From: an uncultured Acetatifactor sp.
GTDB taxonomy: Bacteria; Bacillota; Clostridia; Lachnospirales; Lachnospiraceae
Length of the DNA stretch: 64,000 bases
Assembly (NCBI GenBank): GCA_934436435.1
Contig: CAKSAN010000009.1
Coordinates: forward strand, 62,001 to 126,000
Direction of reading: 5' to 3'
The notes under the pieces are model-generated. The model saw only the letters and a list, made by a program, of their open reading frames with translations. It was not told where the DNA came from and did no database searches. Position numbers and translations under genes: made by a program. This document shows positions 1 through 64,000 of the stretch, in pieces. The stretch's first letter is position 1, and each line of letters begins with the position of its first letter.

Positions 1-77
1 ATTACTCCAAAAATAGTTCCCATATTAAAAAAATCTTTGTGCATAATTTCTTGCCATTGCCGTACAATTCCCCATCC

Positions 78-707
78 TTAGAAATCATCGCTGTGCATGC
101 CACCGATGGCCTTGCGGATGGCTTCCGCAGAGAAGCCTTTTCTTGCCAGAAATGCATAGATTTTCTGCCGTTCTTTCCAGTCTGTCTCTCCCTCCGGATC
201 ATAGTGTTTCTTACGAAGCAGCTCCCGGATCATGCTCTGTTCGTCCTGCTCGCCGCCGTTCTCCCGCCAGACCTGCCAGGCCTCTTCCATGGTAGCTGCG
301 GTGATCCCCTTGCCCTGCAGATCCTGTTCAATCCGCCGCCTGCTGCGGCTATCCTCGTGGTAAGTAATATAATCCACGGCATACCGCAGGTCATCTATAT
401 AATGAAAGCCTGCCACATAGGCAATCGCCTGTTCTATGATCTCAGCCGGATAAAAGCCCTGTTGTAATTTCGTCCGCAGCTGTGACGTGGTATACTCTCT
501 TCCCTGCAACAGATTCATGGCTCGAAGCTTCGCCCGCTTGGGGAGTACTTCCTGCATAATGGTCCGATAATCCTCCTCCCGGAGTTCTTCACCTTCTTTT
601 ACATGGTAGAGACGCAATTCGCCTTTGTATAATACAAAGGCGAATTCCTGATCAATATATACTTTGCTTCTCGATTTGGAAAGTTTCGTAACCTGTGTTA
701 CCAGCAT
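78..707 (-). CDS. recX: RecX, regulator of RecA
   Basis: RecX-family protein of 209 residues that binds RecA filaments and modulates recombination and SOS induction in the cytoplasm. The chain is helical and basic, with repeated three-helix units; the stretch around RAMNLLQGREYTTSQLRTKL is typical of the family. The ATG at 707 is chosen because it lies 5 bases after the recA stop codon; a reading frame start farther upstream would run into recA. It follows recA on the same strand and is probably co-transcribed from the SOS promoter. Nothing recognisable lies in the 77 bases between its stop and the window edge. Confidence 0.9.
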   Translation of the reverse strand: MLVTQVTKLSKSRSKVYIDQEFAFVLYKGELRLYHVKEGEELREEDYRTIMQEVLPKRAKLRAMNLLQGREYTTSQLRTKLQQGFYPAEIIEQAIAYVAGFHYIDDLRYAVDYITYHEDSRSRRRIEQDLQGKGITAATMEEAWQVWRENGGEQDEQSMIRELLRKKHYDPEGETDWKERQKIYAFLARKGFSAEAIRKAIGGMHSDDF

Positions 708-711
708 GGAT

Positions 712-1740
712 CTACTCTTCCTTCTCTGCTGCGGCAGTGGCATCTGCCTTTAATCCGTAATGCTCTCTGACCTTCTCCGCGATCTCATCACAGATAGCGG
801 GATTGTCCTTTAAGTACTGCTTGGCATTCTCACGTCCCTGTCCGATCTTGTTCCCCTCGTAGGCATACCAGGCACCGGACTTGGCCACAACGTCACAGCT
901 GGCCGCCAGATCCAGAATATCTCCTACCATGGAAATACCTTCACCAAACATGATGTCGAACTCCGCTTCCTTGAAGGGAGGTGCAATCTTATTCTTAACG
1001 ACTTTGACACGGGTACGGTTACCAATCACTTCACCGCCCTGCTTCAATGCTTCAATCCTTCTGACATCCAGTCGCACGGAGGAATAGAACTTCAGGGCAC
1101 GTCCGCCGGTGGTGGTCTCCGGGTTGCCGAACATTACGCCTACCTTCTCACGCAGCTGGTTGATGAAGATTACGGTACAGTTGGACTTGCTGATCACGGC
1201 AGTCAGCTTACGCAGTGCCTGGGACATCAGTCGTGCCTGCAAACCTACGTGGCTGTCTCCCATGTCACCGTCGATCTCGGCCTTGGGTACCAGTGCGGCT
1301 ACGGAGTCCACTACGATAATATCAATGGCGCCCGAACGTACCATGGTCTCGGTGATCTCCAGTGCCTGTTCCCCATTGTCCGGCTGGGAAATGTACAGGT
1401 TGTCAATATCAACGCCGATATTCTTCGCATAGACAGGGTCCAGAGCATGCTCCGCATCAATGAATCCGGCAATACCGCCTCTCTTCTGTACCTCTGCGAT
1501 CATATGTAAGGTAACGGTGGTCTTACCACTGGATTCCGGTCCATAGATCTCAATGATTCTTCCCTTGGGAATACCTCCCAGTCCCAATGCTATATCCAAA
1601 CTTAAAGAACCGGTGGGGATGGTCTCCACGTTCATCTGTGCCGTGGGATCTCCCAGCTTCATTACCGCGCCCTTTCCGTACTGCTTCTCGATCTGGCTCA
1701 GTGCCGCATCCAATGCCTTAAGCTTATCGTCTTTTTCCAT
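712..1740 (-). CDS. recA: RecA recombinase
   Basis: RecA, 342 residues, the ATP-dependent strand-exchange protein and co-protease for LexA. The Walker A motif GPESSGKTT lies at residues 67-75, followed by the Walker B strand ([14 protein letters not shown]) and the L2-region sequence around [20 protein letters not shown]. The ATG at 1740 is preceded by AAGGAG about 7 bases upstream; the longer in-frame N-terminus would fall in the promoter and LexA box. Length and motif spacing are those of an intact bacterial RecA. recX follows 5 bases later, and cinA lies upstream on the same strand. Confidence 0.98.
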
Positions 1741-1762
1741 GTTAATCTCCTTTTTGTTCAAG

Positions 1763-1815
1763 GAACAAATGTTCTGCTTTTTATTTAGAATAAAACATTT
1801 GTTCGTGTTTGTCAA
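1763..1815 (-). promoter_or_regulatory. recA SOS promoter with two LexA boxes
   Basis: On the minus strand TTGACA (1810-1815) and TATTCT (1787-1792) are separated by 17 bases. A perfect Gram-positive LexA box GAACAAATGTTC sits at 1763-1774, just downstream of the expected start. A near copy, GAACAAATGTTT (1793-1804), fills the spacer between the -35 and -10. Both match the known GAAC-N4-GTTC consensus of Firmicutes LexA; that LexA binds here is inferred. Confidence 0.85.
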
Positions 1816-1959
1816 TGTCTATTTTTATTATACATACTTTGTGTCCATTAAAACTCTCTCATAGGCATTCCCCCTTACCTGCAAAGTTTTTTCCTCTGAT
1901 CGTCTGAAATTTTGGCGAATGCCTGAATTGTCGATAATCACAGATAAAAAGATACAAAA

Positions 1960-2008
1960 GAAATGTATCACACTTCCCCGCTTCCCGCAAGGATGCATGA
2001 TACATTTC
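1960..2008. repeat. 11-bp inverted repeat between cinA and recA
   Basis: GAAATGTATCA at 1960-1970 is repeated inverted as TGATACATTTC at 1998-2008 with 27 bases between. It lies downstream of cinA and about 145 bases upstream of the recA -35. No U-tract follows on either strand, so it is not a typical terminator; it may be an operator or an RNA hairpin. The rest of 1816-2078 shows nothing recognisable. Confidence 0.5.
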
Positions 2009-2078
2009 CTGTGTTTTCGGCACTATCTACAATTTTCTGCCCCCTCGTTTTGAGGGTATCTCACAAAATATTTTTTTA

Positions 2079-3344
2079 TTACTTTTTACCAAAAGTGACC
2101 TTGCTGAAATATTTCAGGATACAGCTGCGCATGAGGATCAGCGCTGCGGAGGTGGATGCCTCTCTGATCTGTCTGCGGGTTCCGGAGAAATGATACTCCT
2201 TCACCGTGACTTCTCCCTTCACACTGCACCCGATATATACCAGTCCTACCGGCTTCTCTTCGGTTCCACCATCCGGTCCTGCAATTCCGGTCACAGCCAC
2301 GGCCACATCCGATTTCATCATAAGAGCGGCGCCTTTTGCCATCTCTGCGGCAGTCTTGCTGCTGACAGCACCGTATTTGTCCAGAGTACTCTTGCGCACT
2401 CCCAGGAATTTCCGTTTTGCCTTATTGGAATAAGTCACCAGTCCTGCCTTGTAGCATTCCGATACGCCGGGCACATTGATGATCCTTGCTGCGATCATGC
2501 CGCCGGTACAGGACTCCGCGGTGGTCACCGTCAGGTCATTGGCAAGCAGCAGATCCGCCACTGCCATTTCCAGAGTGGTCTCCGCCTTGGTGCTGTAAAT
2601 ATCCGCTCCGAAACGGGATTTCAATTCCTTCACCACAGGCTTGATGGCTTTTCCGGCTGCCTTGGCATTTTCCCCGGAAGCGGTCACCCGGATATGTACT
2701 TCGCCGGTCTTGGCATAGGTGGCTATGGTGGGATTGGTCTGACCATCGATCAGGTCCTTCAGGGTATCCTCCACCTGGCTCTCCGGCACACCGCACAGCT
2801 TTACCATCTGGGAGCAGATCACTCCGGGAGTCAATGCGTCCAGATAAGGAAGTACCTGCTGCTCAAACATGGGAATCAGCTCCGCAGGAGGTCCCGGCAA
2901 TAATATAATACGATTCTTCTCTGTCTCCAGAATGATACCCGGAGCCGTTCCGTTATCATTGTCCAGTACTTTCGCCCCCTCGGGCACCATGGCCTGTTTC
3001 CAGTTATTTTCCGTGGGCTGGATATCTCTTACCGCAAAGAATTCGGCAATCCGTTCCATACTATGGTCATCTACGGACAATTTCTTCCCGCAGACCTTTG
3101 CCACGGTCTCCTTGGTCAGATCATCCTCCGTGGGTCCCAGTCCGCCGGATAACAGAATCACATCCGAACGTTCCATGGCGCATTTCAATACACCCGCAAG
3201 TCTCTCCGCATTATCTCCCACCACCGTCTGGTAGTAGCAGTCCAGTCCGGCTCCCGCCAGCTTTTCCGCCAGATAAGCCGCATTCGTATTCACAATGTTA
3301 CCCAGTAGTATTTCGGTACCTACACAGATGATCTCCGCTGTCAT
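2079..3344 (-). CDS. cinA: CinA-family protein (competence/damage-inducible)
   Basis: CinA of 421 residues: an N-terminal MoaB/MogA-like (COG1058) domain with GTEILLGNIVNTN and SGGLGPTEDD, and a C-terminal CinA domain with TAESCTGGMIAARI and VTGIAGPDGGTEEKPVG. Family members have NMN deamidase and/or ADP-ribose pyrophosphatase activity and take part in pyridine nucleotide salvage; in competent species the gene is co-induced with recA. The ATG at 3344 has AAAGGCGG upstream. A TATACT hexamer at about 3395 (minus) could be its -10, with a poor -35. It lies upstream of recA in the same direction, the usual Firmicutes neighbour. Confidence 0.93.
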   Translation of the reverse strand: MTAEIICVGTEILLGNIVNTNAAYLAEKLAGAGLDCYYQTVVGDNAERLAGVLKCAMERSDVILLSGGLGPTEDDLTKETVAKVCGKKLSVDDHSMERIAEFFAVRDIQPTENNWKQAMVPEGAKVLDNDNGTAPGIILETEKNRIILLPGPPAELIPMFEQQVLPYLDALTPGVICSQMVKLCGVPESQVEDTLKDLIDGQTNPTIATYAKTGEVHIRVTASGENAKAAGKAIKPVVKELKSRFGADIYSTKAETTLEMAVADLLLANDLTVTTAESCTGGMIAARIINVPGVSECYKAGLVTYSNKAKRKFLGVRKSTLDKYGAVSSKTAAEMAKGAALMMKSDVAVAVTGIAGPDGGTEEKPVGLVYIGCSVKGEVTVKEYHFSGTRRQIREASTSAALILMRSCILKYFSKVTFGKK

Positions 3345-3430
3345 ATCTTTACCGCCTTTCGCTGTCGCTTGTCCTACATCTTTTCCACAGACAGTATACT
3401 ACACTTCGGAAGCGGAGAAAAGGAAATATT

Positions 3431-4288
3431 TTACTCCCGTGTATTTTCCTGATTCCAGAGCTGATGCCGTAATTTTTCGTCCGTTCCCTTGTGGCTCCGC
3501 TCCCGCCACTGGGTGGGGGTGCATTCGTACCGCTTCTGAAAACTGCGGTGGAAGGTCCGCATATTGGGAAATCCGCATTCGTAGCTGATCTCCGTCACGG
3601 TCTTCCTGCTGTCCTTCAGCAGATTGCAGGCCAGAATCATCCGCTGCTGTGCCACATAGGAGGGAAAGGAGATATTTAACTGGGAAGAAAAAATATGGGA
3701 CAGATAATAGGGACTGATGCCCAGTTCCTTTGCCACCTTCTGAGCCGTCAGTTCTCCGGTGATATTGTCGTTGATATATTGCAGAAGCTTCTGTGTGATA
3801 TTCAGATCCGAGGGCTTGTCCTTTTTGATCACCGGAACATTTTCATACATATCCGCCAACAGTGCCATCAGAAGCCCCTTGTCCTGCCGGAACGGCCGCA
3901 GTTCCTTATGCAGACCGATATCCGACAGAATGTCCAGTACCATCTGTCCGTAGCGGCTGAGCATGCTTTTCTGAAAATAGGGAGACTTCATATCATAATA
4001 GGTAAGTTCTTTCTGGAATTCTCCGATGGAATCCATATCCGCAATGATCAGAAGCATTCCCACCTCTCCTACAGAACTGTAGGAATGGATCTGGTTCGGA
4101 TAGATCATCAGGCAGTCTCCGGCGGTCAGATGATAATTCACCCCCGCTACCGTGGCATCCATTTCCCCCTCCGTCACATGGACGAATTCCATATGCTTAT
4201 GCAGATGAAACGGGAAATTCGGATGCCACCAGACATGGCAGTCATAGACCTTTTTCCGGCTCTCATAAAACGGTTTTACTGTATTCAT
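3431..4288 (-). CDS. AraC-family transcriptional regulator
   Basis: AraC/XylS-type regulator of about 285 residues. The N-terminal half looks like a cupin sugar-sensing domain (HLHKHMEFVHVTEGEM, then AGDCLMIYPNQIHSY). The C-terminal ~100 residues hold two helix-turn-helix units (TAQKVAKELGISPYYLSHIF and TVTEISYECGFPNMRTFHRS). ATG codons at 4288 and 4300 are both possible, with GGGGA and GGGA upstream; the frame is open farther upstream but reaches into the divergent gene. It is divergent from the GH3 gene and is the obvious candidate to activate it. Confidence 0.88.
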   Translation of the reverse strand: MNTVKPFYESRKKVYDCHVWWHPNFPFHLHKHMEFVHVTEGEMDATVAGVNYHLTAGDCLMIYPNQIHSYSSVGEVGMLLIIADMDSIGEFQKELTYYDMKSPYFQKSMLSRYGQMVLDILSDIGLHKELRPFRQDKGLLMALLADMYENVPVIKKDKPSDLNITQKLLQYINDNITGELTAQKVAKELGISPYYLSHIFSSQLNISFPSYVAQQRMILACNLLKDSRKTVTEISYECGFPNMRTFHRSFQKRYECTPTQWRERSHKGTDEKLRHQLWNQENTRE

Positions 4289-4410
4289 ACCAATCCCCAT
4301 ACCTTTCCCGGTCTGCAAACTTCGGGCCACAGACGCAAAGTTTAAACTGCTCTGTATTCTACATACCATATTCCGTTCCTGATTTCTACTGTTTTTCCTA
4401 AAAATAGCAA

Positions 4411-4469
4411 TTTTTGTCCTATATGTAATTCCTTTTTGTCGTGCAGTCCACACATTTTTCACGTACAAT
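4411..4469 (+). promoter_or_regulatory. GH3 promoter with direct repeats, likely AraC-type activation site
   Basis: A good -10, TACAAT, lies at 4464-4469 with no recognisable -35. The octamer TTTTTGTC occurs twice as a direct repeat at 4411-4418 and 4433-4440, 22 bases (about two helical turns) apart; the nearer copy ends close to where a -35 would begin. This arrangement is usual for AraC-type activators. Binding is inferred only from position. Confidence 0.45.
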
Positions 4470-4522
4470 AAGCTTAAATGAAAGCAGTTCCAATTTTCAA
4501 AAAATAAAAAGCGAGATATTTT

Positions 4523-6652
4523 ATGAATCGTACAGAAGCCAGAGAAAAAGCTGCCGTACTGGTAGCGCAAATGACAATAGAAGAAGCTGCTTCCCAGCTG
4601 TTGCACTCCGCTCCCGCTATTCCCCGTCTGGGCATTCCCGCCTATGACTGGTGGAGCGAAGCCCTCCATGGAGTCGCCAGAGCCGGTACTGCCACCTGCT
4701 ATCCGCAGGCAATCGGTCTGGGTGCAACTTTTGACCGTGAACTATTGCAGACGATTGCCGGTTCCATCGCGCTGGAAGCCCGGGCAAAATATAATGCCTA
4801 TTCCCGTCTCGGAGACCGTACCCGTTACAAGGGTGTGACCATGTGGTCTCCCAATATCAATATCTTCCGTGATCCCCGCTGGGGAAGAGGTCAGGAGACC
4901 TACGGTGAAGATCCTGTGCTTACCGCTGCACTTGGCTGTGCTTTCGTGGAAGGATTACAGACGAAACGGGACGGTTATCTGACTACCGCCGCCTGTGCCA
5001 AGCATTTTGCGGTACACTCCGGTCCGGAAGCCCTGCGTCACAGCTTTGACGCCAAAGCTACGAAGAAAGATCTGTGGGAAACTTATCTTCCCGCTTTTGA
5101 GGCCCTGGTGACAAAGGCTGATGTGGAAGCCGTCATGGGTGCTTACAACCGTACCAACGAGGAGCCATGCTGTGCACACTCCTATCTTATGGAAGAAGTA
5201 CTCCGCGGCAAATGGCATTTTGAAGGCCATTTCGTCTCCGACTGCTGGGCGATCCGGGATTTCCACGAAGGGCATCATGTGACCGCTTTTCCCGAAGATT
5301 CCGCTGCTCTCGCTCTGGAAAAGGGCTGCGACTTAAACTGCGGCTGTACCTATGAATATATTTTACAGGCATATAAACAGGGAAAAGTGACCGAAGAAGA
5401 GATCCGCCGCAGTGCGGAGCGCCTTTTCACCACCAGATACCTGCTGGGGCTCTTCGATCACAGTTCCTTAGACGAGATCCCTTACAACGTGGTGGGCTGT
5501 AAAGAGCACCGGGAACTGGCTTATCAGGCCGCTGTGGAAAGCTGTGTTCTGTTGAAAAATGACGGCACACTGCCCCTTTCCTTAAAAGATAAAAAACGCG
5601 TGGCTGTCATCGGCCCCAACGCCGACAGTCATGCCGCTCTGGTGGGCAACTACAACGGCACCCCGCCCCGCTCCATCACCGTGGTGGAAGGAATCACAAG
5701 GATCTGTGAAGATACCGGCTGGGATGTCAATTATGCGGAAGGGTGTCTGCTCTATGACGATCCCTCGGTAAGAAAGGTATTCCAGAACTACCGCATTCCC
5801 GAAGCTGTGGCATTAGCAGAATCCTGTGACCTTGCCATTGTATGTGTCGGTCTCGACTCCACGCTGGAGGGAGAACAGGGAGATGTGGGCAACGCCTTTG
5901 CCAGCGGAGATAAACCGGATCTGCTGCTTCCCAAAATTCAGCGGGATCTGGTGGAACAGGTCATTGCTACCGGCACTCCGGTGATCCTGATCGATCTGGC
6001 CGGCAGTCCCATGGATCTGTCCGCTTACGAAGATCAGGTTCCCGCGATCCTGCATGCCTGGTATCCCGGCGGAGAGGGTGGACGAGCTATTGCCGATATC
6101 CTGTTCGGCAAGGTATCTCCCGGCGGCAAACTGCCCCTTACCTTCTATTATAATGACAATCCTCTGCCGGACATTACCGACTACCATATGACCGGACGTA
6201 CCTACCGCTATTTTGAAGGCAGTCCCTGGAAGCCTTTCGGCTTCGGACTCACCTACGGAGAATTACAGATTACAGAGTCGAAAGTATCTGAAGTTGATTA
6301 CACGAAGGAGATTCCTTCCGCACAGATCACGGTACAGTGCCGGAACTCCACGGCTCGTGACTTAAGTGATGTCCTACAGGTATATGTCCATGTGAACGGT
6401 TCCGCCAATGAAGTTCCCAACCACAAGCTGGCTGCTTTCGAACGGATCCGTCTGGGTGCCGGAGAAAGCAGGGAATTCCTGCTCACTGTTCCACCCGCTG
6501 CATTTACTACGGTAGACGATTCCGGCAACAGAGTATTTGACGGTACTTCTGCTACGCTGTATCTGGGATTTTCCCAGCCGGATCTCACAGAAGACGGTCA
6601 GAAGGTCTATGCAAGTGGCAGAGGTCAGATCTTCGAGGTTACTTTACAATGA
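4523..6652 (+). CDS. Glycoside hydrolase family 3 (beta-xylosidase/beta-glucosidase type)
   Basis: GH3 exo-glycosidase, 709 residues, without a signal peptide and so probably acting on imported oligosaccharides. The N-terminal barrel carries WSEALHG, the transition-state region KHFAVHSGPE (about 160-169) and the nucleophile motif SDCWAI with Asp240. The alpha/beta sandwich domain starts near AVIGPNAD, and a fibronectin III-like domain ends the protein. The WSEALHG and KHF-VHSGPE motifs resemble the xylosidase/arabinofuranosidase side of GH3, but the substrate cannot be fixed by eye. The ATG at 4523 has only a weak ribosome site. A binding-protein gene follows 129 bases later. Confidence 0.93.
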   Translation: MNRTEAREKAAVLVAQMTIEEAASQLLHSAPAIPRLGIPAYDWWSEALHGVARAGTATCYPQAIGLGATFDRELLQTIAGSIALEARAKYNAYSRLGDRTRYKGVTMWSPNINIFRDPRWGRGQETYGEDPVLTAALGCAFVEGLQTKRDGYLTTAACAKHFAVHSGPEALRHSFDAKATKKDLWETYLPAFEALVTKADVEAVMGAYNRTNEEPCCAHSYLMEEVLRGKWHFEGHFVSDCWAIRDFHEGHHVTAFPEDSAALALEKGCDLNCGCTYEYILQAYKQGKVTEEEIRRSAERLFTTRYLLGLFDHSSLDEIPYNVVGCKEHRELAYQAAVESCVLLKNDGTLPLSLKDKKRVAVIGPNADSHAALVGNYNGTPPRSITVVEGITRICEDTGWDVNYAEGCLLYDDPSVRKVFQNYRIPEAVALAESCDLAIVCVGLDSTLEGEQGDVGNAFASGDKPDLLLPKIQRDLVEQVIATGTPVILIDLAGSPMDLSAYEDQVPAILHAWYPGGEGGRAIADILFGKVSPGGKLPLTFYYNDNPLPDITDYHMTGRTYRYFEGSPWKPFGFGLTYGELQITESKVSEVDYTKEIPSAQITVQCRNSTARDLSDVLQVYVHVNGSANEVPNHKLAAFERIRLGAGESREFLLTVPPAAFTTVDDSGNRVFDGTSATLYLGFSQPDLTEDGQKVYASGRGQIFEVTLQ

Positions 6653-6709
6653 GCATTCTGGCAGAAGCCATTTGCTATAGAGAGATGTATTTAAATAAGG
6701 AGGCTAAAT

Positions 6710-6767
6710 CCTCTCCTCGCCAAGAGGGGAAATTTCACTTCGTGAAATTGGATTTTCCTTCGGAAAA
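6710..6767 (+). promoter_or_regulatory. Three consecutive hairpins between GH3 and binding-protein genes
   Basis: Three short hairpins follow each other in 58 bases: CCTCT/AGAGG (6710-6714 with 6723-6727), AATTTCAC-TTC-GTGAAATT (6731-6749) and TTTTCC-TTC-GGAAAA (6753-6767). The second and third share a TTC loop. The ribosome site GGAGG (6771-6775) follows at once. No long U-tract is present, so RNA stabilisation or processing that raises expression of the binding protein is more likely than termination. This role is inferred. Confidence 0.5.
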
Positions 6768-6781
6768 CAAGGAGGATTACA

Positions 6782-8407
6782 ATGAAAAGAAACAAGATCT
6801 TAAGCCTGTTGCTGTCAGTTTCCATGCTGACTGCACTCACCGCCTGCGGAAGCCAGGGTTCCGATACTCCCGCAGCATCCACCACCGATAGTGGAAGCAC
6901 TACCGCCGCTGCCGAAAGCACCGCTTCTTCCGATGACAGTTATGTACTGGATAAGGTTACCATCGTTGTAGACGGTACTTTCAATGCCTCTGTAGATGCT
7001 TATCAAGACAAGTTCATTGAGCAGTGGGACGCTGCTGTCAGTGAAGCACTTGGTCATCCCGTCAGCCTGAATATCCAACAGTTAGACCATTCCAGTTATG
7101 TAGACGGTGTTGGTCGTCTGTTTGCCAGCGGTGATTACCCTGACGTAATTCTGCTGAATGCCGGTCAGTATGCCGAATATGCAAAAACCGGTCTTCTGTG
7201 GGATATGACAGATGCTTATGATAATGCAAAATTCCAGAGCCACATGGTACTGCCCGCAGTTAACCAGAATGTCCGCATCGACGGCAAACAGTATGGTCTG
7301 TCCACCGGTCTCGGCGGCGGTTGTATCACCTATGTTAAGCAGGCATGGCTGGATGCTGTCGGCATGAAGGCTGAGGACATTACCGACTGGGATTCCTACT
7401 ATGCAATGTTAAAGGCATTCACCGATCAGGATCCCGACGGCAATGGCAAGAATGATACCTATGGTGTTGCTGCCGCAGGATTTATGGGTTCCGAAGCGCC
7501 TTACACCAACTATCTGCCTCAGTTCTGGCAGAATGCATACCCCAGCTTCACCTATGATGAGAATGGTGTATGGTATGACGGTTTCAACACTCAGGAGACC
7601 AAGGATGCCCTGCTTCGTTTACAGCAGGCTTACGCAGATGGCGTCATCGATCCCGAGTCCCTGACCATGGGCACCAAGGATGTCCGTGAAAAATGGTGGT
7701 CTTCCGACCAGTCCGGTTCCTTCGGTGCTTTCACCTACTGGTCCGGTTACTGGAATGATAACCTGGTTAACAATATGGATAAGAACGGTGTAGATTCCGG
7801 ACTGGCAAGACTGGTTCCCATTGCCGAAATGGATGGCTACCTGAACAGAGAATCTCCTGTATACTGCATCATTGATGACGGTGACGGCGATGATTCCAGA
7901 GAACAGGCAATCTTTGATACCGTCTTCGAGACCATGTTCGACGGCGGTACCGTACAGACTCTGTGGGTATACGGCGCAGAAGGCTACCACTGGTCTACCG
8001 AAGCTGAGACCATTGTCACCGGCGAAGGTACTGATAAGGAAAAGACTTACGAATACAAGGATGGTGAATTCCATCTCCGCCTGAATCCTTCCGATCCCAG
8101 TGCTTTGTGGAAAAAGAATGCTATTGATCCTTCTTCCATGATCTGCTCCTTAGAAAACGGTTTCGAATCCGCTACCGACCTGACCAAGGAATGTAACGAA
8201 TTCTTCTCAGAGCACAGCGTAGATGCTCCTCACTCCGCTTCCTGTGACGGTATTACCAACTACGGTGGTACGATCAGCGATGCCAGAAATGATGTTATCG
8301 CTGAGGTTGTTGTAAAGGGCGGAGATGTAGAAGCGGCTATGGCAAATTACGTCAAGACCACTCAGGAAATGGTAAATGAAATTCTTGGAGAATTAAACGC
8401 ACAGTAA
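6782..8407 (+). CDS. Sugar ABC transporter substrate-binding lipoprotein
   Basis: Extracellular solute-binding protein of 541 residues, family 1 type. A lipoprotein signal peptide ends in TALTAC, giving a lipid-anchored Cys21, followed by a Ser/Thr/Ala-rich linker up to about residue 55. The mature part shows typical binding-protein segments (FASGDYPDVILLN, TGLLWDMTDAYD). The length is near that of the large LplA-like oligosaccharide-binding proteins. The strong AAGGAGG site sets the start at 6782. No permease or ATPase gene is beside it, so it must use components encoded elsewhere; the MsmK-type ATPase at 52.3 kb is one candidate. Confidence 0.9.
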   Translation: MKRNKILSLLLSVSMLTALTACGSQGSDTPAASTTDSGSTTAAAESTASSDDSYVLDKVTIVVDGTFNASVDAYQDKFIEQWDAAVSEALGHPVSLNIQQLDHSSYVDGVGRLFASGDYPDVILLNAGQYAEYAKTGLLWDMTDAYDNAKFQSHMVLPAVNQNVRIDGKQYGLSTGLGGGCITYVKQAWLDAVGMKAEDITDWDSYYAMLKAFTDQDPDGNGKNDTYGVAAAGFMGSEAPYTNYLPQFWQNAYPSFTYDENGVWYDGFNTQETKDALLRLQQAYADGVIDPESLTMGTKDVREKWWSSDQSGSFGAFTYWSGYWNDNLVNNMDKNGVDSGLARLVPIAEMDGYLNRESPVYCIIDDGDGDDSREQAIFDTVFETMFDGGTVQTLWVYGAEGYHWSTEAETIVTGEGTDKEKTYEYKDGEFHLRLNPSDPSALWKKNAIDPSSMICSLENGFESATDLTKECNEFFSEHSVDAPHSASCDGITNYGGTISDARNDVIAEVVVKGGDVEAAMANYVKTTQEMVNEILGELNAQ

Positions 8408-8454
8408 GAAGTATAACGGATAGTACTTTTTCAAAATCAATTTCTCAACTCCCA

Positions 8455-8489
8455 AAACAGCCGCTTCACGGAATGTGAAGCGGCTGTTT
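8455..8489 (+). terminator. Terminator hairpin after the binding-protein gene
   Basis: A perfect 15-bp stem (8455-8469 with 8475-8489, arm AAACAGCCGCTTCAC) with a 5-base loop, 48 bases after the stop codon. The U-tract is short (TTTG). Confidence 0.75.
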
Positions 8490-8512
8490 GCAGTAACTGG
8501 AAAGTTACGCGA

Positions 8513-8667
8513 GCAATGAGCCGCGCATAGGTATAGTGAAGACAGCGATGGGTGCTTGCGCACAAATCGCTGTCTTTACTTATGCCGTGATGCGGCGAAC
8601 GCCGCGATATGAAATAAGATTGACAGCGCTCTATGCTGACAATCTTATGAATAGCGTGGCTCATTGC
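8513..8667. repeat. Multi-arm foldback element
   Basis: A closed outer stem GCAATGAGCC (8513-8522) with GGCTCATTGC (8658-8667) encloses three arms: AAGACAGCGAT/ATCGCTGTCTT (8539-8549 with 8566-8576), GCGGCG-AA-CGCCGC (8592-8605) and ATAAGATTG/CAATCTTAT (8614-8622 with 8640-8648). No reading frame explains it and no promoter is evident. It lies between the convergent binding-protein and pgsA genes. It may be a structured RNA or a non-autonomous mobile element. Confidence 0.6.
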
Positions 8668-8713
8668 GGATGGCAGTTTTAAACCGGGCGAACGCCCACG
8701 TTGGATATGTCAG

Positions 8714-9007
8714 GGGCACAAACTCTTATAATTCCAAGATTGTACCCTCTCCGTCAAGAGTTGTGGGCACAGAGTGGCTTATCTCCTTGTACTGTGCCCA
8801 TTTTAAAACAGGCTGCGGGCACAGATAGACTTATTCCCTTGTGCTGTGCCCATTTTAGAACAAACCGTGGGCACAGCGCAGCTCACCTTCTTGTACTGTG
8901 CCCATTTTAAAACAAGCTGTGGGCACAGCGCGACGCGTTCTCTTGCATTGTACCCATTTTTAAACAAAAGGAAGGGCACAGACATCGAATTTATCGTTGC
9001 TGTGCCC
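8714..9007. repeat. 52-bp tandem array of hairpin units (about six copies)
   Basis: The heptamer GGGCACA recurs at 8714, 8765, 8817, 8869, 8921 and 8974, a period of 51-53 bases. Each central unit folds as GGGCACAG with CTGTGCCC, then ATTTTAAAACA or a variant. The first and last units are diverged. The array fills the rest of the gap between convergent genes and has no coding content. It resembles a minisatellite built on a terminator-like hairpin; there are no unique spacers, so it is not a CRISPR. Confidence 0.85.
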
Positions 9008-9048
9008 TTTCCTTGGAAATACATATATTTATTTGACTAACTTTCCAT

Positions 9049-9612
9049 TTATTTGGTATCTTTCATAACATCTTTGTTCTTCACCAGATAATCGATCAGG
9101 GATACTACGGTGAGGATCAGTGCGATCCACATAATAATATCGGTGAGGATCTGCAACTGCGGAAAGTTGGCGATCATCAGGCAGATCATAACCATCTGGA
9201 AGGTGGTCTTGAACTTGCCCCAGTAGCTTGCGGCAATGACTACGCCGTTGTCGGAAGCGATCAGGCGGAAACCGCTGATAATGAACTCTCTGGCAATAAT
9301 GATGATGACCACCCAGGAAGGGATGCGGTTCATCTCGATCAGTGCGATCATGGCGGAACATACTAACAGCTTATCCGCCAGCGGATCCATGAACTTACCG
9401 AAGTCTGTGATCAGATTGTATTTTCTGGCGATCTTACCGTCGATCAGATCCGTCAGGCTGGCGATAATGAAGATGGCCAGTGCGATCATATCCGTCACGA
9501 AAGTATTGTCACCGAACCATCCGGCCTGGCCTCCCAGCAACAGGATAATAAACGGTACAATCAGGATTACGCGGAAAATAGTCAGCTTGTTGGGCAGATT
9601 CATCTTACTCAT
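9049..9612 (-). CDS. pgsA: CDP-diacylglycerol--glycerol-3-phosphate 3-phosphatidyltransferase
   Basis: Membrane enzyme of 187 residues making phosphatidylglycerol phosphate, the committed step of acidic phospholipid synthesis. The full CDP-alcohol phosphotransferase motif DX2DGX2ARX8GX3DX3D is visible (DLIDGKIAR ... GKFMDPLAD), with several hydrophobic helices. The start overlaps the end of rimO by 8 bases, so the two genes are probably translationally coupled. It is the last gene of the yicC operon. In many Firmicutes the next gene would be cinA or recA; here a carbohydrate insert intervenes. Confidence 0.95.
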   Translation of the reverse strand: MSKMNLPNKLTIFRVILIVPFIILLLGGQAGWFGDNTFVTDMIALAIFIIASLTDLIDGKIARKYNLITDFGKFMDPLADKLLVCSAMIALIEMNRIPSWVVIIIIAREFIISGFRLIASDNGVVIAASYWGKFKTTFQMVMICLMIANFPQLQILTDIIMWIALILTVVSLIDYLVKNKDVMKDTK

Positions 9613-10933
9613 GGTATATCTCTCCTATCAGATCATATTCATTGGAATCGGTGACCAGAACCTTGACAAAATCTCCGGTCATCAGATTTGCTGAAGTATT
9701 TACAAACAGATAGCCGTCCACATTGGGAGCATCTCTGTAAGTTCTGGCCACATAAGTCTCTTCGTCCGCTACCTTGCCCTCGATCATTACGGTCAGAATG
9801 CGGCCTACCATATCCTCCGCCCTGTCAAAAGCGATGGCCTGCTGCAGTTCCATCAGCTCATCTCTGCGGAATTCCTTGACTTCCTGCGGCACCTGATCTT
9901 CCATGGTGGCTGCGGGAGTATCTTCCTCCTGTGAATAGGGGAATACACCCAGACGGTCGAATTCCATCTCGTTGACAAAACGGTACAGTTCCTCGAAATC
10001 CTCCTGAGTCTCTCCGGGGAATCCGCTGATCAGCGTGGTCCTTAAGCAGATATCGGGGATCTTCTCCCGAAGCTTACCAATGATGGTGCGAAGCTCTGCC
10101 TGATCGGTACGTCTTCCCATGCGCTTTAACACATTGTCGGAAGCATGCTGGATGGGAATATCCAGATAGTTGCAGACCTTGGGTTCCGCGGCGATGGCGT
10201 CAATCAGTTCGTCCGTGATCTCCTCCGGATAGCAGTATAAAATACGGATCCAGTAAATGCCGGGGATCTGCGCCAGTTCATGTAAAAGTCTCGGCAGTTC
10301 CTTTTTACCGTACAGGTCCACACCGTACAGCGTAGTCTCCTGCGCTACCAGAATCAGTTCCCGTACACCCTTGTCCGCCAGCTCTGTGGCTTCCTTGATG
10401 AGGCTCTCCATGGGAACACTACGGTAATTGCCTCTGACCTTGGGAATAATACAGTAGGTACAGTGCTTGTCACAGCCCTCTGCAATTTTCAGATACGCAA
10501 AATGTCCGCCTGTAGTGACAACCCGGTTGGTCTCTGTCACTGGGGCGGCATTAATGTCTTCGTAATAATTCTGTTTCCGGCCTGCAAGGACTTCTTCCAG
10601 AGCGGCCACGATCTCGTCGATGGCAGTGGTTCCGATAATGGCATCCACCTGCGGGATCTCCTTCTGGATCTCCTCGCGGTAGCGCTGTGCCAGACAGCCC
10701 GCTGCGATCAGTGCTTTGACCTGTCCGCTGTCCTTCAGTTCTCCCATCTGCAATAATGTATTGATGCTCTCTTCCTTGGCATCACCGATAAAGCAGCAGG
10801 TGTTTACAACAACCGCGTCCGCCTCTGCTTCATCGTCCGTGAAGGTATAACCTTTTTCCTGGAGCATGCCAAGCATCTTCTCGGAATCGACAAGATTCTT
10901 GTCACACCCCAGGGATACAAACAATATCTTCAT
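9605..10933 (-). CDS. rimO: Ribosomal protein S12 methylthiotransferase RimO
   Basis: Radical SAM enzyme of 442 residues that methylthiolates an aspartate of ribosomal protein S12. The UPF0004 domain holds Cys10, Cys46 and Cys80 for the auxiliary iron-sulfur cluster. The radical SAM cluster motif CDKHCTYC gives Cys154, Cys158 and Cys161. A TRAM domain closes the protein. The opening MKILFVSLGCDKNLVDSE is characteristic of RimO rather than MiaB or MtaB. It lies between rpoZ (5 bases) and pgsA (overlap). Confidence 0.96.
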   Translation of the reverse strand: MKILFVSLGCDKNLVDSEKMLGMLQEKGYTFTDDEAEADAVVVNTCCFIGDAKEESINTLLQMGELKDSGQVKALIAAGCLAQRYREEIQKEIPQVDAIIGTTAIDEIVAALEEVLAGRKQNYYEDINAAPVTETNRVVTTGGHFAYLKIAEGCDKHCTYCIIPKVRGNYRSVPMESLIKEATELADKGVRELILVAQETTLYGVDLYGKKELPRLLHELAQIPGIYWIRILYCYPEEITDELIDAIAAEPKVCNYLDIPIQHASDNVLKRMGRRTDQAELRTIIGKLREKIPDICLRTTLISGFPGETQEDFEELYRFVNEMEFDRLGVFPYSQEEDTPAATMEDQVPQEVKEFRRDELMELQQAIAFDRAEDMVGRILTVMIEGKVADEETYVARTYRDAPNVDGYLFVNTSANLMTGDFVKVLVTDSNEYDLIGEIYHE

Positions 10934-10938
10934 GTGTC

Positions 10939-11178
10939 TTATGCTTCCTCATCATCTCCAAGGATCTTAATCTTGCCCTGATTCAGTTCCTCTACTGCGA
11001 TGGACAGAGGCTTATCCACCTTAGCGGTTACCAGCGGTTCTTCTCCTGCGATGATCTGTCTTGCTCTCTTGGCAGTTGCCATAACGATAGAATAACGACT
11101 GTTGACTACAGGTGCTTCACCGGGTTCTACCTCGCTGTTTACTACTTTCATTAAATCGGTATAAGAGGGATGTAACAT
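10939..11178 (-). CDS. rpoZ: RNA polymerase omega subunit
   Basis: Omega subunit of RNA polymerase, 79 residues, starting MLHPSYTDLM. The conserved omega core is present (NSRYSIVMATAKRARQI) followed by the acidic tail typical of Clostridia. The ATG at 11178 is chosen because GGAGC lies about 8 bases upstream within the end of gmk; a longer open frame upstream overlaps gmk and has no homology. Gene order gmk-rpoZ is classical. Confidence 0.93.
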   Translation of the reverse strand: MLHPSYTDLMKVVNSEVEPGEAPVVNSRYSIVMATAKRARQIIAGEEPLVTAKVDKPLSIAVEELNQGKIKILGDDEEA

Positions 11179-11179
11179 T

Positions 11180-11815
11180 TTATTTTGCTCCTTTCGCGAA
11201 ACCTTCCAGTTCCTCTCTGATCTCTTTGATAAATTCTCCCTGACGAAGTGGCACACATTTTGCCGCTTCCACCAGCTTTTGTACTTCTCCGGCACATTCG
11301 TCCAGATCATCATTCACTACTATATAATCATAGGCATCCATGCCTTCTGATTCCTCATAAGCCCGGGCCAGTCTCTGTGCAATGACATCCGCTGTCTCGG
11401 TTCCTCTGCCCACCAGTCGTTTCTGCAATTCTTCCGCACTGGGAGGAGTAACAAATAATAGCAGGCTCTCCGGAAACTGCTCCTTGATCTTCATGGCACC
11501 CTGGATCTCGATCTCCAGGATCACATCCTTGCCTGCCTGCATCTGCTCTTCCACGTAAGCTTTCGGCGTTCCGTAATAATTGCCGCAATACTGAGCATAC
11601 TCGATAAATCCGTTTTTTGCAATATTTTCTTCAAATTGATCTCTGGTGCGGAAGAAATATTCTCTTCCGTCCTCCTCGCCTTCTCTGGGCTGTCTGGTGG
11701 TCATGGAAATGGACAACGCATAATTGTCATATTCCGATAACAGTTTTTTCACCAGAGTTCCTTTTCCGGCTCCGGAAAATCCGGAGATCACCATTAATAT
11801 TCCTTTATTCTGCAT
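11180..11815 (-). CDS. gmk: Guanylate kinase
   Basis: Guanylate kinase, 211 residues, converting GMP and ATP to GDP and ADP. The P-loop GFSGAGKGT is at residues 12-20, followed by the GMP-binding segment ([19 protein letters not shown]) and the lid. The gene starts within the last codons of remA, which points to translational coupling, and its end abuts rpoZ. Confidence 0.96.
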
Positions 11816-12083
11816 CTTCTCTGTCCTCTTTTTCCTCTTCCGGCCACAGTGCCTGTGCTCTTCCCGCGATCGTCTCGGGAAGCAGTGCCGACAGAACGAC
11901 CTGACTGTTCTCCATGACCAGTACCGATTTCGTCTTCCGTCCCTGTGTGGCGTCGATTGCCTGCCCGGTCTCCTTAGCCTTCTGCACCAGACGCTTGATG
12001 GGCGCAGATTCCGGGCTGACGATGGCGATGATCTTATCCGTATTTACAATATTGCCAAATCCCACATGGATCAATCGGTTCAT
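11805..12083 (-). CDS. remA: RemA-like extracellular matrix regulator (DUF370)
   Basis: DUF370 protein of 92 residues. Residues 1-70 match the RemA core: [39 protein letters not shown] and the [10 protein letters not shown] segment. In Bacillus subtilis RemA is a DNA-binding activator of matrix and osmoprotection genes. The C-terminus here has an acidic tail ([11 protein letters not shown]). The ATG at 12083 has AAAGGTG upstream; the longer frame has no homology. It lies between yicC and gmk, as in Bacillus. Confidence 0.9.
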
Positions 12084-12185
12084 GGTATCACCTTTCGTGG
12101 CTGTGCAGTCCCCGTTCACAAAACCGCACGCTTTCGTGCTCCCCACTGCTTCGCAGCTTATTTTGCTCATTGTGGGACGGTGACT

Positions 12186-13064
12186 CTATTCAATATTCTG
12201 AATCTGTTCTCTGACCTTTTCAATCTCGGTCTTAAGCTCAATAGCGCAGTTGGAGATCTCCAGATCGTTGGACTTGGACAGGATGGTGTTGGCTTCGCGG
12301 TTCATCTCCTGCGCCAGAAAATCCAGCTTTCTTCCGATGCTGCCGCCGGCCATCAGCGTACTCTTCGTAGTCTCGATATGGCTGCGCAGTCTCACCAGTT
12401 CCTCATCCACACATACCTTATCCGCGAAGATCGTTACTTCCGTCAGAAGTCTTCCCTCGTCCACGGTAGTATCGCCCAGCAGTTCCTTCACCCGATCTTC
12501 CAGTCTCTGGCGGTACTCCGCAATGATCTGGGGCGAACGCTCCGTGATGAAATCCACCAGCTTTAACATGCCGTCCAGTTTGCCGATCAGGTCGTCCCTT
12601 AAATGCTCTCCCTCGGTGATCCGGGTCTGTACAAACATCTCGCAGGCACCCTTCAGGGCTCTCTGCAATTCCTTCCACAGTTCTTCCTCGTCGATATCCT
12701 GCTCTTCCATCACAAATACATCCGGATACTTGGACAGGGTGGACACCCGGATATCGCAGTCTAAGTCAAAATCACTGGCCATCTGCTTCAGGTATCCCAG
12801 ATACTCCGCTGCCAGTTCCTTATTGTAACGTACACTGGACGTATTCTCGGAAAAATCTTCATAAGTGATGAACAGATCTACTTTACCTCTGGAAATGTAA
12901 TTCTTCAGTTCACTGCGGATCGCAGATTCGAAGAAATTCAGTTTCTTCGGCATTTTGATGTTCACATCAAGGTAGCGATGATTCACAGACTTCATCTCTA
13001 CGGTAAACTTTCTGTTATTCTCGGCAGTTTCACATCTGCCAAATCCCGTCATACTTTTGATCAT
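12186..13064 (-). CDS. yicC: YicC/YloC-family endoribonuclease
   Basis: YicC family protein of 292 residues with the characteristic start MIKSMTGFGRCE, the N-terminal YicC domain and the C-terminal DUF1732 domain (LMAGGSIGRKLDFLAQEMNR, EIEKVREQIQNIE). Family members act as metal-dependent endoribonucleases. CAGGAG lies just upstream of the ATG. It is the first gene of the yicC-remA-gmk-rpoZ-rimO-pgsA operon. Confidence 0.93.
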   Translation of the reverse strand: MIKSMTGFGRCETAENNRKFTVEMKSVNHRYLDVNIKMPKKLNFFESAIRSELKNYISRGKVDLFITYEDFSENTSSVRYNKELAAEYLGYLKQMASDFDLDCDIRVSTLSKYPDVFVMEEQDIDEEELWKELQRALKGACEMFVQTRITEGEHLRDDLIGKLDGMLKLVDFITERSPQIIAEYRQRLEDRVKELLGDTTVDEGRLLTEVTIFADKVCVDEELVRLRSHIETTKSTLMAGGSIGRKLDFLAQEMNREANTILSKSNDLEISNCAIELKTEIEKVREQIQNIE

Positions 13065-13119
13065 AGCTTCTCCTGTTGTAAGGGCGCAAAAGCCTTCCGC
13101 GATTTACGGTTTTCATTCT

Positions 13120-13149
13120 ATTATAGAATAATTGTGCCCTTTCCGTCAA
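13120..13149 (-). promoter_or_regulatory. Promoter of the yicC-pgsA operon
   Basis: TTGACG (13144-13149) and a perfect TATAAT (13120-13125) on the minus strand with an 18-base spacer, about 60 bases upstream of the yicC ATG. The -10 lies in a small palindrome, ATTCTATTATAGAAT. Confidence 0.75.
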
Positions 13150-13160
13150 GTGCAGGCGTC

Positions 13161-15002
13161 CTATTTCCACTCGTCGTAATGCTCCAGAAAATGGTGCTTC
13201 ACGCCGTCTTCCTTATAGGCAATAATGGTGCGCAGATTTACGTTCTCCACACTCTTGAAAATATTCCCTTCGATAAAGGGATTGGCCTGTTTCAGCGAAG
13301 CGATCAGGTTCTTGATCTCCATACGCTTGGAGGGGCTGCTGCCATCGGTACGGCAGGTGGTACAGGTGTCCGTGAACCGGCAGGCACACTGGATAAAATG
13401 CAGATCGTTGTAATCTCTCCAGTGCTTGATGTCGTCCTCGCGGATCAGATACATGGGGCGGATCAGCTCCATGCCTTCGAAATTCGTACTGTGAAGTTTC
13501 GGCATCATGGTCTGCACCTGTCCGCCGTACAACATTCCCATGAGGATCGTCTCGATGACATCATCGTAGTGGTGTCCCAGTGCGATCTTATTGCAGCCCA
13601 GTTCTTTCGCATGGCTGTACAGATAGCCCCTGCGCATTCTCGCACACAGATAGCAGGGAGAATCCTCTATGTCATACACCGCATCGAAAATCTGGGATTC
13701 GAAGATGGTGATGGGAATATCCATCAGCTTTGCATTGTTCTCAATGATCTTGCGGTTCGCCTCACTGTAGCCGGGATCCATCACCAAAAATACCAGTTCA
13801 AAGGGGAACTTGTTATGACGCTTCAGCTCCTGAAACAGCTTTGCCATCAGCATGGAGTCCTTACCGCCGGAAATACATACGGCGATCTTGTCGTTCTCCT
13901 GGATCATATCGTATTCGTTGATGGCCTTGGCGAATCGGGAAAACAGGACTTTGTGGAACTTCTTGCGGATACTCTTCTCGATGTCCAGTGCTCTCTGGTT
14001 CACCTCCGTCTGAGGCTGTTCCTTCTGCATCAGATTCAAAAGCCAGCCGGTATAGCCGCCCTGTAAACTGTAGGCATCCATTCCCTGTTCTCTGAAATAC
14101 TCTGCGGACACTTTGCTGTTCTGTCCACGGCTGCAATACAGAATTACTTTTTTATCCCCTGCTGTAGCAGCCAGTTTGTCCCCCAGTTCACATTCGGAGA
14201 TAGCGACAGCCCCGGGGATCTTGCCGTAATTTACCGCTTCATCGCCTCTGGTATCCACTAATATATAACTGTCTGGGATAAGAGTCTGCACCTGCTCCCA
14301 GGTGATCTCGCAGGATTCCTCCGAAGGTACGGTCAGAAGCTCCGGCATCTTCTTCTGTAATTCCATCAGGCTGTCACATTTTTGGTCCACCATGGTAAGA
14401 ATCTCCTCTGTGGGCGGCAGCTGATCCGGCACCATTACCGTATATAAACCCGCCGCATGAGCGGAGCGGATGCCGTTAAAGGAATCCTCCACCGCCATAG
14501 CCTGTCCGGGAGCCACGCCCAGTTCTTCACAGGCCTTCATGTAAATATCCGGTGCGGGCTTGCCGTTTTCCACCATGTCCCCGCAGACGATTCTTTCAAA
14601 ATATGCCGTGATCCCGGCTCTGTCAAGATGCTCCATGACCGCCGCTTTTCTTGTGGAGGAAGCTAATGCCACAGGAATCCCGTTCTGCTTCAGATACTCC
14701 AGGATCTCATGCACCCCCGGCTTCTCGGGAAGCCCTTCCCGCTCTTCCTTTTCCTTGAATCTCCTGCTGCAATCCTCATGCAGTTCCTCAAAGGAAACGT
14801 CAATGCCCTGCTCTGCCTTCGCCGCCTCGAACACTTCCTTTGTGCCCTGCAGGGTCCTGCCGATACAGGCTTTGGAGATCTCATCCACGTTTTTAAGACC
14901 CTTAGGTTCTGCCGCTTCTCTCCAGCACTCCATGTACATTCTCTCGGTATCAAAAAGGACACCGTCCATATCAAATACCACTGCGGTTATTGTTGTCTTC
15001 AT
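13161..15002 (-). CDS. HAD phosphatase-rhodanese-TtcA-like fusion protein
   Basis: A 613-residue protein with three enzyme units. Residues 1-215 are a HAD hydrolase of the beta-phosphoglucomutase type (FDMDGVLFDTE with Asp11/Asp13, ASSTRKA, then EDSFNGI). Residues 230-325 are a rhodanese with active-site Cys290 in CSRGQNS, as a sulfur carrier should have. Residues 340-613 are a TtcA-like PP-loop ATPase: SGGKDS at 378-383, cysteines 450 and 453 in PCYLC, GHHYDDVIET, and a further cysteine group at 539-550. TtcA makes 2-thiocytidine in tRNA using sulfur and a [4Fe-4S] cluster, so a fused rhodanese is logical; the HAD unit has no obvious role. The ATG at 15002 has AGGAG 5 bases upstream. It follows the helicase gene by 56 bases. 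Confidence 0.85.
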   Translation of the reverse strand: MKTTITAVVFDMDGVLFDTERMYMECWREAAEPKGLKNVDEISKACIGRTLQGTKEVFEAAKAEQGIDVSFEELHEDCSRRFKEKEEREGLPEKPGVHEILEYLKQNGIPVALASSTRKAAVMEHLDRAGITAYFERIVCGDMVENGKPAPDIYMKACEELGVAPGQAMAVEDSFNGIRSAHAAGLYTVMVPDQLPPTEEILTMVDQKCDSLMELQKKMPELLTVPSEESCEITWEQVQTLIPDSYILVDTRGDEAVNYGKIPGAVAISECELGDKLAATAGDKKVILYCSRGQNSKVSAEYFREQGMDAYSLQGGYTGWLLNLMQKEQPQTEVNQRALDIEKSIRKKFHKVLFSRFAKAINEYDMIQENDKIAVCISGGKDSMLMAKLFQELKRHNKFPFELVFLVMDPGYSEANRKIIENNAKLMDIPITIFESQIFDAVYDIEDSPCYLCARMRRGYLYSHAKELGCNKIALGHHYDDVIETILMGMLYGGQVQTMMPKLHSTNFEGMELIRPMYLIREDDIKHWRDYNDLHFIQCACRFTDTCTTCRTDGSSPSKRMEIKNLIASLKQANPFIEGNIFKSVENVNLRTIIAYKEDGVKHHFLEHYDEWK

Positions 15003-15058
15003 AGTTCTCCTTATATCTGGTTCCACCATAGGGTTGTTGCCCCTGCCTGTGGCCCCCA

Positions 15059-18000
15059 TCATTTTGCGCGTAAATAATAATCGATGATCTCTGTCTCTTC
15101 CATGGAAATATAGGTTCCGTACATGGCTATATTGCAGCACAGCACCCGGCTTCCCGCAGGGAAGATCATCTCATATCCATTGGACGAAGCCAGCCCGGGA
15201 TATCTGTCATCCTCTCTTCCATAGGAAAAATAAACAGCGGAATTTCCTATTTTCAAGGATCTGGGTGCCCCGATTCCTCCGGCGATCAGAACCTCGTCCT
15301 TTTTCCGGTCAAAAAAGCTCCAGTTCTTTTTCTCACCGAGTTGTCTGGGTTCTCTGCTTCGTTCCGTCAGCAGAATCTTACCCTGTGTATTTAAAAATGT
15401 CAATGCTCCCGTCTTTTTATCCACACGGATCTGCCCATATCCCGTCGTAATTTCCACCGCAGACGGGTTCTCCCGCACCGTGTATTTGAAGTCTCCCGCT
15501 GCCGTCACTGCCGCTTTCGGGAATTCCCGGCATTGTCCTCTGGCAAAGCATATGCGGAACAGATCTGCCGCAAGGGGTGTGATCCGCAGGGTTCCGTAGC
15601 TGCTTAGGAAGTCCACATAGCCCTCGTCCTTCATGACCATGCGCACGGCACAGTCGATCCTGGAATGTCCGGCAGGCATCAGTGTTTTGGCATCCGGCAT
15701 ATCGCCGTACTCGCCGTTATTTTCTAGTCTCAGCGGCTCCTGCCTGCCGGCCGTTCTGTCCGCGTTGCCGTTTCCGGAGCCTTTCTGCCCGGTCTTCTTC
15801 GGCCCGGAGCCCTCCGCTGTCGTCTGACTGTTTCGTGTCACTATGATCTTCTTCGGGCCGTACCGTTCTCTCGAAAGCCTCTCCTTTTCCGCTTCCTGTG
15901 CCCGCTGTCGGTAGATCTCTTCCTTCGTTTTCTCCGGCTCTGCCTGTTTTTTCACTGATGTTACAGGCTTCTTCTGGGCATCTGCGGCAAGGCGCATTCT
16001 CTGCTTCTGCTCCGGGGATATGGAATCTGCAATCAGTCCGGTGAGTTTCCCCCGGTATAGCACCGTCAGCTCATGCAGGGCTCTGGTGGCCGCCACATAC
16101 AGCTGCTTCACATATCCGTCTTCTACCGGATAGTCCTCCTCCGAGGCATTGAAGATCAGTACCGCATCAAATTCCAGACCCTTGGTGTATTTTAACGGAA
16201 GCACCATGACGCCCTCGCCGATCTCCCATTTTCCCGCATCACCGGTATTCAGTTCCACGCTGCCCTGCAAAGCGGCCGTTACTTTTTCCGCCTCCGCTTC
16301 GTCAATGCAGACTACGGCAATGGTGTCCAGCCCCTTGTCCTGCCATGCCTTAATAATCTGCTCCGCCTGTGTCACCTGACCGGTAAAATCTGTACATTTT
16401 TTCACCGTGACCGGCTCTCCGTGACGGATGATGGGTTCCACCGGATAGACCGGAAAACTTCCGTGATACAGGATGTCTGTGGCAAACTCCGAGATTTCCA
16501 CTGTGTTACGGTAGCTTTTCTGCAAGATGCCGAAATAATCAAATTCCCCGGGCAGCATCAGTTTCCGCAGTTCCGTCCAGTCGTTGAGACCGTAGCGGTC
16601 GGAAATATTCTGGGCCACATCCCCCATGATCGTATAGGTGCATTTACTCAGGCAGTATTTTAAGGACGCATAAGCCATCATGCCGAAATCCTGGGCTTCG
16701 TCGATCACCACATGTCCCGCCTCCCGGATCACCGTATCCTCCTTGATGCGCTTGTAGAGGTAAGCCATAGCCGCCAGATCGTAGACATCGTAGCTGCCTT
16801 CCGGCATGACGACAGGAAACTCCTTTTCCTGCTCTTCCTTCAGGAACTGCTCATAGAGCTCCGCCACCGAGCCCTTCCATTCCCGTTTTCCGAAATAAGT
16901 CTCGTAATAATGTTTCAGCTTCTGTTTTTCCGACTGGGTATAGGAATAATATTTTCCGCTGAGTTCATTTTCCAGCCGTGCCATAAGGTAATCCGTCAGT
17001 CTGCTGATCTTGTCCGCCCGGGACAGATCCTTCGTCTCTTTTAACAGCCTCGTAATAGTAGCCCGATCCAACAGCACTTTGCCGGTCTTTTCGATCACTA
17101 CGTCCTCTCTGGGGATTGCGCGGTATTCGTAACGCAGACAGAAATTCTCCAGTTCCTTAAACCAGACAAGGGTTCCCTTCACCGCCGGGGTCACACCTTT
17201 TACCACCGGTCTGATCTCATAGGACTTGTCCCAGTCCTCGTACAAAAGCCTTACGAACAGCTGCTCCATGGTCATCTGGGAGACGCCGTAAACATTCAGT
17301 TCCGGCAGCACTCCCGTGATATAGTTTAGGAGCACCTGATTGCTTCCCACGATGTAAAAGTCCTCCGGCGCAAACTCCTGCTCATAATTGTACAGAATGT
17401 AGGAAATGCGGTGCATGGCCACCGTGGTCTTGCCGGAACCCGCCGCTCCCTGCACGATCATGTTGTGCTGAGGCTTTTTGCGGATGACTTCATTCTGCTC
17501 CTGCTGGATCGTGGCAATGATCTCTCCCAGCACCGCTTTTTTATTCCTCGCCAGATATTTCGTCAGCAGTTCATCGTTCGCCACCACATCCGAATCGTAG
17601 AAGTCCTTCAGTTCGTCGTTTTCGATTTCATAGGTGCGTTTTCTGGACAGGGTGATGTCGTATTTTCCCTCCCCTTTCACAGAATAGGTGACATCTCCAA
17701 GTGCCGCATCGTAATATACACTGGCTATGGGTGCTCTCCAGTCGATGACCTCCGGTTCGGCTGGATTGTCAGCAATAACGCTTCTTCCGATATAGTAGAC
17801 CTCGTCTTTTTTTAACTTTTTGTCCCGGAAATCAATTCTGCCGAAATAGGGCTTTTTTCTCGCCTGCTCCGCCCGGCGCAGATCCTGATTTACGAATTTG
17901 AAACGGGCATCCGCATTGTGCCACAGAGTCTGGGCTTCCTTGTCTTCTTTGTTGAACTCCTCCTGCATGGCATGCAGCTCCTCCGCCAGTGCCTGTACGC

Positions 18001-18097
18001 TCTGCCTATTGGCATCTACCTTGCGCTGTGCGATCTCCAGCGTATGCTTTAATCTTTTTTCCTCGTCCTGCCTCGTAATCCCGGGTAAACCGCTCAT
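15059..18097 (-). CDS. HelD-type superfamily 1 helicase with a GH31-like C-terminal domain
   Basis: A 1012-residue protein. The first ~740 residues match HelD/helicase IV, which in Gram-positives frees stalled RNA polymerase: an N-terminal coiled coil (10-80), the EVIDWRAPIASVYYD segment, Walker A GAAGSGKTT (217-225), the DEAQDFGMMAY helicase motif, QKSYRNT and the motif around YVAATRALHELTV. A charged linker follows. From about residue 810 there is a separate domain (LRITPLAADLFRICFARG, ITTGYGQIRVDKKTGALTFL, MEETEIIDYYL) that looks like the N-terminal beta-sandwich of GH31 alpha-glucosidases without the catalytic barrel. The ATG at 18097 has AGGAG 6 bases upstream. The HAD-rhodanese-TtcA gene follows. 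Confidence 0.85.
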   Translation of the reverse strand: MSGLPGITRQDEEKRLKHTLEIAQRKVDANRQSVQALAEELHAMQEEFNKEDKEAQTLWHNADARFKFVNQDLRRAEQARKKPYFGRIDFRDKKLKKDEVYYIGRSVIADNPAEPEVIDWRAPIASVYYDAALGDVTYSVKGEGKYDITLSRKRTYEIENDELKDFYDSDVVANDELLTKYLARNKKAVLGEIIATIQQEQNEVIRKKPQHNMIVQGAAGSGKTTVAMHRISYILYNYEQEFAPEDFYIVGSNQVLLNYITGVLPELNVYGVSQMTMEQLFVRLLYEDWDKSYEIRPVVKGVTPAVKGTLVWFKELENFCLRYEYRAIPREDVVIEKTGKVLLDRATITRLLKETKDLSRADKISRLTDYLMARLENELSGKYYSYTQSEKQKLKHYYETYFGKREWKGSVAELYEQFLKEEQEKEFPVVMPEGSYDVYDLAAMAYLYKRIKEDTVIREAGHVVIDEAQDFGMMAYASLKYCLSKCTYTIMGDVAQNISDRYGLNDWTELRKLMLPGEFDYFGILQKSYRNTVEISEFATDILYHGSFPVYPVEPIIRHGEPVTVKKCTDFTGQVTQAEQIIKAWQDKGLDTIAVVCIDEAEAEKVTAALQGSVELNTGDAGKWEIGEGVMVLPLKYTKGLEFDAVLIFNASEEDYPVEDGYVKQLYVAATRALHELTVLYRGKLTGLIADSISPEQKQRMRLAADAQKKPVTSVKKQAEPEKTKEEIYRQRAQEAEKERLSRERYGPKKIIVTRNSQTTAEGSGPKKTGQKGSGNGNADRTAGRQEPLRLENNGEYGDMPDAKTLMPAGHSRIDCAVRMVMKDEGYVDFLSSYGTLRITPLAADLFRICFARGQCREFPKAAVTAAGDFKYTVRENPSAVEITTGYGQIRVDKKTGALTFLNTQGKILLTERSREPRQLGEKKNWSFFDRKKDEVLIAGGIGAPRSLKIGNSAVYFSYGREDDRYPGLASSNGYEMIFPAGSRVLCCNIAMYGTYISMEETEIIDYYLRAK

Positions 18098-18143
18098 GTT
18101 CTCTCCTGTCAAAACTGTAAAAAATTATAATTATAAGAAAAAG

Positions 18144-18172
18144 CAAAGGAAGCCTGTCAAAGACTTCCTTTG
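18144..18172 (-). terminator. Terminator of the zinc-ribbon protein gene
   Basis: CAAAGGAAG (18144-18152) pairs with CTTCCTTTG (18164-18172); on the minus strand the stem is followed by CTTTTTCTT. It separates the zinc-ribbon gene from the helicase gene. Confidence 0.75.
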
Positions 18173-18192
18173 TATGTATTCTGCATCACATT

Positions 18193-19038
18193 TTACCAGT
18201 CAGATCCCCAGTCATCGTAACCGGAGTCCCAGCTGTCGCCCGAATCCCAGCCGGAGTCCCAGCTGTCATCGTCCCAGCCGCTGTCATCATCGCTGTTGTC
18301 CTCATAAGGAGTGTAATAAGACGAATCTTCAAAATCCTCATATTCCGCACCGCTGTCATAACTGTAGGAATCGTAATAATTCTCGTAATCACTATCCATC
18401 CAGGATTCATTCGGCGCATACTGCCAGGAATCATCCTCCCATTCGTACCAGTCCCCAGAATAATAGTAATAGCTCCGGTCATCATAAGTGTAGTAGCCGG
18501 TATCCGGTCCGCTTTCCCCTATGAGTGCAAAAATAACGGACAATGGTATGATCGCCAGCATTGTTATCAGGAAAATGGAAAAAAGAGCTTTAGACAGTTT
18601 TTTTTCCGATTGCTTTTGCTGCGCAGAAACAGAAGCCCCGGAAGCCGGCTTTGCATTTTTCGGCTGTTGGTGTGCCTTTTGTACGGCTACCCGCTCCTTC
18701 ATCTTCTGGTAAAGTTCGTTGACCGCGTAGGCTTCATCAGTTCCCTTGTAGCGTACCGCCCGGGTACCGTCCTCTTTATTCTTATAGACTACAAAAGTAC
18801 CGTCGGTCTCATCCTTATAAATACCGAAAGCCCTGGCTCCCTTATAATCCTCACCGATAAAAGTCCGCATCTCCTGCAGCGGAAGGTTCATCGCCTTGGC
18901 CCAGTCCTTTAATTCCTCAATGGTCTGCGGTGTACCGTTGGCATGGCGGTTGAAATTATTGTTGACACCGCCGCAGTTTGGGCAGACCTGATCAAAATCG
19001 TTGATCCAGCTGCCGCACCAGTCACATTTTATCTTCAT
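18193..19038 (-). CDS. Zinc-ribbon, single-membrane-span protein with Asp/Trp/Ser/Tyr tail
   Basis: A 281-residue protein of unknown function. A zinc ribbon opens it (Cys5, Cys8, Cys19, Cys22). A basic, soluble middle region (about 35-145) is followed by one hydrophobic segment (LFSIFLITMLAIIPLSVIF). The last ~110 residues are low-complexity and strongly acidic, rich in Asp, Ser, Tyr and Trp (for example SWDSGWDSGDSWDSGYDDW). The topology suggests a cytoplasmic zinc ribbon and an exposed acidic tail, but this is inferred. The ATG at 19038 has GGAGGG upstream. It has its own terminator. Confidence 0.75.
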   Translation of the reverse strand: MKIKCDWCGSWINDFDQVCPNCGGVNNNFNRHANGTPQTIEELKDWAKAMNLPLQEMRTFIGEDYKGARAFGIYKDETDGTFVVYKNKEDGTRAVRYKGTDEAYAVNELYQKMKERVAVQKAHQQPKNAKPASGASVSAQQKQSEKKLSKALFSIFLITMLAIIPLSVIFALIGESGPDTGYYTYDDRSYYYYSGDWYEWEDDSWQYAPNESWMDSDYENYYDSYSYDSGAEYEDFEDSSYYTPYEDNSDDDSGWDDDSWDSGWDSGDSWDSGYDDWGSDW

Positions 19039-19118
19039 GTTTCCCTCCTGATAAGACATGTTGAAACGTTTTCTTCCTTATTGTACCACTTTCTGTCCCT
19101 GCTGCCAACCTAAGAAAC

Positions 19119-20366
19119 CTAAGAAATTGCCAACAGGATCCGGCTCTCCCGCAGAGTTTTGCTCTGGTCGTAATCATACTCTATGGTCTGGATATTCACC
19201 TGCGGAAAACGGGCATGCAATTGCCGCAGGATTCCCCGCTCGCAGATGTGGCTCACCAGACATCCGAAGGGATGCAGGATCAGCACACTGTCACAGCCTT
19301 TTTCAATATATTGTATCACCTCGGCGGCGATCAGCCAGCCATCTCCGGTGTTACAGCCCTCCGCCAGAATTCCCTGCACTTTCTCTTTCAATTCCGGGAA
19401 GGGCAGATCCGTCCGGAACCGCCCTGTCTCCCCAATCACGGTAAGTAAATGTTTCTGTGCTTCACACAATCTGTGCAGTACAAATTCACAGGCCTTCGCC
19501 ATGCCGGGGCTGCGCTCGTATTTTTCCGCCTTATACCTCTCCGTATCCACCAGATACAGACAGTAATTGACAAAGCCTCCGCTGTAGGGTTCCATCCCCT
19601 GTCGGAGCAGAAAATCCTCAATGTCATCATTTCCCAGCTTCGAATATTTCATATAGATCTCTCCGGTGATGCCAACTCTCTTTTTCTTCCCCTGTTTCAC
19701 AGGAATCTTCAAAAACTCCTGGCAGGCATACCGGTAATTTTGCTCTCTGGTGCGTCGACCGTTCCGGTGTTTTACCATGCTGTCGCACAGTTTCTTTTCT
19801 ACCAGACTGCGGACTCTGTCCGTCTCTCCCGGGTTCTGTTCATAGGGCTTCACCTGCTGGTACAGGCACATGATCAGATCGCCATAGCAACCGGCGGCGA
19901 TCCCGCCGGACAACAGTCTTGGAGTAATGCGAAAGCCGGTATGTTTTTCCTCTCCCATAAGATTCAGGGAGATTACGGGGATCTGGGCATATTCCGTCTT
20001 CCCCTGCTCTGCCATGCGGTACAGTACTCTCTGGAGCAGATTGTAGATATTCCCGGCCCGACAGGCACCGCCCGCCTGTGGCTCCATAAAAGCGATCTCC
20101 TCCGGATCCCGCTCCCCGCTCTCCAGATATTCCAGGAACTGCGCAATGATCAATACCGTCGGATAGCAATAGTCGTTACTGATATAGCGAAGTGCCCGCG
20201 TGCGGTCCTTCACCGGGTTCTTCAAAGTCTCGAAGGAATATCCCTCCGCCCGGAATGCCGCTTCCAGAAACACATTGGTGTACTCCAGCATCTCGCACAG
20301 CAGAATCGTACGGTTCTTCCTGTCATGACGTGTGAAATTTTTACATACTCTGTGCAGTTCTCCCAT
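19119..20366 (-). CDS. Acyl-CoA dehydratase activase-related protein (DUF2229-like)
   Basis: A 415-residue protein resembling the C-terminal half of the large CoA-substrate-specific activase proteins related to 2-hydroxyglutaryl-CoA dehydratase activator. The best evidence is the end region: SVLILHPFGCLVSHICERGI followed by QVNIQTIEYDYDQSKT. The N-terminal ATPase (BcrAD/BadFG) part of those proteins is absent. Several cysteines could bind a cluster. The ATG at 20366 has GAGG upstream. No dehydratase genes are nearby, so its partner is unknown. It may be a truncated or a free-standing version. Confidence 0.55.
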   Translation of the reverse strand: MGELHRVCKNFTRHDRKNRTILLCEMLEYTNVFLEAAFRAEGYSFETLKNPVKDRTRALRYISNDYCYPTVLIIAQFLEYLESGERDPEEIAFMEPQAGGACRAGNIYNLLQRVLYRMAEQGKTEYAQIPVISLNLMGEEKHTGFRITPRLLSGGIAAGCYGDLIMCLYQQVKPYEQNPGETDRVRSLVEKKLCDSMVKHRNGRRTREQNYRYACQEFLKIPVKQGKKKRVGITGEIYMKYSKLGNDDIEDFLLRQGMEPYSGGFVNYCLYLVDTERYKAEKYERSPGMAKACEFVLHRLCEAQKHLLTVIGETGRFRTDLPFPELKEKVQGILAEGCNTGDGWLIAAEVIQYIEKGCDSVLILHPFGCLVSHICERGILRQLHARFPQVNIQTIEYDYDQSKTLRESRILLAIS

Positions 20367-20572
20367 ACGTTTTCCTCATCTGCCGGGTTGGTTTGTGTTC
20401 AATCACAAGTTCACTATTTTATATAGTAATCCGAATTTTGATTATGCGCAAGTTTACGACCATTGCATTCTTTTATTATACGCATGTATACCAATTATTG
20501 TCCGTATTTCCTACCGTTGCTCGATTCTTTTCAATAAGCTGTCTACCACTGTCTACAAACTTTTAGGCACAC

Positions 20573-20609
20573 AAAAAAAGTGGAAACCTTGTATTTTCAA
20601 GGTTTCCAC
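20573..20609 (-). terminator. Terminator of tRNA-Thr
   Basis: A 12-bp perfect stem GTGGAAACCTTG (20580-20591) with CAAGGTTTCCAC (20598-20609), followed on the minus strand by seven T residues (20573-20579), 13 bases after the tRNA. Confidence 0.9.
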
Positions 20610-20621
20610 GCTTTTCAAAAG

Positions 20622-20694
20622 AGCTGCTGACGGGAATCGGACCCGTGACCTCCGCACTACCAATGCGACGCTCTACCGACTGAGCCACAGCAGC
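20622..20694 (-). tRNA. tRNA-Thr (anticodon GGT)
   Basis: A 73-base cloverleaf with acceptor GCTGCTG/CAGCAGC, D-loop GGCTCAGTCGGTAGAGC, anticodon loop TTGGTAG and a T-arm with GGTCCGATTCC. Discriminator T; no CCA encoded. The anticodon GGT reads ACC/ACT threonine codons. Confidence 0.95.
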
Positions 20695-20772
20695 ATCACG
20701 TGACTGCTAACGCAATCACCGTGTTACATTCTATCAAAGGTTCTTCACTTTGTCAACACCAATTATTTTAAA

Positions 20773-21408
20773 TTATATCTTTTTTTTGCACAATTCATTC
20801 ATTATGCTTTCGGTGATCCGTCTGCGCATTTCTTCCGGAGATATATCTTCGCCGATATGATGACACTGATACATCAGATAAGAGATCATCCGGGCTAGCA
20901 GGGCGTTGGTAATATAGGAGAGCGGAAGATCCTCCCGCAGTTCTCCTCTCTCCCGTGCACTGTCAATGATCTGGCGGATCAACAGATCCACCGGACCGTT
21001 TCCATTCTCCTCCGCCATACGCTCCCTTAAGAGGTTCCCCTCCTTGGAATGGTCGGTCAGCAGATGCAGAAAAGCCATGATGGCATCCACGCATTGGGAA
21101 TGCTCCTCCACAAGCAACAACATTTTTCCGATCTGTGATTCCATATCCGGACAGGCTTTCAGCTGTTCGGAAGCCTGCTCCGTTACCATCCGGATCTCAT
21201 ACAACAGGGCACAGACAATAATCTCTTCCTTGGAATCAAAGTACTCGTAGGCTGTCCCCTTGCCGATGCCCGCCAGTCCGGTGATCATGGACACGCTCAT
21301 TTCCGGAATATCCTTATCCTCCCGCAAAAGCGTGCTGACCGCCCGGTACATGGCGATCACCTTGGGAGGCACCTGGCTTGGGGCCTCCACTCCGGTTATT
21401 TTACTCAT
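20773..21408 (-). CDS. TetR-family repressor of the efflux operon
   Basis: TetR-type regulator, 211 residues. The helix-turn-helix lies at about 36-62 (MSVSMITGLAGIGKGTAYEYFDSKEEI), and the rest is the ligand-binding helical domain. Its ATG overlaps the stop of the RND gene as ATGA, so it is the third gene of the efflux operon and is translationally coupled. It probably binds the ACCGACC-N4-GGTCGGT palindrome at the operon promoter and so represses its own synthesis. Confidence 0.9.
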   Translation of the reverse strand: MSKITGVEAPSQVPPKVIAMYRAVSTLLREDKDIPEMSVSMITGLAGIGKGTAYEYFDSKEEIIVCALLYEIRMVTEQASEQLKACPDMESQIGKMLLLVEEHSQCVDAIMAFLHLLTDHSKEGNLLRERMAEENGNGPVDLLIRQIIDSARERGELREDLPLSYITNALLARMISYLMYQCHHIGEDISPEEMRRRITESIMNELCKKKI

Positions 21409-24400
21409 TTTGCCGCATCCTCCGTTTTCCCGGATCTTTGAGATTTTGCCAGCTGCTTCGCTGCTCTTCTCTCCTGTCTGCTGCGTTTATCGAAGATCAG
21501 ATAGAATGTGGGAATCAGGATCAGGGTCAGGATCGTGGAAGCCGTCAGACCGCCGATGATAACTAATGCCATTCCCTGCATCATGACACCGTTGTCTCCC
21601 AGCCCCAGACCCATGGGGATCATGGACAGGATCGTTGTCAAAGTTGTCATCAGAATGGGACGCAGACGAATACTTCCGGAAGTCACCAGCGCATCCTCTG
21701 TGGACATTCCCTCTTCCCGCAGCATATTGGCGGAATCCACAAACAGAATACCGTTATTTACCACGATACCCATCAGCATCAAAAATCCCATCAGAGATAC
21801 CATGCTGATGGTACTTCCCGTAAGGAACAACAGCAGGAAGGATCCGATCAGCGCAAACGGAATACACATCATGACCATGAAGGAGAATCTGGGGGATTCA
21901 AACTGCATTGCCATTACCAGAAATACCAGGAACGTAGCTACCAGAATTGCCTGCAGCAGTGCCTCGAATTCATCGTTCATCATTCCGGTCATCATACTGT
22001 CTGCCGGAGTTACAGAATCCGGAAATACCGTATGGTCTACCAGATCGTTAATGGCATTCTGGGCATCAAATATCTTCTCGGAAGTCATGGTGGACGTCAC
22101 GCTGACCTGATACAGACCGTCCTGTTTCATGATGGTCTCCTGGCTCTGCGCATAGTTGATCTCCGCAATATCTCTTAAGGGAACTACTGTTCCGAAAGAG
22201 GTATCCAGTCCCAGATCCATCAACCGGTTCAGATCGTCATAGGCTCCCTCGGGGTATTCCAGCCATACAGCATATTCCGAACCGTCATTGGTAATGGTCA
22301 GCGGATTCATACCGCTTAATACATTATGGATCGTCATACCGACCTGGATCGGTGTCAGTCCGTACTGCATTGCCTTCAGCGGATCCACCTCCACTTTGGC
22401 CAGCGTTGTGGAATTGGCCAGCGAGTTTTCCGTCTTTACAATGCCGTCAATTTTTTCGATCTCCGCCTGCAGATCCTCTGCCGCCTGCGCCAGCTCTGCT
22501 CTGTCGCTGCCCTGTAAGTCGATCTCATAACTGCCGGTACTCATCATGGAACTCATACTGCTGCCGGAGGATGCTACCGTAACATCCATATCCGTCATAC
22601 CTGCCGCGATCTCATTCCACTTATCTACCACTTGTGCCGTGGTCAGGGTTCTCTTCTTGATCAAATTTGCGGTGAGGGTTGCGCTGGATCCGCTGATGGA
22701 TACGGAATAGAATTCCACATCCGGCTCCTCCCTGGCGATCTGTTCCCACATTTTCAGAGCTTCATCCTCTTTTTCCAGCGTAGTGCCGGAACGGAAATTC
22801 ACCGTAACTGCCACAACACCTTCATCTGCCGCCGGAATCAGCTCCATATCCAGAGTCCCCGCTAACAGAACCGTAGCTATCATCAGAGCAACCGACACGC
22901 CAACGACGGTTTTTCTGCGTTTCATCAGTTTCCGCAACGTCTTCTGATACCATGCGGTAAATTTTTTCAGCAGTTTATCAATCGGCAGATTCTCTTTTTC
23001 CTTGGGCTTAAATACTGTATAAAACAGCGGTACCAGCATCATTGCGGCAATCAGGGATGCCAGCATGGCAAATACAATGGTGAATCCCAGCTGTTCAAAC
23101 ATCTGTCCGGACAATCCGTTCATAGTGGCCAGCGGCAGATATACCACGATAGTCGTGATGGTAGAAGCAATAATAGAGGCCGTTACTTCCTTCGTTCCCT
23201 CTAATGCTGCCTGCTTCAGATCCGGTGTACTCTTCTGCCTTCTAAAACAGCTCTCAATCACGACAATGGAAGAGTCTACCATCATACCGATGGCAATGAC
23301 CAGAGATCCCAGGGTTACAATGTTCATGGAGAATCCCATCATACTCATAAGGATCAGGGTCAAAAACAGAGAGATCGGCATGGAGGCTCCGACGATCAGA
23401 CTGGCCTTGAAATCACCGAAGAACAGGAACAACACCGCCATGGTCAGCACAACACCCAGTAATAAGGTCTCACCCACACTGGTCAGGGAGCTGATAATGG
23501 AGGAACTGGCATCATAGGTGATCTCAAACTCGATGGCCGGGTTCTCCGCCTGAATCTGCTGCAGTTTTTTTGCCACATCCTGACAGGCATTTACCGTACC
23601 GGCACTGCTCTTGTTCTTAATACCGATGCTGACATTATCCTGTCCGTTGTAGCGGCTGATACTGGAGGCATCCTTGGATGCCGTGGTAACATTCGCAATA
23701 TCCTGTAAGGTAATGACCTGTCCCTTGGTGGTCATCAGGGGCACCTCACGCAGCTTCTGTACGGTGTTGTACTCCATGGAAGTAGCTACGCTGATGTCCT
23801 GACTGCCCTGGGTCACGCTTCCCGCAGGATAGGTAAAATCTACGGTTCCCAGCATCTGTGCTACCGTGGACATGGTCAGACCGTACTGCTTCATCAGGGT
23901 CTCATTAAGTTCTACTTTGATATAGTCCTCGGAACCACCGGTCACGGATACCTGTGCCACACTGGACAGGGCTTCCAGTTCCGGAACCACGGATTCGTTG
24001 ACTACTTTTAACAGATCCACATCACCCTTTTCCACCGCAGAGATCGTCATGACATCCATACTGTTCATGTTCATTTCGATGATAGTGGGCTGATCCACGT
24101 CATCCGGCAGGCTTAACTTCGCCGTCTCCATGGCCGCACGCAGATCATTGTGGCATTCATCAATATCCACACCATATTCATAGGTGAAGAGTACCATACA
24201 ATAATTCTCAAAAGAATAAGAATTCACGGAATCCACGCCGCTTAAAGTAGATCCGGAGTCTTCGATCACGGATGCCACCAGTTCATCCACGCTCTCCGGG
24301 TCAGCCCCGGGGTAAGTCGCCATGACAATGAGCATGGGCATCTCGATGTCGGGCGTCAGTTCCATCTTGAACCCGAAGATAGAGCTGATGCCGAATACTG

Positions 24401-24464
24401 CCAGTGCCAGGATCACAAGGAAACAGGACACCGGTCTTTTCAGAGCAAGCTTTGTCAAATTCAT
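21405..24464 (-). CDS. RND-family efflux pump subunit (AcrB-like)
   Basis: Inner-membrane proton-driven RND transporter of 1019 residues, normal for the AcrB/HAE1 group. It shows the N-terminal ALKRPVSCFLVILALAVFG helix, two large extracellular loops and twelve predicted helices in two blocks. The family GMMVDSSIVVIES segment (IAIGMMVDSSIVVIESCFRR) carries the two acidic proton-relay residues, and GIVVNNGILFVDSAN is the matching repeat. A GGGAGG site precedes the start, 13 bases after the lipoprotein gene. Gram-positive RND pumps of this kind work with an extracytoplasmic adaptor but no outer-membrane channel; the substrate is unknown. Confidence 0.93.
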   Translation of the reverse strand: MNLTKLALKRPVSCFLVILALAVFGISSIFGFKMELTPDIEMPMLIVMATYPGADPESVDELVASVIEDSGSTLSGVDSVNSYSFENYCMVLFTYEYGVDIDECHNDLRAAMETAKLSLPDDVDQPTIIEMNMNSMDVMTISAVEKGDVDLLKVVNESVVPELEALSSVAQVSVTGGSEDYIKVELNETLMKQYGLTMSTVAQMLGTVDFTYPAGSVTQGSQDISVATSMEYNTVQKLREVPLMTTKGQVITLQDIANVTTASKDASSISRYNGQDNVSIGIKNKSSAGTVNACQDVAKKLQQIQAENPAIEFEITYDASSSIISSLTSVGETLLLGVVLTMAVLFLFFGDFKASLIVGASMPISLFLTLILMSMMGFSMNIVTLGSLVIAIGMMVDSSIVVIESCFRRQKSTPDLKQAALEGTKEVTASIIASTITTIVVYLPLATMNGLSGQMFEQLGFTIVFAMLASLIAAMMLVPLFYTVFKPKEKENLPIDKLLKKFTAWYQKTLRKLMKRRKTVVGVSVALMIATVLLAGTLDMELIPAADEGVVAVTVNFRSGTTLEKEDEALKMWEQIAREEPDVEFYSVSISGSSATLTANLIKKRTLTTAQVVDKWNEIAAGMTDMDVTVASSGSSMSSMMSTGSYEIDLQGSDRAELAQAAEDLQAEIEKIDGIVKTENSLANSTTLAKVEVDPLKAMQYGLTPIQVGMTIHNVLSGMNPLTITNDGSEYAVWLEYPEGAYDDLNRLMDLGLDTSFGTVVPLRDIAEINYAQSQETIMKQDGLYQVSVTSTMTSEKIFDAQNAINDLVDHTVFPDSVTPADSMMTGMMNDEFEALLQAILVATFLVFLVMAMQFESPRFSFMVMMCIPFALIGSFLLLFLTGSTISMVSLMGFLMLMGIVVNNGILFVDSANMLREEGMSTEDALVTSGSIRLRPILMTTLTTILSMIPMGLGLGDNGVMMQGMALVIIGGLTASTILTLILIPTFYLIFDKRSRQERRAAKQLAKSQRSGKTEDAAK

Positions 24465-24477
24465 TCTGCTGCCTCCC

Positions 24478-25887
24478 TTACTCTTCTGCCTTCACCGGTG
24501 CGGTAACTTCCACACCGTTCATCAGCTTGGGAGACCAGCTGGTGATTACGGTATCTCCGGGCTGTACTCCCTCGGTGACAGAGATCTGCGTATCATCAAA
24601 CAGATCCGTGGTCACATAGGTCTTCACCGCCTTGCCGTCCACACTTAAGTATACATAAGAACCGGTATTGTCATAATATACCGCATCATAAGGAATCAAC
24701 ACAGCACTGTCGGAAGTATGGTATGTATCGGTGGTCAGTTTCACGGATACACCACTGGGTAATTCGCTGCCGTTCGCTGCAATCGCCGCTTTGATCTGGA
24801 ACAGGCCGGTCTGCTGGTTCACAGCCACACCGATCTCGGTAATATTTCCGGTATAACCGGTGGTTCCCCGCTCTACCGTCACTTCCTGTCCGATGGACAG
24901 TGTGTTCTTCACGGCCTCGCTGACCTGGAAGGTCACAGTCATCATATTTTCATTGGCAATGGTATACGCAGGGCTGCTGCTTCCTGCAATACCGTTGACT
25001 TCCACACCCTTACTCTGGATAGTGCCGGAAATGGGTGCTTTGACCGTGTAGTAAGACAGTGCCAGTTCCGCACTTTCCACACCTACGTTTGCCAGTTTTT
25101 CGCCGGTGGACAACTGTTTTTTCGTATCCTCCAGTGCCTGTCCCTGAGACAGTGCCTGAGAGCGATCCACGATACCCATGCTCTCTTTTGCCGCACGGTA
25201 TGCGGATTCTGCCTGCTGTAAAGACGGGGTAAGAGACTTTTTCGTTGCCTCCAGAGATTCCTTTGTCTTCTGTACTTCCGTAAGCTGAGCCTGCAATGTC
25301 GCTACTCCCGCGGCATCCCCGCCACTGACACTGGCTGCCTGGATGGCTGCCTGCAGCTGCTTTATAGTGTCCTCACATTTATCAATGTTGTCATCCACAT
25401 CGTTATAATTGTTCAGCACATTATAATAGGCGATCTCCGCCTGATCATATCCGGACTGTGCCTGTACCCTGCTGCTGTCCATCTGGATATTGGCAGATTC
25501 CTGCTGTGTCGTCAGGGCACTGTCCGCCTGCTGCCTTACATTAACCGCGTTAAGCTGTGCCTGTTCCAGCTGTAACTTTGCCGCGGAATCATCGATCTGA
25601 AACAGAACATCCCCGGCATTTACCTGATCGCCCACCTCAAAATAGGTGTCTGTCACCGTGCCGGAAGCAAAAGGAATGACATAGACCAGTTCCTGTGGAG
25701 AAACAGTTCCCACGAAGCTGTTCTGCAAGGTCAGCTTTCCGGTATGCGCTTCCTCCATATCCACAACCACCGCAGAAGTCTCCGCCGTCTCCTGTACCTC
25801 ATTGCTGCCACAGCCTCCAAGCATCAGACTGCCCCCAAGCAACAGTGCCATTCCGGCACTGCAATTTCTCTTCCATGTATTACGCAT
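24478..25887 (-). CDS. RND efflux membrane-fusion lipoprotein (HlyD-like adaptor)
   Basis: A 469-residue adaptor protein. The signal peptide ends in a lipobox LGGC at about residue 26. Barrel-sandwich lipoyl halves flank a long coiled coil (about 95-250): VIPFASGTVTDTYFEVGDQV in the first half, and KAPISGTIQSKGVEVNG in the second. A beta-barrel domain follows. It is the first gene of the adaptor-pump-TetR operon. The leader holds a nested palindrome and the promoter has a TetR operator. Confidence 0.92.
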   Translation of the reverse strand: MRNTWKRNCSAGMALLLGGSLMLGGCGSNEVQETAETSAVVVDMEEAHTGKLTLQNSFVGTVSPQELVYVIPFASGTVTDTYFEVGDQVNAGDVLFQIDDSAAKLQLEQAQLNAVNVRQQADSALTTQQESANIQMDSSRVQAQSGYDQAEIAYYNVLNNYNDVDDNIDKCEDTIKQLQAAIQAASVSGGDAAGVATLQAQLTEVQKTKESLEATKKSLTPSLQQAESAYRAAKESMGIVDRSQALSQGQALEDTKKQLSTGEKLANVGVESAELALSYYTVKAPISGTIQSKGVEVNGIAGSSSPAYTIANENMMTVTFQVSEAVKNTLSIGQEVTVERGTTGYTGNITEIGVAVNQQTGLFQIKAAIAANGSELPSGVSVKLTTDTYHTSDSAVLIPYDAVYYDNTGSYVYLSVDGKAVKTYVTTDLFDDTQISVTEGVQPGDTVITSWSPKLMNGVEVTAPVKAEE

Positions 25888-25914
25888 GATCTTCTCGCCT
25901 TTCTAAATATGTGT

Positions 25915-26024
25915 AACTATTCAGAGCCAATGGGCGAAAGTAACCACATTCGCAAATAACATGTAGGCATGTTATTCAGAAAAGCCTCGCAGAGGTAGTT
26001 TTGCGAATGGGGTTCTGAATAGTT
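25915..26024. repeat. Nested palindrome, repeat family copy A (efflux operon leader)
   Basis: Outer arms AACTATTCAGAGCC (25915-25928) and GGTTCTGAATAGTT (26011-26024) enclose inner arms CATTCGCAAA (25947-25956) and TTTGCGAATG (26000-26009), then hairpins ATAACATG-TAGG-CATGTTAT (25956-25975) and CCTC-GCA-GAGG. The sequence is shared with the element at 38845-38994. It lies wholly between the operon promoter and the adaptor start codon, 27 bases from that codon. Confidence 0.8.
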
Positions 26025-26047
26025 ATGAATATGTACTTGCCGCATTA

Positions 26048-26105
26048 ACCGACCGGCTGGTCGGTCAGCATTTGCAGTATACTCCCATGCCGGGATTTAA
26101 GTCAA
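26048..26105 (-). promoter_or_regulatory. Efflux operon promoter with TetR-type operator
   Basis: TTGACT (26100-26105) and TATACT (26076-26081) on the minus strand are 18 bases apart. A perfect palindrome, ACCGACC-GGCT-GGTCGGT (26048-26065), lies just after the expected start site, where a bound TetR protein would block transcription. That the regulator is the one encoded in the operon is inferred from position. Confidence 0.82.
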
Positions 26106-26143
26106 TATTCCAGCCCTGCAGATTCTATAAAAAAACTATAAAA

Positions 26144-26178
26144 AACACATTCTTGAAAAATTTTTTCAAGAATGTGTT
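26144..26178 (-). terminator. Terminator of sigH
   Basis: AACACATTCTTGAAAAA (26144-26160) pairs with the inverted copy (26162-26178); on the minus strand the stem is followed by a run of T residues. It lies 11 bases after the sigH stop. Confidence 0.85.
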
Positions 26179-26189
26179 CTCTGATCTCA

Positions 26190-26807
26190 TTATAGAAGCT
26201 TTCGAATCTTGCCTTTCAGTCGTTGCAGGGCATTGTCCGTAGACTTTTCATCTCTTCCCAGCACCTTGGCGATCTGGGAATAACTCATTCCCGTCAGATA
26301 CAGATCCAATACCTGCTTTTCAAAGCCGCTGAGCTCTGTCTCGATGGCTCTCTCCAGATCCTTTACCCTTTCCTTGTCCAGAAAAAGTTCTTCCGGGCTC
26401 ATCTGGGTTCTGGCTGCCAGAGCTTCCACCAGATTCCGCTCTTCGCTGTCAGTTCCGTCACCGATCCGCTCATACAGGGAAACGTAACTGTTAAGCGGTG
26501 AATGTTTCAGGCGCTTGGAGGCCTGCACCGCCGTGTACATCTGTCTGCTGATGCACAGATCCGCAAAAGTGTAAAAGCTGGCATCTCTGCCGCAGTCGTA
26601 ATCCCGCACTGCCTTGAACAGCCCGATCATCCCCTCCTGGATCAGATCCTCGCTGTCTCCGCCCAGAATGTACATGGATTTTGCCTTGCTGCGCACCAGA
26701 TTTTTATACTTGTCGCAGATGTAATCCATCACCTGCCTGTCGCCTTCCCGCAGCTGGTCGATGAGTTCTTCATCTGTCATCTCTTCATATTTGAAATGCT
26801 CTGCCAT
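26190..26807 (-). CDS. sigH: RNA polymerase sigma factor SigH (sporulation type)
   Basis: Sigma-70 family factor of 205 residues. Region 2 is clear (DLIQEGMIGLFKAVRDYDCG, SFYTFADLCISRQMYTAV), then the family-specific LKHSPLNSYVSL, and region 4 with a helix-turn-helix (SYSQIAKVLGRDEKSTDNAL). The PLNSYVSL segment and neighbourhood (rlmB-mrnC-cysS-cysE upstream) are those of SigH, which starts sporulation in Bacilli and Clostridia. The gene usually found before sigH (yacP) is absent here. Confidence 0.9.
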   Translation of the reverse strand: MAEHFKYEEMTDEELIDQLREGDRQVMDYICDKYKNLVRSKAKSMYILGGDSEDLIQEGMIGLFKAVRDYDCGRDASFYTFADLCISRQMYTAVQASKRLKHSPLNSYVSLYERIGDGTDSEERNLVEALAARTQMSPEELFLDKERVKDLERAIETELSGFEKQVLDLYLTGMSYSQIAKVLGRDEKSTDNALQRLKGKIRKLL

Positions 26808-26845
26808 GCTTTCCCCTTTTTGTTCCTGTATTACATAATTACCTG

Positions 26846-27589
26846 TTACGCCTGTAATCTCTGACGCACGATCTCATAAGCCAGTACGCCTGCTGCCACG
26901 GAAGCATTGAGGGAATCGATATCCCCCTTCATGGGAATGGATGCCACCATATCGCATTTTTCCTTCACCAGACGTCCTACGCCCTCGCCCTCGTTGCCGA
27001 TGACCAGACCGATGGGGCCTTTCAGATCCAGATCATACATGGTGGTGCCGCCCATATCCGCACACACGAACCACAGACCTTCCTTTTTCAGTTCTTCGAT
27101 GGTCTTTGCCAGATTTGTTACCTTGGCTACCGGCGTATAATTCAGTGCTCCGGCGGAGGTCCTTGCCACCGTGGCAGTCAGTCCTGCCGCACGGTTCTTC
27201 GGAATGATGACCCCGTGGGCACCGGCCAGATTGGCGGTACGGATGATGGCTCCCAGATTGTGGGGATCCTCGATATTATCCAGCAGGAAAATAAAAGGCG
27301 GCTCGCCCTTTTTTCTGGCAGCTTCCAGAATATCATCCACTTCTGCATACTCATAAGCTGCCGCATAGGCGATGACTCCCTGATGCTTTCCGGTCTCGGA
27401 TAACTGATCCAGACGCTCCTTGGTCACATATTTTACTAATGTGTCATGTTTTTTTGCTTCTCTTTTAATGGTCATCATGGGGCCGTCCTGACAGCCGTCC
27501 AGAATAAACAGCTTGTCAATGGGCTTGCCCGCACGATAGGCCTCGATCACGGCATTTCTGCCCTCTATGGTAAATTCCTGATATCCCAT
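26846..27589 (-). CDS. rlmB: 23S rRNA (guanosine-2'-O-) methyltransferase RlmB
   Basis: SpoU/TrmH-family methyltransferase, 247 residues, methylating 23S rRNA G2251 in the family prototype. The N-terminal substrate-binding domain begins YQEFTIEGRNAVIEAYRAG. The knotted SAM-binding domain shows LLDNIEDPHNLGAIIRTA, IGLVIGNEGEGV and SIPMKGDIDSLNASVA. The ATG at 27589 has AAAGGA upstream; the longer frame overlaps mrnC without homology. It lies 82 bases after mrnC. Confidence 0.93.
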   Translation of the reverse strand: MGYQEFTIEGRNAVIEAYRAGKPIDKLFILDGCQDGPMMTIKREAKKHDTLVKYVTKERLDQLSETGKHQGVIAYAAAYEYAEVDDILEAARKKGEPPFIFLLDNIEDPHNLGAIIRTANLAGAHGVIIPKNRAAGLTATVARTSAGALNYTPVAKVTNLAKTIEELKKEGLWFVCADMGGTTMYDLDLKGPIGLVIGNEGEGVGRLVKEKCDMVASIPMKGDIDSLNASVAAGVLAYEIVRQRLQA

Positions 27590-27671
27590 GCTTGTCCTTT
27601 CTATTGTGAAAACATACCGCTCCTCCCGGCAGTCAAAGACAGTTCCACAGGTTTCCTGCGGAGCTGTTCCA

Positions 27672-28112
27672 TTATAGTTCCATCCCTGCCAGACGGATAC
27701 CATCCCGGATCAGTTGCAGCATCCGGTCCGTCTGTCCCGTCAGGTACAGATAACCCATCAGCGCTTCAAAACCGGTGGCTCTGCGGTAGTCTGCCACGGA
27801 AGCGTTTTTCGCCGTGGTGTAGGATTTGGCGTTGCGTCCTCTGCGGTACACCGCCTCCTCTTCCTCCGTCAGTTCCGAAAGCAGCGCCTCGATCATGGCG
27901 GACTGCGCCGGTGCCTTTACATAACGCGTAGTCTTTTTATGCAGATCATTGGCGGAGCGGTTGGCCCTCTCCACCACCACGCTGCGGATCACCAGCTCAT
28001 AGATCCCGTCTCCGATATAGGCCAGTGTCAGCGGGGAATATGCCCGGATATCCTGCCCCTCGCAGGCAAAGGCTTCCTTTATTTTCGTAAGGAGGGTTAT
28101 GCTCTCTTCCAT
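27672..28112 (-). CDS. mrnC: Mini-ribonuclease III (MrnC)
   Basis: RNase III-like catalytic domain alone, 146 residues, with no double-stranded-RNA-binding domain. It matures 23S rRNA ends in Bacillus. The signature LAYIGDGIYELVIR carries the catalytic aspartate; ATGFEALMGYLYLTG provides the second acidic site. It overlaps the end of cysS by 16 bases, the usual arrangement in Firmicutes. Confidence 0.93.
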   Translation of the reverse strand: MEESITLLTKIKEAFACEGQDIRAYSPLTLAYIGDGIYELVIRSVVVERANRSANDLHKKTTRYVKAPAQSAMIEALLSELTEEEEAVYRRGRNAKSYTTAKNASVADYRRATGFEALMGYLYLTGQTDRMLQLIRDGIRLAGMEL

Positions 28113-29512
28113 TTTACACCCTCTCTGGTATCTTCCAGTACAATGCCTTTGGCTAACAGCTCATCACGGATCTCGTCGGCCCTTGCGAAATTCTTCGCCT
28201 TTCTGGCTGCCTGACGCTCCTCGATCAGGGCCTCGATGTCGCTGTCTAACATTTCTGCCTTCTTGTCTACGATCAGTCCGCAGATATCGGACAGGGTCAC
28301 GATCTCCTGTTTCAGAGCTTCCAGAAATTCCTTGCTGCTCTCAGCGTTTGCATTGGAGTTGACGAATTTTACCAGTTCAAAGATGGCTGCCAGTGCATCG
28401 GCAGTATTGAAATCGTCATCCATGGCTTCGTCGAATTTGGTCTCAAAGCCCTGTGCCTCGGTAAGTAACTGCTTCTCTTCCTCCGTCATGGGGGTATCTG
28501 CTGCCTTTTCCAGTAAGAACTTCAGATTGTCCACGCTGGTAACGATTCTCTCATAGCCGTTCTTTGCAGCCTCCATCAAATCAGCGCTGAAGTTCAGCGG
28601 GCTTCTGTAATGTGCGGACAGCATGAAGAAACGGAGTACCTGAAGATCATACTTTTCGGAAATCTCCCGGACAGTAAAGAAGTTGCCCAGAGACTTGGAC
28701 ATCTTACGGTTGTCAATGTTCAGGAAGGCGTTGTGCATCCAGTATCTTGCAAAAGGCTTGTCATTGGCTGCCTCGGACTGCGCGATCTCATTCTCATGGT
28801 GCGGGAAGATCAGATCCTCGCCACCGGCATGAATATCGATCTCCTCACCCAGATAACGCTTACTCATGACGGAGCACTCGATGTGCCAGCCGGGACGTCC
28901 CTGACACCAGCAGGAATCCCAGTAAGGCTCGCCTTCTTTTTTCGGCTTCCACAGCACGAAATCCAGAGGATCTTCCTTCTGGTCCTCACCGGAGACTAAC
29001 AGAGAACGGTTACCGCCCTGTAAGTCATCCAGATTCTTGTGGGACAGCTTGCCATAACCCTTGAAGCTTCTGGTACGGAAATATACGGTACCGTCCGCTG
29101 CGGGATAAGCATGCCCCTTGTCGATCAGGGTCTGGATCATGTCTAACATACCGCCGATCTCCTCGGTAGCCTTGGGGTTCTTGGTGGCGGGCTTAATATT
29201 CATGCCCTCCATGTCCTTTTTACACTCTGCGATGTAACGCTCTGAGATCACGCTGGGCTCCACGCCTTCTTCGTTGGCTTTCTTGATGATCTTGTCATCC
29301 ACATCTGTGAAGTTGGATACATAGTTTACTTCGTATCCCTTATATTCCATGTAACGGCGCACCGTATCGAATACGATCATGGGGCGGGCATTTCCGATAT
29401 GGATCAGGTTGTATACGGTAGGACCGCAGACATACATTTTTACCTTGCCGGGCTCCAGGGGCTTAAATTCTTCTTTTCTCTTGCTTAAAGTGTTGTAGAT
29501 TTGAATGCTCAT
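28097..29512 (-). CDS. cysS: Cysteinyl-tRNA synthetase
   Basis: Class I synthetase of 471 residues. It has the HIGH-like motif (LIHIGNARPMIVFDT), the zinc-binding CSVMSKRYLGEEIDIHAGG region and the KMSKS loop (KMSKSLGN). The gene overlaps cysE by 4 bases (ATGA), so both are read from the T-box leader upstream of cysE. This gives a transcription response to uncharged tRNA-Cys. Confidence 0.97.
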   Translation of the reverse strand: MSIQIYNTLSKRKEEFKPLEPGKVKMYVCGPTVYNLIHIGNARPMIVFDTVRRYMEYKGYEVNYVSNFTDVDDKIIKKANEEGVEPSVISERYIAECKKDMEGMNIKPATKNPKATEEIGGMLDMIQTLIDKGHAYPAADGTVYFRTRSFKGYGKLSHKNLDDLQGGNRSLLVSGEDQKEDPLDFVLWKPKKEGEPYWDSCWCQGRPGWHIECSVMSKRYLGEEIDIHAGGEDLIFPHHENEIAQSEAANDKPFARYWMHNAFLNIDNRKMSKSLGNFFTVREISEKYDLQVLRFFMLSAHYRSPLNFSADLMEAAKNGYERIVTSVDNLKFLLEKAADTPMTEEEKQLLTEAQGFETKFDEAMDDDFNTADALAAIFELVKFVNSNANAESSKEFLEALKQEIVTLSDICGLIVDKKAEMLDSDIEALIEERQAARKAKNFARADEIRDELLAKGIVLEDTREGVKWKRA

Positions 29513-30225
29513 AGTTTATCCTTTCCTGTCTTATCTGTTATCGCTCCTGCGCTCATTACCACCAGTCTGCGCAGCTGTTTCAGTTCGTCTTCCATCTCCA
29601 GTACACGGTTGGTCAGTTCGGAATTCTCACGCTGCAATACCGTGATATCCTCCCGCACCGGATCGGGGAGGTCTGTCTGGTTCATGGTCTCCTGGGGAAG
29701 ACTCGCATTGTTACGCTTTACCACACGTCCCGGTACACCCACGACGGTGGATCCGGGGGGCACTTCACTTAAGACCACGCTTCCGGCGCCGATCTTGGAG
29801 TTATCCCCGATGGTGAAAGATCCCAGAACCTTCGCGCCCGCACTGATCATGACATTGTTGCCGATGGTGGGGTGACGTTTGCCGTGCTCCTTACCGGTTC
29901 CTCCCAGCGTCACTCCCTGATACAGAGTCACGTTATCGCCGATAATAGTCGTCTCACCGATGATGACACCGTTGCCGTGATCGATGAAAAATCCCTTGCC
30001 GATCTGCGCGCCGGGATGGATCTCGATGCCGGTCTTACGCACACCGCGCTGGGAAATATATCTGGCCCAGAAATAGTGCCCGCTCATATACAGCTTGTGA
30101 GCCAGGCGGTAATGGATCATGACCTTGAAACTGGGATACAGCAGTACCTCCATGGAGGAATGGATCGCCGGGTCACGCTCCCTGATAATACGGACTTCTT
30201 CTTTTAAGTTTTTGATGATGCCCAT
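29509..30225 (-). CDS. cysE: Serine O-acetyltransferase
   Basis: CysE, 238 residues, acetylates serine with acetyl-CoA, the first step of cysteine synthesis. The left-handed beta-helix hexapeptide repeats run from IEIHPGAQIGKGFFIDHGNG to GSVVLSEVPPGSTVVGVPG. The C-terminus is extended by a coiled-coil segment (about 205-230). The ATG at 30225 has GAGGTGAG upstream, and the preceding T-box terminator ends only ~13 bases away. Confidence 0.95.
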   Translation of the reverse strand: MGIIKNLKEEVRIIRERDPAIHSSMEVLLYPSFKVMIHYRLAHKLYMSGHYFWARYISQRGVRKTGIEIHPGAQIGKGFFIDHGNGVIIGETTIIGDNVTLYQGVTLGGTGKEHGKRHPTIGNNVMISAGAKVLGSFTIGDNSKIGAGSVVLSEVPPGSTVVGVPGRVVKRNNASLPQETMNQTDLPDPVREDITVLQRENSELTNRVLEMEDELKQLRRLVVMSAGAITDKTGKDKL

Positions 30226-30237
30226 GTTCTCACCTCG

Positions 30238-30490
30238 ATAAAAAAATCCGCGGATAAACTCCATCTTAGAGACGAATTTATCCGCGGTTCCACTCTACTT
30301 AAGGGACGATGCCCTTCACTCCCACGCCTATGGCGCTATGCACATAACGGGTGCTCACCGGATCCGGATACTGACGTTGCCACGTTCCCCGGATCAGCTC
30401 ACAGGCGCACTTCCTTTTCCTCGGACGAAAGCCGCTCCCAGCTTCTAACGGCTTCTCTCTGGCGTCCTACCTAAAAGTACTTTTCCTGTT
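30238..30490 (-). promoter_or_regulatory. T-box riboswitch, predicted tRNA-Cys specific
   Basis: On the minus strand the T-box sequence AGAGTGGAACCGCGG lies at 30281-30295. The terminator stem CCGCGGATAAA... with TTTATCCGCGG (30247-30257 with 30276-30286) is followed by seven T residues, and the T-box can pair with its 5' side as antiterminator. A stem I region extends to about 30480. A TGC triplet (30407-30409) fits a cysteine specifier. The downstream cysE-cysS genes support cysteine. Confidence 0.92.
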
Positions 30491-30529
30491 CCATGCCTTT
30501 GTTCTATAAAATGATAATTCCTACTAAAT

Positions 30530-30558
30530 AAGATATGCAAAAATACGGGTTTTGTCAA
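30530..30558 (-). promoter_or_regulatory. Promoter of the T-box-cysE-cysS operon
   Basis: TTGACA (30553-30558) and TATCTT (30530-30535) on the minus strand, spaced by 17 bases. Transcription would begin near 30523, about 300 bases before cysE, leaving room for a full T-box leader. Confidence 0.75.
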
Positions 30559-30570
30559 CCCCGGAGTTTC

Positions 30571-30903
30571 CTACATCACCGCTTTTTCCAATGTTTCCCT
30601 CACATATTCATTTAGTGACATCTGGCATGCAGTCGCATGAATTACAAGCTGCTTGTGTGTCTCCGGTGCAATCCTGATATTAAAGCTTCCCTTATATGCT
30701 TTTTCCGGGGCCTTCCCCTGTTCCTCACACAGTTGCAGATACTCATCGACAGCACCGTGAAAATCTTCCACAAGACTCTTAGCATCGGTTCCTTCATAGG
30801 AGATCAAAGAACGGATTCCCATTACTTTTCCGAAAAAAATTTCATCCTCCTCGGAAAATTCCATGCTGCCGATATACCCTCTATATTCCATTGTATTTTT
30901 CAA
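30571..30903 (-). CDS. HicB-family antitoxin-like protein, no partner toxin
   Basis: A 110-residue HicB-type protein: an N-terminal RNase H-like partial fold (EYRGYIGSMEFSEEDEIFFG, KVMGIRSLISYEG) and a C-terminal ribbon-helix-helix (GSFNIRIAPETHKQLVIHA, MSLNEYVRETLEKAV). A TTG start at 30903 is well placed after AGGAGGG; an internal ATG four codons later is the alternative. No HicA toxin gene is found on either side, so it is an orphan that may act as a DNA-binding regulator. Confidence 0.8.
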   Translation of the reverse strand: MKNTMEYRGYIGSMEFSEEDEIFFGKVMGIRSLISYEGTDAKSLVEDFHGAVDEYLQLCEEQGKAPEKAYKGSFNIRIAPETHKQLVIHATACQMSLNEYVRETLEKAVM

Positions 30904-31019
30904 ATCAATCCCTCCTGTTTCAACAAATCACATAATTGTCTGATCTGGTACGCTTTCAATTCCAGCCCCTTCCTTTTGTCCCATTTGTACCCCTTTGTTA
31001 ATTATATTATTTTTTTCCG

Positions 31020-31057
31020 TTGTATATTTGCAACTGTTTTTAGTTGCAAATATACAA
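31020..31057. promoter_or_regulatory. 16-bp perfect dyad upstream of hicB
   Basis: TTGTATATTTGCAACT (31020-31035) repeats inverted as AGTTGCAAATATACAA (31042-31057) around a 6-base loop. It lies 117 bases upstream of the hicB start. No U-tract on the minus side. A ribbon-helix-helix operator is a reasonable guess; the AT-rich 30904-31019 stretch otherwise holds no clear gene. Confidence 0.55.
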
Positions 31058-31144
31058 TTAAAAATACATTTTCTATTTGCTTTCAATGAATCTGGGAATT
31101 TCTCCGACATTGGATTCTATAGAAAATAAATCAGATAATAGAAA

Positions 31145-31178
31145 AGGTTCTATGCCATTTATATTAAGCATAGAACCT
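31145..31178 (-). terminator. Terminator of the BlaR1-like gene
   Basis: AGGTTCTATGC (31145-31155) pairs with GCATAGAACCT (31168-31178), and on the minus strand TTTTCT follows. It ends about 20 bases after the stop codon at 31198. Confidence 0.85.
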
Positions 31179-31197
31179 CTGTAATCACAATAGTATT

Positions 31198-33936
31198 TTA
31201 TTCTTCCAGAAGTACCCACTGCCCCTCCGGCGCAGCAGCTGTCTTCTCCCTTATATAAATCCCGTCGCCTGTGATCCACGTCCGGCGGATGTCTGCCTTC
31301 AGGCTTCCGGTCTCCTGTAGTTTTTCTCCGTCGTAGGTGAAAAATACAGTTCTTGCCCTGGCGTCATCGCCGGTCTCATACAGTGCAATCACGATCTGCG
31401 CCCCATCCGGACTAAAGGCGAGAATACTGTTATCCAGTAGTCTGGCATGATGGTTCTCATTATTGCCGTCCACACCGAAAGTGTAATTCACCGAGCCATT
31501 CCCCTCTCCATCCTTCGGAGCATCCGACTGTAGAGTAATCCGCTCCGCTGCCGCGTCTCCATCCAGATCCATCAGTGCATAGGTCTCGGAAAACGTCCTC
31601 TGGGACACATCGCATACCATACCGGGATGGGATAAAATATCCTCCCGCCATTCCACAGCATACCGATCCCGTGTCACCTGATCCAGACTGTCAGCTCCGC
31701 TGTCCGGGCCACTGACGGAATACTGCTGACAGATCTCCCCGTTGCCGTTATAGATCGTCACGGAGCCATTCTGTACTTTCATGGAAAACGGAAGCACAGG
31801 TTCTGCCTTTTCTTCCCCGGTCAGTTCCCATCCGGTGCCGTCCGCCAGGCTGTATGCCTTCACAGTATACCGTGCAGGCCTGCCATCTTCCTGCAAATGT
31901 TCCGCCGCTTCTGTCATATAGAATACCTTACTGCCCATCCAGCCGACACTGCTGTCCTCCTGCACCTTCTCGTTGTAGGCGTTGGAAGTATTGTAGTAAG
32001 TCCGGTCACAGATTGCCGCAGATGCCATATTCTCCGGGATGCCATCCGCAGACACGCATCGAAAAACATGATCATACATCACGTAGATTCCGGAGCTGGA
32101 TACCTGAATGTGGATACCGGAGCCGGAATAGCTTCCGATCTTTGTCTCCAGATACTCCGTATACTGTCCCGCCGGCATATTTTCCGGAGAATACGCTTCG
32201 TATTCCGCATAGACTTTCCGGGCGGACTGCTCTCCCGGAAGAGGTCCGATCTTCTGGCTGGATGCCGCGCTCACATCTCCCGTAGACAGCAGCCAGATCT
32301 GCTGGCTCTCCTCCGCCAGTACCATGGGGATCTCGATCACCGAGCCATCCCTCGCAAACGTATACTCTACATTGACCACCGAACCCTCACCCATCCGGTC
32401 ATCACTATAGAGCTGATACTGTCTTGCCGCCTCGTAGAGGACTTCCGTCACCTCACCGGTGCCCGCGCCCAGCGAAAGAAGCTGCTTTGCTGCTGTCACC
32501 GGGTCTTTGTAAACATCGTAGAATCTGTAATCCTCTGACTCAAACTGCTCCTCCAGGCTGCTGTTTTGGAATATCTCCCAGTTCGTAGGATCCCCGGCAT
32601 ATTTTCTGTGATTGGCATACCATCCCTTCTCCTGTGCAAAGGAATGGGTGCTCTCGATCCGCTCCGGGGAATAAAATTCCGAGAAATCGAATCGTGTCTC
32701 AAGCGTTGCCTGAGACAGCTTTTCCGCATAAATATCCCACTCTTCCTGTGTCCAAACAGCCTCATCGGAATACTCCGTGTTGCTGATATCCACCGGTTCG
32801 TTCTGTGCAGACGGTGCAGTCTCCGTAGGAAGTTTTTCCTCACTGCGGTTTCCTCCCGGGTTGCTGCACAGGCAGACGATGAGTGCTGCGATCACAACCA
32901 CCGCGCCGACGAGGATCCAGAACGGAGGCTTGCGGTAATCCAGCACATGGCGGATCCGGTTCTTCACATGGTCTTCTCCGAAGGATAACAGGGCGCAGAT
33001 CGTACCACCGCGATATTTTCTCCACCCGCCATCACTGGCTTCCTCCAACAGTGTATAAGAATAGATCTTCTTGCTTTCCTCTCCGAGAAGTTTCACCACT
33101 TTTTCATCGCAGGACATCTCACAGTCCATATTCATCAGGTAAAATGCCAGCCACACCAGCGGATTGAACCAGTGCACACAGCAGACGAAAAGTGCTGCCG
33201 GTTTGGTCAGATAGTCTCTCCTCTGCAAATGCACCCTCTCATGGCACAACACTACCGTCCGGCTCTCTCCGGCAAGCTCCGCCGACAGATAGATGGTCGG
33301 ATGCAGGATCCCCATGACAAAGGAAAGGTGACCTCCCTTGATCTCACAGATTCCCTCTTCCACTTTACGAACATCGTTTTCCGGCTGATGCAGACGATAA
33401 TACATCCGCAGATAAGAGAACAGATGATAACCGGCGAATCCACAGAATCCAAGGATCCACAGATACGGCAACACCATCCCAAACAGTGTTTTCAGGGTCT
33501 GCGTACTGTGTGTCGTCAGCATTTCCGGTGTCGGGTCGGTCATAGCTGATGCTTTCGCTGTTGTTGCCGGTGCACGTGTTGTGTCCGGAGCCGTTGCACC
33601 GGTTCCGGTCTGTCCGGTTACCACAGAGGTATCCTGCAAAAGCACCTCTGCCGGACTGCGATCATCGCCCGCAGTCTGTATTGTATCTCCGGGCACCGTC
33701 AGAGACGCGCTCACCGCCTGTCCTGCCACCAGCCGCTGTGGGATCAGACTGATCTGTGTCTGCGGAAATACCGGACAGCACAGGCGCAGGAACACGATTC
33801 CCCACAACAGATAAGAACACCATCTGGGAGCCCTGCGAAGCACCAGTCTTGCCACCAGCACCAGCAAAATGCAATAGCTTCCCACCAGACTCAAGTTGCA
33901 AACTACCCCAAATATCTTCTCCAAAATCTCCCTCAT
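31198..33936 (-). CDS. M56-family (BlaR1/MecR1-like) membrane metallopeptidase
   Basis: A 912-residue BlaR1-like protein. N-terminal helices (about 10-55) and a further pair (about 150-180) anchor it. The zinc protease site is HERVH at 232-236 with a downstream Glu in MNMDCEMSCDEKVV. Another helix (WILVGAVVVIAALIVCLC) leads to a long extracytoplasmic region of about 540 residues. That region does not look like the penicillin-binding sensor of true BlaR1 (no STXK seen), so the signal sensed is unknown. It pairs with the adjacent BlaI-like repressor, which it presumably cleaves or causes to be cleaved. Confidence 0.85.
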   Translation of the reverse strand: MREILEKIFGVVCNLSLVGSYCILLVLVARLVLRRAPRWCSYLLWGIVFLRLCCPVFPQTQISLIPQRLVAGQAVSASLTVPGDTIQTAGDDRSPAEVLLQDTSVVTGQTGTGATAPDTTRAPATTAKASAMTDPTPEMLTTHSTQTLKTLFGMVLPYLWILGFCGFAGYHLFSYLRMYYRLHQPENDVRKVEEGICEIKGGHLSFVMGILHPTIYLSAELAGESRTVVLCHERVHLQRRDYLTKPAALFVCCVHWFNPLVWLAFYLMNMDCEMSCDEKVVKLLGEESKKIYSYTLLEEASDGGWRKYRGGTICALLSFGEDHVKNRIRHVLDYRKPPFWILVGAVVVIAALIVCLCSNPGGNRSEEKLPTETAPSAQNEPVDISNTEYSDEAVWTQEEWDIYAEKLSQATLETRFDFSEFYSPERIESTHSFAQEKGWYANHRKYAGDPTNWEIFQNSSLEEQFESEDYRFYDVYKDPVTAAKQLLSLGAGTGEVTEVLYEAARQYQLYSDDRMGEGSVVNVEYTFARDGSVIEIPMVLAEESQQIWLLSTGDVSAASSQKIGPLPGEQSARKVYAEYEAYSPENMPAGQYTEYLETKIGSYSGSGIHIQVSSSGIYVMYDHVFRCVSADGIPENMASAAICDRTYYNTSNAYNEKVQEDSSVGWMGSKVFYMTEAAEHLQEDGRPARYTVKAYSLADGTGWELTGEEKAEPVLPFSMKVQNGSVTIYNGNGEICQQYSVSGPDSGADSLDQVTRDRYAVEWREDILSHPGMVCDVSQRTFSETYALMDLDGDAAAERITLQSDAPKDGEGNGSVNYTFGVDGNNENHHARLLDNSILAFSPDGAQIVIALYETGDDARARTVFFTYDGEKLQETGSLKADIRRTWITGDGIYIREKTAAAPEGQWVLLEE

Positions 33937-33972
33937 CCGGTCTCCTCCCGACTTTCTGCAGTTGCCTGTCCC

Positions 33973-34326
33973 TTACCCCTTATAATCTTCGATCATGGCT
34001 TCGATCTCGGCGATCTGCGCCGCACTGAGCTTCTTGCTCTGGATAAATGCGGCGATCATCTTCGGCAGAGAACCGCCATAAGCCTTCTCCACGAAAGCCT
34101 CCCCCTGTGCTCTGTGATATTCCTCTTTGTTCAGCACAGAAGATACCATGGCATTCTCGTTCCTGAAGATCCCGTTCTCACATAGCTTTTTGATAAACGT
34201 ATAGGTGGTGGACTTCTTCCAGCCGAACTTCTCCGCACACTGCTTTACCAGTTCACCGGAACCGATGGGTTCCTCCTCCCAGATCAGCTCTGCAAATTTG
34301 TATTCCGTCTCCGTCATCTGATACAT
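33973..34326 (-). CDS. BlaI/MecI/CopY-family repressor
   Basis: A 117-residue winged-helix repressor: TETEYKFAELIWEEEPIGSG, then the recognition helix FGWKKSTTYTFIKKLCENGI, and a dimerisation tail. The ATG at 34326 has GGAGGAG about 7 bases upstream. It lies 36 bases before the M56 peptidase gene; the two make the standard signal-transduction pair. Two matching dyads overlap the promoter. Confidence 0.92.
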   Translation of the reverse strand: MYQMTETEYKFAELIWEEEPIGSGELVKQCAEKFGWKKSTTYTFIKKLCENGIFRNENAMVSSVLNKEEYHRAQGEAFVEKAYGGSLPKMIAAFIQSKKLSAAQIAEIEAMIEDYKG

Positions 34327-34370
34327 TTCCGCTCCTCCTTGTATCCTTTCTATTTTCCGCATCTTAAAAG

Positions 34371-34431
34371 GTCGATAGTATACAGACCTTGTTTCTAATT
34401 AAAGTCTATATCTTATCGACCTATTTGTCAA
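34371..34431 (-). promoter_or_regulatory. blaI-like promoter with two 17-bp operators
   Basis: TTGACA (34426-34431) and TAGACT (34403-34408) on the minus strand, 17 bases apart. Two related 17-bp dyads, GTCGATAGTATACAGAC (34371-34387) and GTCTATATCTTATCGAC (34404-34420), are inverted copies of each other with 14 of 17 positions equal. One covers the spacer and -10, the other the start of the transcript. They are the likely binding sites of the BlaI-type repressor. Confidence 0.75.
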
Positions 34432-34541
34432 GCCCTACGACAGGCATTTCTGTAGAATCTTTCCCGTTATTACCGCTTCAATATCTGATTTCCTTATCAC
34501 GGCCGTAAAATTAAGCGCTTATTTATGAAAAAGGGGCTTAA

Positions 34542-34654
34542 AATACCGCCTCAGATGATCGCAAAATTATCCGGGCGGTATTGTGCAGACAATCTAAGGA
34601 AAAAATGAGCTTTTTTTACCGCCGCAATGCAAAAAAAGAATTGCCCGGCGGTAA
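34542..34654. repeat. Two related TACCGCC hairpins downstream of ispF
   Basis: AATACCGCC (34542-34550) pairs with GGCGGTATT (34574-34582), and TTACCGCCG (34616-34624) with CGGCGGTAA (34646-34654). On the minus strand the first is followed by TTAAG after TATT, so it could end ispF transcripts. The two stems share the TACCGCC core. The stretch 34432-34541 holds nothing else recognisable. Confidence 0.5.
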
Positions 34655-34679
34655 TACATAGAAAAGGGGCCTCAGCAGC

Positions 34680-35216
34680 TTATCTCTTCGGGCATCCGCC
34701 GCAGCTTCCGCAGCCGCCCTGCACTGCCTGCGCCGTGAGATCAAACGGAGTGGTCACCAGGCAGATCGCCTGAGAGGAGATTCCCTCTCCGCTTCCGGTA
34801 AATCCCAGTCCCTCTTCGGTGGTGGCTTTCACGTTGACCTGTCCTACGTCAATCAGCAGGGCCTTTGCAATATTTTCTCGCATAGTATCAATGTGGGGGC
34901 GCATCTTCGGTGCCTGTGCGATGATCGTCGCATCAATATTTTCAATAAACACATGATTCTCTTCCAGCAACTCTCCTACTTTTTCCAGCAGTTTAATGGA
35001 AGAAATGCCCTTGTATGCGGGATCCGTATCCGGAAAATGCTTTCCGATGTCCCCCAGCGCCGCTGCTCCCAACAGCGCATCCATGATCGCATGGAGCAGA
35101 ACATCCGCATCCGAATGTCCCAGAAGTCCCTTTTCATAAGGTATTTTCACACCGCCGATAATCAGGTCTCTTCCCTCCACCAGGCGGTGTACATCATATC
35201 CCATTCCGATTCTCAT
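34680..35216 (-). CDS. ispF: 2-C-methyl-D-erythritol 2,4-cyclodiphosphate synthase
   Basis: IspF of 178 residues, fifth enzyme of the MEP isoprenoid pathway. The zinc-binding GYDVHR (Asp8, His10), the [20 protein letters not shown] helix and the C-terminal [20 protein letters not shown] motif are present. The core normally ends near residue 158; here a further ~20 residues end in [10 protein letters not shown] with four cysteines in all, an uncommon tail that could bind metal. Confidence 0.95.
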
Positions 35217-35371
35217 AGTTACGACCTTTCCGCAGACGTTATCCTTTTTTCAAAGGCCACCGGTTCCTTCTGTCTCACCGGATTTCCAACCGGACAGTTC
35301 CCCGGTCTCTATGCCCTGCTCCAGACGGTGCCAGGTGACAATGTCGTCTGCAATATCCTAAAATTCTGTCA

Positions 35372-36976
35372 TTATTCTCTTGCTACAGCACAGTCCATCA
35401 GATCTTCCGTGCTGTCGAATACATAGACCGTATAACTGCCGTCTTCATACACCTTTTCCCCCTGTTTCAGCGCCGGTGCCGATGCATATTCCGCGCATTC
35501 CTCCGCTGTCAGGAGCAGGAACGTCTCCCCGGTGTGATACCCCTCTTCATAATATTTCATGGGAGAAGACCACTTGAAATATTCCAGATGTTCGGGATCC
35601 CCGATGTTGCCGATCTCCACCTTACCATTGGTAAGCTCCGTAATAATATTGGCATTATTATAAGTAGCAAAGCCAAAATCATACCCGTTTTCCGCAAGGA
35701 ATTCCGCCACGGGACGCTTCGCCTCGTTCTTGTCCACCGTCAGGAATGACATCACCGTTTTGCCCGTTCCGAGGATCAGGCAGATCGTAAGCAGTGCCGT
35801 CACCGCCAGACGGTCAAAGGGCATTTTTTCCTCTTCCAGATAAAAACACAATACCGGCAGCGCAAAAATAAAGATCGTAATATAATACCGCGGCACCATG
35901 GTACTGGTAGTGAAAATAAATACAAACAGATTCAGCACAAAGCTGACCTTTAAAAAAAGGGTGATCAGGCTGCGGAATCCACGTTTCTGCGCTTTCCCAC
36001 TCTTCACCGTAACGTACCCGTAGATACCCAGCATCACGAAAGCCGCCATGGTCACAATTCCCCGCAGGGACAAGAAGCCCTTGTCGGGAATATAGCCAAA
36101 GAGCATCAAAAGACACCCCACCGCATTCTGGATCCGATCGAATAACACACCATGATACAGTGCAATGAAATTCGTGGCACCGTAGGTCTGGAACACATAT
36201 TTATGGCTGATCCATACGACATTGATGCCGTAACCCGCTACTGCAAAAAATGCACCCGCCACACTGTAGAGAAAATACCGCATCTCTGTCGTAGGCAGCA
36301 ATGCACGAAAACGCTCCTTTGTCATCTCCCCGCGGAAGCTCTGGAATTCCTCTCCACCCAGCAGATAGAAAAAGGAAGTCAGCACCAACGGGCACTGCAA
36401 TGCCAACAGGTAACGCACGCCGGACATTCCACAGACAATGCCCAGAAGTATATAGAATATCCACAGGCTGACCCTACGTTTTGCACCGTACTCTCCACTG
36501 CACAGCCGCAGATACATACCAAAGAACCATAATACCAAAATCACATGGGACAGATAGGTATTCCCCATCTGCATGTGTGTCATCATGGTCTCGGAAAAAG
36601 GCAGAAGCAACAGACAGGAGCTTAACACCGTAAGTCCTCTGGATACTTTTAACGGCTTCATAAAATAATAATAGGAAGCCAGCATCAGCCCGTAAAACAC
36701 CAGATTTGTGATCGTCCGGATCACATGCCAGTTATTGCAGATCCGGAACAACGGCCCCATGATCAGCTGTGTATACAGCACACGGAACTCCGTGGAATAA
36801 TACCAGTTTGTCGTAGAAATGAGGTGATGCTCTCCCGCAAGGATCCGGGAAAAGATCATCTCCGCCGCCATATCGGAATCCAGCCAGTGATCCTGACTGA
36901 TGATATTTAAACCCAGCAGGAGCAGAAGCGTCGCTCCCAGTAAAATATATGGTATCTGTTTTTTCAGTGTTTTCAT
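35372..36976 (-). CDS. Polytopic membrane protein of unknown function
   Basis: A 534-residue protein with about ten to twelve hydrophobic segments, starting MKTLKKQIPYILLGATLLLL, and a soluble C-terminal part of about 110 residues. The first loop contains DSDMAAEMIFSRILAGEH, reminiscent of the periplasmic acidic loop of GT-C glycosyltransferases, but no family can be named safely. The ATG at 36976 has AAAGG upstream. The reading frame stays open for another 170 codons upstream, but that part is the antisense of the DEAD-box helicase tail and is not included. Confidence 0.75.
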   Translation of the reverse strand: MKTLKKQIPYILLGATLLLLLGLNIISQDHWLDSDMAAEMIFSRILAGEHHLISTTNWYYSTEFRVLYTQLIMGPLFRICNNWHVIRTITNLVFYGLMLASYYYFMKPLKVSRGLTVLSSCLLLLPFSETMMTHMQMGNTYLSHVILVLWFFGMYLRLCSGEYGAKRRVSLWIFYILLGIVCGMSGVRYLLALQCPLVLTSFFYLLGGEEFQSFRGEMTKERFRALLPTTEMRYFLYSVAGAFFAVAGYGINVVWISHKYVFQTYGATNFIALYHGVLFDRIQNAVGCLLMLFGYIPDKGFLSLRGIVTMAAFVMLGIYGYVTVKSGKAQKRGFRSLITLFLKVSFVLNLFVFIFTTSTMVPRYYITIFIFALPVLCFYLEEEKMPFDRLAVTALLTICLILGTGKTVMSFLTVDKNEAKRPVAEFLAENGYDFGFATYNNANIITELTNGKVEIGNIGDPEHLEYFKWSSPMKYYEEGYHTGETFLLLTAEECAEYASAPALKQGEKVYEDGSYTVYVFDSTEDLMDCAVARE

Positions 36977-37033
36977 ACCCCAGACCTTTCTGTTATTGCC
37001 TATGCATTCTTTCCTAACTATACAACTATACAC

Positions 37034-37074
37034 GATTTGCCGCAAAAGCACAACTGCGGCTTTTGCGGCAAATC
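37034..37074 (-). terminator. Strong hairpin between the DEAD-box and membrane-protein genes
   Basis: A 16-bp perfect stem GATTTGCCGCAAAAGC (37034-37049) with its inverted copy (37059-37074) and a 9-base loop, 21 bases after the helicase stop. No U-tract follows on either strand, so termination is only a probable role. Confidence 0.55.
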
Positions 37075-37094
37075 CATAAAATTCCTCAATTAAA

Positions 37095-38822
37095 TTAAGA
37101 TTTCTTTCTCTTGGGGAAGCTGTTGCCGATGCCCGGCTCCTCCCGTTTCTTTCTCTTTTTTGCTTCTCTCTCCGCTCTGTCGCCGGAGTATTTACGGTCC
37201 GCTGCCTTTTTGTCGCGGCCGCCCCATTTTCTTCCGTCCTCACGGTTCTCGTCTCTGCGGCGTCTTCTGTCCTCGCCGGAACCGGTACTGCCATCGTCCC
37301 TGCGGTCTCTGTCACCGCGGCCGAATCTTCGACGTTCCCCGTCTTCGCGGCTGAACTTCCGTCTGACGTCTCCTCTGCCGAAACTGCGACCTTCGCCATC
37401 GTTTCTGCCGAAGCGTCCCTTCTCTCCGAACCGTCCGCGGCGCTGTACGTAATCATCTGCGGCGATCTCCTCACCCTTGTCGCCAACCTGGAATTTCAGC
37501 ATGGTTGCCGCCAGATCCAGTGCATCGCAGCCTTCCTCTTCCATTTTCCGCTGTAAAAAGCTCTTCATCAGCTCGATGTCTTCATGTTCATGCAGCTCCC
37601 ACGCCTTGTTCAGATACTTGTCCGCTTTCGCTTTCAGAACCTTTGCGGCACCGGGAAGCTTTTTCTCCGTGATGGTGGTATGGCAGACTCTCTCGATCTC
37701 GCGGATCTTGCCGATCTCCCTGCTGTTGGCGAAAGTAAAGGATCTGCCCTTTCTGCCGGCACGGCCGGTTCTGCCGATGCGATGTACATAATACTCGATA
37801 TCCTGCGGGATGTCGTAATTGATAACGGCCTCCACATCGTCCACATCGATACCTCTGGCCGCCACATCCGTAGCGATCAGAATGCTGGCTCCGCCGTTGC
37901 GGAAACGGTTCATAGCCACATCACGCTGTGCCTGAGACAGATCGCCGTGCAGTCCTTCTGCCTGAAATCCCTGTTGTTTCAGCAGATCCGCCAGCTCGTC
38001 CACCTTTTTCTTCGTATTACAGAAAATCAGGGTCAGTTTCGGCTGATAGTACTCCAAAAGTCTCACACAGGCGGCATCCTTGTCCTGATTTTTCACACGG
38101 TAAAACTTCTGGGATACCAGCGGGATCGTCAGTTCCTTTGCTGCTACCTTTACCAGTTTTGCATCCTTCTGGAACCGGTCCGTGATCTCCAGAATCGGCT
38201 TCGGCATGGTAGCGGAAAACAGGGCCGTCTGATGCTCTCCGGGGATCTGTCCCAGAATCAGCTCCATGTCCTCACGGAAGCCCATGTTCAGCATCTCGTC
38301 CGCCTCATCCAGTACCACCATGTTCACCAGATCCAGCTTGATGGTATGTCTGCGCATGTGGTCCATGACACGTCCCGGAGTTCCCACGATGATCTGCACG
38401 CCCCGCAGTCCCGCGATCTGGCGGCTGATGTCCTGTCCGCCGTAGACGGGCAGCACCTTGATGCCGTGCATGTATTTGGCGATTTTCCGCAGTTCTTCCG
38501 CTGCCTGAATTGCCAGTTCTCTGGTGGGACATAAGATAATGGTCTGTAACTTTTTCACATCGGGATTGATGTGCTGGATGGCAGGGATCCCGAAAGCCGC
38601 GGTCTTGCCCGTACCGGTCTGGGCCTGCCCGATGATATCCTCCCCCTGTAATAAATAGGGGATCGCCTGCTCCTGAATCGGAGACAGCTTCTCAAATCCC
38701 ATCTCCCGGATCGCACGGACGATACGATTGTCCAGTAACGGCTCGATGGAAGCAATGCCGTCCTGCTCCTTCATTTCTTCTACTGCTTCGTTCACTTCTT
38801 CATTTTCCAAAAAATAACTCAC
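37095..38822 (-). CDS. DEAD-box RNA helicase
   Basis: ATP-dependent RNA helicase, 575 residues. It has the Q motif (GFEKLSPIQEQAIP), motif I AQTGTGKTAAFG, Ia PTRELA, Ib GTPGRV, II DEAD, III SAT, and C-terminal-lobe motifs V (TDVAARGIDV) and VI (HRIGRTGRAG). A tail from about residue 455 is rich in Arg, Gly and Asp (repeats of the RRGRFGEKGRFGRNDGEGR kind), as in DeaD/CshA-type cold-shock and RNA-degradation helicases. The leader contains the nested palindrome copy B, which begins 23 bases upstream of the ATG. Confidence 0.96.
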   Translation of the reverse strand: MSYFLENEEVNEAVEEMKEQDGIASIEPLLDNRIVRAIREMGFEKLSPIQEQAIPYLLQGEDIIGQAQTGTGKTAAFGIPAIQHINPDVKKLQTIILCPTRELAIQAAEELRKIAKYMHGIKVLPVYGGQDISRQIAGLRGVQIIVGTPGRVMDHMRRHTIKLDLVNMVVLDEADEMLNMGFREDMELILGQIPGEHQTALFSATMPKPILEITDRFQKDAKLVKVAAKELTIPLVSQKFYRVKNQDKDAACVRLLEYYQPKLTLIFCNTKKKVDELADLLKQQGFQAEGLHGDLSQAQRDVAMNRFRNGGASILIATDVAARGIDVDDVEAVINYDIPQDIEYYVHRIGRTGRAGRKGRSFTFANSREIGKIREIERVCHTTITEKKLPGAAKVLKAKADKYLNKAWELHEHEDIELMKSFLQRKMEEEGCDALDLAATMLKFQVGDKGEEIAADDYVQRRGRFGEKGRFGRNDGEGRSFGRGDVRRKFSREDGERRRFGRGDRDRRDDGSTGSGEDRRRRRDENREDGRKWGGRDKKAADRKYSGDRAEREAKKRKKREEPGIGNSFPKRKKS

Positions 38823-38844
38823 GAAATACTCCTTTAATTCACTT

Positions 38845-38994
38845 CAACAATCAGAACCGCATTCGCAAAATCGCATCTTCGATGCTTTCCTTTTGCGAAT
38901 GTTTGGCTCTCGCCAAAGTAATTTTCAAAAGCGTGCTTAGAAATGTAAACATTTCACGCACCTTTATGAAAATCACCTTGGTTCTGAATTGTTG
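38845..38994. repeat. Nested palindrome, repeat family copy B (DEAD-box gene leader)
   Basis: Outer arms CAACAATCAGAACC (38845-38858) and GGTTCTGAATTGTTG (38980-38994) enclose CATTCGCAAAA (38860-38870) with TTTTGCGAATG (38891-38901), GCATC-TTC-GATGC (38873-38885), TTTGGC-TCTC-GCCAAA (38902-38917) and ATTTTCA/TGAAAAT (38921-38973, with more pairs inside). Its minus-strand sequence aligns with copy A at 25915-26024, sharing TTCAGA and the TTTTGCGAATG-GGTTCTGA end; copy B has an extra internal arm. Confidence 0.8.
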
Positions 38995-39137
38995 CACAAA
39001 AAAAGAAATCATTGCGATGCGCTTCTGATTTCTTCCATCAAATCTCAACAACATTTCGTAGTATAGCACGGAAGCATTGAAAAAACAAGCGATTTCCTAT
39101 ACTATATAAGAAAAACATCAGATCATGAGGATTTATT

Positions 39138-40253
39138 ATGATACAGACATTACACATCGTACCGGAATATAAGGAAGAACTGCTCTATCCCGCCATCTAC
39201 AAAAGCATGGATGCCTTAAACATTGCCAAAGACTTACGCCCGGAAATGAAGATCGTCATCAAGCCCAACCTTGTCATGGCGAAATCTCCTGATTTTCCTG
39301 CCACCACACATCCGCTGGTGGTAAAAGCCGTGGTCCGATGGCTGCGGGAACAGGGCATGCAGCATATTACCATTGCGGAAAGCTCCGGCGGTCTCTACAA
39401 TGCCGAGGCCATGAAGCATGTGTATCATGTGTGCGGCATGGATACGCTGGGCGAGGGTGCAGAACTGAACATGGATTTTTCCGCCCAGACCGTGAACTGC
39501 CCGGCGGGATTTAAAAATCACAGCTTCCACCTGATCACTCCCATTGTGGAAGCCGATTATATCATCAATATCTGCAAATTGAAAACCCATGCCATGACCG
39601 GCTATTCCGGCGGCATCAAGAATCTCTTCGGCACTATTCCCGGACTGGAAAAGCCCCAGATGCACTACCGCTGGCCCGAGATCGAAGATTTCTCCAATAT
39701 GCTCCTGGAGCTGGCACAGACCGTGGCCCCGCAGCTTACCGTCATTGATGCCATTGACGCCATGGAGGGCAACGGCCCCACCGGCGGTACTTCTCATCCC
39801 CTGCATATGCTGCTGGCAGCAAAAGATTTCTATACCCAGGACTGCTTCGCCGCAAAACTCATGGGACTGGAGCCCACGGAGATCGTCATGCTGCGTCAGG
39901 CACTGGAAAAAGGACTGGCGCATCCGGAGGATCTGACTCTCGTGGGAGATACGGTTCCGGAAGGATTGTCTCCTTTTCAGAAGCCGGATACCATTAAGTT
40001 GGATTTTACCAATGGCGTACCGAAATTTTTACGCAAACCCTTTATGTTCGTAGCTTCCCGACTGTTAAAATCCTATCCGCAGCTGACCCCGGGAAAATGT
40101 GTGGGATGCGGAAAATGTGCGGAAAGCTGCCCGGCCCATGTGATCAAAATAGAAAACCGCAAGGCAAAATTCCGCAGAAAAGGCTGTATCTCCTGTTTCT
40201 GCTGCCAGGAAATGTGCCCCATGAAAGCCATCAGCGTAAAAAAGGCCCTATAG
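39138..40253 (+). CDS. DUF362 protein with C-terminal ferredoxin domain
   Basis: A 371-residue protein. The DUF362 part (1-300) has KPNLVMAKSPDFPATTHP, ITIAESSGG and KLKTHAMTGYSGGIKNLFG. Residues 321-360 form a two-cluster ferredoxin: CVGCGKCAESCP and CISCFCCQEMCP. A role in electron transfer or metal-centre work is likely but not established for the family. GAGGA precedes the ATG. It stands alone before the tRNA genes. Confidence 0.88.
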   Translation: MIQTLHIVPEYKEELLYPAIYKSMDALNIAKDLRPEMKIVIKPNLVMAKSPDFPATTHPLVVKAVVRWLREQGMQHITIAESSGGLYNAEAMKHVYHVCGMDTLGEGAELNMDFSAQTVNCPAGFKNHSFHLITPIVEADYIINICKLKTHAMTGYSGGIKNLFGTIPGLEKPQMHYRWPEIEDFSNMLLELAQTVAPQLTVIDAIDAMEGNGPTGGTSHPLHMLLAAKDFYTQDCFAAKLMGLEPTEIVMLRQALEKGLAHPEDLTLVGDTVPEGLSPFQKPDTIKLDFTNGVPKFLRKPFMFVASRLLKSYPQLTPGKCVGCGKCAESCPAHVIKIENRKAKFRRKGCISCFCCQEMCPMKAISVKKAL

Positions 40254-40322
40254 CTTCCTTCTGTCTTGTTTATTATTGTTTTAATTGCATGCAAAATTTT
40301 TACAAAAATATTAAAAAACGTG

Positions 40323-40351
40323 TTGACAAAGTGATACTCCCATTGTATACT
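40323..40351 (+). promoter_or_regulatory. Promoter of the tRNA-Val/tRNA-Met pair
   Basis: TTGACA (40323-40328) and TATACT (40346-40351) with an ideal 17-base spacer, 29 bases before tRNA-Val. Confidence 0.88.
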
Positions 40352-40380
40352 GAACAAGTCGGTTGCGAAAGCAGCGAAAT

Positions 40381-40453
40381 GGAATCTTAGCTCAGCTGGG
40401 AGAGCATCTGCCTTACAAGCAGAGGGTCATAGGTTCGAGCCCTATAGGTTCCA
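40381..40453 (+). tRNA. tRNA-Val (anticodon TAC)
   Basis: A 73-base cloverleaf with acceptor GGAATCT/AGGTTCC (one G-T pair), anticodon loop CTTACAA and T-arm ATAGGTTCGAGCCCTAT. Discriminator A; no CCA encoded. Confidence 0.96.
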
Positions 40454-40475
40454 TTCCAACTTCGGTTGGTCATAT

Positions 40476-40549
40476 GGCGAGATAGCTCAGTTGGCTAGAG
40501 CATGCGGTTCATACCCGCAGTGTCGAGGGTTCAAATCCCCCTCTCGCTA
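40476..40549 (+). tRNA. tRNA-Met, elongator (anticodon CAT)
   Basis: A 74-base cloverleaf, acceptor GGCGAGA/TCTCGCT, anticodon loop TTCATAC and T-arm GAGGGTTCAAATCCCCCTC. The anticodon stem lacks the three G-C pairs of the initiator, and the GGTTCATACCCG core matches Firmicutes elongator Met. Ile-CAT is the less likely alternative. Its 3' end overlaps a possible integration scar. Confidence 0.92.
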
Positions 40550-40669
40550 TGCTAAAACCCTTGATTTTTCAAGGGTTTTTATTTTTATGTTGCATTTCGT
40601 GTTGCATATTAACTTGCCATTTAATATCAAAAAACGGAGAGTTTTCCCATTTCCGTATCCCCCGTTCAT
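40547..40669 (-). pseudogene. Possible integrase C-terminal remnant at tRNA-Met
   Basis: A minus-strand frame whose last codons read CNTKCN near 40589-40607 and whose stop lies in the last bases of tRNA-Met. Many tyrosine integrases of tRNA-targeted elements end with such CNTKCNTK-type repeats next to the attachment site. Only about 40 codons remain and the rest of an integrase is missing. The assignment rests on this motif and position. Confidence 0.4.
40554..40579 (+). terminator. Terminator of the tRNA operon
   Basis: AAAACCCTTGA-TTTT-TCAAGGGTTTT (40554-40579) followed by TATTTTT, 5 bases after tRNA-Met. Confidence 0.92.
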
Positions 40670-40748
40670 ACAATGTATTACAACAACTTGTCCGCACATA
40701 ATAGTGCCTGTTCCGTGTAAAACACGGTGTAAAAACAGCCCTTGTCTC

Positions 40749-40973
40749 CTATCTCACCAACCCCATATTGCTTCGATATTCCTCATTCAGCTGCCGCAGT
40801 TCCTTTTCTCCGTTGATATACGGTTCATAAAAACTATCCACGGAACCGCCGCCCAGGTTGTCACAGCCGTTGCAGAAATCACAGGCTCCGCCGCACTGGT
40901 TCAGCCCCTCCTGTATGATGCGGATCCGTTCCTCTCTTGTTGTATCTTTGATTAGTATGCTTTTGATCTCCAT
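40749..40973 (-). CDS. Small cysteine-rich protein of unknown function
   Basis: A 74-residue protein with four clustered cysteines (CGGACDFCNGC, residues 27-37), which may bind a metal or iron-sulfur cluster. It has charged ends and no membrane segment. AAAGGTGATG precedes the ATG. I do not recognise a function. It sits in the probable island after tRNA-Met. Confidence 0.65.
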   Translation of the reverse strand: MEIKSILIKDTTREERIRIIQEGLNQCGGACDFCNGCDNLGGGSVDSFYEPYINGEKELRQLNEEYRSNMGLVR

Positions 40974-41024
40974 ATGCCATCACCTTTCTCTTAGAAATCA
41001 CATTATTATTTTCTCTCTGAAAAG

Positions 41025-42413
41025 TTATTCCGTTATTTCCCAATGTCCGCTGTACCCTCTTCCAATATACTGAATATTACCCTTTTCTTTAATATGACGT
41101 TTTATAGTCCTGGCACTTACTCCTAGTGCAATCGCAATTTCGCCTGTGCTTATTTTATTATTTTTTCTTATCAAATCAACAATCTGATTATCTATATTGT
41201 CTTGGGTGACACCTTGGGTGACATCTTGAGTGACATCTTGGGTGACATTCTCCGAAATTGAATAATTCAGATTCGGCATTACAACAGTAAACTGATATCG
41301 GTCTGATCTGAAAGATGGCTTCTTACTTTCGTCATAATTCTTTTGAAATTCATATCCACTAAGAATTTTTCCGAAGCCACTTCCTTTTCTCTCCATATAT
41401 CCAAGTCTGTTAAATACATCTGCAAGGACAGGATTCCTACGTGTAGAAGGAACCGTAAGTGGGTCTCTATCTTGAATTACAGACCCATCTGGCATTCCTC
41501 CCGGTGAATAAATCTCCATTCTATCATCATAAATATCTATATGCACTTCACTTCCGTTCACAAGGTAATCTCTATGTGCTATGGCATTGACCAATGCCTC
41601 ATGATAACTCCGTTCTACATATTCCGGCATTTCCTCTCTGGAATTCGCCGTCTTTCTCCACATCATTTTGGCATTACGTTTGATAAATGCCTCTCCATTA
41701 TCGATTAAAGAAATAACGCTTCCCTCATATTCTGCATCATCCAATGCATCAATCATTCCTCCGCTTTTATTTAATCCATTCCATCTTGTGCAGAAAAGCC
41801 GTGACCATCGAACAGGGCTCTCATCAGCAATCAATGCACCCGCATTTGTTAAATATCCTTTATCAGTTGCAAGCCCGAATGATACAAGATCTTTATCCTC
41901 AAAACTGTTACCTGTCCACTTCTTATACCTTTCCCTTAATTTCGAAAATGCATAATCTTCGACTCTATAGGTCGATACCTGAGAATCATAAGACGTGTTT
42001 CTTCCGCGAAGAACAAGTCTCTTCAATTCTGTAGCGGTTGCTTTGACGCTTTCATTTCCCATACGCACATAGGCTTCCAGCACGCCGTCCCCGGAATAAT
42101 AGTACGGTGTCTCATCTCCTTTAAAAACATCCAGTATTACAAGAACTTTTTCATCTTCCTTATGAAATCTCAATTTAAATTCCGGAATAGGATCTAATCT
42201 GCTTTTTATAGTCTCACTGATTTTTTCTGCATCACCATCTGGATCTTCTAATCCTAATATTTCTCCGTTATCAGAAATTCCAAAAATCAATGTTCCTCCT
42301 AAAGTATTTGCAAATGCGCTTACACTTTTGCACCAGCTCTTCGGCTTTTTTACTTCAAGAAGCTGTTTCTTATCATATTCTGTAGCCTCTCCAATTAAAT
42401 CTTTTATTTCCAT
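41025..42413 (-). CDS. AlbA_2 (Schlafen-like) domain ATP-binding regulator
   Basis: A 462-residue protein. Residues ~1-120 form an AlbA_2 domain (KPKSWCKSVSAFANTLGGTLIFGISDNGEILG). The middle part has the HATPase_c_4-like region (SYHEALVNAIAHRDY, PGGMPDGS, RNPVLADVFNRLGYMERKGSG). A VTQD repeat linker leads to a C-terminal helix-turn-helix (ISTGEIAIALGVSARTIKRHI). Such proteins are common beside restriction and other mobile cargo, and are thought to be DNA-binding regulators. The start at 42413 has only a weak site; the ATG at 42431 is possible. Confidence 0.82.
   Translation of the reverse strand: MEIKDLIGEATEYDKKQLLEVKKPKSWCKSVSAFANTLGGTLIFGISDNGEILGLEDPDGDAEKISETIKSRLDPIPEFKLRFHKEDEKVLVILDVFKGDETPYYYSGDGVLEAYVRMGNESVKATATELKRLVLRGRNTSYDSQVSTYRVEDYAFSKLRERYKKWTGNSFEDKDLVSFGLATDKGYLTNAGALIADESPVRWSRLFCTRWNGLNKSGGMIDALDDAEYEGSVISLIDNGEAFIKRNAKMMWRKTANSREEMPEYVERSYHEALVNAIAHRDYLVNGSEVHIDIYDDRMEIYSPGGMPDGSVIQDRDPLTVPSTRRNPVLADVFNRLGYMERKGSGFGKILSGYEFQKNYDESKKPSFRSDRYQFTVVMPNLNYSISENVTQDVTQDVTQGVTQDNIDNQIVDLIRKNNKISTGEIAIALGVSARTIKRHIKEKGNIQYIGRGYSGHWEITE
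41201..41248. repeat. 12-bp tandem repeat within the AlbA_2 gene (four copies)
   Basis: Four 12-bp copies of CTTGGGTGACAT or close variants at 41201-41248 encode the VTQDVTQDVTQGVTQD linker. Copy-number change would keep the frame and alter linker length by four residues. Confidence 0.85.
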
Positions 42414-42477
42414 ATACACCAACTTTCTCATCTTTTCATTATGCCAACAGCAGCATTTGCAGAAAAAGTAAATATAA

Positions 42478-42948
42478 TTATGCTGTTTCCTCCGAATTAC
42501 GTTTTATCTGTGCAATAACTTCCATAATTTGTTTTGCCATCCCCATGTCGTCCTTAAAAATCGATGTAATACTTCCTACCGATTTGAAAGGTTCTTCCAT
42601 AAGTGCTTTATTATTATCAATATTACCATTAGCGACAATATAATCAACTATCAGGTTGACAAAACGCATCTGATTAAGATTTAGTCGTTCCTCAGTAAGG
42701 AATTCACTGAATGCCTCATTCACAGCCTCCCTGTCTACTCCGACAATCTTGCGAACCAATCGACCTATCGGAGTATCCCCGTATTCCTTAATGTAGTCAT
42801 CTTTTGTTCCCAGCTCCGTCCATAAAATGCGTTCCAATTCTTTCAAATCAGATTCCGAAAGTTTTTTATTATTTCTCAACTTATATACGGAAAGCTTATC
42901 ACTATGCTCTTTTAGGTAAAATTCGACTTTCTTCCGATAATTCGTCAA
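42478..42948 (-). pseudogene. Type I restriction HsdR C-terminal remnant
   Basis: The 156 codons resemble only the C-terminal helical domain of type I restriction R subunits (EcoEI_R_C-like): YLKEHSDKLSVYKLRNNKKL, SESDLKELERILWTELG, GRLVRKIVGVDREAVNEAF and NQMRFVNLIVDYIVANG. The motor and nuclease parts of the ~900-1000-residue protein are missing. In frame the first codon is TTG and a TAA stop lies nine codons farther upstream. No hsdM or hsdS is nearby. It is best read as a 5'-truncated relic. Confidence 0.7.
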
Positions 42949-43030
42949 ATCAGTGCCGCTATATAATGGTTACATTTATGTTTCAATTATAAACTAGCCA
43001 CCTAAGAAATTCCATAAATATTTCCGTTTC

Positions 43031-43237
43031 TTACTTTGAGCAGAACACCCACCCCCAGAAAATGATGAAACCAAGAGGCGGAAATATCAGAGATACCAGA
43101 ATTGCCAGGATAACGCAGATTGCTGCAATAATACCGGAGCAATCCGAGCTGTGTCCATAATTTCTGCTGTCACAGTTACAATAAGAACCTTCACAATGGC
43201 TGTCATGATGAGCATTAAAATCATATCCGTTATTCAT
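43031..43237 (-). CDS. Small membrane protein
   Basis: A 68-residue protein with a His/Cys-rich start (NAHHDSHCEGSYCNCDSRNYG) and one long hydrophobic segment (IIAAICVILAILVSLIFPPLG). The ATG at 43237 has GGATGG upstream; two upstream ATGs are less well placed. Function unknown. Confidence 0.6.
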   Translation of the reverse strand: MNNGYDFNAHHDSHCEGSYCNCDSRNYGHSSDCSGIIAAICVILAILVSLIFPPLGFIIFWGWVFCSK

Positions 43238-43281
43238 AAATTCCATCCTTTCATAAAACTGATGCATTTTTTGTTAATATA

Positions 43282-43332
43282 AAAATAGCGCAGCTGTTGT
43301 CCCATAAACCAGACTCATAGATGCGCTATTTT
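43282..43332 (-). terminator. Terminator of the small membrane protein gene at 43402
   Basis: AAAATAGCGCA (43282-43292) pairs with TGCGCTATTTT (43322-43332), and on the minus strand the stem runs into TTTTTA. It lies about 70 bases after the 43402 stop. Confidence 0.75.
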
Positions 43333-43401
43333 CTCTCTTAATTACATTTTTTTCAGCTTTTTATACTTGTCCTTGTAAACTTGCATTCAGTCTTTTCATC
43401 T

Positions 43402-43623
43402 TTATCCCGGCAGGATCACCCTGAACCCCGTCTTGATAATTCCTATCCCCACCGGTATCAGAAGGATCGTGCAGCAGAAGATCACTCCTACGCCTGTCAG
43501 GATGAGACCGATTGGCAACAGGATCAGCAGCCACACGCAAGCTTTTAAGATTGCTCCGGTGATCTTATATGCTATTCCGAACAAAACCGTTAATATCAAC
43601 AGACAAAGCAGAAATGAAATCAT
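43402..43623 (-). CDS. Small hydrophobic membrane protein
   Basis: A 73-residue protein almost wholly made of two or three hydrophobic segments (FLLCLLILTVLFGIAYKITG, CVWLLILLPIGLILTG). The ATG at 43623 follows GAGAGGAAC; an upstream start would add 15 polar residues. No function is recognised. It lies in the island-like region. Confidence 0.6.
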   Translation of the reverse strand: MISFLLCLLILTVLFGIAYKITGAILKACVWLLILLPIGLILTGVGVIFCCTILLIPVGIGIIKTGFRVILPG

Positions 43624-43764
43624 ATCCGTTCCTCTCTTTCCATGCTTATTTATAATGTATTCCGTCACAACATAAAATTTTATTTCCCGTTTCTATTTTC
43701 TATGTAGTCATTATATATTGGGGATACATTCTTTTCAGTAATAAAAACAGCACGATAAGACCTT

Positions 43765-44300
43765 TTATCGGAACAATACTCCTTCTTTCACCGCCCGTAT
43801 CAGCTTACTCTCGTCAATAGGCTTTGACAGGTGCAGGTTCATGCCGGAGATACGGCTGTTAATGATATCCTCTGCCAAAGCATTGGCGCTCATGGCAATG
43901 ATAGGGACATTGCCGGCATCCGTTCTCTTCTGGGAGCGGATCCTGCTCTCTTTTCTTCGTGTTGCTGATACTGCGGATCACGCAGAGCACATGGACAGGA
44001 TACCGTTCTCGTCTCTTTTTTCATAGATAAAACAAAGTCTGTGCCAGTTACCGTCCTTTATCCGGTATTCCAGAACGATAATCTCCTCATATGTGCCTGA
44101 CCGGAGCAATCATCGCATGGTAGACTTCTCCCGGTGCCAGTTCCATCTCACAGGGCTTGTTCTCATAGGCTGCCCTGTAATATGCCCGGTTACAATAGCG
44201 ATAGATCCCGTCGGCCGTCCGTCTGCATTCAGTAGCATTTCCACCACGCAATACGCCACAGGACTATCACCATAAATATTCAAAGTGAAAGATTTGTTAT
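43765..44300 (-). pseudogene. Broken PAS/response-regulator hybrid kinase
   Basis: Pieces of one signalling protein are spread over several frames. At 44110-44300 a PAS-like piece (SPVAYCVVEMLLNADGRP) shifts frame and continues as DGIYRYCNRAYYRAAYENKP. Near 43980-44090 a second piece reads EYRIKDGNWHRLCFIYEKRD and then meets a stop. At 43765-43930 the end of a receiver domain reads VPIIAMSANALAEDI and GMNLHLSKPIDESKL. The kinase core is missing, so there are frameshifts plus an internal deletion. It was probably a PAS-histidine kinase-receiver protein. Confidence 0.75.
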
Positions 44301-44352
44301 ACAAAGGCTTCCTGTTTTCCTTCTTTACATTATTTCATTTTTATAAAATCAC

Positions 44353-44391
44353 AAAACCGCCTGTAAAAAGCACACTTCAACAGACGGTTTT
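44353..44391 (-). terminator. Terminator of argS
   Basis: AAAACCGCCTGT (44353-44364) pairs with ACAGACGGTTTT (44380-44391), one mismatch; on the minus strand it runs into T residues. It starts about 18 bases after the argS stop. Confidence 0.75.
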
Positions 44392-44408
44392 CGTTTACGA
44401 TATTACAA

Positions 44409-46175
44409 TCACATCTTCTCCGGAGCTTCAAATCCCAGCATATCAATGCAGGTCTCCAGAATATCTCTGGTCAGCACCAGAAGCGCTACCAGTCCCTGTC
44501 TGCGCTCCTCATTTTCTTCTCCCAGAATCTTGGTCTCATGGTAGAAATGATTGAACGCATTGGCCAGGTCGTAGATATACGCGCATACCTTGTGGGGAGC
44601 CAGCTCCTCTCCCGCGGTAGCAATCATGGTATTGAACTGTGCCAGTTCCATAGCCAGCTCTTTTTCGGAAGCATTGCCGGGCTGCTGCAATTTCACATTT
44701 GCCAGATCTCCACCCTGCTCCTTGTATTTGTTCAGAATGGACTTGATACGCACAATGGTATACAGGATATAAGGGCCGGTATCTCCTTCAAAGGAGGTAA
44801 AGCGGTCGATGTCGAAAATATAGTCCTTGGATGCCTGATTGGACAGATCGCCGTATTTTAAAGCAGAGATAGCTACCACGTCCGCTACCTTTCTTGCCTC
44901 GGCATCGTCCATGTCACGGCCTTCCTTGATCTTCTTATACATCTCATCCTGCGTATCTTTGATCAGATTTTCCAGACGCATAACGCCGCCCTGTCTGGTC
45001 TTGAAGGGCTTGCCGTCCTTGCCGTTCATGGTACCGAAGCCCAAGAACTTCAGCTCTGTCTCCGGCTCCACCAGCTTCGTCTTGCGGGCGCAGCGGAATA
45101 CCTGTTCAAAATACAGCTCCTGACGCTTATCCACCACATAGATCAATTCGTCGGGATGATACAGCTTCATACGCTCCATGATGGTAGCCAGATCTGTGGT
45201 ATTGTACAGGGAGGCTCCGTCGGATTTTAAGATCATGCAGGGAGGGATCTCCTTGGTGTCGGTCTCTTCCTTGACATCCACCACCAGTGCGCCCTCACTT
45301 AAATGCGCATAACCGTTGTCCTTCATATAGGCAACCATTTCCGGGATAATGTCATGGACATCGCTCTCACCCTTCCACAAATCGAAGGTTACATTTAATT
45401 TTCCGTAATTCTTCTTCAGGTCGTTGACGGAAACATTCAGAATATGCTTCCACAGGGCACGGTATCCTCTCACACCGCTCTGCAATTTGAAGGTTGCTTC
45501 CATGGCCTTTGCCTTGTACTCCGGATCCTCCTTGGACTTAGCGCTGGCTGCGGGATAGATCTCCTCCAGCTCGCTGATGGTAAAGGGAGCCTCTTCGGGA
45601 TATTCTCCGGTGTAATTTTCATCAAAATATACCAGATCCGGCTGTCTCTCCTGTAAACCGGTGATCACCAGACCCATCTGTAATCCCCAGTCACCCAGAT
45701 GCACGTCGCCGATGACCTCATGTCCCAGATAACGGCTGATGCGCTTGATGCTCTCTCCGATAACTGCGGAACGCAAATGTCCCACATGCAAAGGCTTTGC
45801 CACGTTGGGTCCGCCGTAGTCGATGATGATCTTCTTGGGATGTTCCGGCTTCTCCAGACCGAATTTTTCATTTGCTTCCATGCCCTGTAAATAGGTGAGC
45901 AAAAATGCCTCGCTGACTTTCAGGTTCAGAAATCCGGGGGCTACTGCCACCACTTCGGAAAATACCTTGCTGTCTGTTAACTTGCCTGCCACATCGTTTG
46001 CGATCATAATGGGGGCTTTCTTGTAAAGCTTTGCTCCCGCCATGGCACCGTTACACTGATATTCACACAGGTCGGGACGGTTGGAAAGCATTACTTTTCC
46101 CAGATTTCCGTCATAGCCTGCTGCGGTAAATGCCTGCTGCATTTCCTCTGTCAGCATCTCTAAAAATTTCTTCAT
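44409..46175 (-). CDS. argS: Arginyl-tRNA synthetase
   Basis: Class I ArgRS, 588 residues. An N-terminal Arg-tRNA additional domain (about 1-110), the HIGH-like motif in PNVAKPLHVGHLRSAVIG, the GDWGLQMG segment and the C-terminal DALR anticodon-binding domain are all visible. It has a normal length and shows no defects. It marks the return to housekeeping genes after the island-like region. Confidence 0.97.
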   Translation of the reverse strand: MKKFLEMLTEEMQQAFTAAGYDGNLGKVMLSNRPDLCEYQCNGAMAGAKLYKKAPIMIANDVAGKLTDSKVFSEVVAVAPGFLNLKVSEAFLLTYLQGMEANEKFGLEKPEHPKKIIIDYGGPNVAKPLHVGHLRSAVIGESIKRISRYLGHEVIGDVHLGDWGLQMGLVITGLQERQPDLVYFDENYTGEYPEEAPFTISELEEIYPAASAKSKEDPEYKAKAMEATFKLQSGVRGYRALWKHILNVSVNDLKKNYGKLNVTFDLWKGESDVHDIIPEMVAYMKDNGYAHLSEGALVVDVKEETDTKEIPPCMILKSDGASLYNTTDLATIMERMKLYHPDELIYVVDKRQELYFEQVFRCARKTKLVEPETELKFLGFGTMNGKDGKPFKTRQGGVMRLENLIKDTQDEMYKKIKEGRDMDDAEARKVADVVAISALKYGDLSNQASKDYIFDIDRFTSFEGDTGPYILYTIVRIKSILNKYKEQGGDLANVKLQQPGNASEKELAMELAQFNTMIATAGEELAPHKVCAYIYDLANAFNHFYHETKILGEENEERRQGLVALLVLTRDILETCIDMLGFEAPEKM

Positions 46176-46291
46176 GAAAAATAACTCCTATCTGTATCTG
46201 ATACTCTATCCATACGCAATTGCGGTTATGCTCCTGCGTTGTTTTCACTGTTCTTACTATAGCTTAAAATCCATGGAATCGCAACCAGTAA

Positions 46292-46954
46292 TTATGCATT
46301 CTCCGTCTGCGCTTCCCGCTCTGCTTTGGAAAAGGCACAGCCACAGTAATTCTGGCGGTACAACTCATACTCAGCGGACAATTCGATGGATCTCTTATAT
46401 CCGTTCTTTTTCTTGAAATCCGAGGGCAGCCAGGGAATCGCATATTCCCCGGATACTGCCTGTCCGATCTCGTTGATCTTCGCCGCATTTTTCAGGGGGC
46501 TGATAGTCAGGGTCGTGGCAAAATAATCATAGCCCCCAGCCAACGCCAGTTCCGCCGTCTTGCGCAGCCGCAGATCGAAGCAGCGGAAGCACCTCTCTCC
46601 CCCTTCGGGGCAGTTCTCGTACCCCTTCGCCATCTCGTAAAAACGCTCCGGTTCATAATCCCCCTCCACAATGTCGATGGGCCAGCCCTTTTCCTCTTTA
46701 TTATAAGCCGCGATTAAACGTTTCTGTTCCGCCACGCGCTTGTGGTATTCCTCCGAAAAAGAAATGTTGGGATTATAATAAAATACGGTGATCAAAAAAT
46801 AACGGCACAGATATTCCAGACAATAACTGCTGCACGGTGCACAGCAGCTATGCAGAAACAGGCGGGGCGGCCGGTAATCCGGCGCTGCCTCGCCCTTCTC
46901 CTGTAAGGTATTTAAAATTTTCTCTAATTCTTTCTGATAATTTACCTGATTCAT
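46292..46954 (-). CDS. queH: Epoxyqueuosine reductase QueH
   Basis: QueH (formerly DUF208) of 220 residues, the non-orthologous replacement for QueG in the last step of queuosine synthesis. The metal-binding and cluster cysteines are present: LHSCCAPCSSYCLEYL, GGERCFRCFDLRLRKTAELA and NYCGCAFS. The ATG at 46954 has GAAAGAG upstream. It lies between argS and the MATE gene. Confidence 0.92.
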   Translation of the reverse strand: MNQVNYQKELEKILNTLQEKGEAAPDYRPPRLFLHSCCAPCSSYCLEYLCRYFLITVFYYNPNISFSEEYHKRVAEQKRLIAAYNKEEKGWPIDIVEGDYEPERFYEMAKGYENCPEGGERCFRCFDLRLRKTAELALAGGYDYFATTLTISPLKNAAKINEIGQAVSGEYAIPWLPSDFKKKNGYKRSIELSAEYELYRQNYCGCAFSKAEREAQTENA

Positions 46955-47058
46955 ACGGTTCTCTTTCCGGCAATGGTTAAATCCACTGCTCATTGCCTGC
47001 GCTCATTATAACACACCCTGCCGGATATACCGCAATATTTTTTCCGGAAAGTCCTCCG

Positions 47059-48390
47059 CTACGCCAGACTGATCATCCACTTCTTTTTCCGGAAAATAAC
47101 AAGCGAAACCACAAGCCTTAAAATCTCCTCCGAAGTAAACAGCGCATACACCCCGACAATGCCCCACTGCAAGAGGTAGGCCCCCGCAAAGCACAGGGGA
47201 ATCCCCATGCCCCAGGTTCCCACAATGTCGATCAGCATCACGGTTCTGGTATCACCGCCGCTTTTGAGGATTCCGCCGCCCAGTATCATGTTCTCGATCT
47301 TCACCGGTGCATAGAGGGCGAAGACCACCAGAAGCGACTGCCCCAGTCCCTTTACTGCCGCATCCACCCGATAGAGACTGACATAGCTGCCGGACAGCAG
47401 TACCAGCGCGCCGGACACCACAACGGCCCCCAGAAGACCGACTTTCAGGATCTTCCCGGCCTCTTCATAAGCAATATCGTATTCCTTTTTCCCCAGTCGC
47501 TTGCCAATCAGAACGCCTGCCGCCGCAGACAATCCGCTGAGAGCTCCCACAATCAATCCCTGCACCGGACAGGTCAGGGTATAGGCGGCAAGATTCTGCG
47601 TCCCCAGATGTCCGTAGACCGCCGATTCTACGTTCTGTCCCAGACTCCACAGAAACTCACTGATCAGGATGGGGCAGATCATCAGCAGATATTCCTTCCC
47701 GTTTAATTTTTCAAAATGCAGGGACAGCTGCATCCGGTCTGCATCTTTGTACAGGCATCTTACGAAACAGACCGCAAGGATCAACAGATTCAGCAGCTGC
47801 GAACCCAGAGTGGCAATTCCGGCTCCCGTGATTCCCAGTGCGGGCACCCCCATTTTCCCGAAAATCAGAAGATAATTGCCCACCGTGTTGGCAGCCACCG
47901 CACACAGACTCGCCACCAACGTTGCCGTAGCGTGTTCCCTGCACCGCAGCCACACCGACAGGACCGTGCTGATCCCCATAGGCAGAAAAGTACCTGCGAT
48001 ACATTGAAGATATCCGCATCCGGTCCCCAGGATTGCTGCATCTCTCGTGTACAACCCCAGGATCCATCCCGGTGCTCCCAGAGATGCTGTGGCAAACAGA
48101 ACTGCAATGATACCGCACAGTACCATGCTGACCGTAAAACTACTCCAGGCCTCCCGCCTGTTCTCCGCGCCCAGAAACTGGGCAATCAATATCCCCGCTA
48201 CGCTACCCACCGCACTGACCAGAACGGAGACCAGCATGGAATAATTTCCGCAGATTCCCACGGCTGCAATACTCGTCTCTCCCAACTGTCCAATCATCAG
48301 CTGATCCACAATGGAAAAGGAAGCCTGCAACATACTCTGTAAGGTAACGGGAATCGCTATTTTGCATAAAGATCTCATAAATTGTGACAT
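47059..48390 (-). CDS. MATE-family efflux transporter
   Basis: A 443-residue membrane protein with twelve predicted helices in two bundles. Typical MATE segments are ASFSIVDQLMIGQLGETSIA in the first helix and QNVESAVYGHLGTQNLAAYT in the matching second half. It overlaps the lacI-like gene by 16 bases, so regulator and exporter form one operon. The substrate is unknown. Confidence 0.92.
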   Translation of the reverse strand: MSQFMRSLCKIAIPVTLQSMLQASFSIVDQLMIGQLGETSIAAVGICGNYSMLVSVLVSAVGSVAGILIAQFLGAENRREAWSSFTVSMVLCGIIAVLFATASLGAPGWILGLYTRDAAILGTGCGYLQCIAGTFLPMGISTVLSVWLRCREHATATLVASLCAVAANTVGNYLLIFGKMGVPALGITGAGIATLGSQLLNLLILAVCFVRCLYKDADRMQLSLHFEKLNGKEYLLMICPILISEFLWSLGQNVESAVYGHLGTQNLAAYTLTCPVQGLIVGALSGLSAAAGVLIGKRLGKKEYDIAYEEAGKILKVGLLGAVVVSGALVLLSGSYVSLYRVDAAVKGLGQSLLVVFALYAPVKIENMILGGGILKSGGDTRTVMLIDIVGTWGMGIPLCFAGAYLLQWGIVGVYALFTSEEILRLVVSLVIFRKKKWMISLA

Positions 48391-49400
48391 GGCATTTCCC
48401 TCGTACTTTCTCTGACAATCAGTTCCACCGGCAGAACGATCCGGTTCTCACAGGCAATACGATCCCGCATGGCTTCGATACAGGCAATGGCTTTTTCCGC
48501 CCGCAGTGCAGCCTCCTGATGGATCGTGGTTAACATCGGAATGCTCTCCCTGCTGGCAGCATTATCATCGAACCCGATGACCTGAATATCCTCCGGCACT
48601 TTCCATCCCTTTTCCTGCACGAAACGCATAAAATCCAGGGCATAGTAATCCGACACCGCAAATACCGCTGTGATCCCGGATCGTTTAAGTCCTTCTTCCC
48701 GTTCTTCATAAAAGCTTCTCCGCTCCTTCGCAAGCATGGGAATCTTCCATCTGATTACTTCCCCGGAAGCAAATGCCGCCGCAAAACCGTCCATGCGCTC
48801 TTTATCCATGCAGATCTCATTGTCCGCAAGACACAAGGCTTTCGTATGTCCTGATTTCTTATAATATTGCCCTGCCTGGTAACCGCCGTCATAATGGTCG
48901 ATCACCAGATTCACGATTCCGGGTGTATCCTCCAGATACCCGTCGTAGACCACAAAAGAGATTCTCGTATGGGCCCGCAGTGTCTCGTAATCCGCACCGC
49001 AGAACCCCATCAGGATCAGACCGTCCATATTCCACATGGAAGCAAATGCCGGGATCTCCCGGATGTCCGCCGTGGTCTTGACCATAAGGAAATAGCCCTT
49101 GCGGTTCACCTCTCTGGAAAGTGCGTTCAGGGATGCCATGACAAAACCGTCCTCCAACACTCTTCCTTCATATTTCTCCCCGTCATTGACTACCACGCCG
49201 ATGATCCGTGAATTATTCTGTGCCAGCAGGATCCCTGCCATATTGGGAATATATCCTGTCTCTTCCAGCTTCTGCTCCACTCGCTTTATGGTCGCCTCAG
49301 ACATTTTATGGGTCTTGCCATGGAGCACATTGGAGACGGTTGCCGTGCTTAATCCCAGTTCTTCCGCCACATCGGCGATCCGGACCTTATTCTCTGCCAT
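48375..49400 (-). CDS. LacI-family transcriptional regulator
   Basis: A 341-residue LacI/GalR regulator. The DNA-binding head (RIADVAEELGLSTATVSNVL, hinge near AGILLAQNNSR) precedes a periplasmic-binding-like sugar domain (IGVVVNDGEKYE, AVFAVSDYYALDFMRF, VIGFDDNAASRESIPMLTTI). Starts at 49400 and 49412 are both possible; AAAGGA lies too close to the second. It likely represses the neighbouring alpha-glucosidase gene through the CG-centred palindrome at 51252-51265. Confidence 0.92.
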   Translation of the reverse strand: MAENKVRIADVAEELGLSTATVSNVLHGKTHKMSEATIKRVEQKLEETGYIPNMAGILLAQNNSRIIGVVVNDGEKYEGRVLEDGFVMASLNALSREVNRKGYFLMVKTTADIREIPAFASMWNMDGLILMGFCGADYETLRAHTRISFVVYDGYLEDTPGIVNLVIDHYDGGYQAGQYYKKSGHTKALCLADNEICMDKERMDGFAAAFASGEVIRWKIPMLAKERRSFYEEREEGLKRSGITAVFAVSDYYALDFMRFVQEKGWKVPEDIQVIGFDDNAASRESIPMLTTIHQEAALRAEKAIACIEAMRDRIACENRIVLPVELIVRESTREMPCHNL

Positions 49401-49568
49401 CTTAATCTTCATTCCTTTCAGTAACCTGCAAATCTTTTTGTTTTCCCCTTTCACCTCTACTGTTATGGTATTACAGAAGCCTGTAAAAATCAAAGGTTAA
49501 GCGCATAACCACAGCCAAAATTCCATGTGTATTTTTAGTGATTCTGCCGAAAGGGGGCAGCGGTAATA

Positions 49569-49607
49569 AAACAGGGCGGAATCCTTTTTGCGGATCCCGC
49601 CCTGTTT
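49569..49607 (-). terminator. Terminator of the GH13 gene
   Basis: AAACAGGGCGG (49569-49579) pairs with CCGCCCTGTTT (49597-49607), with more pairs inside, about 70 bases after the GH13 stop. On the minus strand TTATT follows. It isolates GH13 from the lacI-like gene. The remaining intergenic bases show nothing clear. Confidence 0.8.
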
Positions 49608-49677
49608 CCTATTTCAATTTTTCAATTTTTCATTTTTCCATTTGCTGTTATGACAACTTTTTCTGCGAAATTACAGA

Positions 49678-51216
49678 TTACAACAGGTAGAATCCCGCGC
49701 TGCCCGCAGGCACAGTAACTTTTCCGTCCGTAAATCCCGCTTCCCCTCCGAAGGCATACAGCACTTCTTTTACGTTGTAATCTCCGGCAAAGCTGACCTC
49801 TCTGTCCGCCGGATTGATGATGACCAGAATCTTCTCCCTCTCATCGCTTCGCAGGTATGCCAAAGGATACTGACTAATCTCGGCATAGACGAACTCGATC
49901 CCTCCACGGCTCTGCAATGCGCTGTGAGCCTGACGGATGACAATCAACTTCTGAATCTCATGGTACAGGGAATCCGGGTCTGCCATCTGCGCCTCTACCG
50001 TGGGACGGTCTGCGGCCTCGTCCTGTTTTATATAGAGCTTTTCCTTCGGTGCCGCACTGAAACCGGCGTTGGTGGTATGATCCCACTGCATGGGGGAACG
50101 GGAACCGGTACGTCCGTAACCGCCCTCTATGGAATGCAGATTTTCCACATACCTCATACCGATCTCATCCCCGTAATACAGGAAGGGTGCACCGGGCATG
50201 GACAGCAGGAAAGCAAATGCCACTTTTAACTCATCCCCATGGATGCTTCTTGCCAGGCGGTCCATATCATGATTGCCGGAAGGAATGCAGATCAAGCCCT
50301 TACGCTGGGCCTTTTCATAATTTTCCTTGTATTTCTCTACGAAAGCCGCCACATCTCCCTTTCCTCTTCCTGAGAAGAAAGGCTCCTCGCAGCGGAACAG
50401 ATCGTTATAATGAGACGGTCCGAAATGTAACAGGAAATCCATATGGAAACCGCCCTGCAGGGACTTGTCCGGCTCGCCCCACTCGGACACCAGCACTGCC
50501 TCTGGGAATTCCGCATCCAGAAAAGCTCTCACCTTTCTCCATAAGGCGATGTTTCCCTTGCCGTCCTCATCATTTTTCACGAGAGTACCTGCCATATCCA
50601 CACGGAAGCCATCGCAGCCCATGCCGATCCAGAACCGCATGACATTTTCCATCTCTGCCAGCGTTGCTGTAGGGCCGGGATCGTCAGGATCCTGCTGCCA
50701 GTCCTGTGTTTTCTTGTAAAAGCCGTAATTGAGTGCCGGCTGATGTGCGAAGAAGTTCACGATCACAGAGCCTTCTCTCTCTGAGATACCGCACAGACTG
50801 CCCATATTCTCCAGACGTCCCCAGGTGCTGTCGGTCCAGATGTAACGGTCGGTAAATTCGTTGCGGTCGGCCTTGCAGGATTCTTTGAACCAGGGATGGG
50901 CCACGGAAGTATGTCCCGGTACCAGATCCAGCAGAATATGCATGTCCCGCTTGTGCACTTCCTGAAACAGACGCTTTAAGTCCGCATTGGTGCCGTATCT
51001 GGGGGCCGCCTGATAGTAGTCCGCCACGTCATAGCCCGCGTCTCCGAAGGGTGATGCAAAACAGGGATTCATCCAGATCGCATTGCACCCCAGTTCCTTG
51101 ATATAATCCAGCTTTTCTATGATACCCTGAAAATCACCGATACCGTCACCGTTGGTATCCAGAAAAGACTGGGGATAAATTTCATAAAAGATTGCATTAT
51201 CAAGCCACTTTGCCAT
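49678..51216 (-). CDS. GH13 alpha-glucosidase
   Basis: Alpha-amylase family enzyme, 512 residues, cytoplasmic (no signal peptide). The opening FYEIYPQSFLDTNGDGIGDF is typical of the oligo-1,6-glucosidase/trehalose-hydrolase type. The catalytic triad is Asp207 (GFRVDMA), Glu245 (VSEWGEP) and Asp317 (GNHDMDR). Substrate is probably an alpha-glucoside such as isomaltose, sucrose or maltose derivatives. AAAGGAG precedes the ATG at 51216. It is divergent from a sugar ABC operon and has a LacI-type operator. Confidence 0.92.
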   Translation of the reverse strand: MAKWLDNAIFYEIYPQSFLDTNGDGIGDFQGIIEKLDYIKELGCNAIWMNPCFASPFGDAGYDVADYYQAAPRYGTNADLKRLFQEVHKRDMHILLDLVPGHTSVAHPWFKESCKADRNEFTDRYIWTDSTWGRLENMGSLCGISEREGSVIVNFFAHQPALNYGFYKKTQDWQQDPDDPGPTATLAEMENVMRFWIGMGCDGFRVDMAGTLVKNDEDGKGNIALWRKVRAFLDAEFPEAVLVSEWGEPDKSLQGGFHMDFLLHFGPSHYNDLFRCEEPFFSGRGKGDVAAFVEKYKENYEKAQRKGLICIPSGNHDMDRLARSIHGDELKVAFAFLLSMPGAPFLYYGDEIGMRYVENLHSIEGGYGRTGSRSPMQWDHTTNAGFSAAPKEKLYIKQDEAADRPTVEAQMADPDSLYHEIQKLIVIRQAHSALQSRGGIEFVYAEISQYPLAYLRSDEREKILVIINPADREVSFAGDYNVKEVLYAFGGEAGFTDGKVTVPAGSAGFYLL

Positions 51217-51251
51217 ATTTTTGCTCCTTTCCGTGTTTTTCACATCTCAGC

Positions 51252-51328
51252 GAAAAACGTTTTCCGCATCTTTTCTTTACCATACCACAGAATGGCTACT
51301 TGTACAACTACGAAAAAAACACTATAAT
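51252..51328. promoter_or_regulatory. Back-to-back promoters and LacI-type operator
   Basis: The palindrome TTGTACAA (51300-51307) supplies the -35 for both strands. Plus: TTGTAC (51300-51305), 17 bases, TATAAT (51323-51328). Minus: TTGTAC (51302-51307), 17 bases, TATGGT (51279-51284). A CG-centred palindrome GAAAAACGTTTTCC (51252-51265) lies just after the minus start, where a LacI-type repressor or CcpA would block the GH13 gene. Binding is inferred from the LacI-family consensus shape. Confidence 0.75.
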
Positions 51329-51333
51329 AAAAT

Positions 51334-51509
51334 AGCTTGATGCCAGGGTCTAAAGGTCTAAGCCCACATGAGCTTGCTCATAGGTGGGTGAAAGACCTTG
51401 AGACCCACCCCGATATGAGCATAAAAGCGAAGCGACAGCTTCACGATATGCGAATATCGGGGCGGATTGTGAGAGTGCGTAGCACGAAACAATCCGTAGG
51501 CATCCAACT
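51334..51509 (+). ncRNA. Highly structured leader RNA candidate of the FRG-ABC operon
   Basis: The region starts at the predicted transcription start of the plus promoter. The outer stem is TTGATGCC (51337-51344) with GGCATCCAA (51499-51507, one bulge). Inside lie GGGTCT/AGACCC (51346-51351 with 51401-51406), AAGGTCT/AGACCTT (51353-51359 with 51393-51399), CCCAC-ATGAGC/GCTCAT-GTGGG (51363-51388), CCCCGATAT/ATATCGGGG (51408-51416 with 51454-51462) and CGGATTGT/ACAATCCG (51463-51470 with 51489-51496). The FRG ribosome site follows within 20 bases. I cannot match it to a named RNA family by eye. Confidence 0.6.
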
Positions 51510-51535
51510 AGGATAAAATAAGAATGAGGTCTATC

Positions 51536-52285
51536 ATGTTAACACAAAAAGTAAGCACCATTGATGAACTTTTGCAGTTCGTCAACAGTCTGTATCAAAA
51601 GCACGGGCTCCGTCTCTGGTACCGCGGCGAGGAAAATGCGGATCTGACCCTGATCCCTTCCATCCAGCGCAGCCAGAAAAGACTGGACTCCGAACGTTAT
51701 ATCACCAATGATTTCTATATCCGGGCGAGGCAGATTCTGGACAATCCACCGGAAAAGCACAATTATGCCGGCTGGGTCTCCCTGATGCAGCACTATGGTC
51801 TGCCCACCCGGATGTTAGACTGGACCCAGTCTCCCCTGATCGCCGTATTTTTTGCCACGGAGACTTACCGGGAGACACCCGACACCGACGCCTGCGTCTG
51901 GGTGCTGACACCGGGTCTGCTGAATGAAAAGGAAGGCTTCGGCAACTGCATCTACCCCATTGATGCGGACACCGCCCAGGAAATGCTGCTGCCCGCCTTC
52001 AAGCACAATCATCACAATCCGGAGCTGAAAAACAAGATCCTGGCATGCAGTTCCACGGAGAACAACCTCCGTATGTACTCCCAGTACTCCAACTTCACCG
52101 TGCACAATTCTCTGGAGCGTCTGGAAGACATCTGTGATGAAAATATGCTTTACAAGATCATTATTCCCTGCGAACGGAAACAATATTTTATTGAAAGCCT
52201 GCGGGTATTCGGCATCTCCGAGAGCTTCGTATACCCTGATCTGGATCACATATCGAATGATTTGAAAGATTCCTACGGGATCTAA
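51536..52285 (+). CDS. FRG-domain protein
   Basis: A 249-residue protein with the FRG domain, named for its F/W-x-R-G motif: LRLWYRGEENADLTLIPSIQ, then HYGLPTRMLDWTQSPLIAVFFA and the late NLRMYSQYSNFTVHNS. The biochemical activity of FRG proteins is not established. GAGGTC lies 7 bases before the ATG at 51536; an ATG 12 bases earlier has no site. It is the first gene of the sugar ABC operon, 32 bases before the ATPase gene, which is an unusual partner for this domain. Confidence 0.85.
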   Translation: MLTQKVSTIDELLQFVNSLYQKHGLRLWYRGEENADLTLIPSIQRSQKRLDSERYITNDFYIRARQILDNPPEKHNYAGWVSLMQHYGLPTRMLDWTQSPLIAVFFATETYRETPDTDACVWVLTPGLLNEKEGFGNCIYPIDADTAQEMLLPAFKHNHHNPELKNKILACSSTENNLRMYSQYSNFTVHNSLERLEDICDENMLYKIIIPCERKQYFIESLRVFGISESFVYPDLDHISNDLKDSYGI

Positions 52286-52317
52286 CCGGTATTCAATTTA
52301 AGAAAGGAAATATACAC

Positions 52318-53424
52318 ATGAAAATCGTATTACAGCATCTGACCAAGAAATTCCCCGCCCGCGGTCCTGTCCGCGGCCGGAAGAACCGCGAAGATGTCAT
52401 TGCCGTGAATGACTTCGACTTCGAGATCCCCGACGGCAAGCTGATCGGACTCTTAGGCCCCTCCGGCTGTGGCAAAAGTACTGCCCTGAATCTGATCTGC
52501 GGTCTGTTGAAGCCCACCGAGGGCAAGATCTTTTTCGGGGAAGATGATGTCACCGGCTTACCGCCCGAGAACCGCGGCGTCGGCATGGTGTTCCAGAACT
52601 ACGCCCTCTACCCCCATCTCACCGTGGAGAAAAATATTCAGTTCCCCTTAGAGAACCTGAAGGGTGCCGACAAGCTTTCCAAAGAAGAGATGAGTAAGCG
52701 GGTGTTGGAAGCGGCAAAACTGGTACAGATCGACCACCTTCTGGAACGTAAACCCAACGAGCTCTCCGGCGGCCAACAGCAGCGTGTTGCCATCGCCAGA
52801 GCTTTGGTCAAGCTGCCCAGAGTCCTGCTTTTGGACGAGCCTCTTTCCAATCTGGATGCCAGACTCCGTCTCCAGACCAGAGAAGAGATCCGCCGGATCC
52901 AGCAGGAGACACAGATCACCACCATCTTCGTTACCCACGATCAGGACGAAGCCATGAGCATCTCAGATATGATCGTCGTTATGAAGGACGGTATTGTACA
53001 GCAGATTGGCAGGCCCCAGAATGTATACGACGATCCCGTGAACCTGTTCGTGGCAAAGTTCCTCGGCACGCCTCCCATCAATGTCTTTGACGGTGAGGTG
53101 AAAAATGAGCGGTTATACATCGGCTCCGAGGCTGTCCTGTCCACTCCCGGGGTAGCGGATCAGACCGTGCATGTCGGCATCCGCCCGGAAGGCTTTGTAT
53201 TAAAAGAGGACGGACCGCTCTCCTGCGATCTGGTGCGTCTGGAAGTCATGGGACGGGATGTGAGTATTGTTTCCACCCATGAGAGATCCCAGAACGTCAC
53301 CATCCGTTCCATCATTGATGCAGATGAGGGCAAATCCCTTCCAGTGGGAAAAGTGCATTTTGCCTTAAAGCCCGCAAAAGTATTTCTCTTCCGCACCGAC
53401 ACCGAAGAACGCATCCGTTTTTAG
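52318..53424 (+). CDS. Sugar ABC transporter ATPase (MsmK/UgpC type)
   Basis: A 368-residue ATPase. Walker A GPSGCGKST (47-55), Q-loop MVFQNYALYPHL, signature ELSGGQQQRVAIARAL, Walker B VLLLDEPLSNLDA and the switch His (FVTHDQDEA). The C-terminal TOBE/regulatory domain is about 130 residues (VHVGIRPEGFVL). This type often serves several sugar transporters, so it may also energise the transporter of the orphan binding protein at 6.8 kb. Confidence 0.95.
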   Translation: MKIVLQHLTKKFPARGPVRGRKNREDVIAVNDFDFEIPDGKLIGLLGPSGCGKSTALNLICGLLKPTEGKIFFGEDDVTGLPPENRGVGMVFQNYALYPHLTVEKNIQFPLENLKGADKLSKEEMSKRVLEAAKLVQIDHLLERKPNELSGGQQQRVAIARALVKLPRVLLLDEPLSNLDARLRLQTREEIRRIQQETQITTIFVTHDQDEAMSISDMIVVMKDGIVQQIGRPQNVYDDPVNLFVAKFLGTPPINVFDGEVKNERLYIGSEAVLSTPGVADQTVHVGIRPEGFVLKEDGPLSCDLVRLEVMGRDVSIVSTHERSQNVTIRSIIDADEGKSLPVGKVHFALKPAKVFLFRTDTEERIRF

Positions 53425-53439
53425 AAAGGCAGATATATT

Positions 53440-54333
53440 ATGGAAAAACAAAATCTGAAAGCCTGGCTCTATCTTTTGCCGGCATTCCTGTTTCTGGGTG
53501 CTTTTATGATCTATCCTCTCATCGACGTATTTGTGTACTCCTTTGAAGAGGGTTACAACTCCGCATCCCAGACCTTTTACGGCGTAGGCATGTACAATTA
53601 CTCTTATGTGCTCCACGATCCGTATTTTTTACAGGCATTGAAAAATACCTTTATTCTGGTCATCATCACCGTTCCGGTCTCCACCGGGCTGGCGCTTCTG
53701 ATTTCCGCTGCCTTAAGCTCCATCAAGCCGCTGCGGGATCTGTTCCAGACCATATTTTTCCTGCCCTACGTGACCAATACTCTGGCCGTAGGTCTGGTCT
53801 TTATGATTCTTTTCAAAAAGACCCCTTACTCCGACGGTCTGATCAATCTGCTGATTCAGTTTTTCGGCGGCAGCTCCGTGGATTTCATCGACGGACCCTA
53901 CTGGGCGAAAATGTTCGTGCTGTGCTTTTACACCATCTGGATTGTTATGCCATTTAAGATCCTGATCCTGACCAGCGCTCTGTCCAGTGTGAACCCCATG
54001 TACTACAATGCGGCAAGAGTGGACGGCACCTCCCGTTTCCGGATGTTCACGAAGATCACACTGCCCATGATCTCTCCTATGGTATTCTATCTGATCATCA
54101 CCGGTTTTATCGGCGCGTTCAAGGCCTACAGTGATGCCGTGGCACTCTTCGGCACGAACCTGAATGCCGCAGAGATGAATACCATTGTCGGCTACGTCTA
54201 CGATATGCTCTACGGTGACAGCGGCGGATATCCTTCCTATGCTTCCGCAGCGGCGATCCTGCTGTTCGCCATCGTCCTGACCATCACCTGCATCAACCTG
54301 CTGGTCAGCAAGAAGCATGTCCACTATGTATAG
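53440..54333 (+). CDS. Sugar ABC transporter permease (MalF/UgpA type)
   Basis: A 297-residue inner-membrane protein with six predicted helices, starting LYLLPAFLFLGAFMIYPLID. The EAA-like coupling loop reads YYNAARVDGTSRFRMFTKITLP. It lies 15 bases after the ATPase gene and 17 before the second permease. Confidence 0.94.
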   Translation: MEKQNLKAWLYLLPAFLFLGAFMIYPLIDVFVYSFEEGYNSASQTFYGVGMYNYSYVLHDPYFLQALKNTFILVIITVPVSTGLALLISAALSSIKPLRDLFQTIFFLPYVTNTLAVGLVFMILFKKTPYSDGLINLLIQFFGGSSVDFIDGPYWAKMFVLCFYTIWIVMPFKILILTSALSSVNPMYYNAARVDGTSRFRMFTKITLPMISPMVFYLIITGFIGAFKAYSDAVALFGTNLNAAEMNTIVGYVYDMLYGDSGGYPSYASAAAILLFAIVLTITCINLLVSKKHVHYV

Positions 54334-54350
54334 GAAAGGAGGTCTTTGCG

Positions 54351-55229
54351 ATGTCTGATGTTACATCTGATTATGAAAAAATCGAGAAACGCACCCGGAT
54401 CCGCGGCAATATCCGTAACGCCATCATCTACTTTTTCCTGTGTCTGTGGGCGCTGATCGTACTGTTTCCTTTTTACTGGATGGTCCTGACCTCCGTAAAA
54501 AGCTATGGTTCCTATAACGCGGAATACATTCCGAAGTTTTTCACCCTGTCTCCCACTTTACAGAACTATGTGGATGCTTTTACCACCGTTTCTCTGGGAA
54601 GATACCTGTGGAACACTTTGTTTTTCACTGTGGTCACCACCGCCATCATGCTGGTGGTCATCACTCTGGCAGCCTTTGCCTTTGCAAGACTGAATTTTGC
54701 CGGAAAAGATCTGATCTTTACCTTATTTTTGTCCCTGATGATGATTCCTAACGAGCTGGTAGTCATCACGAATTTCACCACCATCACGAATCTGGATCTG
54801 CGCAATACCTTCACCGGTCTGATCCTCCCCTCCGTGACCAGCGTATTTTACATCTATCTGCTGCGGGAGAATTTCGCACAGATCCCGGACGAGCTGTATT
54901 ACGCCGCCAAGGTGGACGGCACTTCCGATCTGCGGTATCTGCGCAAGGTCATGGTGCCTATCTGCAAACCGACGCTGATTACCATTGTGATCCTGAAGGT
55001 CATCGAATGCTGGAACTCCTATGTGTGGCCCAGACTGATCACCGATGATCCCAATTACTATCTGGTGTCCAACGGTATTCAGGAGATCCGCGAGAACGGT
55101 TTCGGACGGGAAAATATCCCCGCCATGATGGCTGCGGTAGTCGTGATCTCCGTTCCTCTGGTGGTGTTGTTCCTCGTATTCCGTAAAAAAGTCATGGCAG
55201 GCGTTGCCAGAGGAGGTACCAAAGGATGA
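54351..55229 (+). CDS. Sugar ABC transporter permease (MalG/UgpE type)
   Basis: A 292-residue partner permease with six predicted helices and the EAA loop YYAAKVDGTSDLRYLRKVMVP. The N-terminal LFPFYWMVLTSVK is typical of MalG-type proteins. It overlaps the start of the binding-protein gene by 4 bases (ATGA), indicating coupled translation. Confidence 0.94.
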   Translation: MSDVTSDYEKIEKRTRIRGNIRNAIIYFFLCLWALIVLFPFYWMVLTSVKSYGSYNAEYIPKFFTLSPTLQNYVDAFTTVSLGRYLWNTLFFTVVTTAIMLVVITLAAFAFARLNFAGKDLIFTLFLSLMMIPNELVVITNFTTITNLDLRNTFTGLILPSVTSVFYIYLLRENFAQIPDELYYAAKVDGTSDLRYLRKVMVPICKPTLITIVILKVIECWNSYVWPRLITDDPNYYLVSNGIQEIRENGFGRENIPAMMAAVVVISVPLVVLFLVFRKKVMAGVARGGTKG

Positions 55230-56821
55230 TGCAATTTAGCAAAAAACTGGCATTGTTATGTGCCGTGGGCGGTCTGTCCCTGTCCTTAACCGGCTGCCAC
55301 GGTTCCCAAGGTCTGCCGGAATTCACCGTTCCGGAAGAGTTTGATACTTCCAGGAACTATGAGATCACCTTCTGGGCAAAAAATGATACCAACAAAACCC
55401 AGACGGAAATCTACAAAAAGGCCATTGCAGATTTTGAGGCCCTGTATCCCAATATCACGGTGAACCTGAACCTGTACACGGATTACGGCAAAATATACAA
55501 CGATGTCATTACCAATATTTCCACCAATACGACACCCAACGTCTGCATCACCTACCCGGATCATATTGCCACCTACCTCACCGGGCAGAACACTGTTGTC
55601 CCTCTGGATGACCTGTTTGCCGATGAAAAATACGGTCTGGGCGGCACGGAGCTTGCCTATGACGGTCCTGCCAGAGAAGAAGTCATTCCTCAGTTTTTGA
55701 ATGAATGCTCCATCGACGGACACTTCTATGCCGTGCCTTACATGCGTTCCACCGAGGCCTGCTACGTGAATAAGACCTACGTGGAAAATCTTGGATATAC
55801 TCTGCCGGATGTACTGACCTGGGATTTCATCTGGGAGGTCTCCGAGGCTGCCACTGCCCAGAACGCAGACGGCACCTATGTAGTCAACGGACAGAATGTA
55901 CTGATACCGTTTATCTACAAGTCCACCGACAACATGATGATCCAGATGTTAAAGCAAAAGAATGCGGGATATTCCACGACTGACGGCAGCATTGAACTTT
56001 TCAACGATACCACCACGGATCTCCTGTACGGAATTGCCGGACATGTAAAAAGCGGTGCCTTTTCCACCTTCAAGATCTCCGGTTATCCTGCGAACTTCCT
56101 GAATGCCGGGCAATGTATTTTCGCCATTGATTCCACGGCCGGAGCCACCTGGATGGGTACGGACGCTCCCCTGTCGGATATCAGTGAGGACTCTCTGGTG
56201 CAGTTTGAGACCGCCGTGCGGATGATTCCCCAGTTTGATCCGGAGCATCCTGAAATGATCTCCCAGGGTCCTTCCGTCTGCGTCTTCAACAAGGCGGACT
56301 CTCAGGAAGTACTGGCCTCCTGGCTGTTTGCCCAGTATCTGCTGACCAATGACGTGCAGATTGCTTATTCCGAGACAGAAGGCTACGTTCCCGTGACTTC
56401 CAAGGCACAGAATTCCGCTGAGTATCAAGACTATCTGTCAAAAGGCGGTGTGGACAACAGTATCCATTATTCGGTGAAGATCGAAGCTTCCAAACTTCTG
56501 CTGGACAACGTGGACTGCACTTTTGTCACACCCGTTTTCAACGGTTCCGCATCCCTGCGTGATGCCTCCGGGCAGCTGATTGAAAATGTGGTGAAGTCCA
56601 CCCGCAGAAAAGAAACTGTGGATGCTGCCTACATGCAAAAGCTCTACAATGATGTGGAAAGCCTGTACCGTCTCGGTCAGGGAAGTGATGCCTCCTTCGG
56701 CAAAAAAGAACTGGGTGCCATGCCCCGGGCTTCCGTGATCCTGTTAAGCACGCTGGCAGTTACATGGATCCTGATCCTGCTGTATGTAGGAAAGGAGTAC
56801 GTAAAAAATAAGAAAAAGTAA
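55226..56821 (+). CDS. Sugar-binding lipoprotein with an added C-terminal membrane segment
   Basis: A family-1 binding protein of 531 residues. The signal peptide ends in LSLTGC (Cys23). The mature domain has EITFWAKNDTNKTQTEIYKK, TPNVCITYPDHIATYL and GYPANFLNAGQCIFAIDSTA. Unusually, residues ~503-525 form a hydrophobic helix (ASVILLSTLAVTWILILLYV) followed by a lysine-rich end (KEYVKNKKK), so the protein would be held at both ends. It closes the operon and is followed by a terminator. Confidence 0.9.
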   Translation: MMQFSKKLALLCAVGGLSLSLTGCHGSQGLPEFTVPEEFDTSRNYEITFWAKNDTNKTQTEIYKKAIADFEALYPNITVNLNLYTDYGKIYNDVITNISTNTTPNVCITYPDHIATYLTGQNTVVPLDDLFADEKYGLGGTELAYDGPAREEVIPQFLNECSIDGHFYAVPYMRSTEACYVNKTYVENLGYTLPDVLTWDFIWEVSEAATAQNADGTYVVNGQNVLIPFIYKSTDNMMIQMLKQKNAGYSTTDGSIELFNDTTTDLLYGIAGHVKSGAFSTFKISGYPANFLNAGQCIFAIDSTAGATWMGTDAPLSDISEDSLVQFETAVRMIPQFDPEHPEMISQGPSVCVFNKADSQEVLASWLFAQYLLTNDVQIAYSETEGYVPVTSKAQNSAEYQDYLSKGGVDNSIHYSVKIEASKLLLDNVDCTFVTPVFNGSASLRDASGQLIENVVKSTRRKETVDAAYMQKLYNDVESLYRLGQGSDASFGKKELGAMPRASVILLSTLAVTWILILLYVGKEYVKNKKK

Positions 56822-56827
56822 TTTATC

Positions 56828-56885
56828 AGCCCCATTCGTAAGATAATATCTGATGGTATTTTTCTGCGGATGGGGCTCTTTTTGC
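56828..56885 (+). terminator. Terminator of the sugar ABC operon
   Basis: AGCCCCATTCG (56828-56838) pairs with CGGATGGGGCT (56867-56877) and is followed by CTTTTTG, 7 bases after the operon's last stop. Confidence 0.85.
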
Positions 56886-56893
56886 AAAAAATC

Positions 56894-56921
56894 TTGATTT
56901 CTCTTGCGTTTCAGGTATAAT
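56894..56921 (+). promoter_or_regulatory. Promoter of the lipoprotein gene
   Basis: A perfect TATAAT (56916-56921) with TTGATT (56894-56899) 16 bases upstream, 100 bases before the lipoprotein ATG. Confidence 0.65.
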
Positions 56922-57021
56922 GGAACTGTTCGGTGCCTGAATGCGCCGGATAAATTGAGGAGATGTCTGTGTATCTGCACAGACCCATATGCGCCACAAA
57001 GCGCAGGAATGGAGGATTATT

Positions 57022-57864
57022 ATGAAAAAGAAGACACTTGCATTAACCATGGCTCTGTCTCTCGTTCTGTCTCTCGCTGCATGCGGAAACAGCAACGCAG
57101 ACGTTGCTGCGGAATCTACCGCTGCTGCCACCACTGAGGCTGCTACTACTGAAGCTGCTTCCACAGAAGCTGCAACTACCGAAGCTGCTACTGAAGCGGT
57201 TGCTGACGAGAAGTCCGAAGGTGTTATGACCTATGAAGAGTACGTGGCTGCTGATCTCGATTCCGAAGTTGTGATCGAGGCTTATGTTCAGGCAAAACAG
57301 TCCTGGTGGGGCAACAAGGCTACCCTGTACACCCAGGATCAGGACGGTGCTTACTTCATCTACAATTCCGTATGTTCCGAAGAGGATTATGCAAAGCTGG
57401 TACCCGGTACCAAGATCAAAGTAACCGGTTATAAGACCGAGTGGTCCGGCGAAGTGGAGATCGCTGAAGGTGCTACCTTCGAGATCGAAGACGGCAGCTA
57501 CATCGCTCCCGTTACCGATGTGACCGATCTGTTAGGTACCGATGATCTGATCAACTACCAGAACCGGTTCGTAGCTTTCAAGGGCATGACCGTAGAAGCT
57601 GCCGGTCAGGATGCTGACGGCAAGGATGTTGCTTTCCTGTACAACTGGGACGGTTCCGGCACTGACGGCGATGACCTGTACTTCAACGTATCCCTGAACG
57701 GTCAGACCTATACCTTCACCGTGGAATCTTACCTGTGTGACAACACCACCGATGTCTACAATGCCGTAAAGAACTTAAAGATCGGTGACACTGTTGATAT
57801 GGAAGGCTTCCTGTACTGGTACGAAGGTGTGAACCCTCACATCACTTCCGTAACTGTAAAGTAA
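57022..57864 (+). CDS. Secreted lipoprotein with Thr/Glu/Ala repeat linker, OB-fold-like
   Basis: A 280-residue lipoprotein. The signal peptide ends in LSLAAC (Cys20). A linker of TTEAA/STEAA repeats spans about 35-62. The rest is beta-rich, with two similar segments (SEVVIEAYVQAKQSWWGNKA, then QNRFVAFKGMTVEAAG) suggesting OB-like folds; the sequence KLVPGTKIKVTGYKTEWSGE fits. GGAGG precedes the ATG at 57022. It is transcribed alone. I do not know its partner or ligand. Confidence 0.8.
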   Translation: MKKKTLALTMALSLVLSLAACGNSNADVAAESTAAATTEAATTEAASTEAATTEAATEAVADEKSEGVMTYEEYVAADLDSEVVIEAYVQAKQSWWGNKATLYTQDQDGAYFIYNSVCSEEDYAKLVPGTKIKVTGYKTEWSGEVEIAEGATFEIEDGSYIAPVTDVTDLLGTDDLINYQNRFVAFKGMTVEAAGQDADGKDVAFLYNWDGSGTDGDDLYFNVSLNGQTYTFTVESYLCDNTTDVYNAVKNLKIGDTVDMEGFLYWYEGVNPHITSVTVK

Positions 57865-57895
57865 TTTTATCCAGTGAGTTTTTTTATGAAAAACA

Positions 57896-57930
57896 AAAAG
57901 AGTTGTCCTCCTTATGAGGGCAGCTCTTTT
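57896..57930 (+). terminator. Terminator of the lipoprotein gene
   Basis: AAAAGAGTTGTCCTC (57896-57910) pairs with GAGGGCAGCTCTTTT (57916-57930), ending in a T-run. The 58079-side gene converges from the other strand; the stretch 57931-58078 holds nothing recognisable. Confidence 0.8.
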
Positions 57931-58078
57931 ATTGTACTGACGTATGCTCTGCCTATCTGCTGCTGTGTATTCCTGCACATACTTATCTTCTCTTCGCCTG
58001 TCAGAATTTTCCTGTGGCCATCATCTTTGCGGTGGTTCCTTCCTCCGGATCTGCTTTCTGTGCACAACCGCTCATTTT

Positions 58079-58636
58079 CTATTTTCTGCTCTCATACCAT
58101 TGCTTTGCAATCTGAAAACCTTCCATGGGGACGCAGAATCTCTGGTCTCTGGGCGGCTGCAATGCGGCATCCAGTTCTTCCATATCGAACCACTCCACGC
58201 TCTCCACTTCCTCTTTTTGCAGGGTAAGCTTCTTAGCATCTACCGGTCCGGTGTACATATAGACGAATGCCACTTCATGGTCCCGGAACATTTTTCCATG
58301 GAATTCCTTCTCGTATTGGATGGTGAAACAACCGGCAAATTCCAGGTCCTTTTCTGATGCCTGGATTCCCAGTTCCTCGTGAAGCTCCCGGATCGCCGAT
58401 TCCTCAGGCTCGTCCCCCGCCTGAATATGTCCGGCGGAAGAAGTATCGAACCGCCCCGGAAAACTGTCTTTCTCCGCGGAGCGCTTCTGCAATAACAGCT
58501 GGGCTTTTCCGTCCTGTTCTCTCAAGATCCAGATATGGGCGGTTCTGTGGCGGATGCCTTTTTCATGTGCCTCTGTGCGTTCTATGGTCTCCCCGGTGGG
58601 AATGCCTTTTTCGTCTACGATGTCAAATATTTCCAT
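58079..58636 (-). CDS. Nudix hydrolase (IDI-like)
   Basis: A 185-residue Nudix protein. The Nudix box is GHIQAGDEPEESAIRELHEELGI, matching GX5EX7REUXEEXGU. The opening FDIVDEKGIPTGETIERTEAHEKG and HRTAHIWILREQ resemble isopentenyl-diphosphate isomerase-like Nudix enzymes, but the actual substrate cannot be told. It is convergent with the lipoprotein gene. Confidence 0.88.
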   Translation of the reverse strand: MEIFDIVDEKGIPTGETIERTEAHEKGIRHRTAHIWILREQDGKAQLLLQKRSAEKDSFPGRFDTSSAGHIQAGDEPEESAIRELHEELGIQASEKDLEFAGCFTIQYEKEFHGKMFRDHEVAFVYMYTGPVDAKKLTLQKEEVESVEWFDMEELDAALQPPRDQRFCVPMEGFQIAKQWYESRK

Positions 58637-58671
58637 GGTAATATGGCTCCTTTGTGTTTCTTTATTTTTTC

Positions 58672-59178
58672 TTATCTAAGATCTAATACCATCAGATCGA
58701 AATCGTAATATTCCCCGTTAATTTTAAAATACGCCGGTGAGGTTCCGATTTTCCGGAATCCGAACTTTTCATACATCTGGATAGCCCGCCGGTTGTCGCT
58801 CCGCACTTCCAGATTGATCAGTTCTATCGTATGTTCTTTTGCATATTCGATAATCTTTTGCAACAGAGCACTGCCGATGCCCTGGCTCCATTCCGACTTT
58901 GCCACAGAAACTCCGAATTCAGCTCGATGGTTCATCCTTCTTGGGAATCCGTTCAGGCTGGCATCTCCCACAATTTCTCCCTTCTTCCACGCCAGATAGA
59001 GAACGGAATGTTCCTCCTCTTTCATGCTCTGTATAAACTTCTCTTCTGCTTCTATGGAAATAGGCATCCCTTCTTTTCCGAAAGACAGGTAATCTGTCTC
59101 TCTGCCTACCTTTGCCAGAAATGCAATGAGCTTCTCCGCATCCTCAGGTGTCGCTTCTTTTATATCAAAATCCTCCAT
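58672..59178 (-). CDS. GNAT-family N-acetyltransferase
   Basis: A 168-residue GNAT protein. The acetyl-CoA-binding motif A is SVAKSEWSQGIGSALLQKII and motif B follows (VRSDNRRAIQMYEKFGFRKIG). The whole chain is the GNAT fold with no extra domain. The acceptor is unknown. It lies 35 bases upstream of the Nudix gene in the same direction. Confidence 0.88.
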   Translation of the reverse strand: MEDFDIKEATPEDAEKLIAFLAKVGRETDYLSFGKEGMPISIEAEEKFIQSMKEEEHSVLYLAWKKGEIVGDASLNGFPRRMNHRAEFGVSVAKSEWSQGIGSALLQKIIEYAKEHTIELINLEVRSDNRRAIQMYEKFGFRKIGTSPAYFKINGEYYDFDLMVLDLR

Positions 59179-59235
59179 GGTTATCTCCTGCCCTTCTACA
59201 ATTTGTTGATTGATCTGATCTGCAATCTTACAAAT

Positions 59236-59535
59236 TTATTCGTAATCAAAGATGGTCTTTGTCTGGATATACTCCCCGTATTTTGCTTTCCATTCCTGAT
59301 GTGCCGCGGAAGCATCATACACAGGCAACGTTTCCGGCTCCATTTCCATCTCGATCATCAGATCGTGACGGTTCGACCTTGGCGTCACATTTTCATAAAT
59401 ATTCACGGTATGGACACCCTCGATCTGCTTTGCCCCATCGAAGATCTCCCGGATGTCCGCAAGCATCTTTCTGCTCGCCGCATCTTCCCTGTTCCATACA
59501 TTCTCTTTAAACTTCACAATGATCAAGTGCTTCAT
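59236..59535 (-). CDS. Dabb-family (stress responsive alpha/beta barrel) protein
   Basis: A 99-residue protein of the Dabb family. It starts MKHLIIVKFKENVWN and shows the pattern of two beta-alpha-beta units with HDLMIEMEMEPETLPVY before the last helix (HQEWKAKYGEYIQT). Dimers form a barrel; the enzymatic role is known for few members. It lies upstream of the GNAT gene. Confidence 0.82.
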   Translation of the reverse strand: MKHLIIVKFKENVWNREDAASRKMLADIREIFDGAKQIEGVHTVNIYENVTPRSNRHDLMIEMEMEPETLPVYDASAAHQEWKAKYGEYIQTKTIFDYE

Positions 59536-59575
59536 TTTTCACATATCTCCTTTATCTTGCTGTTGCTGATATGTT

Positions 59576-60385
59576 TTATCCTACCACGGCATCACCTCTG
59601 CTACAACCAAAATATTCCTGCAAAATTATTTCTACTTTATCTGCATTCAGAGGGCACTGTTTTGTTTCGTATGTAAGAATCAAGTTTACAGAAGGAATGA
59701 TGCCATGTCGACAATATAATTTTATTTTGTCACAGGCATGATTGCAATATTCCGGATTACCCATCATCCCAAAGTGCTCCCAATAATATACCTGTCCCGT
59801 TTTAGGATGCCGAATCGTAAAATCCGGATATAAAATTGTTCCATCCAAAACCAATTTTTCTTCATAGTGAAACGGTATTTTATTTTGATAAAGCATTCTG
59901 TCAATAATTGCCTCTGATTTAGACCGCAGCATTTTCCCATGTGTTCCTTGTACCAGAAGATTTTCCGGATGTTTTGTGCTTTTTTCGTAAGGTTCCTCCT
60001 GCCATCTTTGGAGTTCCTTATCCAATGGTCTGAAATTTTTAGCCAATAATCTTCCATACTCTGGATGGTTCAACAAATATTCGGAACTTACTTTGATTTT
60101 GTCTGTTTTTCTTAAATAGGCATTCCATCCTGCAACCTCACTCTCCAGTTCCTTTTTTCTGCATTCACAATATTTCTTCAATGCCAGTGTTTCCGCCTGA
60201 TTTCTTTCCGTTTTGGGGAGATAGTGTAGTCCTTTTTCCCCTTTCACTTTCCATTTATAACGGTTTTCATTTTTAAGGCATTGCAATTCCCCTTGGGGAA
60301 ATTTTTTCTCCAGTTTTGTTATTTTCTCTAATTCCTTATTAATTTCTTTTATTCTATTTTCTATATTTTCACGCGTAATCTTCAC
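59576..60385 (-). CDS. PD-(D/E)XK-like nuclease domain protein
   Basis: A 269-residue protein. The N-terminal half is charged and helical (coiled coil ~5-85). The C-terminal half has the order of a restriction-like fold: Glu158 in SKSEAIIDRML, Asp188 in LYPDFTIRHP and Glu203 in YWEHFGMMGNPEY, then a helix with CDKIKLY. GTG at 60385 is chosen because AAGGAGGAAAA lies just upstream; this site is at the edge of the adjacent tandem array. No methylase is present, so it is probably not a restriction enzyme proper. Confidence 0.65.
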   Translation of the reverse strand: MKITRENIENRIKEINKELEKITKLEKKFPQGELQCLKNENRYKWKVKGEKGLHYLPKTERNQAETLALKKYCECRKKELESEVAGWNAYLRKTDKIKVSSEYLLNHPEYGRLLAKNFRPLDKELQRWQEEPYEKSTKHPENLLVQGTHGKMLRSKSEAIIDRMLYQNKIPFHYEEKLVLDGTILYPDFTIRHPKTGQVYYWEHFGMMGNPEYCNHACDKIKLYCRHGIIPSVNLILTYETKQCPLNADKVEIILQEYFGCSRGDAVVG

Positions 60386-60400
60386 TTTTCCTCCTTCTGC

Positions 60401-60730
60401 GCCCCGGCTCCCAGGCTTCCCCGGGGCTTATTCCTACTTTTTCCTCTCCTACGCCCCGGCTCCACGACTTCCACGGGGCTTATTCTTACTTTTCCTTCTT
60501 CTACGCCCCGGCTCCCAGACTTCCACGGGGCTTATTTTTACTTTTCTTTCTTCTACGCCCCGGCTCCCAGACTTCCACGGGGCTTATTCTTACTTTTCTT
60601 TCTTCTATGCCCCGGCTCCCAGACTTCCCCGGGGCTTATTTTTACTTTTCTTTCTTCTACGCCCCGGCTCCCAGACTTCCCCGGGGCTTATTCTTACTTC
60701 TCCTTCTTCTACGCCCCGGCTTGCCCACAA
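60401..60730. repeat. 52-bp tandem array of GC-stem hairpins (six copies and a partial)
   Basis: GCCCCGGCT starts units at 60401, 60453, 60505, 60557, 60609, 60661 and 60713: an exact 52-base period. Each unit folds as GCCCCGG with CCGGGGC (some copies have A in the stem), then a T/C-rich stretch like TTATTCTTACTTTTCTTTC. Adjacent units are nearly identical; edge units differ more. The minus strand carries purine-rich, ribosome-site-like runs in each unit. It separates comEC from the nuclease-like gene. No spacers, so not CRISPR. Confidence 0.92.
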
Positions 60731-60738
60731 CCTTGAAC

Positions 60739-63555
60739 CTATTCTCCTTCCAGATACCCTCGCAGTCGTTTTCCATGGGAATCCACGGCTACTGTCAGGG
60801 CTCCGTAGTCTGTGGTGCAGTACCAGGGGACACTGGCGTCTTCGAGGCGCTGCAGGGTCCCGGCATGGGGATGTCCGTAGGAATTGTTGCGGCCGCAGGA
60901 AATGATTGCGGCAGTGGGGCTGGCGGCGGCAAGGAACTCGGAGCTGGTGGAATAACCGGAACCGTGGTGCGCCACCTTCAGAATGTCTACTGTGAATGCC
61001 CCCTGTCTGCGCTGTTCCCGCGACTCTTGCGATTCCTGCAACGTCTGCAATTCCTGTATCAGCTGCCGCTCCCCTTCTCCTTCCACATCCCCGGTCAGAA
61101 GGATGCTTATTTTCCCGGTACGCCCGACGGAATCATTGCCCTCACCGGCACCACTGATTCCCCTGTTCTCACCGGCACCGACAGTTCCCTTACTGCCATC
61201 GGCCACTCCGGCAGCAAATCTTCCATCCACTGCACTTTCTTCCATGGCAGCGGATGCCATAGCATCTGCCGTTATGGTATCTACTGCTGCATGCTGCCCT
61301 GTCTCCTTCGCATACACTTCCACATAAAAGCATTCCGAATAGGCATTGGCATCCGCCAGAGTTGTATTCTCCTCTGGGTGCAGGCACAGCAGCCGCAACT
61401 GACTGTCTCTGATCTCATCCCCGCATTTTATGTAAGTTACCGTCGTGCCGGCCCCCTCCGCAGCGGTGAGCAGCCCCGCAAAAGCCTCCTCCCGATCCGC
61501 TTCCTGAATGGCCGGCAGGAACAACTGCTCCACAGAAATTCCCCACTTCTCGCTATTTCCCAGCAATTCCAATACCCCATTCATGTGATCTTCATCGGGA
61601 TGCGATACGAATACCGCGCGGAGAGAACGAATCCCCTGACTCTTGAGATAAGGCTTCAACACATATTCACCGACTTTCTTTCGGCTGGTACTGCCGCAGT
61701 CAAAAAGGTATGCCCCCTGTGCAGTTTCCACTACAATGCCATCTCCCTGTCCCACGTCCAGAAAAACTATTCTGCTGCTGTTGTCAAATTTCCCTGTCAG
61801 CAGAAAGACGAGCAAACCTAAGAATACCATCGTCGCAATTCTTCCATAAAATCCATTTCCATGTGCAATTATGCCCTGCCATGCCTGCCACAATTCCCCC
61901 AAAAAGTACCGCCCTCTTCCGGAACAGACCCCGGAGCATATCCCAGAACTCATTCTCTTTTCCCCATTTGTAAAATGAAATTGGTTGGCCATCTTGCATC
62001 CCCCTCGATGTTGTCCTTCCCCTCTGCCAGGTTTCGGCGCGCAAGTTCTCCGCTTTTCCCATTCTTTCATATAGTGTCTGACCAGAGCCAACACAAACAG
62101 CCCGGCATAATAGATAACGATCTGCCACACTGCCGGTCTCCCCACTGTCCATACCGCTCCCGGCAGTTCCTGGAACCGCTCACAGATCCACTCATACCAC
62201 CACAGAATCAGACAATCCACCGTGCCTATGATTCCACATCCCGGGATCAGCGAAATGATGCCGCCTGCCATCACCATACTCATAAGCGGCAACACCAGCA
62301 GATTCAACAACACCGAATATACGGGAATCTCGTAAAAGAACCAAAGCTGTACCGGCAAAATAAATAAGGTGACTCCCACACTGGTGACAAAACCGCTCTT
62401 TCCTGCTGCCAGTACCTGACGGATCCCTTGATATAGTGCTTTGCGCCAGCCTTCCCGGTACTTGTTCCTCTCATAGGCGGAATCTCCCAAAATTCCCACC
62501 ACAGTACGAAGCCACCCGGGCATCCCGAAATATTTCCGCCTGCCTTCCCGGACTTCCTTCTTCGCATCCGGATCCGACTTCTCTGCCGGATCCCGTTCCC
62601 TATCTCTGCCATCTTCTCTGCCTCTTCCGGTCAATACCGGTGTCAGCATACAGATTCCCAGCACGGCACCAAAGGACATTAAAAAGCTCACATCCCCCAA
62701 TTGCTCCGGTTCCTGCAGAATCAACAGTACCGCCATCAGCCCCACAGCGGTCAACATATCATAAGTCCTGCCCACAAACACCCCAAGCATCCGCAGCAGA
62801 TACATTCCGATGGCACGACTTGCCGACACACTCATCCCCACCATCACACCATACATAAGCAAGGCAATGATGCCTCCCACCGCTGCCGCCCTGACCGGTG
62901 CCCCCAGTTTTTTTAACAGCCGATAGAATCCCATTCCCAATAGCGTAATATGCAGCCCAGAAATGCTTAAAATGTGGGCAATCCCGTTCCTCTGGTACAG
63001 CGCCTTTACCTCCGCATCCAGTTCTTCCTTCTCCCCCAGCAATAAGGTCTGCATAACGGAAGCTTCTTTTTCCGGGAATACCCTCGCCAGTCTGTCATGT
63101 AATACCATACGAAAATCATACAGTTTTTCCCGCAAAAAATTATAGTCCTCCCCGGTTGCCAGAACCTGTGCCTTCCGCACTCTGCCGCCGATGCCTTTTC
63201 CCACATAATATGCCCGCACATTGAATTCTCCGGGATTGGTTGCTGTCTCAAATTGCGAAAAAACGCCTTCCAGAGCAATCTGCTGCCCCAGCTTAAGATC
63301 CTGATGCTCCTGTACATTTGTCAGCTCACATTGTAATTTTCCAGAATAGGAATATGTCAGATCGTTTTGAATAATAGAAATTGATTTCAGAATAATCGTT
63401 TGAGAAGTTCTTGTGTCTATCCGTCCCGTGATCCTCACCGGACTTCCGTCAGGCGGCAGCCCACCGTTGTCCCCGGTGTCTGCCCCTGTCAGTATTCTTC
63501 CTATGGCGAGCACTATCACGAGACACAGACACCCCAGAAAAAGCGGTCGTCTCAT
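60739..63555 (-). CDS. comEC: DNA internalisation protein ComEC/Rec2
   Basis: A 938-residue competence channel protein: N-terminal helices and DUF4131 OB-like region (ITGRIDTRTSQTII), a Competence domain with many helices (GIAHILSISGLHITLLGMGF) and a C-terminal metallo-beta-lactamase domain (FLDVGQGDGIVVETAQGAYL, VSHPDEDHMNG, KVAHHGSGYSTS). A Gly/Asp-rich insertion lies inside the beta-lactamase part (about 815-865). The ATG at 63555 has AAGGGAG upstream; the longer frame to 63639 lacks a site. It suggests DNA uptake, but other competence genes are outside this window. Confidence 0.94.
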   Translation of the reverse strand: MRRPLFLGCLCLVIVLAIGRILTGADTGDNGGLPPDGSPVRITGRIDTRTSQTIILKSISIIQNDLTYSYSGKLQCELTNVQEHQDLKLGQQIALEGVFSQFETATNPGEFNVRAYYVGKGIGGRVRKAQVLATGEDYNFLREKLYDFRMVLHDRLARVFPEKEASVMQTLLLGEKEELDAEVKALYQRNGIAHILSISGLHITLLGMGFYRLLKKLGAPVRAAAVGGIIALLMYGVMVGMSVSASRAIGMYLLRMLGVFVGRTYDMLTAVGLMAVLLILQEPEQLGDVSFLMSFGAVLGICMLTPVLTGRGREDGRDRERDPAEKSDPDAKKEVREGRRKYFGMPGWLRTVVGILGDSAYERNKYREGWRKALYQGIRQVLAAGKSGFVTSVGVTLFILPVQLWFFYEIPVYSVLLNLLVLPLMSMVMAGGIISLIPGCGIIGTVDCLILWWYEWICERFQELPGAVWTVGRPAVWQIVIYYAGLFVLALVRHYMKEWEKRRTCAPKPGRGEGQHRGGCKMANQFHFTNGEKRMSSGICSGVCSGRGRYFLGELWQAWQGIIAHGNGFYGRIATMVFLGLLVFLLTGKFDNSSRIVFLDVGQGDGIVVETAQGAYLFDCGSTSRKKVGEYVLKPYLKSQGIRSLRAVFVSHPDEDHMNGVLELLGNSEKWGISVEQLFLPAIQEADREEAFAGLLTAAEGAGTTVTYIKCGDEIRDSQLRLLCLHPEENTTLADANAYSECFYVEVYAKETGQHAAVDTITADAMASAAMEESAVDGRFAAGVADGSKGTVGAGENRGISGAGEGNDSVGRTGKISILLTGDVEGEGERQLIQELQTLQESQESREQRRQGAFTVDILKVAHHGSGYSTSSEFLAAASPTAAIISCGRNNSYGHPHAGTLQRLEDASVPWYCTTDYGALTVAVDSHGKRLRGYLEGE

Positions 63556-63645
63556 TAAGCTCCCTTCTGCAAGCGCCTCACACGCCTGCCCCACAGACCG
63601 GATCGTCCTGACACCCAGGTACAAAACGATCCCTCCCATATAAAT

Positions 63646-64000
63646 TTACGGTTCCAAAGTCGTCACATAATCCAGATTCCGCTCAAAAGTGGAATTGCTG
63701 AAAGTGGAAGGTACCTCTCCGTTGACCAGAATCTGTACCTTGTTGATATTATCCAGTTCCGCCAGCGAATTCACGATGGAATAGACCGCAACCTCCGTGG
63801 ATACATTATTCACCACCGTCAGGAAGCTGGAATCCAGATTCACATAGCAGATACCGTCCTTGGTCAGAACATTGATGATCTTCGTCTCCGGATTGATCAC
63901 CGGATACAGGCCCTCGATCTGCCCACTGGGGCCGGCGATCAGCTCCTCCACCACGAATCGTTCCAAAGGAGTATTGGTAGAATAATGCTTTTCCCTGTAG
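63646..64000 (-). CDS. GerM-like (GerMN domain) protein, 5' end outside the window
   Basis: The last ~117 codons of a GerMN-domain protein. The domain is seen as LERFVVEELIAGPSGQIEGL, INVLTKDGICYVNLDSSF and AVYSIVNSLAELDNINKVQI. GerM is a lipoprotein of spore formation and germination in Bacillus. The frame is open to the window edge, so the N-terminus and any signal peptide lie beyond. It ends about 90 bases before comEC. Confidence 0.85.
   Translation of the reverse strand, partial: YREKHYSTNTPLERFVVEELIAGPSGQIEGLYPVINPETKIINVLTKDGICYVNLDSSFLTVVNNVSTEVAVYSIVNSLAELDNINKVQILVNGEVPSTFSNSTFERNLDYVTTLEP

Follow-up and report, generated by a model that had tools for sequence, protein, structure and literature searches.

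A HelD-type motor that carries a GH31 N-terminal domain at its C-terminus is almost certainly what is encoded by the gene on the minus strand of the window, by which we mean the whole 64,000-nucleotide stretch of DNA that was analyzed. Lachnospiraceae bacterium GAM79, whose genome is complete, has the same arrangement: the matching gene lies in one frame (1029 aa) and shares neighbors with that of the window. The fusion provides a clear example of how a domain of a glycosidase, detached from the enzyme, has been retained on a transcription factor through a bacterial lineage.

Architecture of the fused protein

The features of the gene, with the evidence for each in parentheses, are the following:

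15059..18097, minus strand: open reading frame, 1012 aa from ATG, no internal stop
16028..18097, minus strand: HelD-type core, N-terminal arm and split motor, residues 1-690 (NF041464, 6wvk_H, 6yxu_H, motifs)
17423..17449, minus strand: Walker A, GAAGSGKTT, residues 217-225 (motif location)
16688..16702, minus strand: motif II, DEAQD, residues 466-470 (motif location)
16079..16102, minus strand: motif VI, LYVAATRA, residues 666-673, near the motor end (motif location)
15698..16027, minus strand: variable charged linker, residues 691-800, net +7 (GAM79 comparison, dN/dS, model pLDDT)
15632..15697, minus strand: lead-in PDAKTLMPAGHSRIDCAVRMVM, residues 801-822 (GAM79 comparison, relatives)
15062..15631, minus strand: GH31 N-terminal-type beta-sandwich, residues 823-1012 (profile, Pfam, predicted fold)
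15613-15625 and 16864-16876, minus strand: imperfect 13-base repeats flanking the second half of the motor (10/13 alike; window gene intact)

The single unbroken frame reported by the first-pass annotation is borne out, and an alternative TTG start 15 bases 5' of the ATG would extend the product to 1017 aa. That annotation had also assigned residues 1 to about 740 to HelD; the identity stands, but the core ends at about residue 690. NCBIfam NF041464 (HelD_BACSU) is the best family for the protein (E 1.3e-98), and the best PDB sequence relatives of the core are the HelD proteins of B. subtilis (6wvk, E 4.1e-66) and mycobacteria (6yxu, E 3.5e-35). The SF1 motor motif set is complete, with six motifs located: those listed above, GDVAQ at 492, KSYRNT at 527, and TKGLEFD at 638. 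Because the NF041464 score of 331 bits falls under the equivalog cut-off of 419, we classify the protein by its family profile as HelD-type and do not claim strict orthology to the B. subtilis protein.

The assignment of the tail to the GH31 N-terminal domains follows from profile evidence and predicted fold. An hhalign comparison of 21 tails with seven GH31 proteins (PF01055 in all seven, one of them, L049, in a short frame) aligned 209 columns with a probability of 99.9 and an E-value of 4.5e-35, and all 12 matches to a profile of tails among PDB sequences at E <= 0.1 were GH31-type enzymes. A model of the tail alone reached a pLDDT of 84.7 and a pTM of 0.85, and the Foldseek and VIA-align structure lists obtained with it back the GH31 N-terminal fold. 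These lines agree on the GH31-like beta-sandwich that had been proposed from about residue 810 onward, and the structural check of the C-terminal ~200 residues found the expected match. Membership of PF13802 (GH31 N-terminal galactose-mutarotase-like) is thus indicated by profile-level homology and predicted fold, not by Pfam score: the tail alone scored E 4.6e-4 and 21 bits, under the cut-off of 27, the Pfam scan of the whole window protein did not report PF13802, and a PDB search with the window tail as a single sequence returned no match. In whole-protein scans of two tailed relatives, PF13802 appeared at E 0.006 in one and was not reported in the other. A PF13802 scan of the GAM79 genome gave 0 matches, so the domain would escape Pfam used alone.

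The window tail ends in IDYYLRAK, directly ahead of where the catalytic barrel would start; the frame stops there, and the Pfam scan of the window protein did not find PF01055, the catalytic TIM barrel. With the barrel missing and the G-x-G motif mostly lost across tails, the tail is, judged from these features, not a GH31 enzyme. The linker is 17 residues shorter in the window than in GAM79. Most of it has low pLDDT in a model of the full-length protein, but the overall quality of that model is poor (pLDDT 62.5, pTM 0.39), too poor to show whether the tail packs on HelD. The lead-in is the same in GAM79, residue for residue; its loose GHxx pattern occurs in 133 of 171 among the listed relatives of 960-1320 aa and is absent from the last 70 residues of the nine tail-less HelDs that were looked at.

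Two further features of the window were recorded. At 13161-15140 on the minus strand, HAD hydrolase, rhodanese, and PP-loop domains share one 659-aa frame, the GAM79 counterpart of which is two separate frames (L001 6611-7309 and 7768-8946). Repeat arrays with a 52-base period lie at 60326-60793 and 8763-8968 (seven and three overlapping copies, respectively).

Distribution and origin of the fusion

With a threshold of E <= 0.01, a tail match was found in 32 of the 299 genomes of a family sample and in none of the other 267. HelD and tail share one frame in 22 of the 299 (that of G049 is truncated at a contig end). In G150 (L037) they occupy two overlapping frames, and in G007 the contig ends before HelD is reached. 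The remaining eight matches are GH31 genes, seven with PF01055 and the eighth, in G116, broken and assigned by eye. HelD cores were present at E <= 1e-40 in 85 of the 299 genomes, and tail-less HelDs of ~700 aa exist within Lachnospiraceae too. In the 'genus' sample of GAM79 (61 genomes), the tail matched in 34 and shared a frame with HelD in 30 (28 loci, GAM79, and G713); the others are G714, cut by a contig end, and three genomes with GH31-size frames only. Over both samples the in-frame fusion occurs in 51 genomes, GAM79 being in both and counted once. A class-wide sample gave tail matches in 32 of 391 genomes, with the HelD type only in GAM79. Among its 31 non-GAM79 matches, PF01055 status was established for six, all of which have it (L103-L105 in G547, G613, and G444; G407, G611, and G208), and in the others the domain lies inside the first 350 residues of 274-845-aa frames. 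The fusion is therefore likely restricted to Lachnospiraceae, as far as a class-wide sample whose make-up is not shown here can indicate.

The first-pass annotation had named an assembly or sequencing join, together with relatives lacking the tail, among the results that would undo the fusion, and had pointed to relatives for a matching tail. That tail is present in GAM79 and in 22 of the 299 family genomes, and the complete GAM79 genome together with the 51 in-frame genomes refutes a join; we found no point in its support and regard it as virtually impossible. Two broken loci were seen along the way. In L037, on a 3.5-Mb contig, HelD (3779-6028) and tail (5919-6887) are separated by a frameshift that is either real or a sequencing error, and in G116 the GH31-like gene (L084 3-1400) is split over several frames, with no helD adjoining it in that stretch.

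A tree of HelD cores comprised 38 rows, 23 tailed (the split L037 counted as tailed) and 15 tail-less; the tailed cores form one clade (SH-aLRT 98.3), and the tail-less cores all fall outside it. The tail tree comprised 50 tails, namely 49 that remained of 87 tail frames after removal of duplicates plus the window, and 28 GH31 N-domains, reduced from 34. Left out were the short-frame tails of G150, G049, G007, and G714, as well as GH31 matches in frames of <400 aa, with a start >130, or above the E-value limit. All 50 tails form one clade (SH-aLRT 100), adjacent to the GH31 rows L103-L105, in which PF01055 is present. The two trees come from quick searches, SH-aLRT being the one measure of support, and branches are long in L026, L023, and L122, among others. 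Since the tailed motors form one clade and the tails form one clade beside GH31, the fusion seems to have originated once, in a Lachnospiraceae ancestor, by capture of the tail from a GH31 N-terminal beta-sandwich; one fusion followed by vertical descent would explain both trees. No intermediate joining HelD to a complete GH31 enzyme was seen (PF01055 in 0 of the 120 listed of 352 matches), and a profile search revealed no GH31 N-domain adjoining the tail-less sister helD genes in L082, L083, L085, and L086.

Other hosts of the tail were considered and set aside. P0008, apparently a topoisomerase, switches to HelD at HELTVLYRG and occurs on one contig only, and is probably a chimeric assembly, while proteins of 569 and 595 aa proved by sequence to be HelD with an internal deletion. 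P0209 (1297 aa) and P0220 (1308 aa) are HelD-tail proteins with ~260 extra N-terminal residues that match PF18082 and PF18164, which we take to be NAT_N and GNAT_C; by its domain matches, this N-terminal part is a second fusion on the tailed HelD motor.

The deletion forms are numerous. At least 59 HelD forms (59 of the 120 listed of 252 matches) have lost the segment from about residue 411 to the tail; most are 569 or 595 aa long and keep the arm, Walker A, and the tail, with motifs II-VI gone. The search behind them used the tail as query, so only tail-keeping forms could be found. In the intact GAM79 gene (L001 3478-6567) the break points AAGGGCTCTGTGG and AAGGGCTATGTGG share 12 of 13 bases, and recombination between these repeats would cut 434 codons and keep the frame. 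Two junction versions, KGSV in 37 forms and KGYV in 22, suggest that the deletion arose at least twice. One deletion-form protein was found on 170 contigs of up to 722 kb, which makes assembly error an unlikely source.

Constraint on the tail and its possible roles

Features of a GH31 N-domain eroded after the fusion, and near-invariance arose at other tail positions. All 28 GH31 proteins carry the G-x-G motif ([LFIV][YFWHL]G[LFGM]G), versus 5 of 50 tails; the L-R-G motif is kept in 14 of 50, a ~30-residue excursion of the GH31 N-domain is missing, and in the clade that includes the window the last GH31-like turn is gone. R918, S958, C988, Y993, and G994 are near-invariant (96-98%, n=50). R918 reaches 98% in tails versus 43% in GH31, S958 and C988 each 96% (GH31 has H in 32% and N in 29%, respectively), and K933 92% (E in 39% of GH31). 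Comparison of the window with GAM79 gave a tail dN of 0.052, a dS of 0.377, and hence a dN/dS of ~0.14, against ~0.04 for the core and ~0.18 for the linker. On the strength of this one pair, the tail is under purifying selection that is weaker than that on the motor. The faster evolution of linker and tail, together with the turn lost in the window's clade, suggests that a binding face may differ among clades.

To our knowledge, little is known of how HelD is recruited outside Bacillus and mycobacteria. The motor would presumably act as other HelDs do, its arms entering the channels of RNA polymerase and ATP driving release, and the tail on its ~110-residue linker may be a binding module with no catalytic role, through which HelD docks at RNA polymerase or a nearby partner. 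A built-in helper is plausible, and a further anchor might be of use, in Clostridia without the delta subunit: according to the available text of PMC7749167 and PMC8655204, delta aids HelD in Bacillus and is absent from most Clostridia (two exceptions are named). The precedent is PcrA/UvrD, a related motor; its Tudor domain, located at the C-terminus and tethered by a lengthy linker that appears disordered, is described in the available text of PMC5397179 and PMC8318588 as binding RNA polymerase. Against docking stands the fold of the tail, which is not a Tudor fold, so that the likeness to the PcrA/UvrD C-terminal domain is one of analogy. The 267 family genomes with no tail match and the tail-less HelDs of the family also weigh against it. 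The tail sequence VDKKTGALTF was also considered as a counterpart of the RNA polymerase motif bound by PcrA (VDPETGEIL, with the Glu as key residue, in the same part of PMC8318588) and was rejected, given that TGE occurs in 5 of 50 tails and that GH31 shares the turn. By analogy, then, docking at RNA polymerase or a partner is our tentative assignment, held at somewhat below an even chance, and the explanation as a whole, a single capture of a GH31 domain by HelD combined with a docking role, we consider about evenly balanced between right and wrong.

Other roles have to be weighed against the same observations. The tail might work within HelD itself, packing on the motor or pairing two HelDs and thereby setting ATPase activity, stability, or release with no outside partner. 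Tailed motors and tails forming one clade each is what co-inheritance would produce, and the newly conserved tail positions could face the motor; however, a long variable linker is more in keeping with tethering than with a fixed position, and the poor full-length model offers no reliable contact, which leaves such a role unlikely, if worth keeping in mind. A sensor of sugars or phosphosugars, through which polymerase recycling would respond to carbon supply, would accord with descent from a glycosidase domain and with the GH31-like motifs that persist in a few tails (G-x-G in five, L-R-G in 14). GH31 enzymes bind their substrate chiefly in the barrel, though, and the barrel is absent, as is the G-x-G motif from 45 of the 50 tails; we consider a sensor improbable. 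Still less probable is the bolder proposal that a sugar, glycan, or phosphosugar bound by the tail switches HelD on or off, with the forms that lack the second half of the motor plugging the polymerase channel independently of ATP and under control of the tail. A sensor tail, if real, would let carbohydrate supply act directly on how gut bacteria recycle RNA polymerase.

That the tail is a useless passenger, a tolerated relic of the fusion, would fit its faster evolution relative to the motor and the frameshift that parts it from HelD in one contig (L037). Yet its dN/dS of ~0.14 in one pair, the residues nearly invariant over 50 tails, and the absence of tail-less rows from within the 23-row clade, one member of which is frameshift-split, all speak against this, as do the in-frame motor deletions that retain it, albeit from a tail-based search that finds only such forms. 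We judge passive persistence very improbable indeed. Docking remains our preferred reading, and in either case the tail is a removable HelD module for experiments in gut bacteria.

Comparison with known systems

Tailed HelDs are already visible in databases. Four of 120 listed relatives bear the NCBI name 'DUF4968 domain-containing', and HelD-like proteins so named are very likely identical with the tailed HelDs; on helicases, 'DUF4968' thus signals a real fusion and not carbohydrate metabolism. The methods of Newing et al. 2020 (PMC7749167) list HelD hits of a DUF4968 category, with counts of 74 and 37, the term appearing nowhere else in the available main text, and the main text of the HelD class survey PMC8655204, as available, is free of the terms 'DUF', 'C-terminal', and 'extension'. 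In the literature searched, which did not extend to most subscription journals or to bioRxiv preprints, 'DUF4968' appears in two papers, HelD being the subject of one, and no description of the domain, its origin, or its role was found.

PcrA/UvrD likewise join a C-terminal beta domain through a long linker to a UvrD-like motor acting on RNA polymerase, but the Tudor domain has a different fold, and binding to RNA polymerase, shown for PcrA/UvrD in the available text of the papers cited above, would apply to the tail by analogy. GH31 hydrolases (PF13802; 5zn6, 6jr6, 7kmp) share their N-terminal beta-sandwich with the tail in both fold and sequence, a likeness that in several relatives reaches the IDYYF...L turn before the barrel. 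Unlike these enzymes, the tailed protein has no TIM barrel, C-terminal domains, or ~30-residue excursion, and for the most part the tails no longer show the G-L-G-Q and N-L-R-G motifs. The class I HelD of B. subtilis (6wvk/6zca/6zfb) resembles the window protein by sequence in its N-terminal region and motor, but ends at 774 aa without such a C-terminal domain, in an organism that also has the delta subunit.
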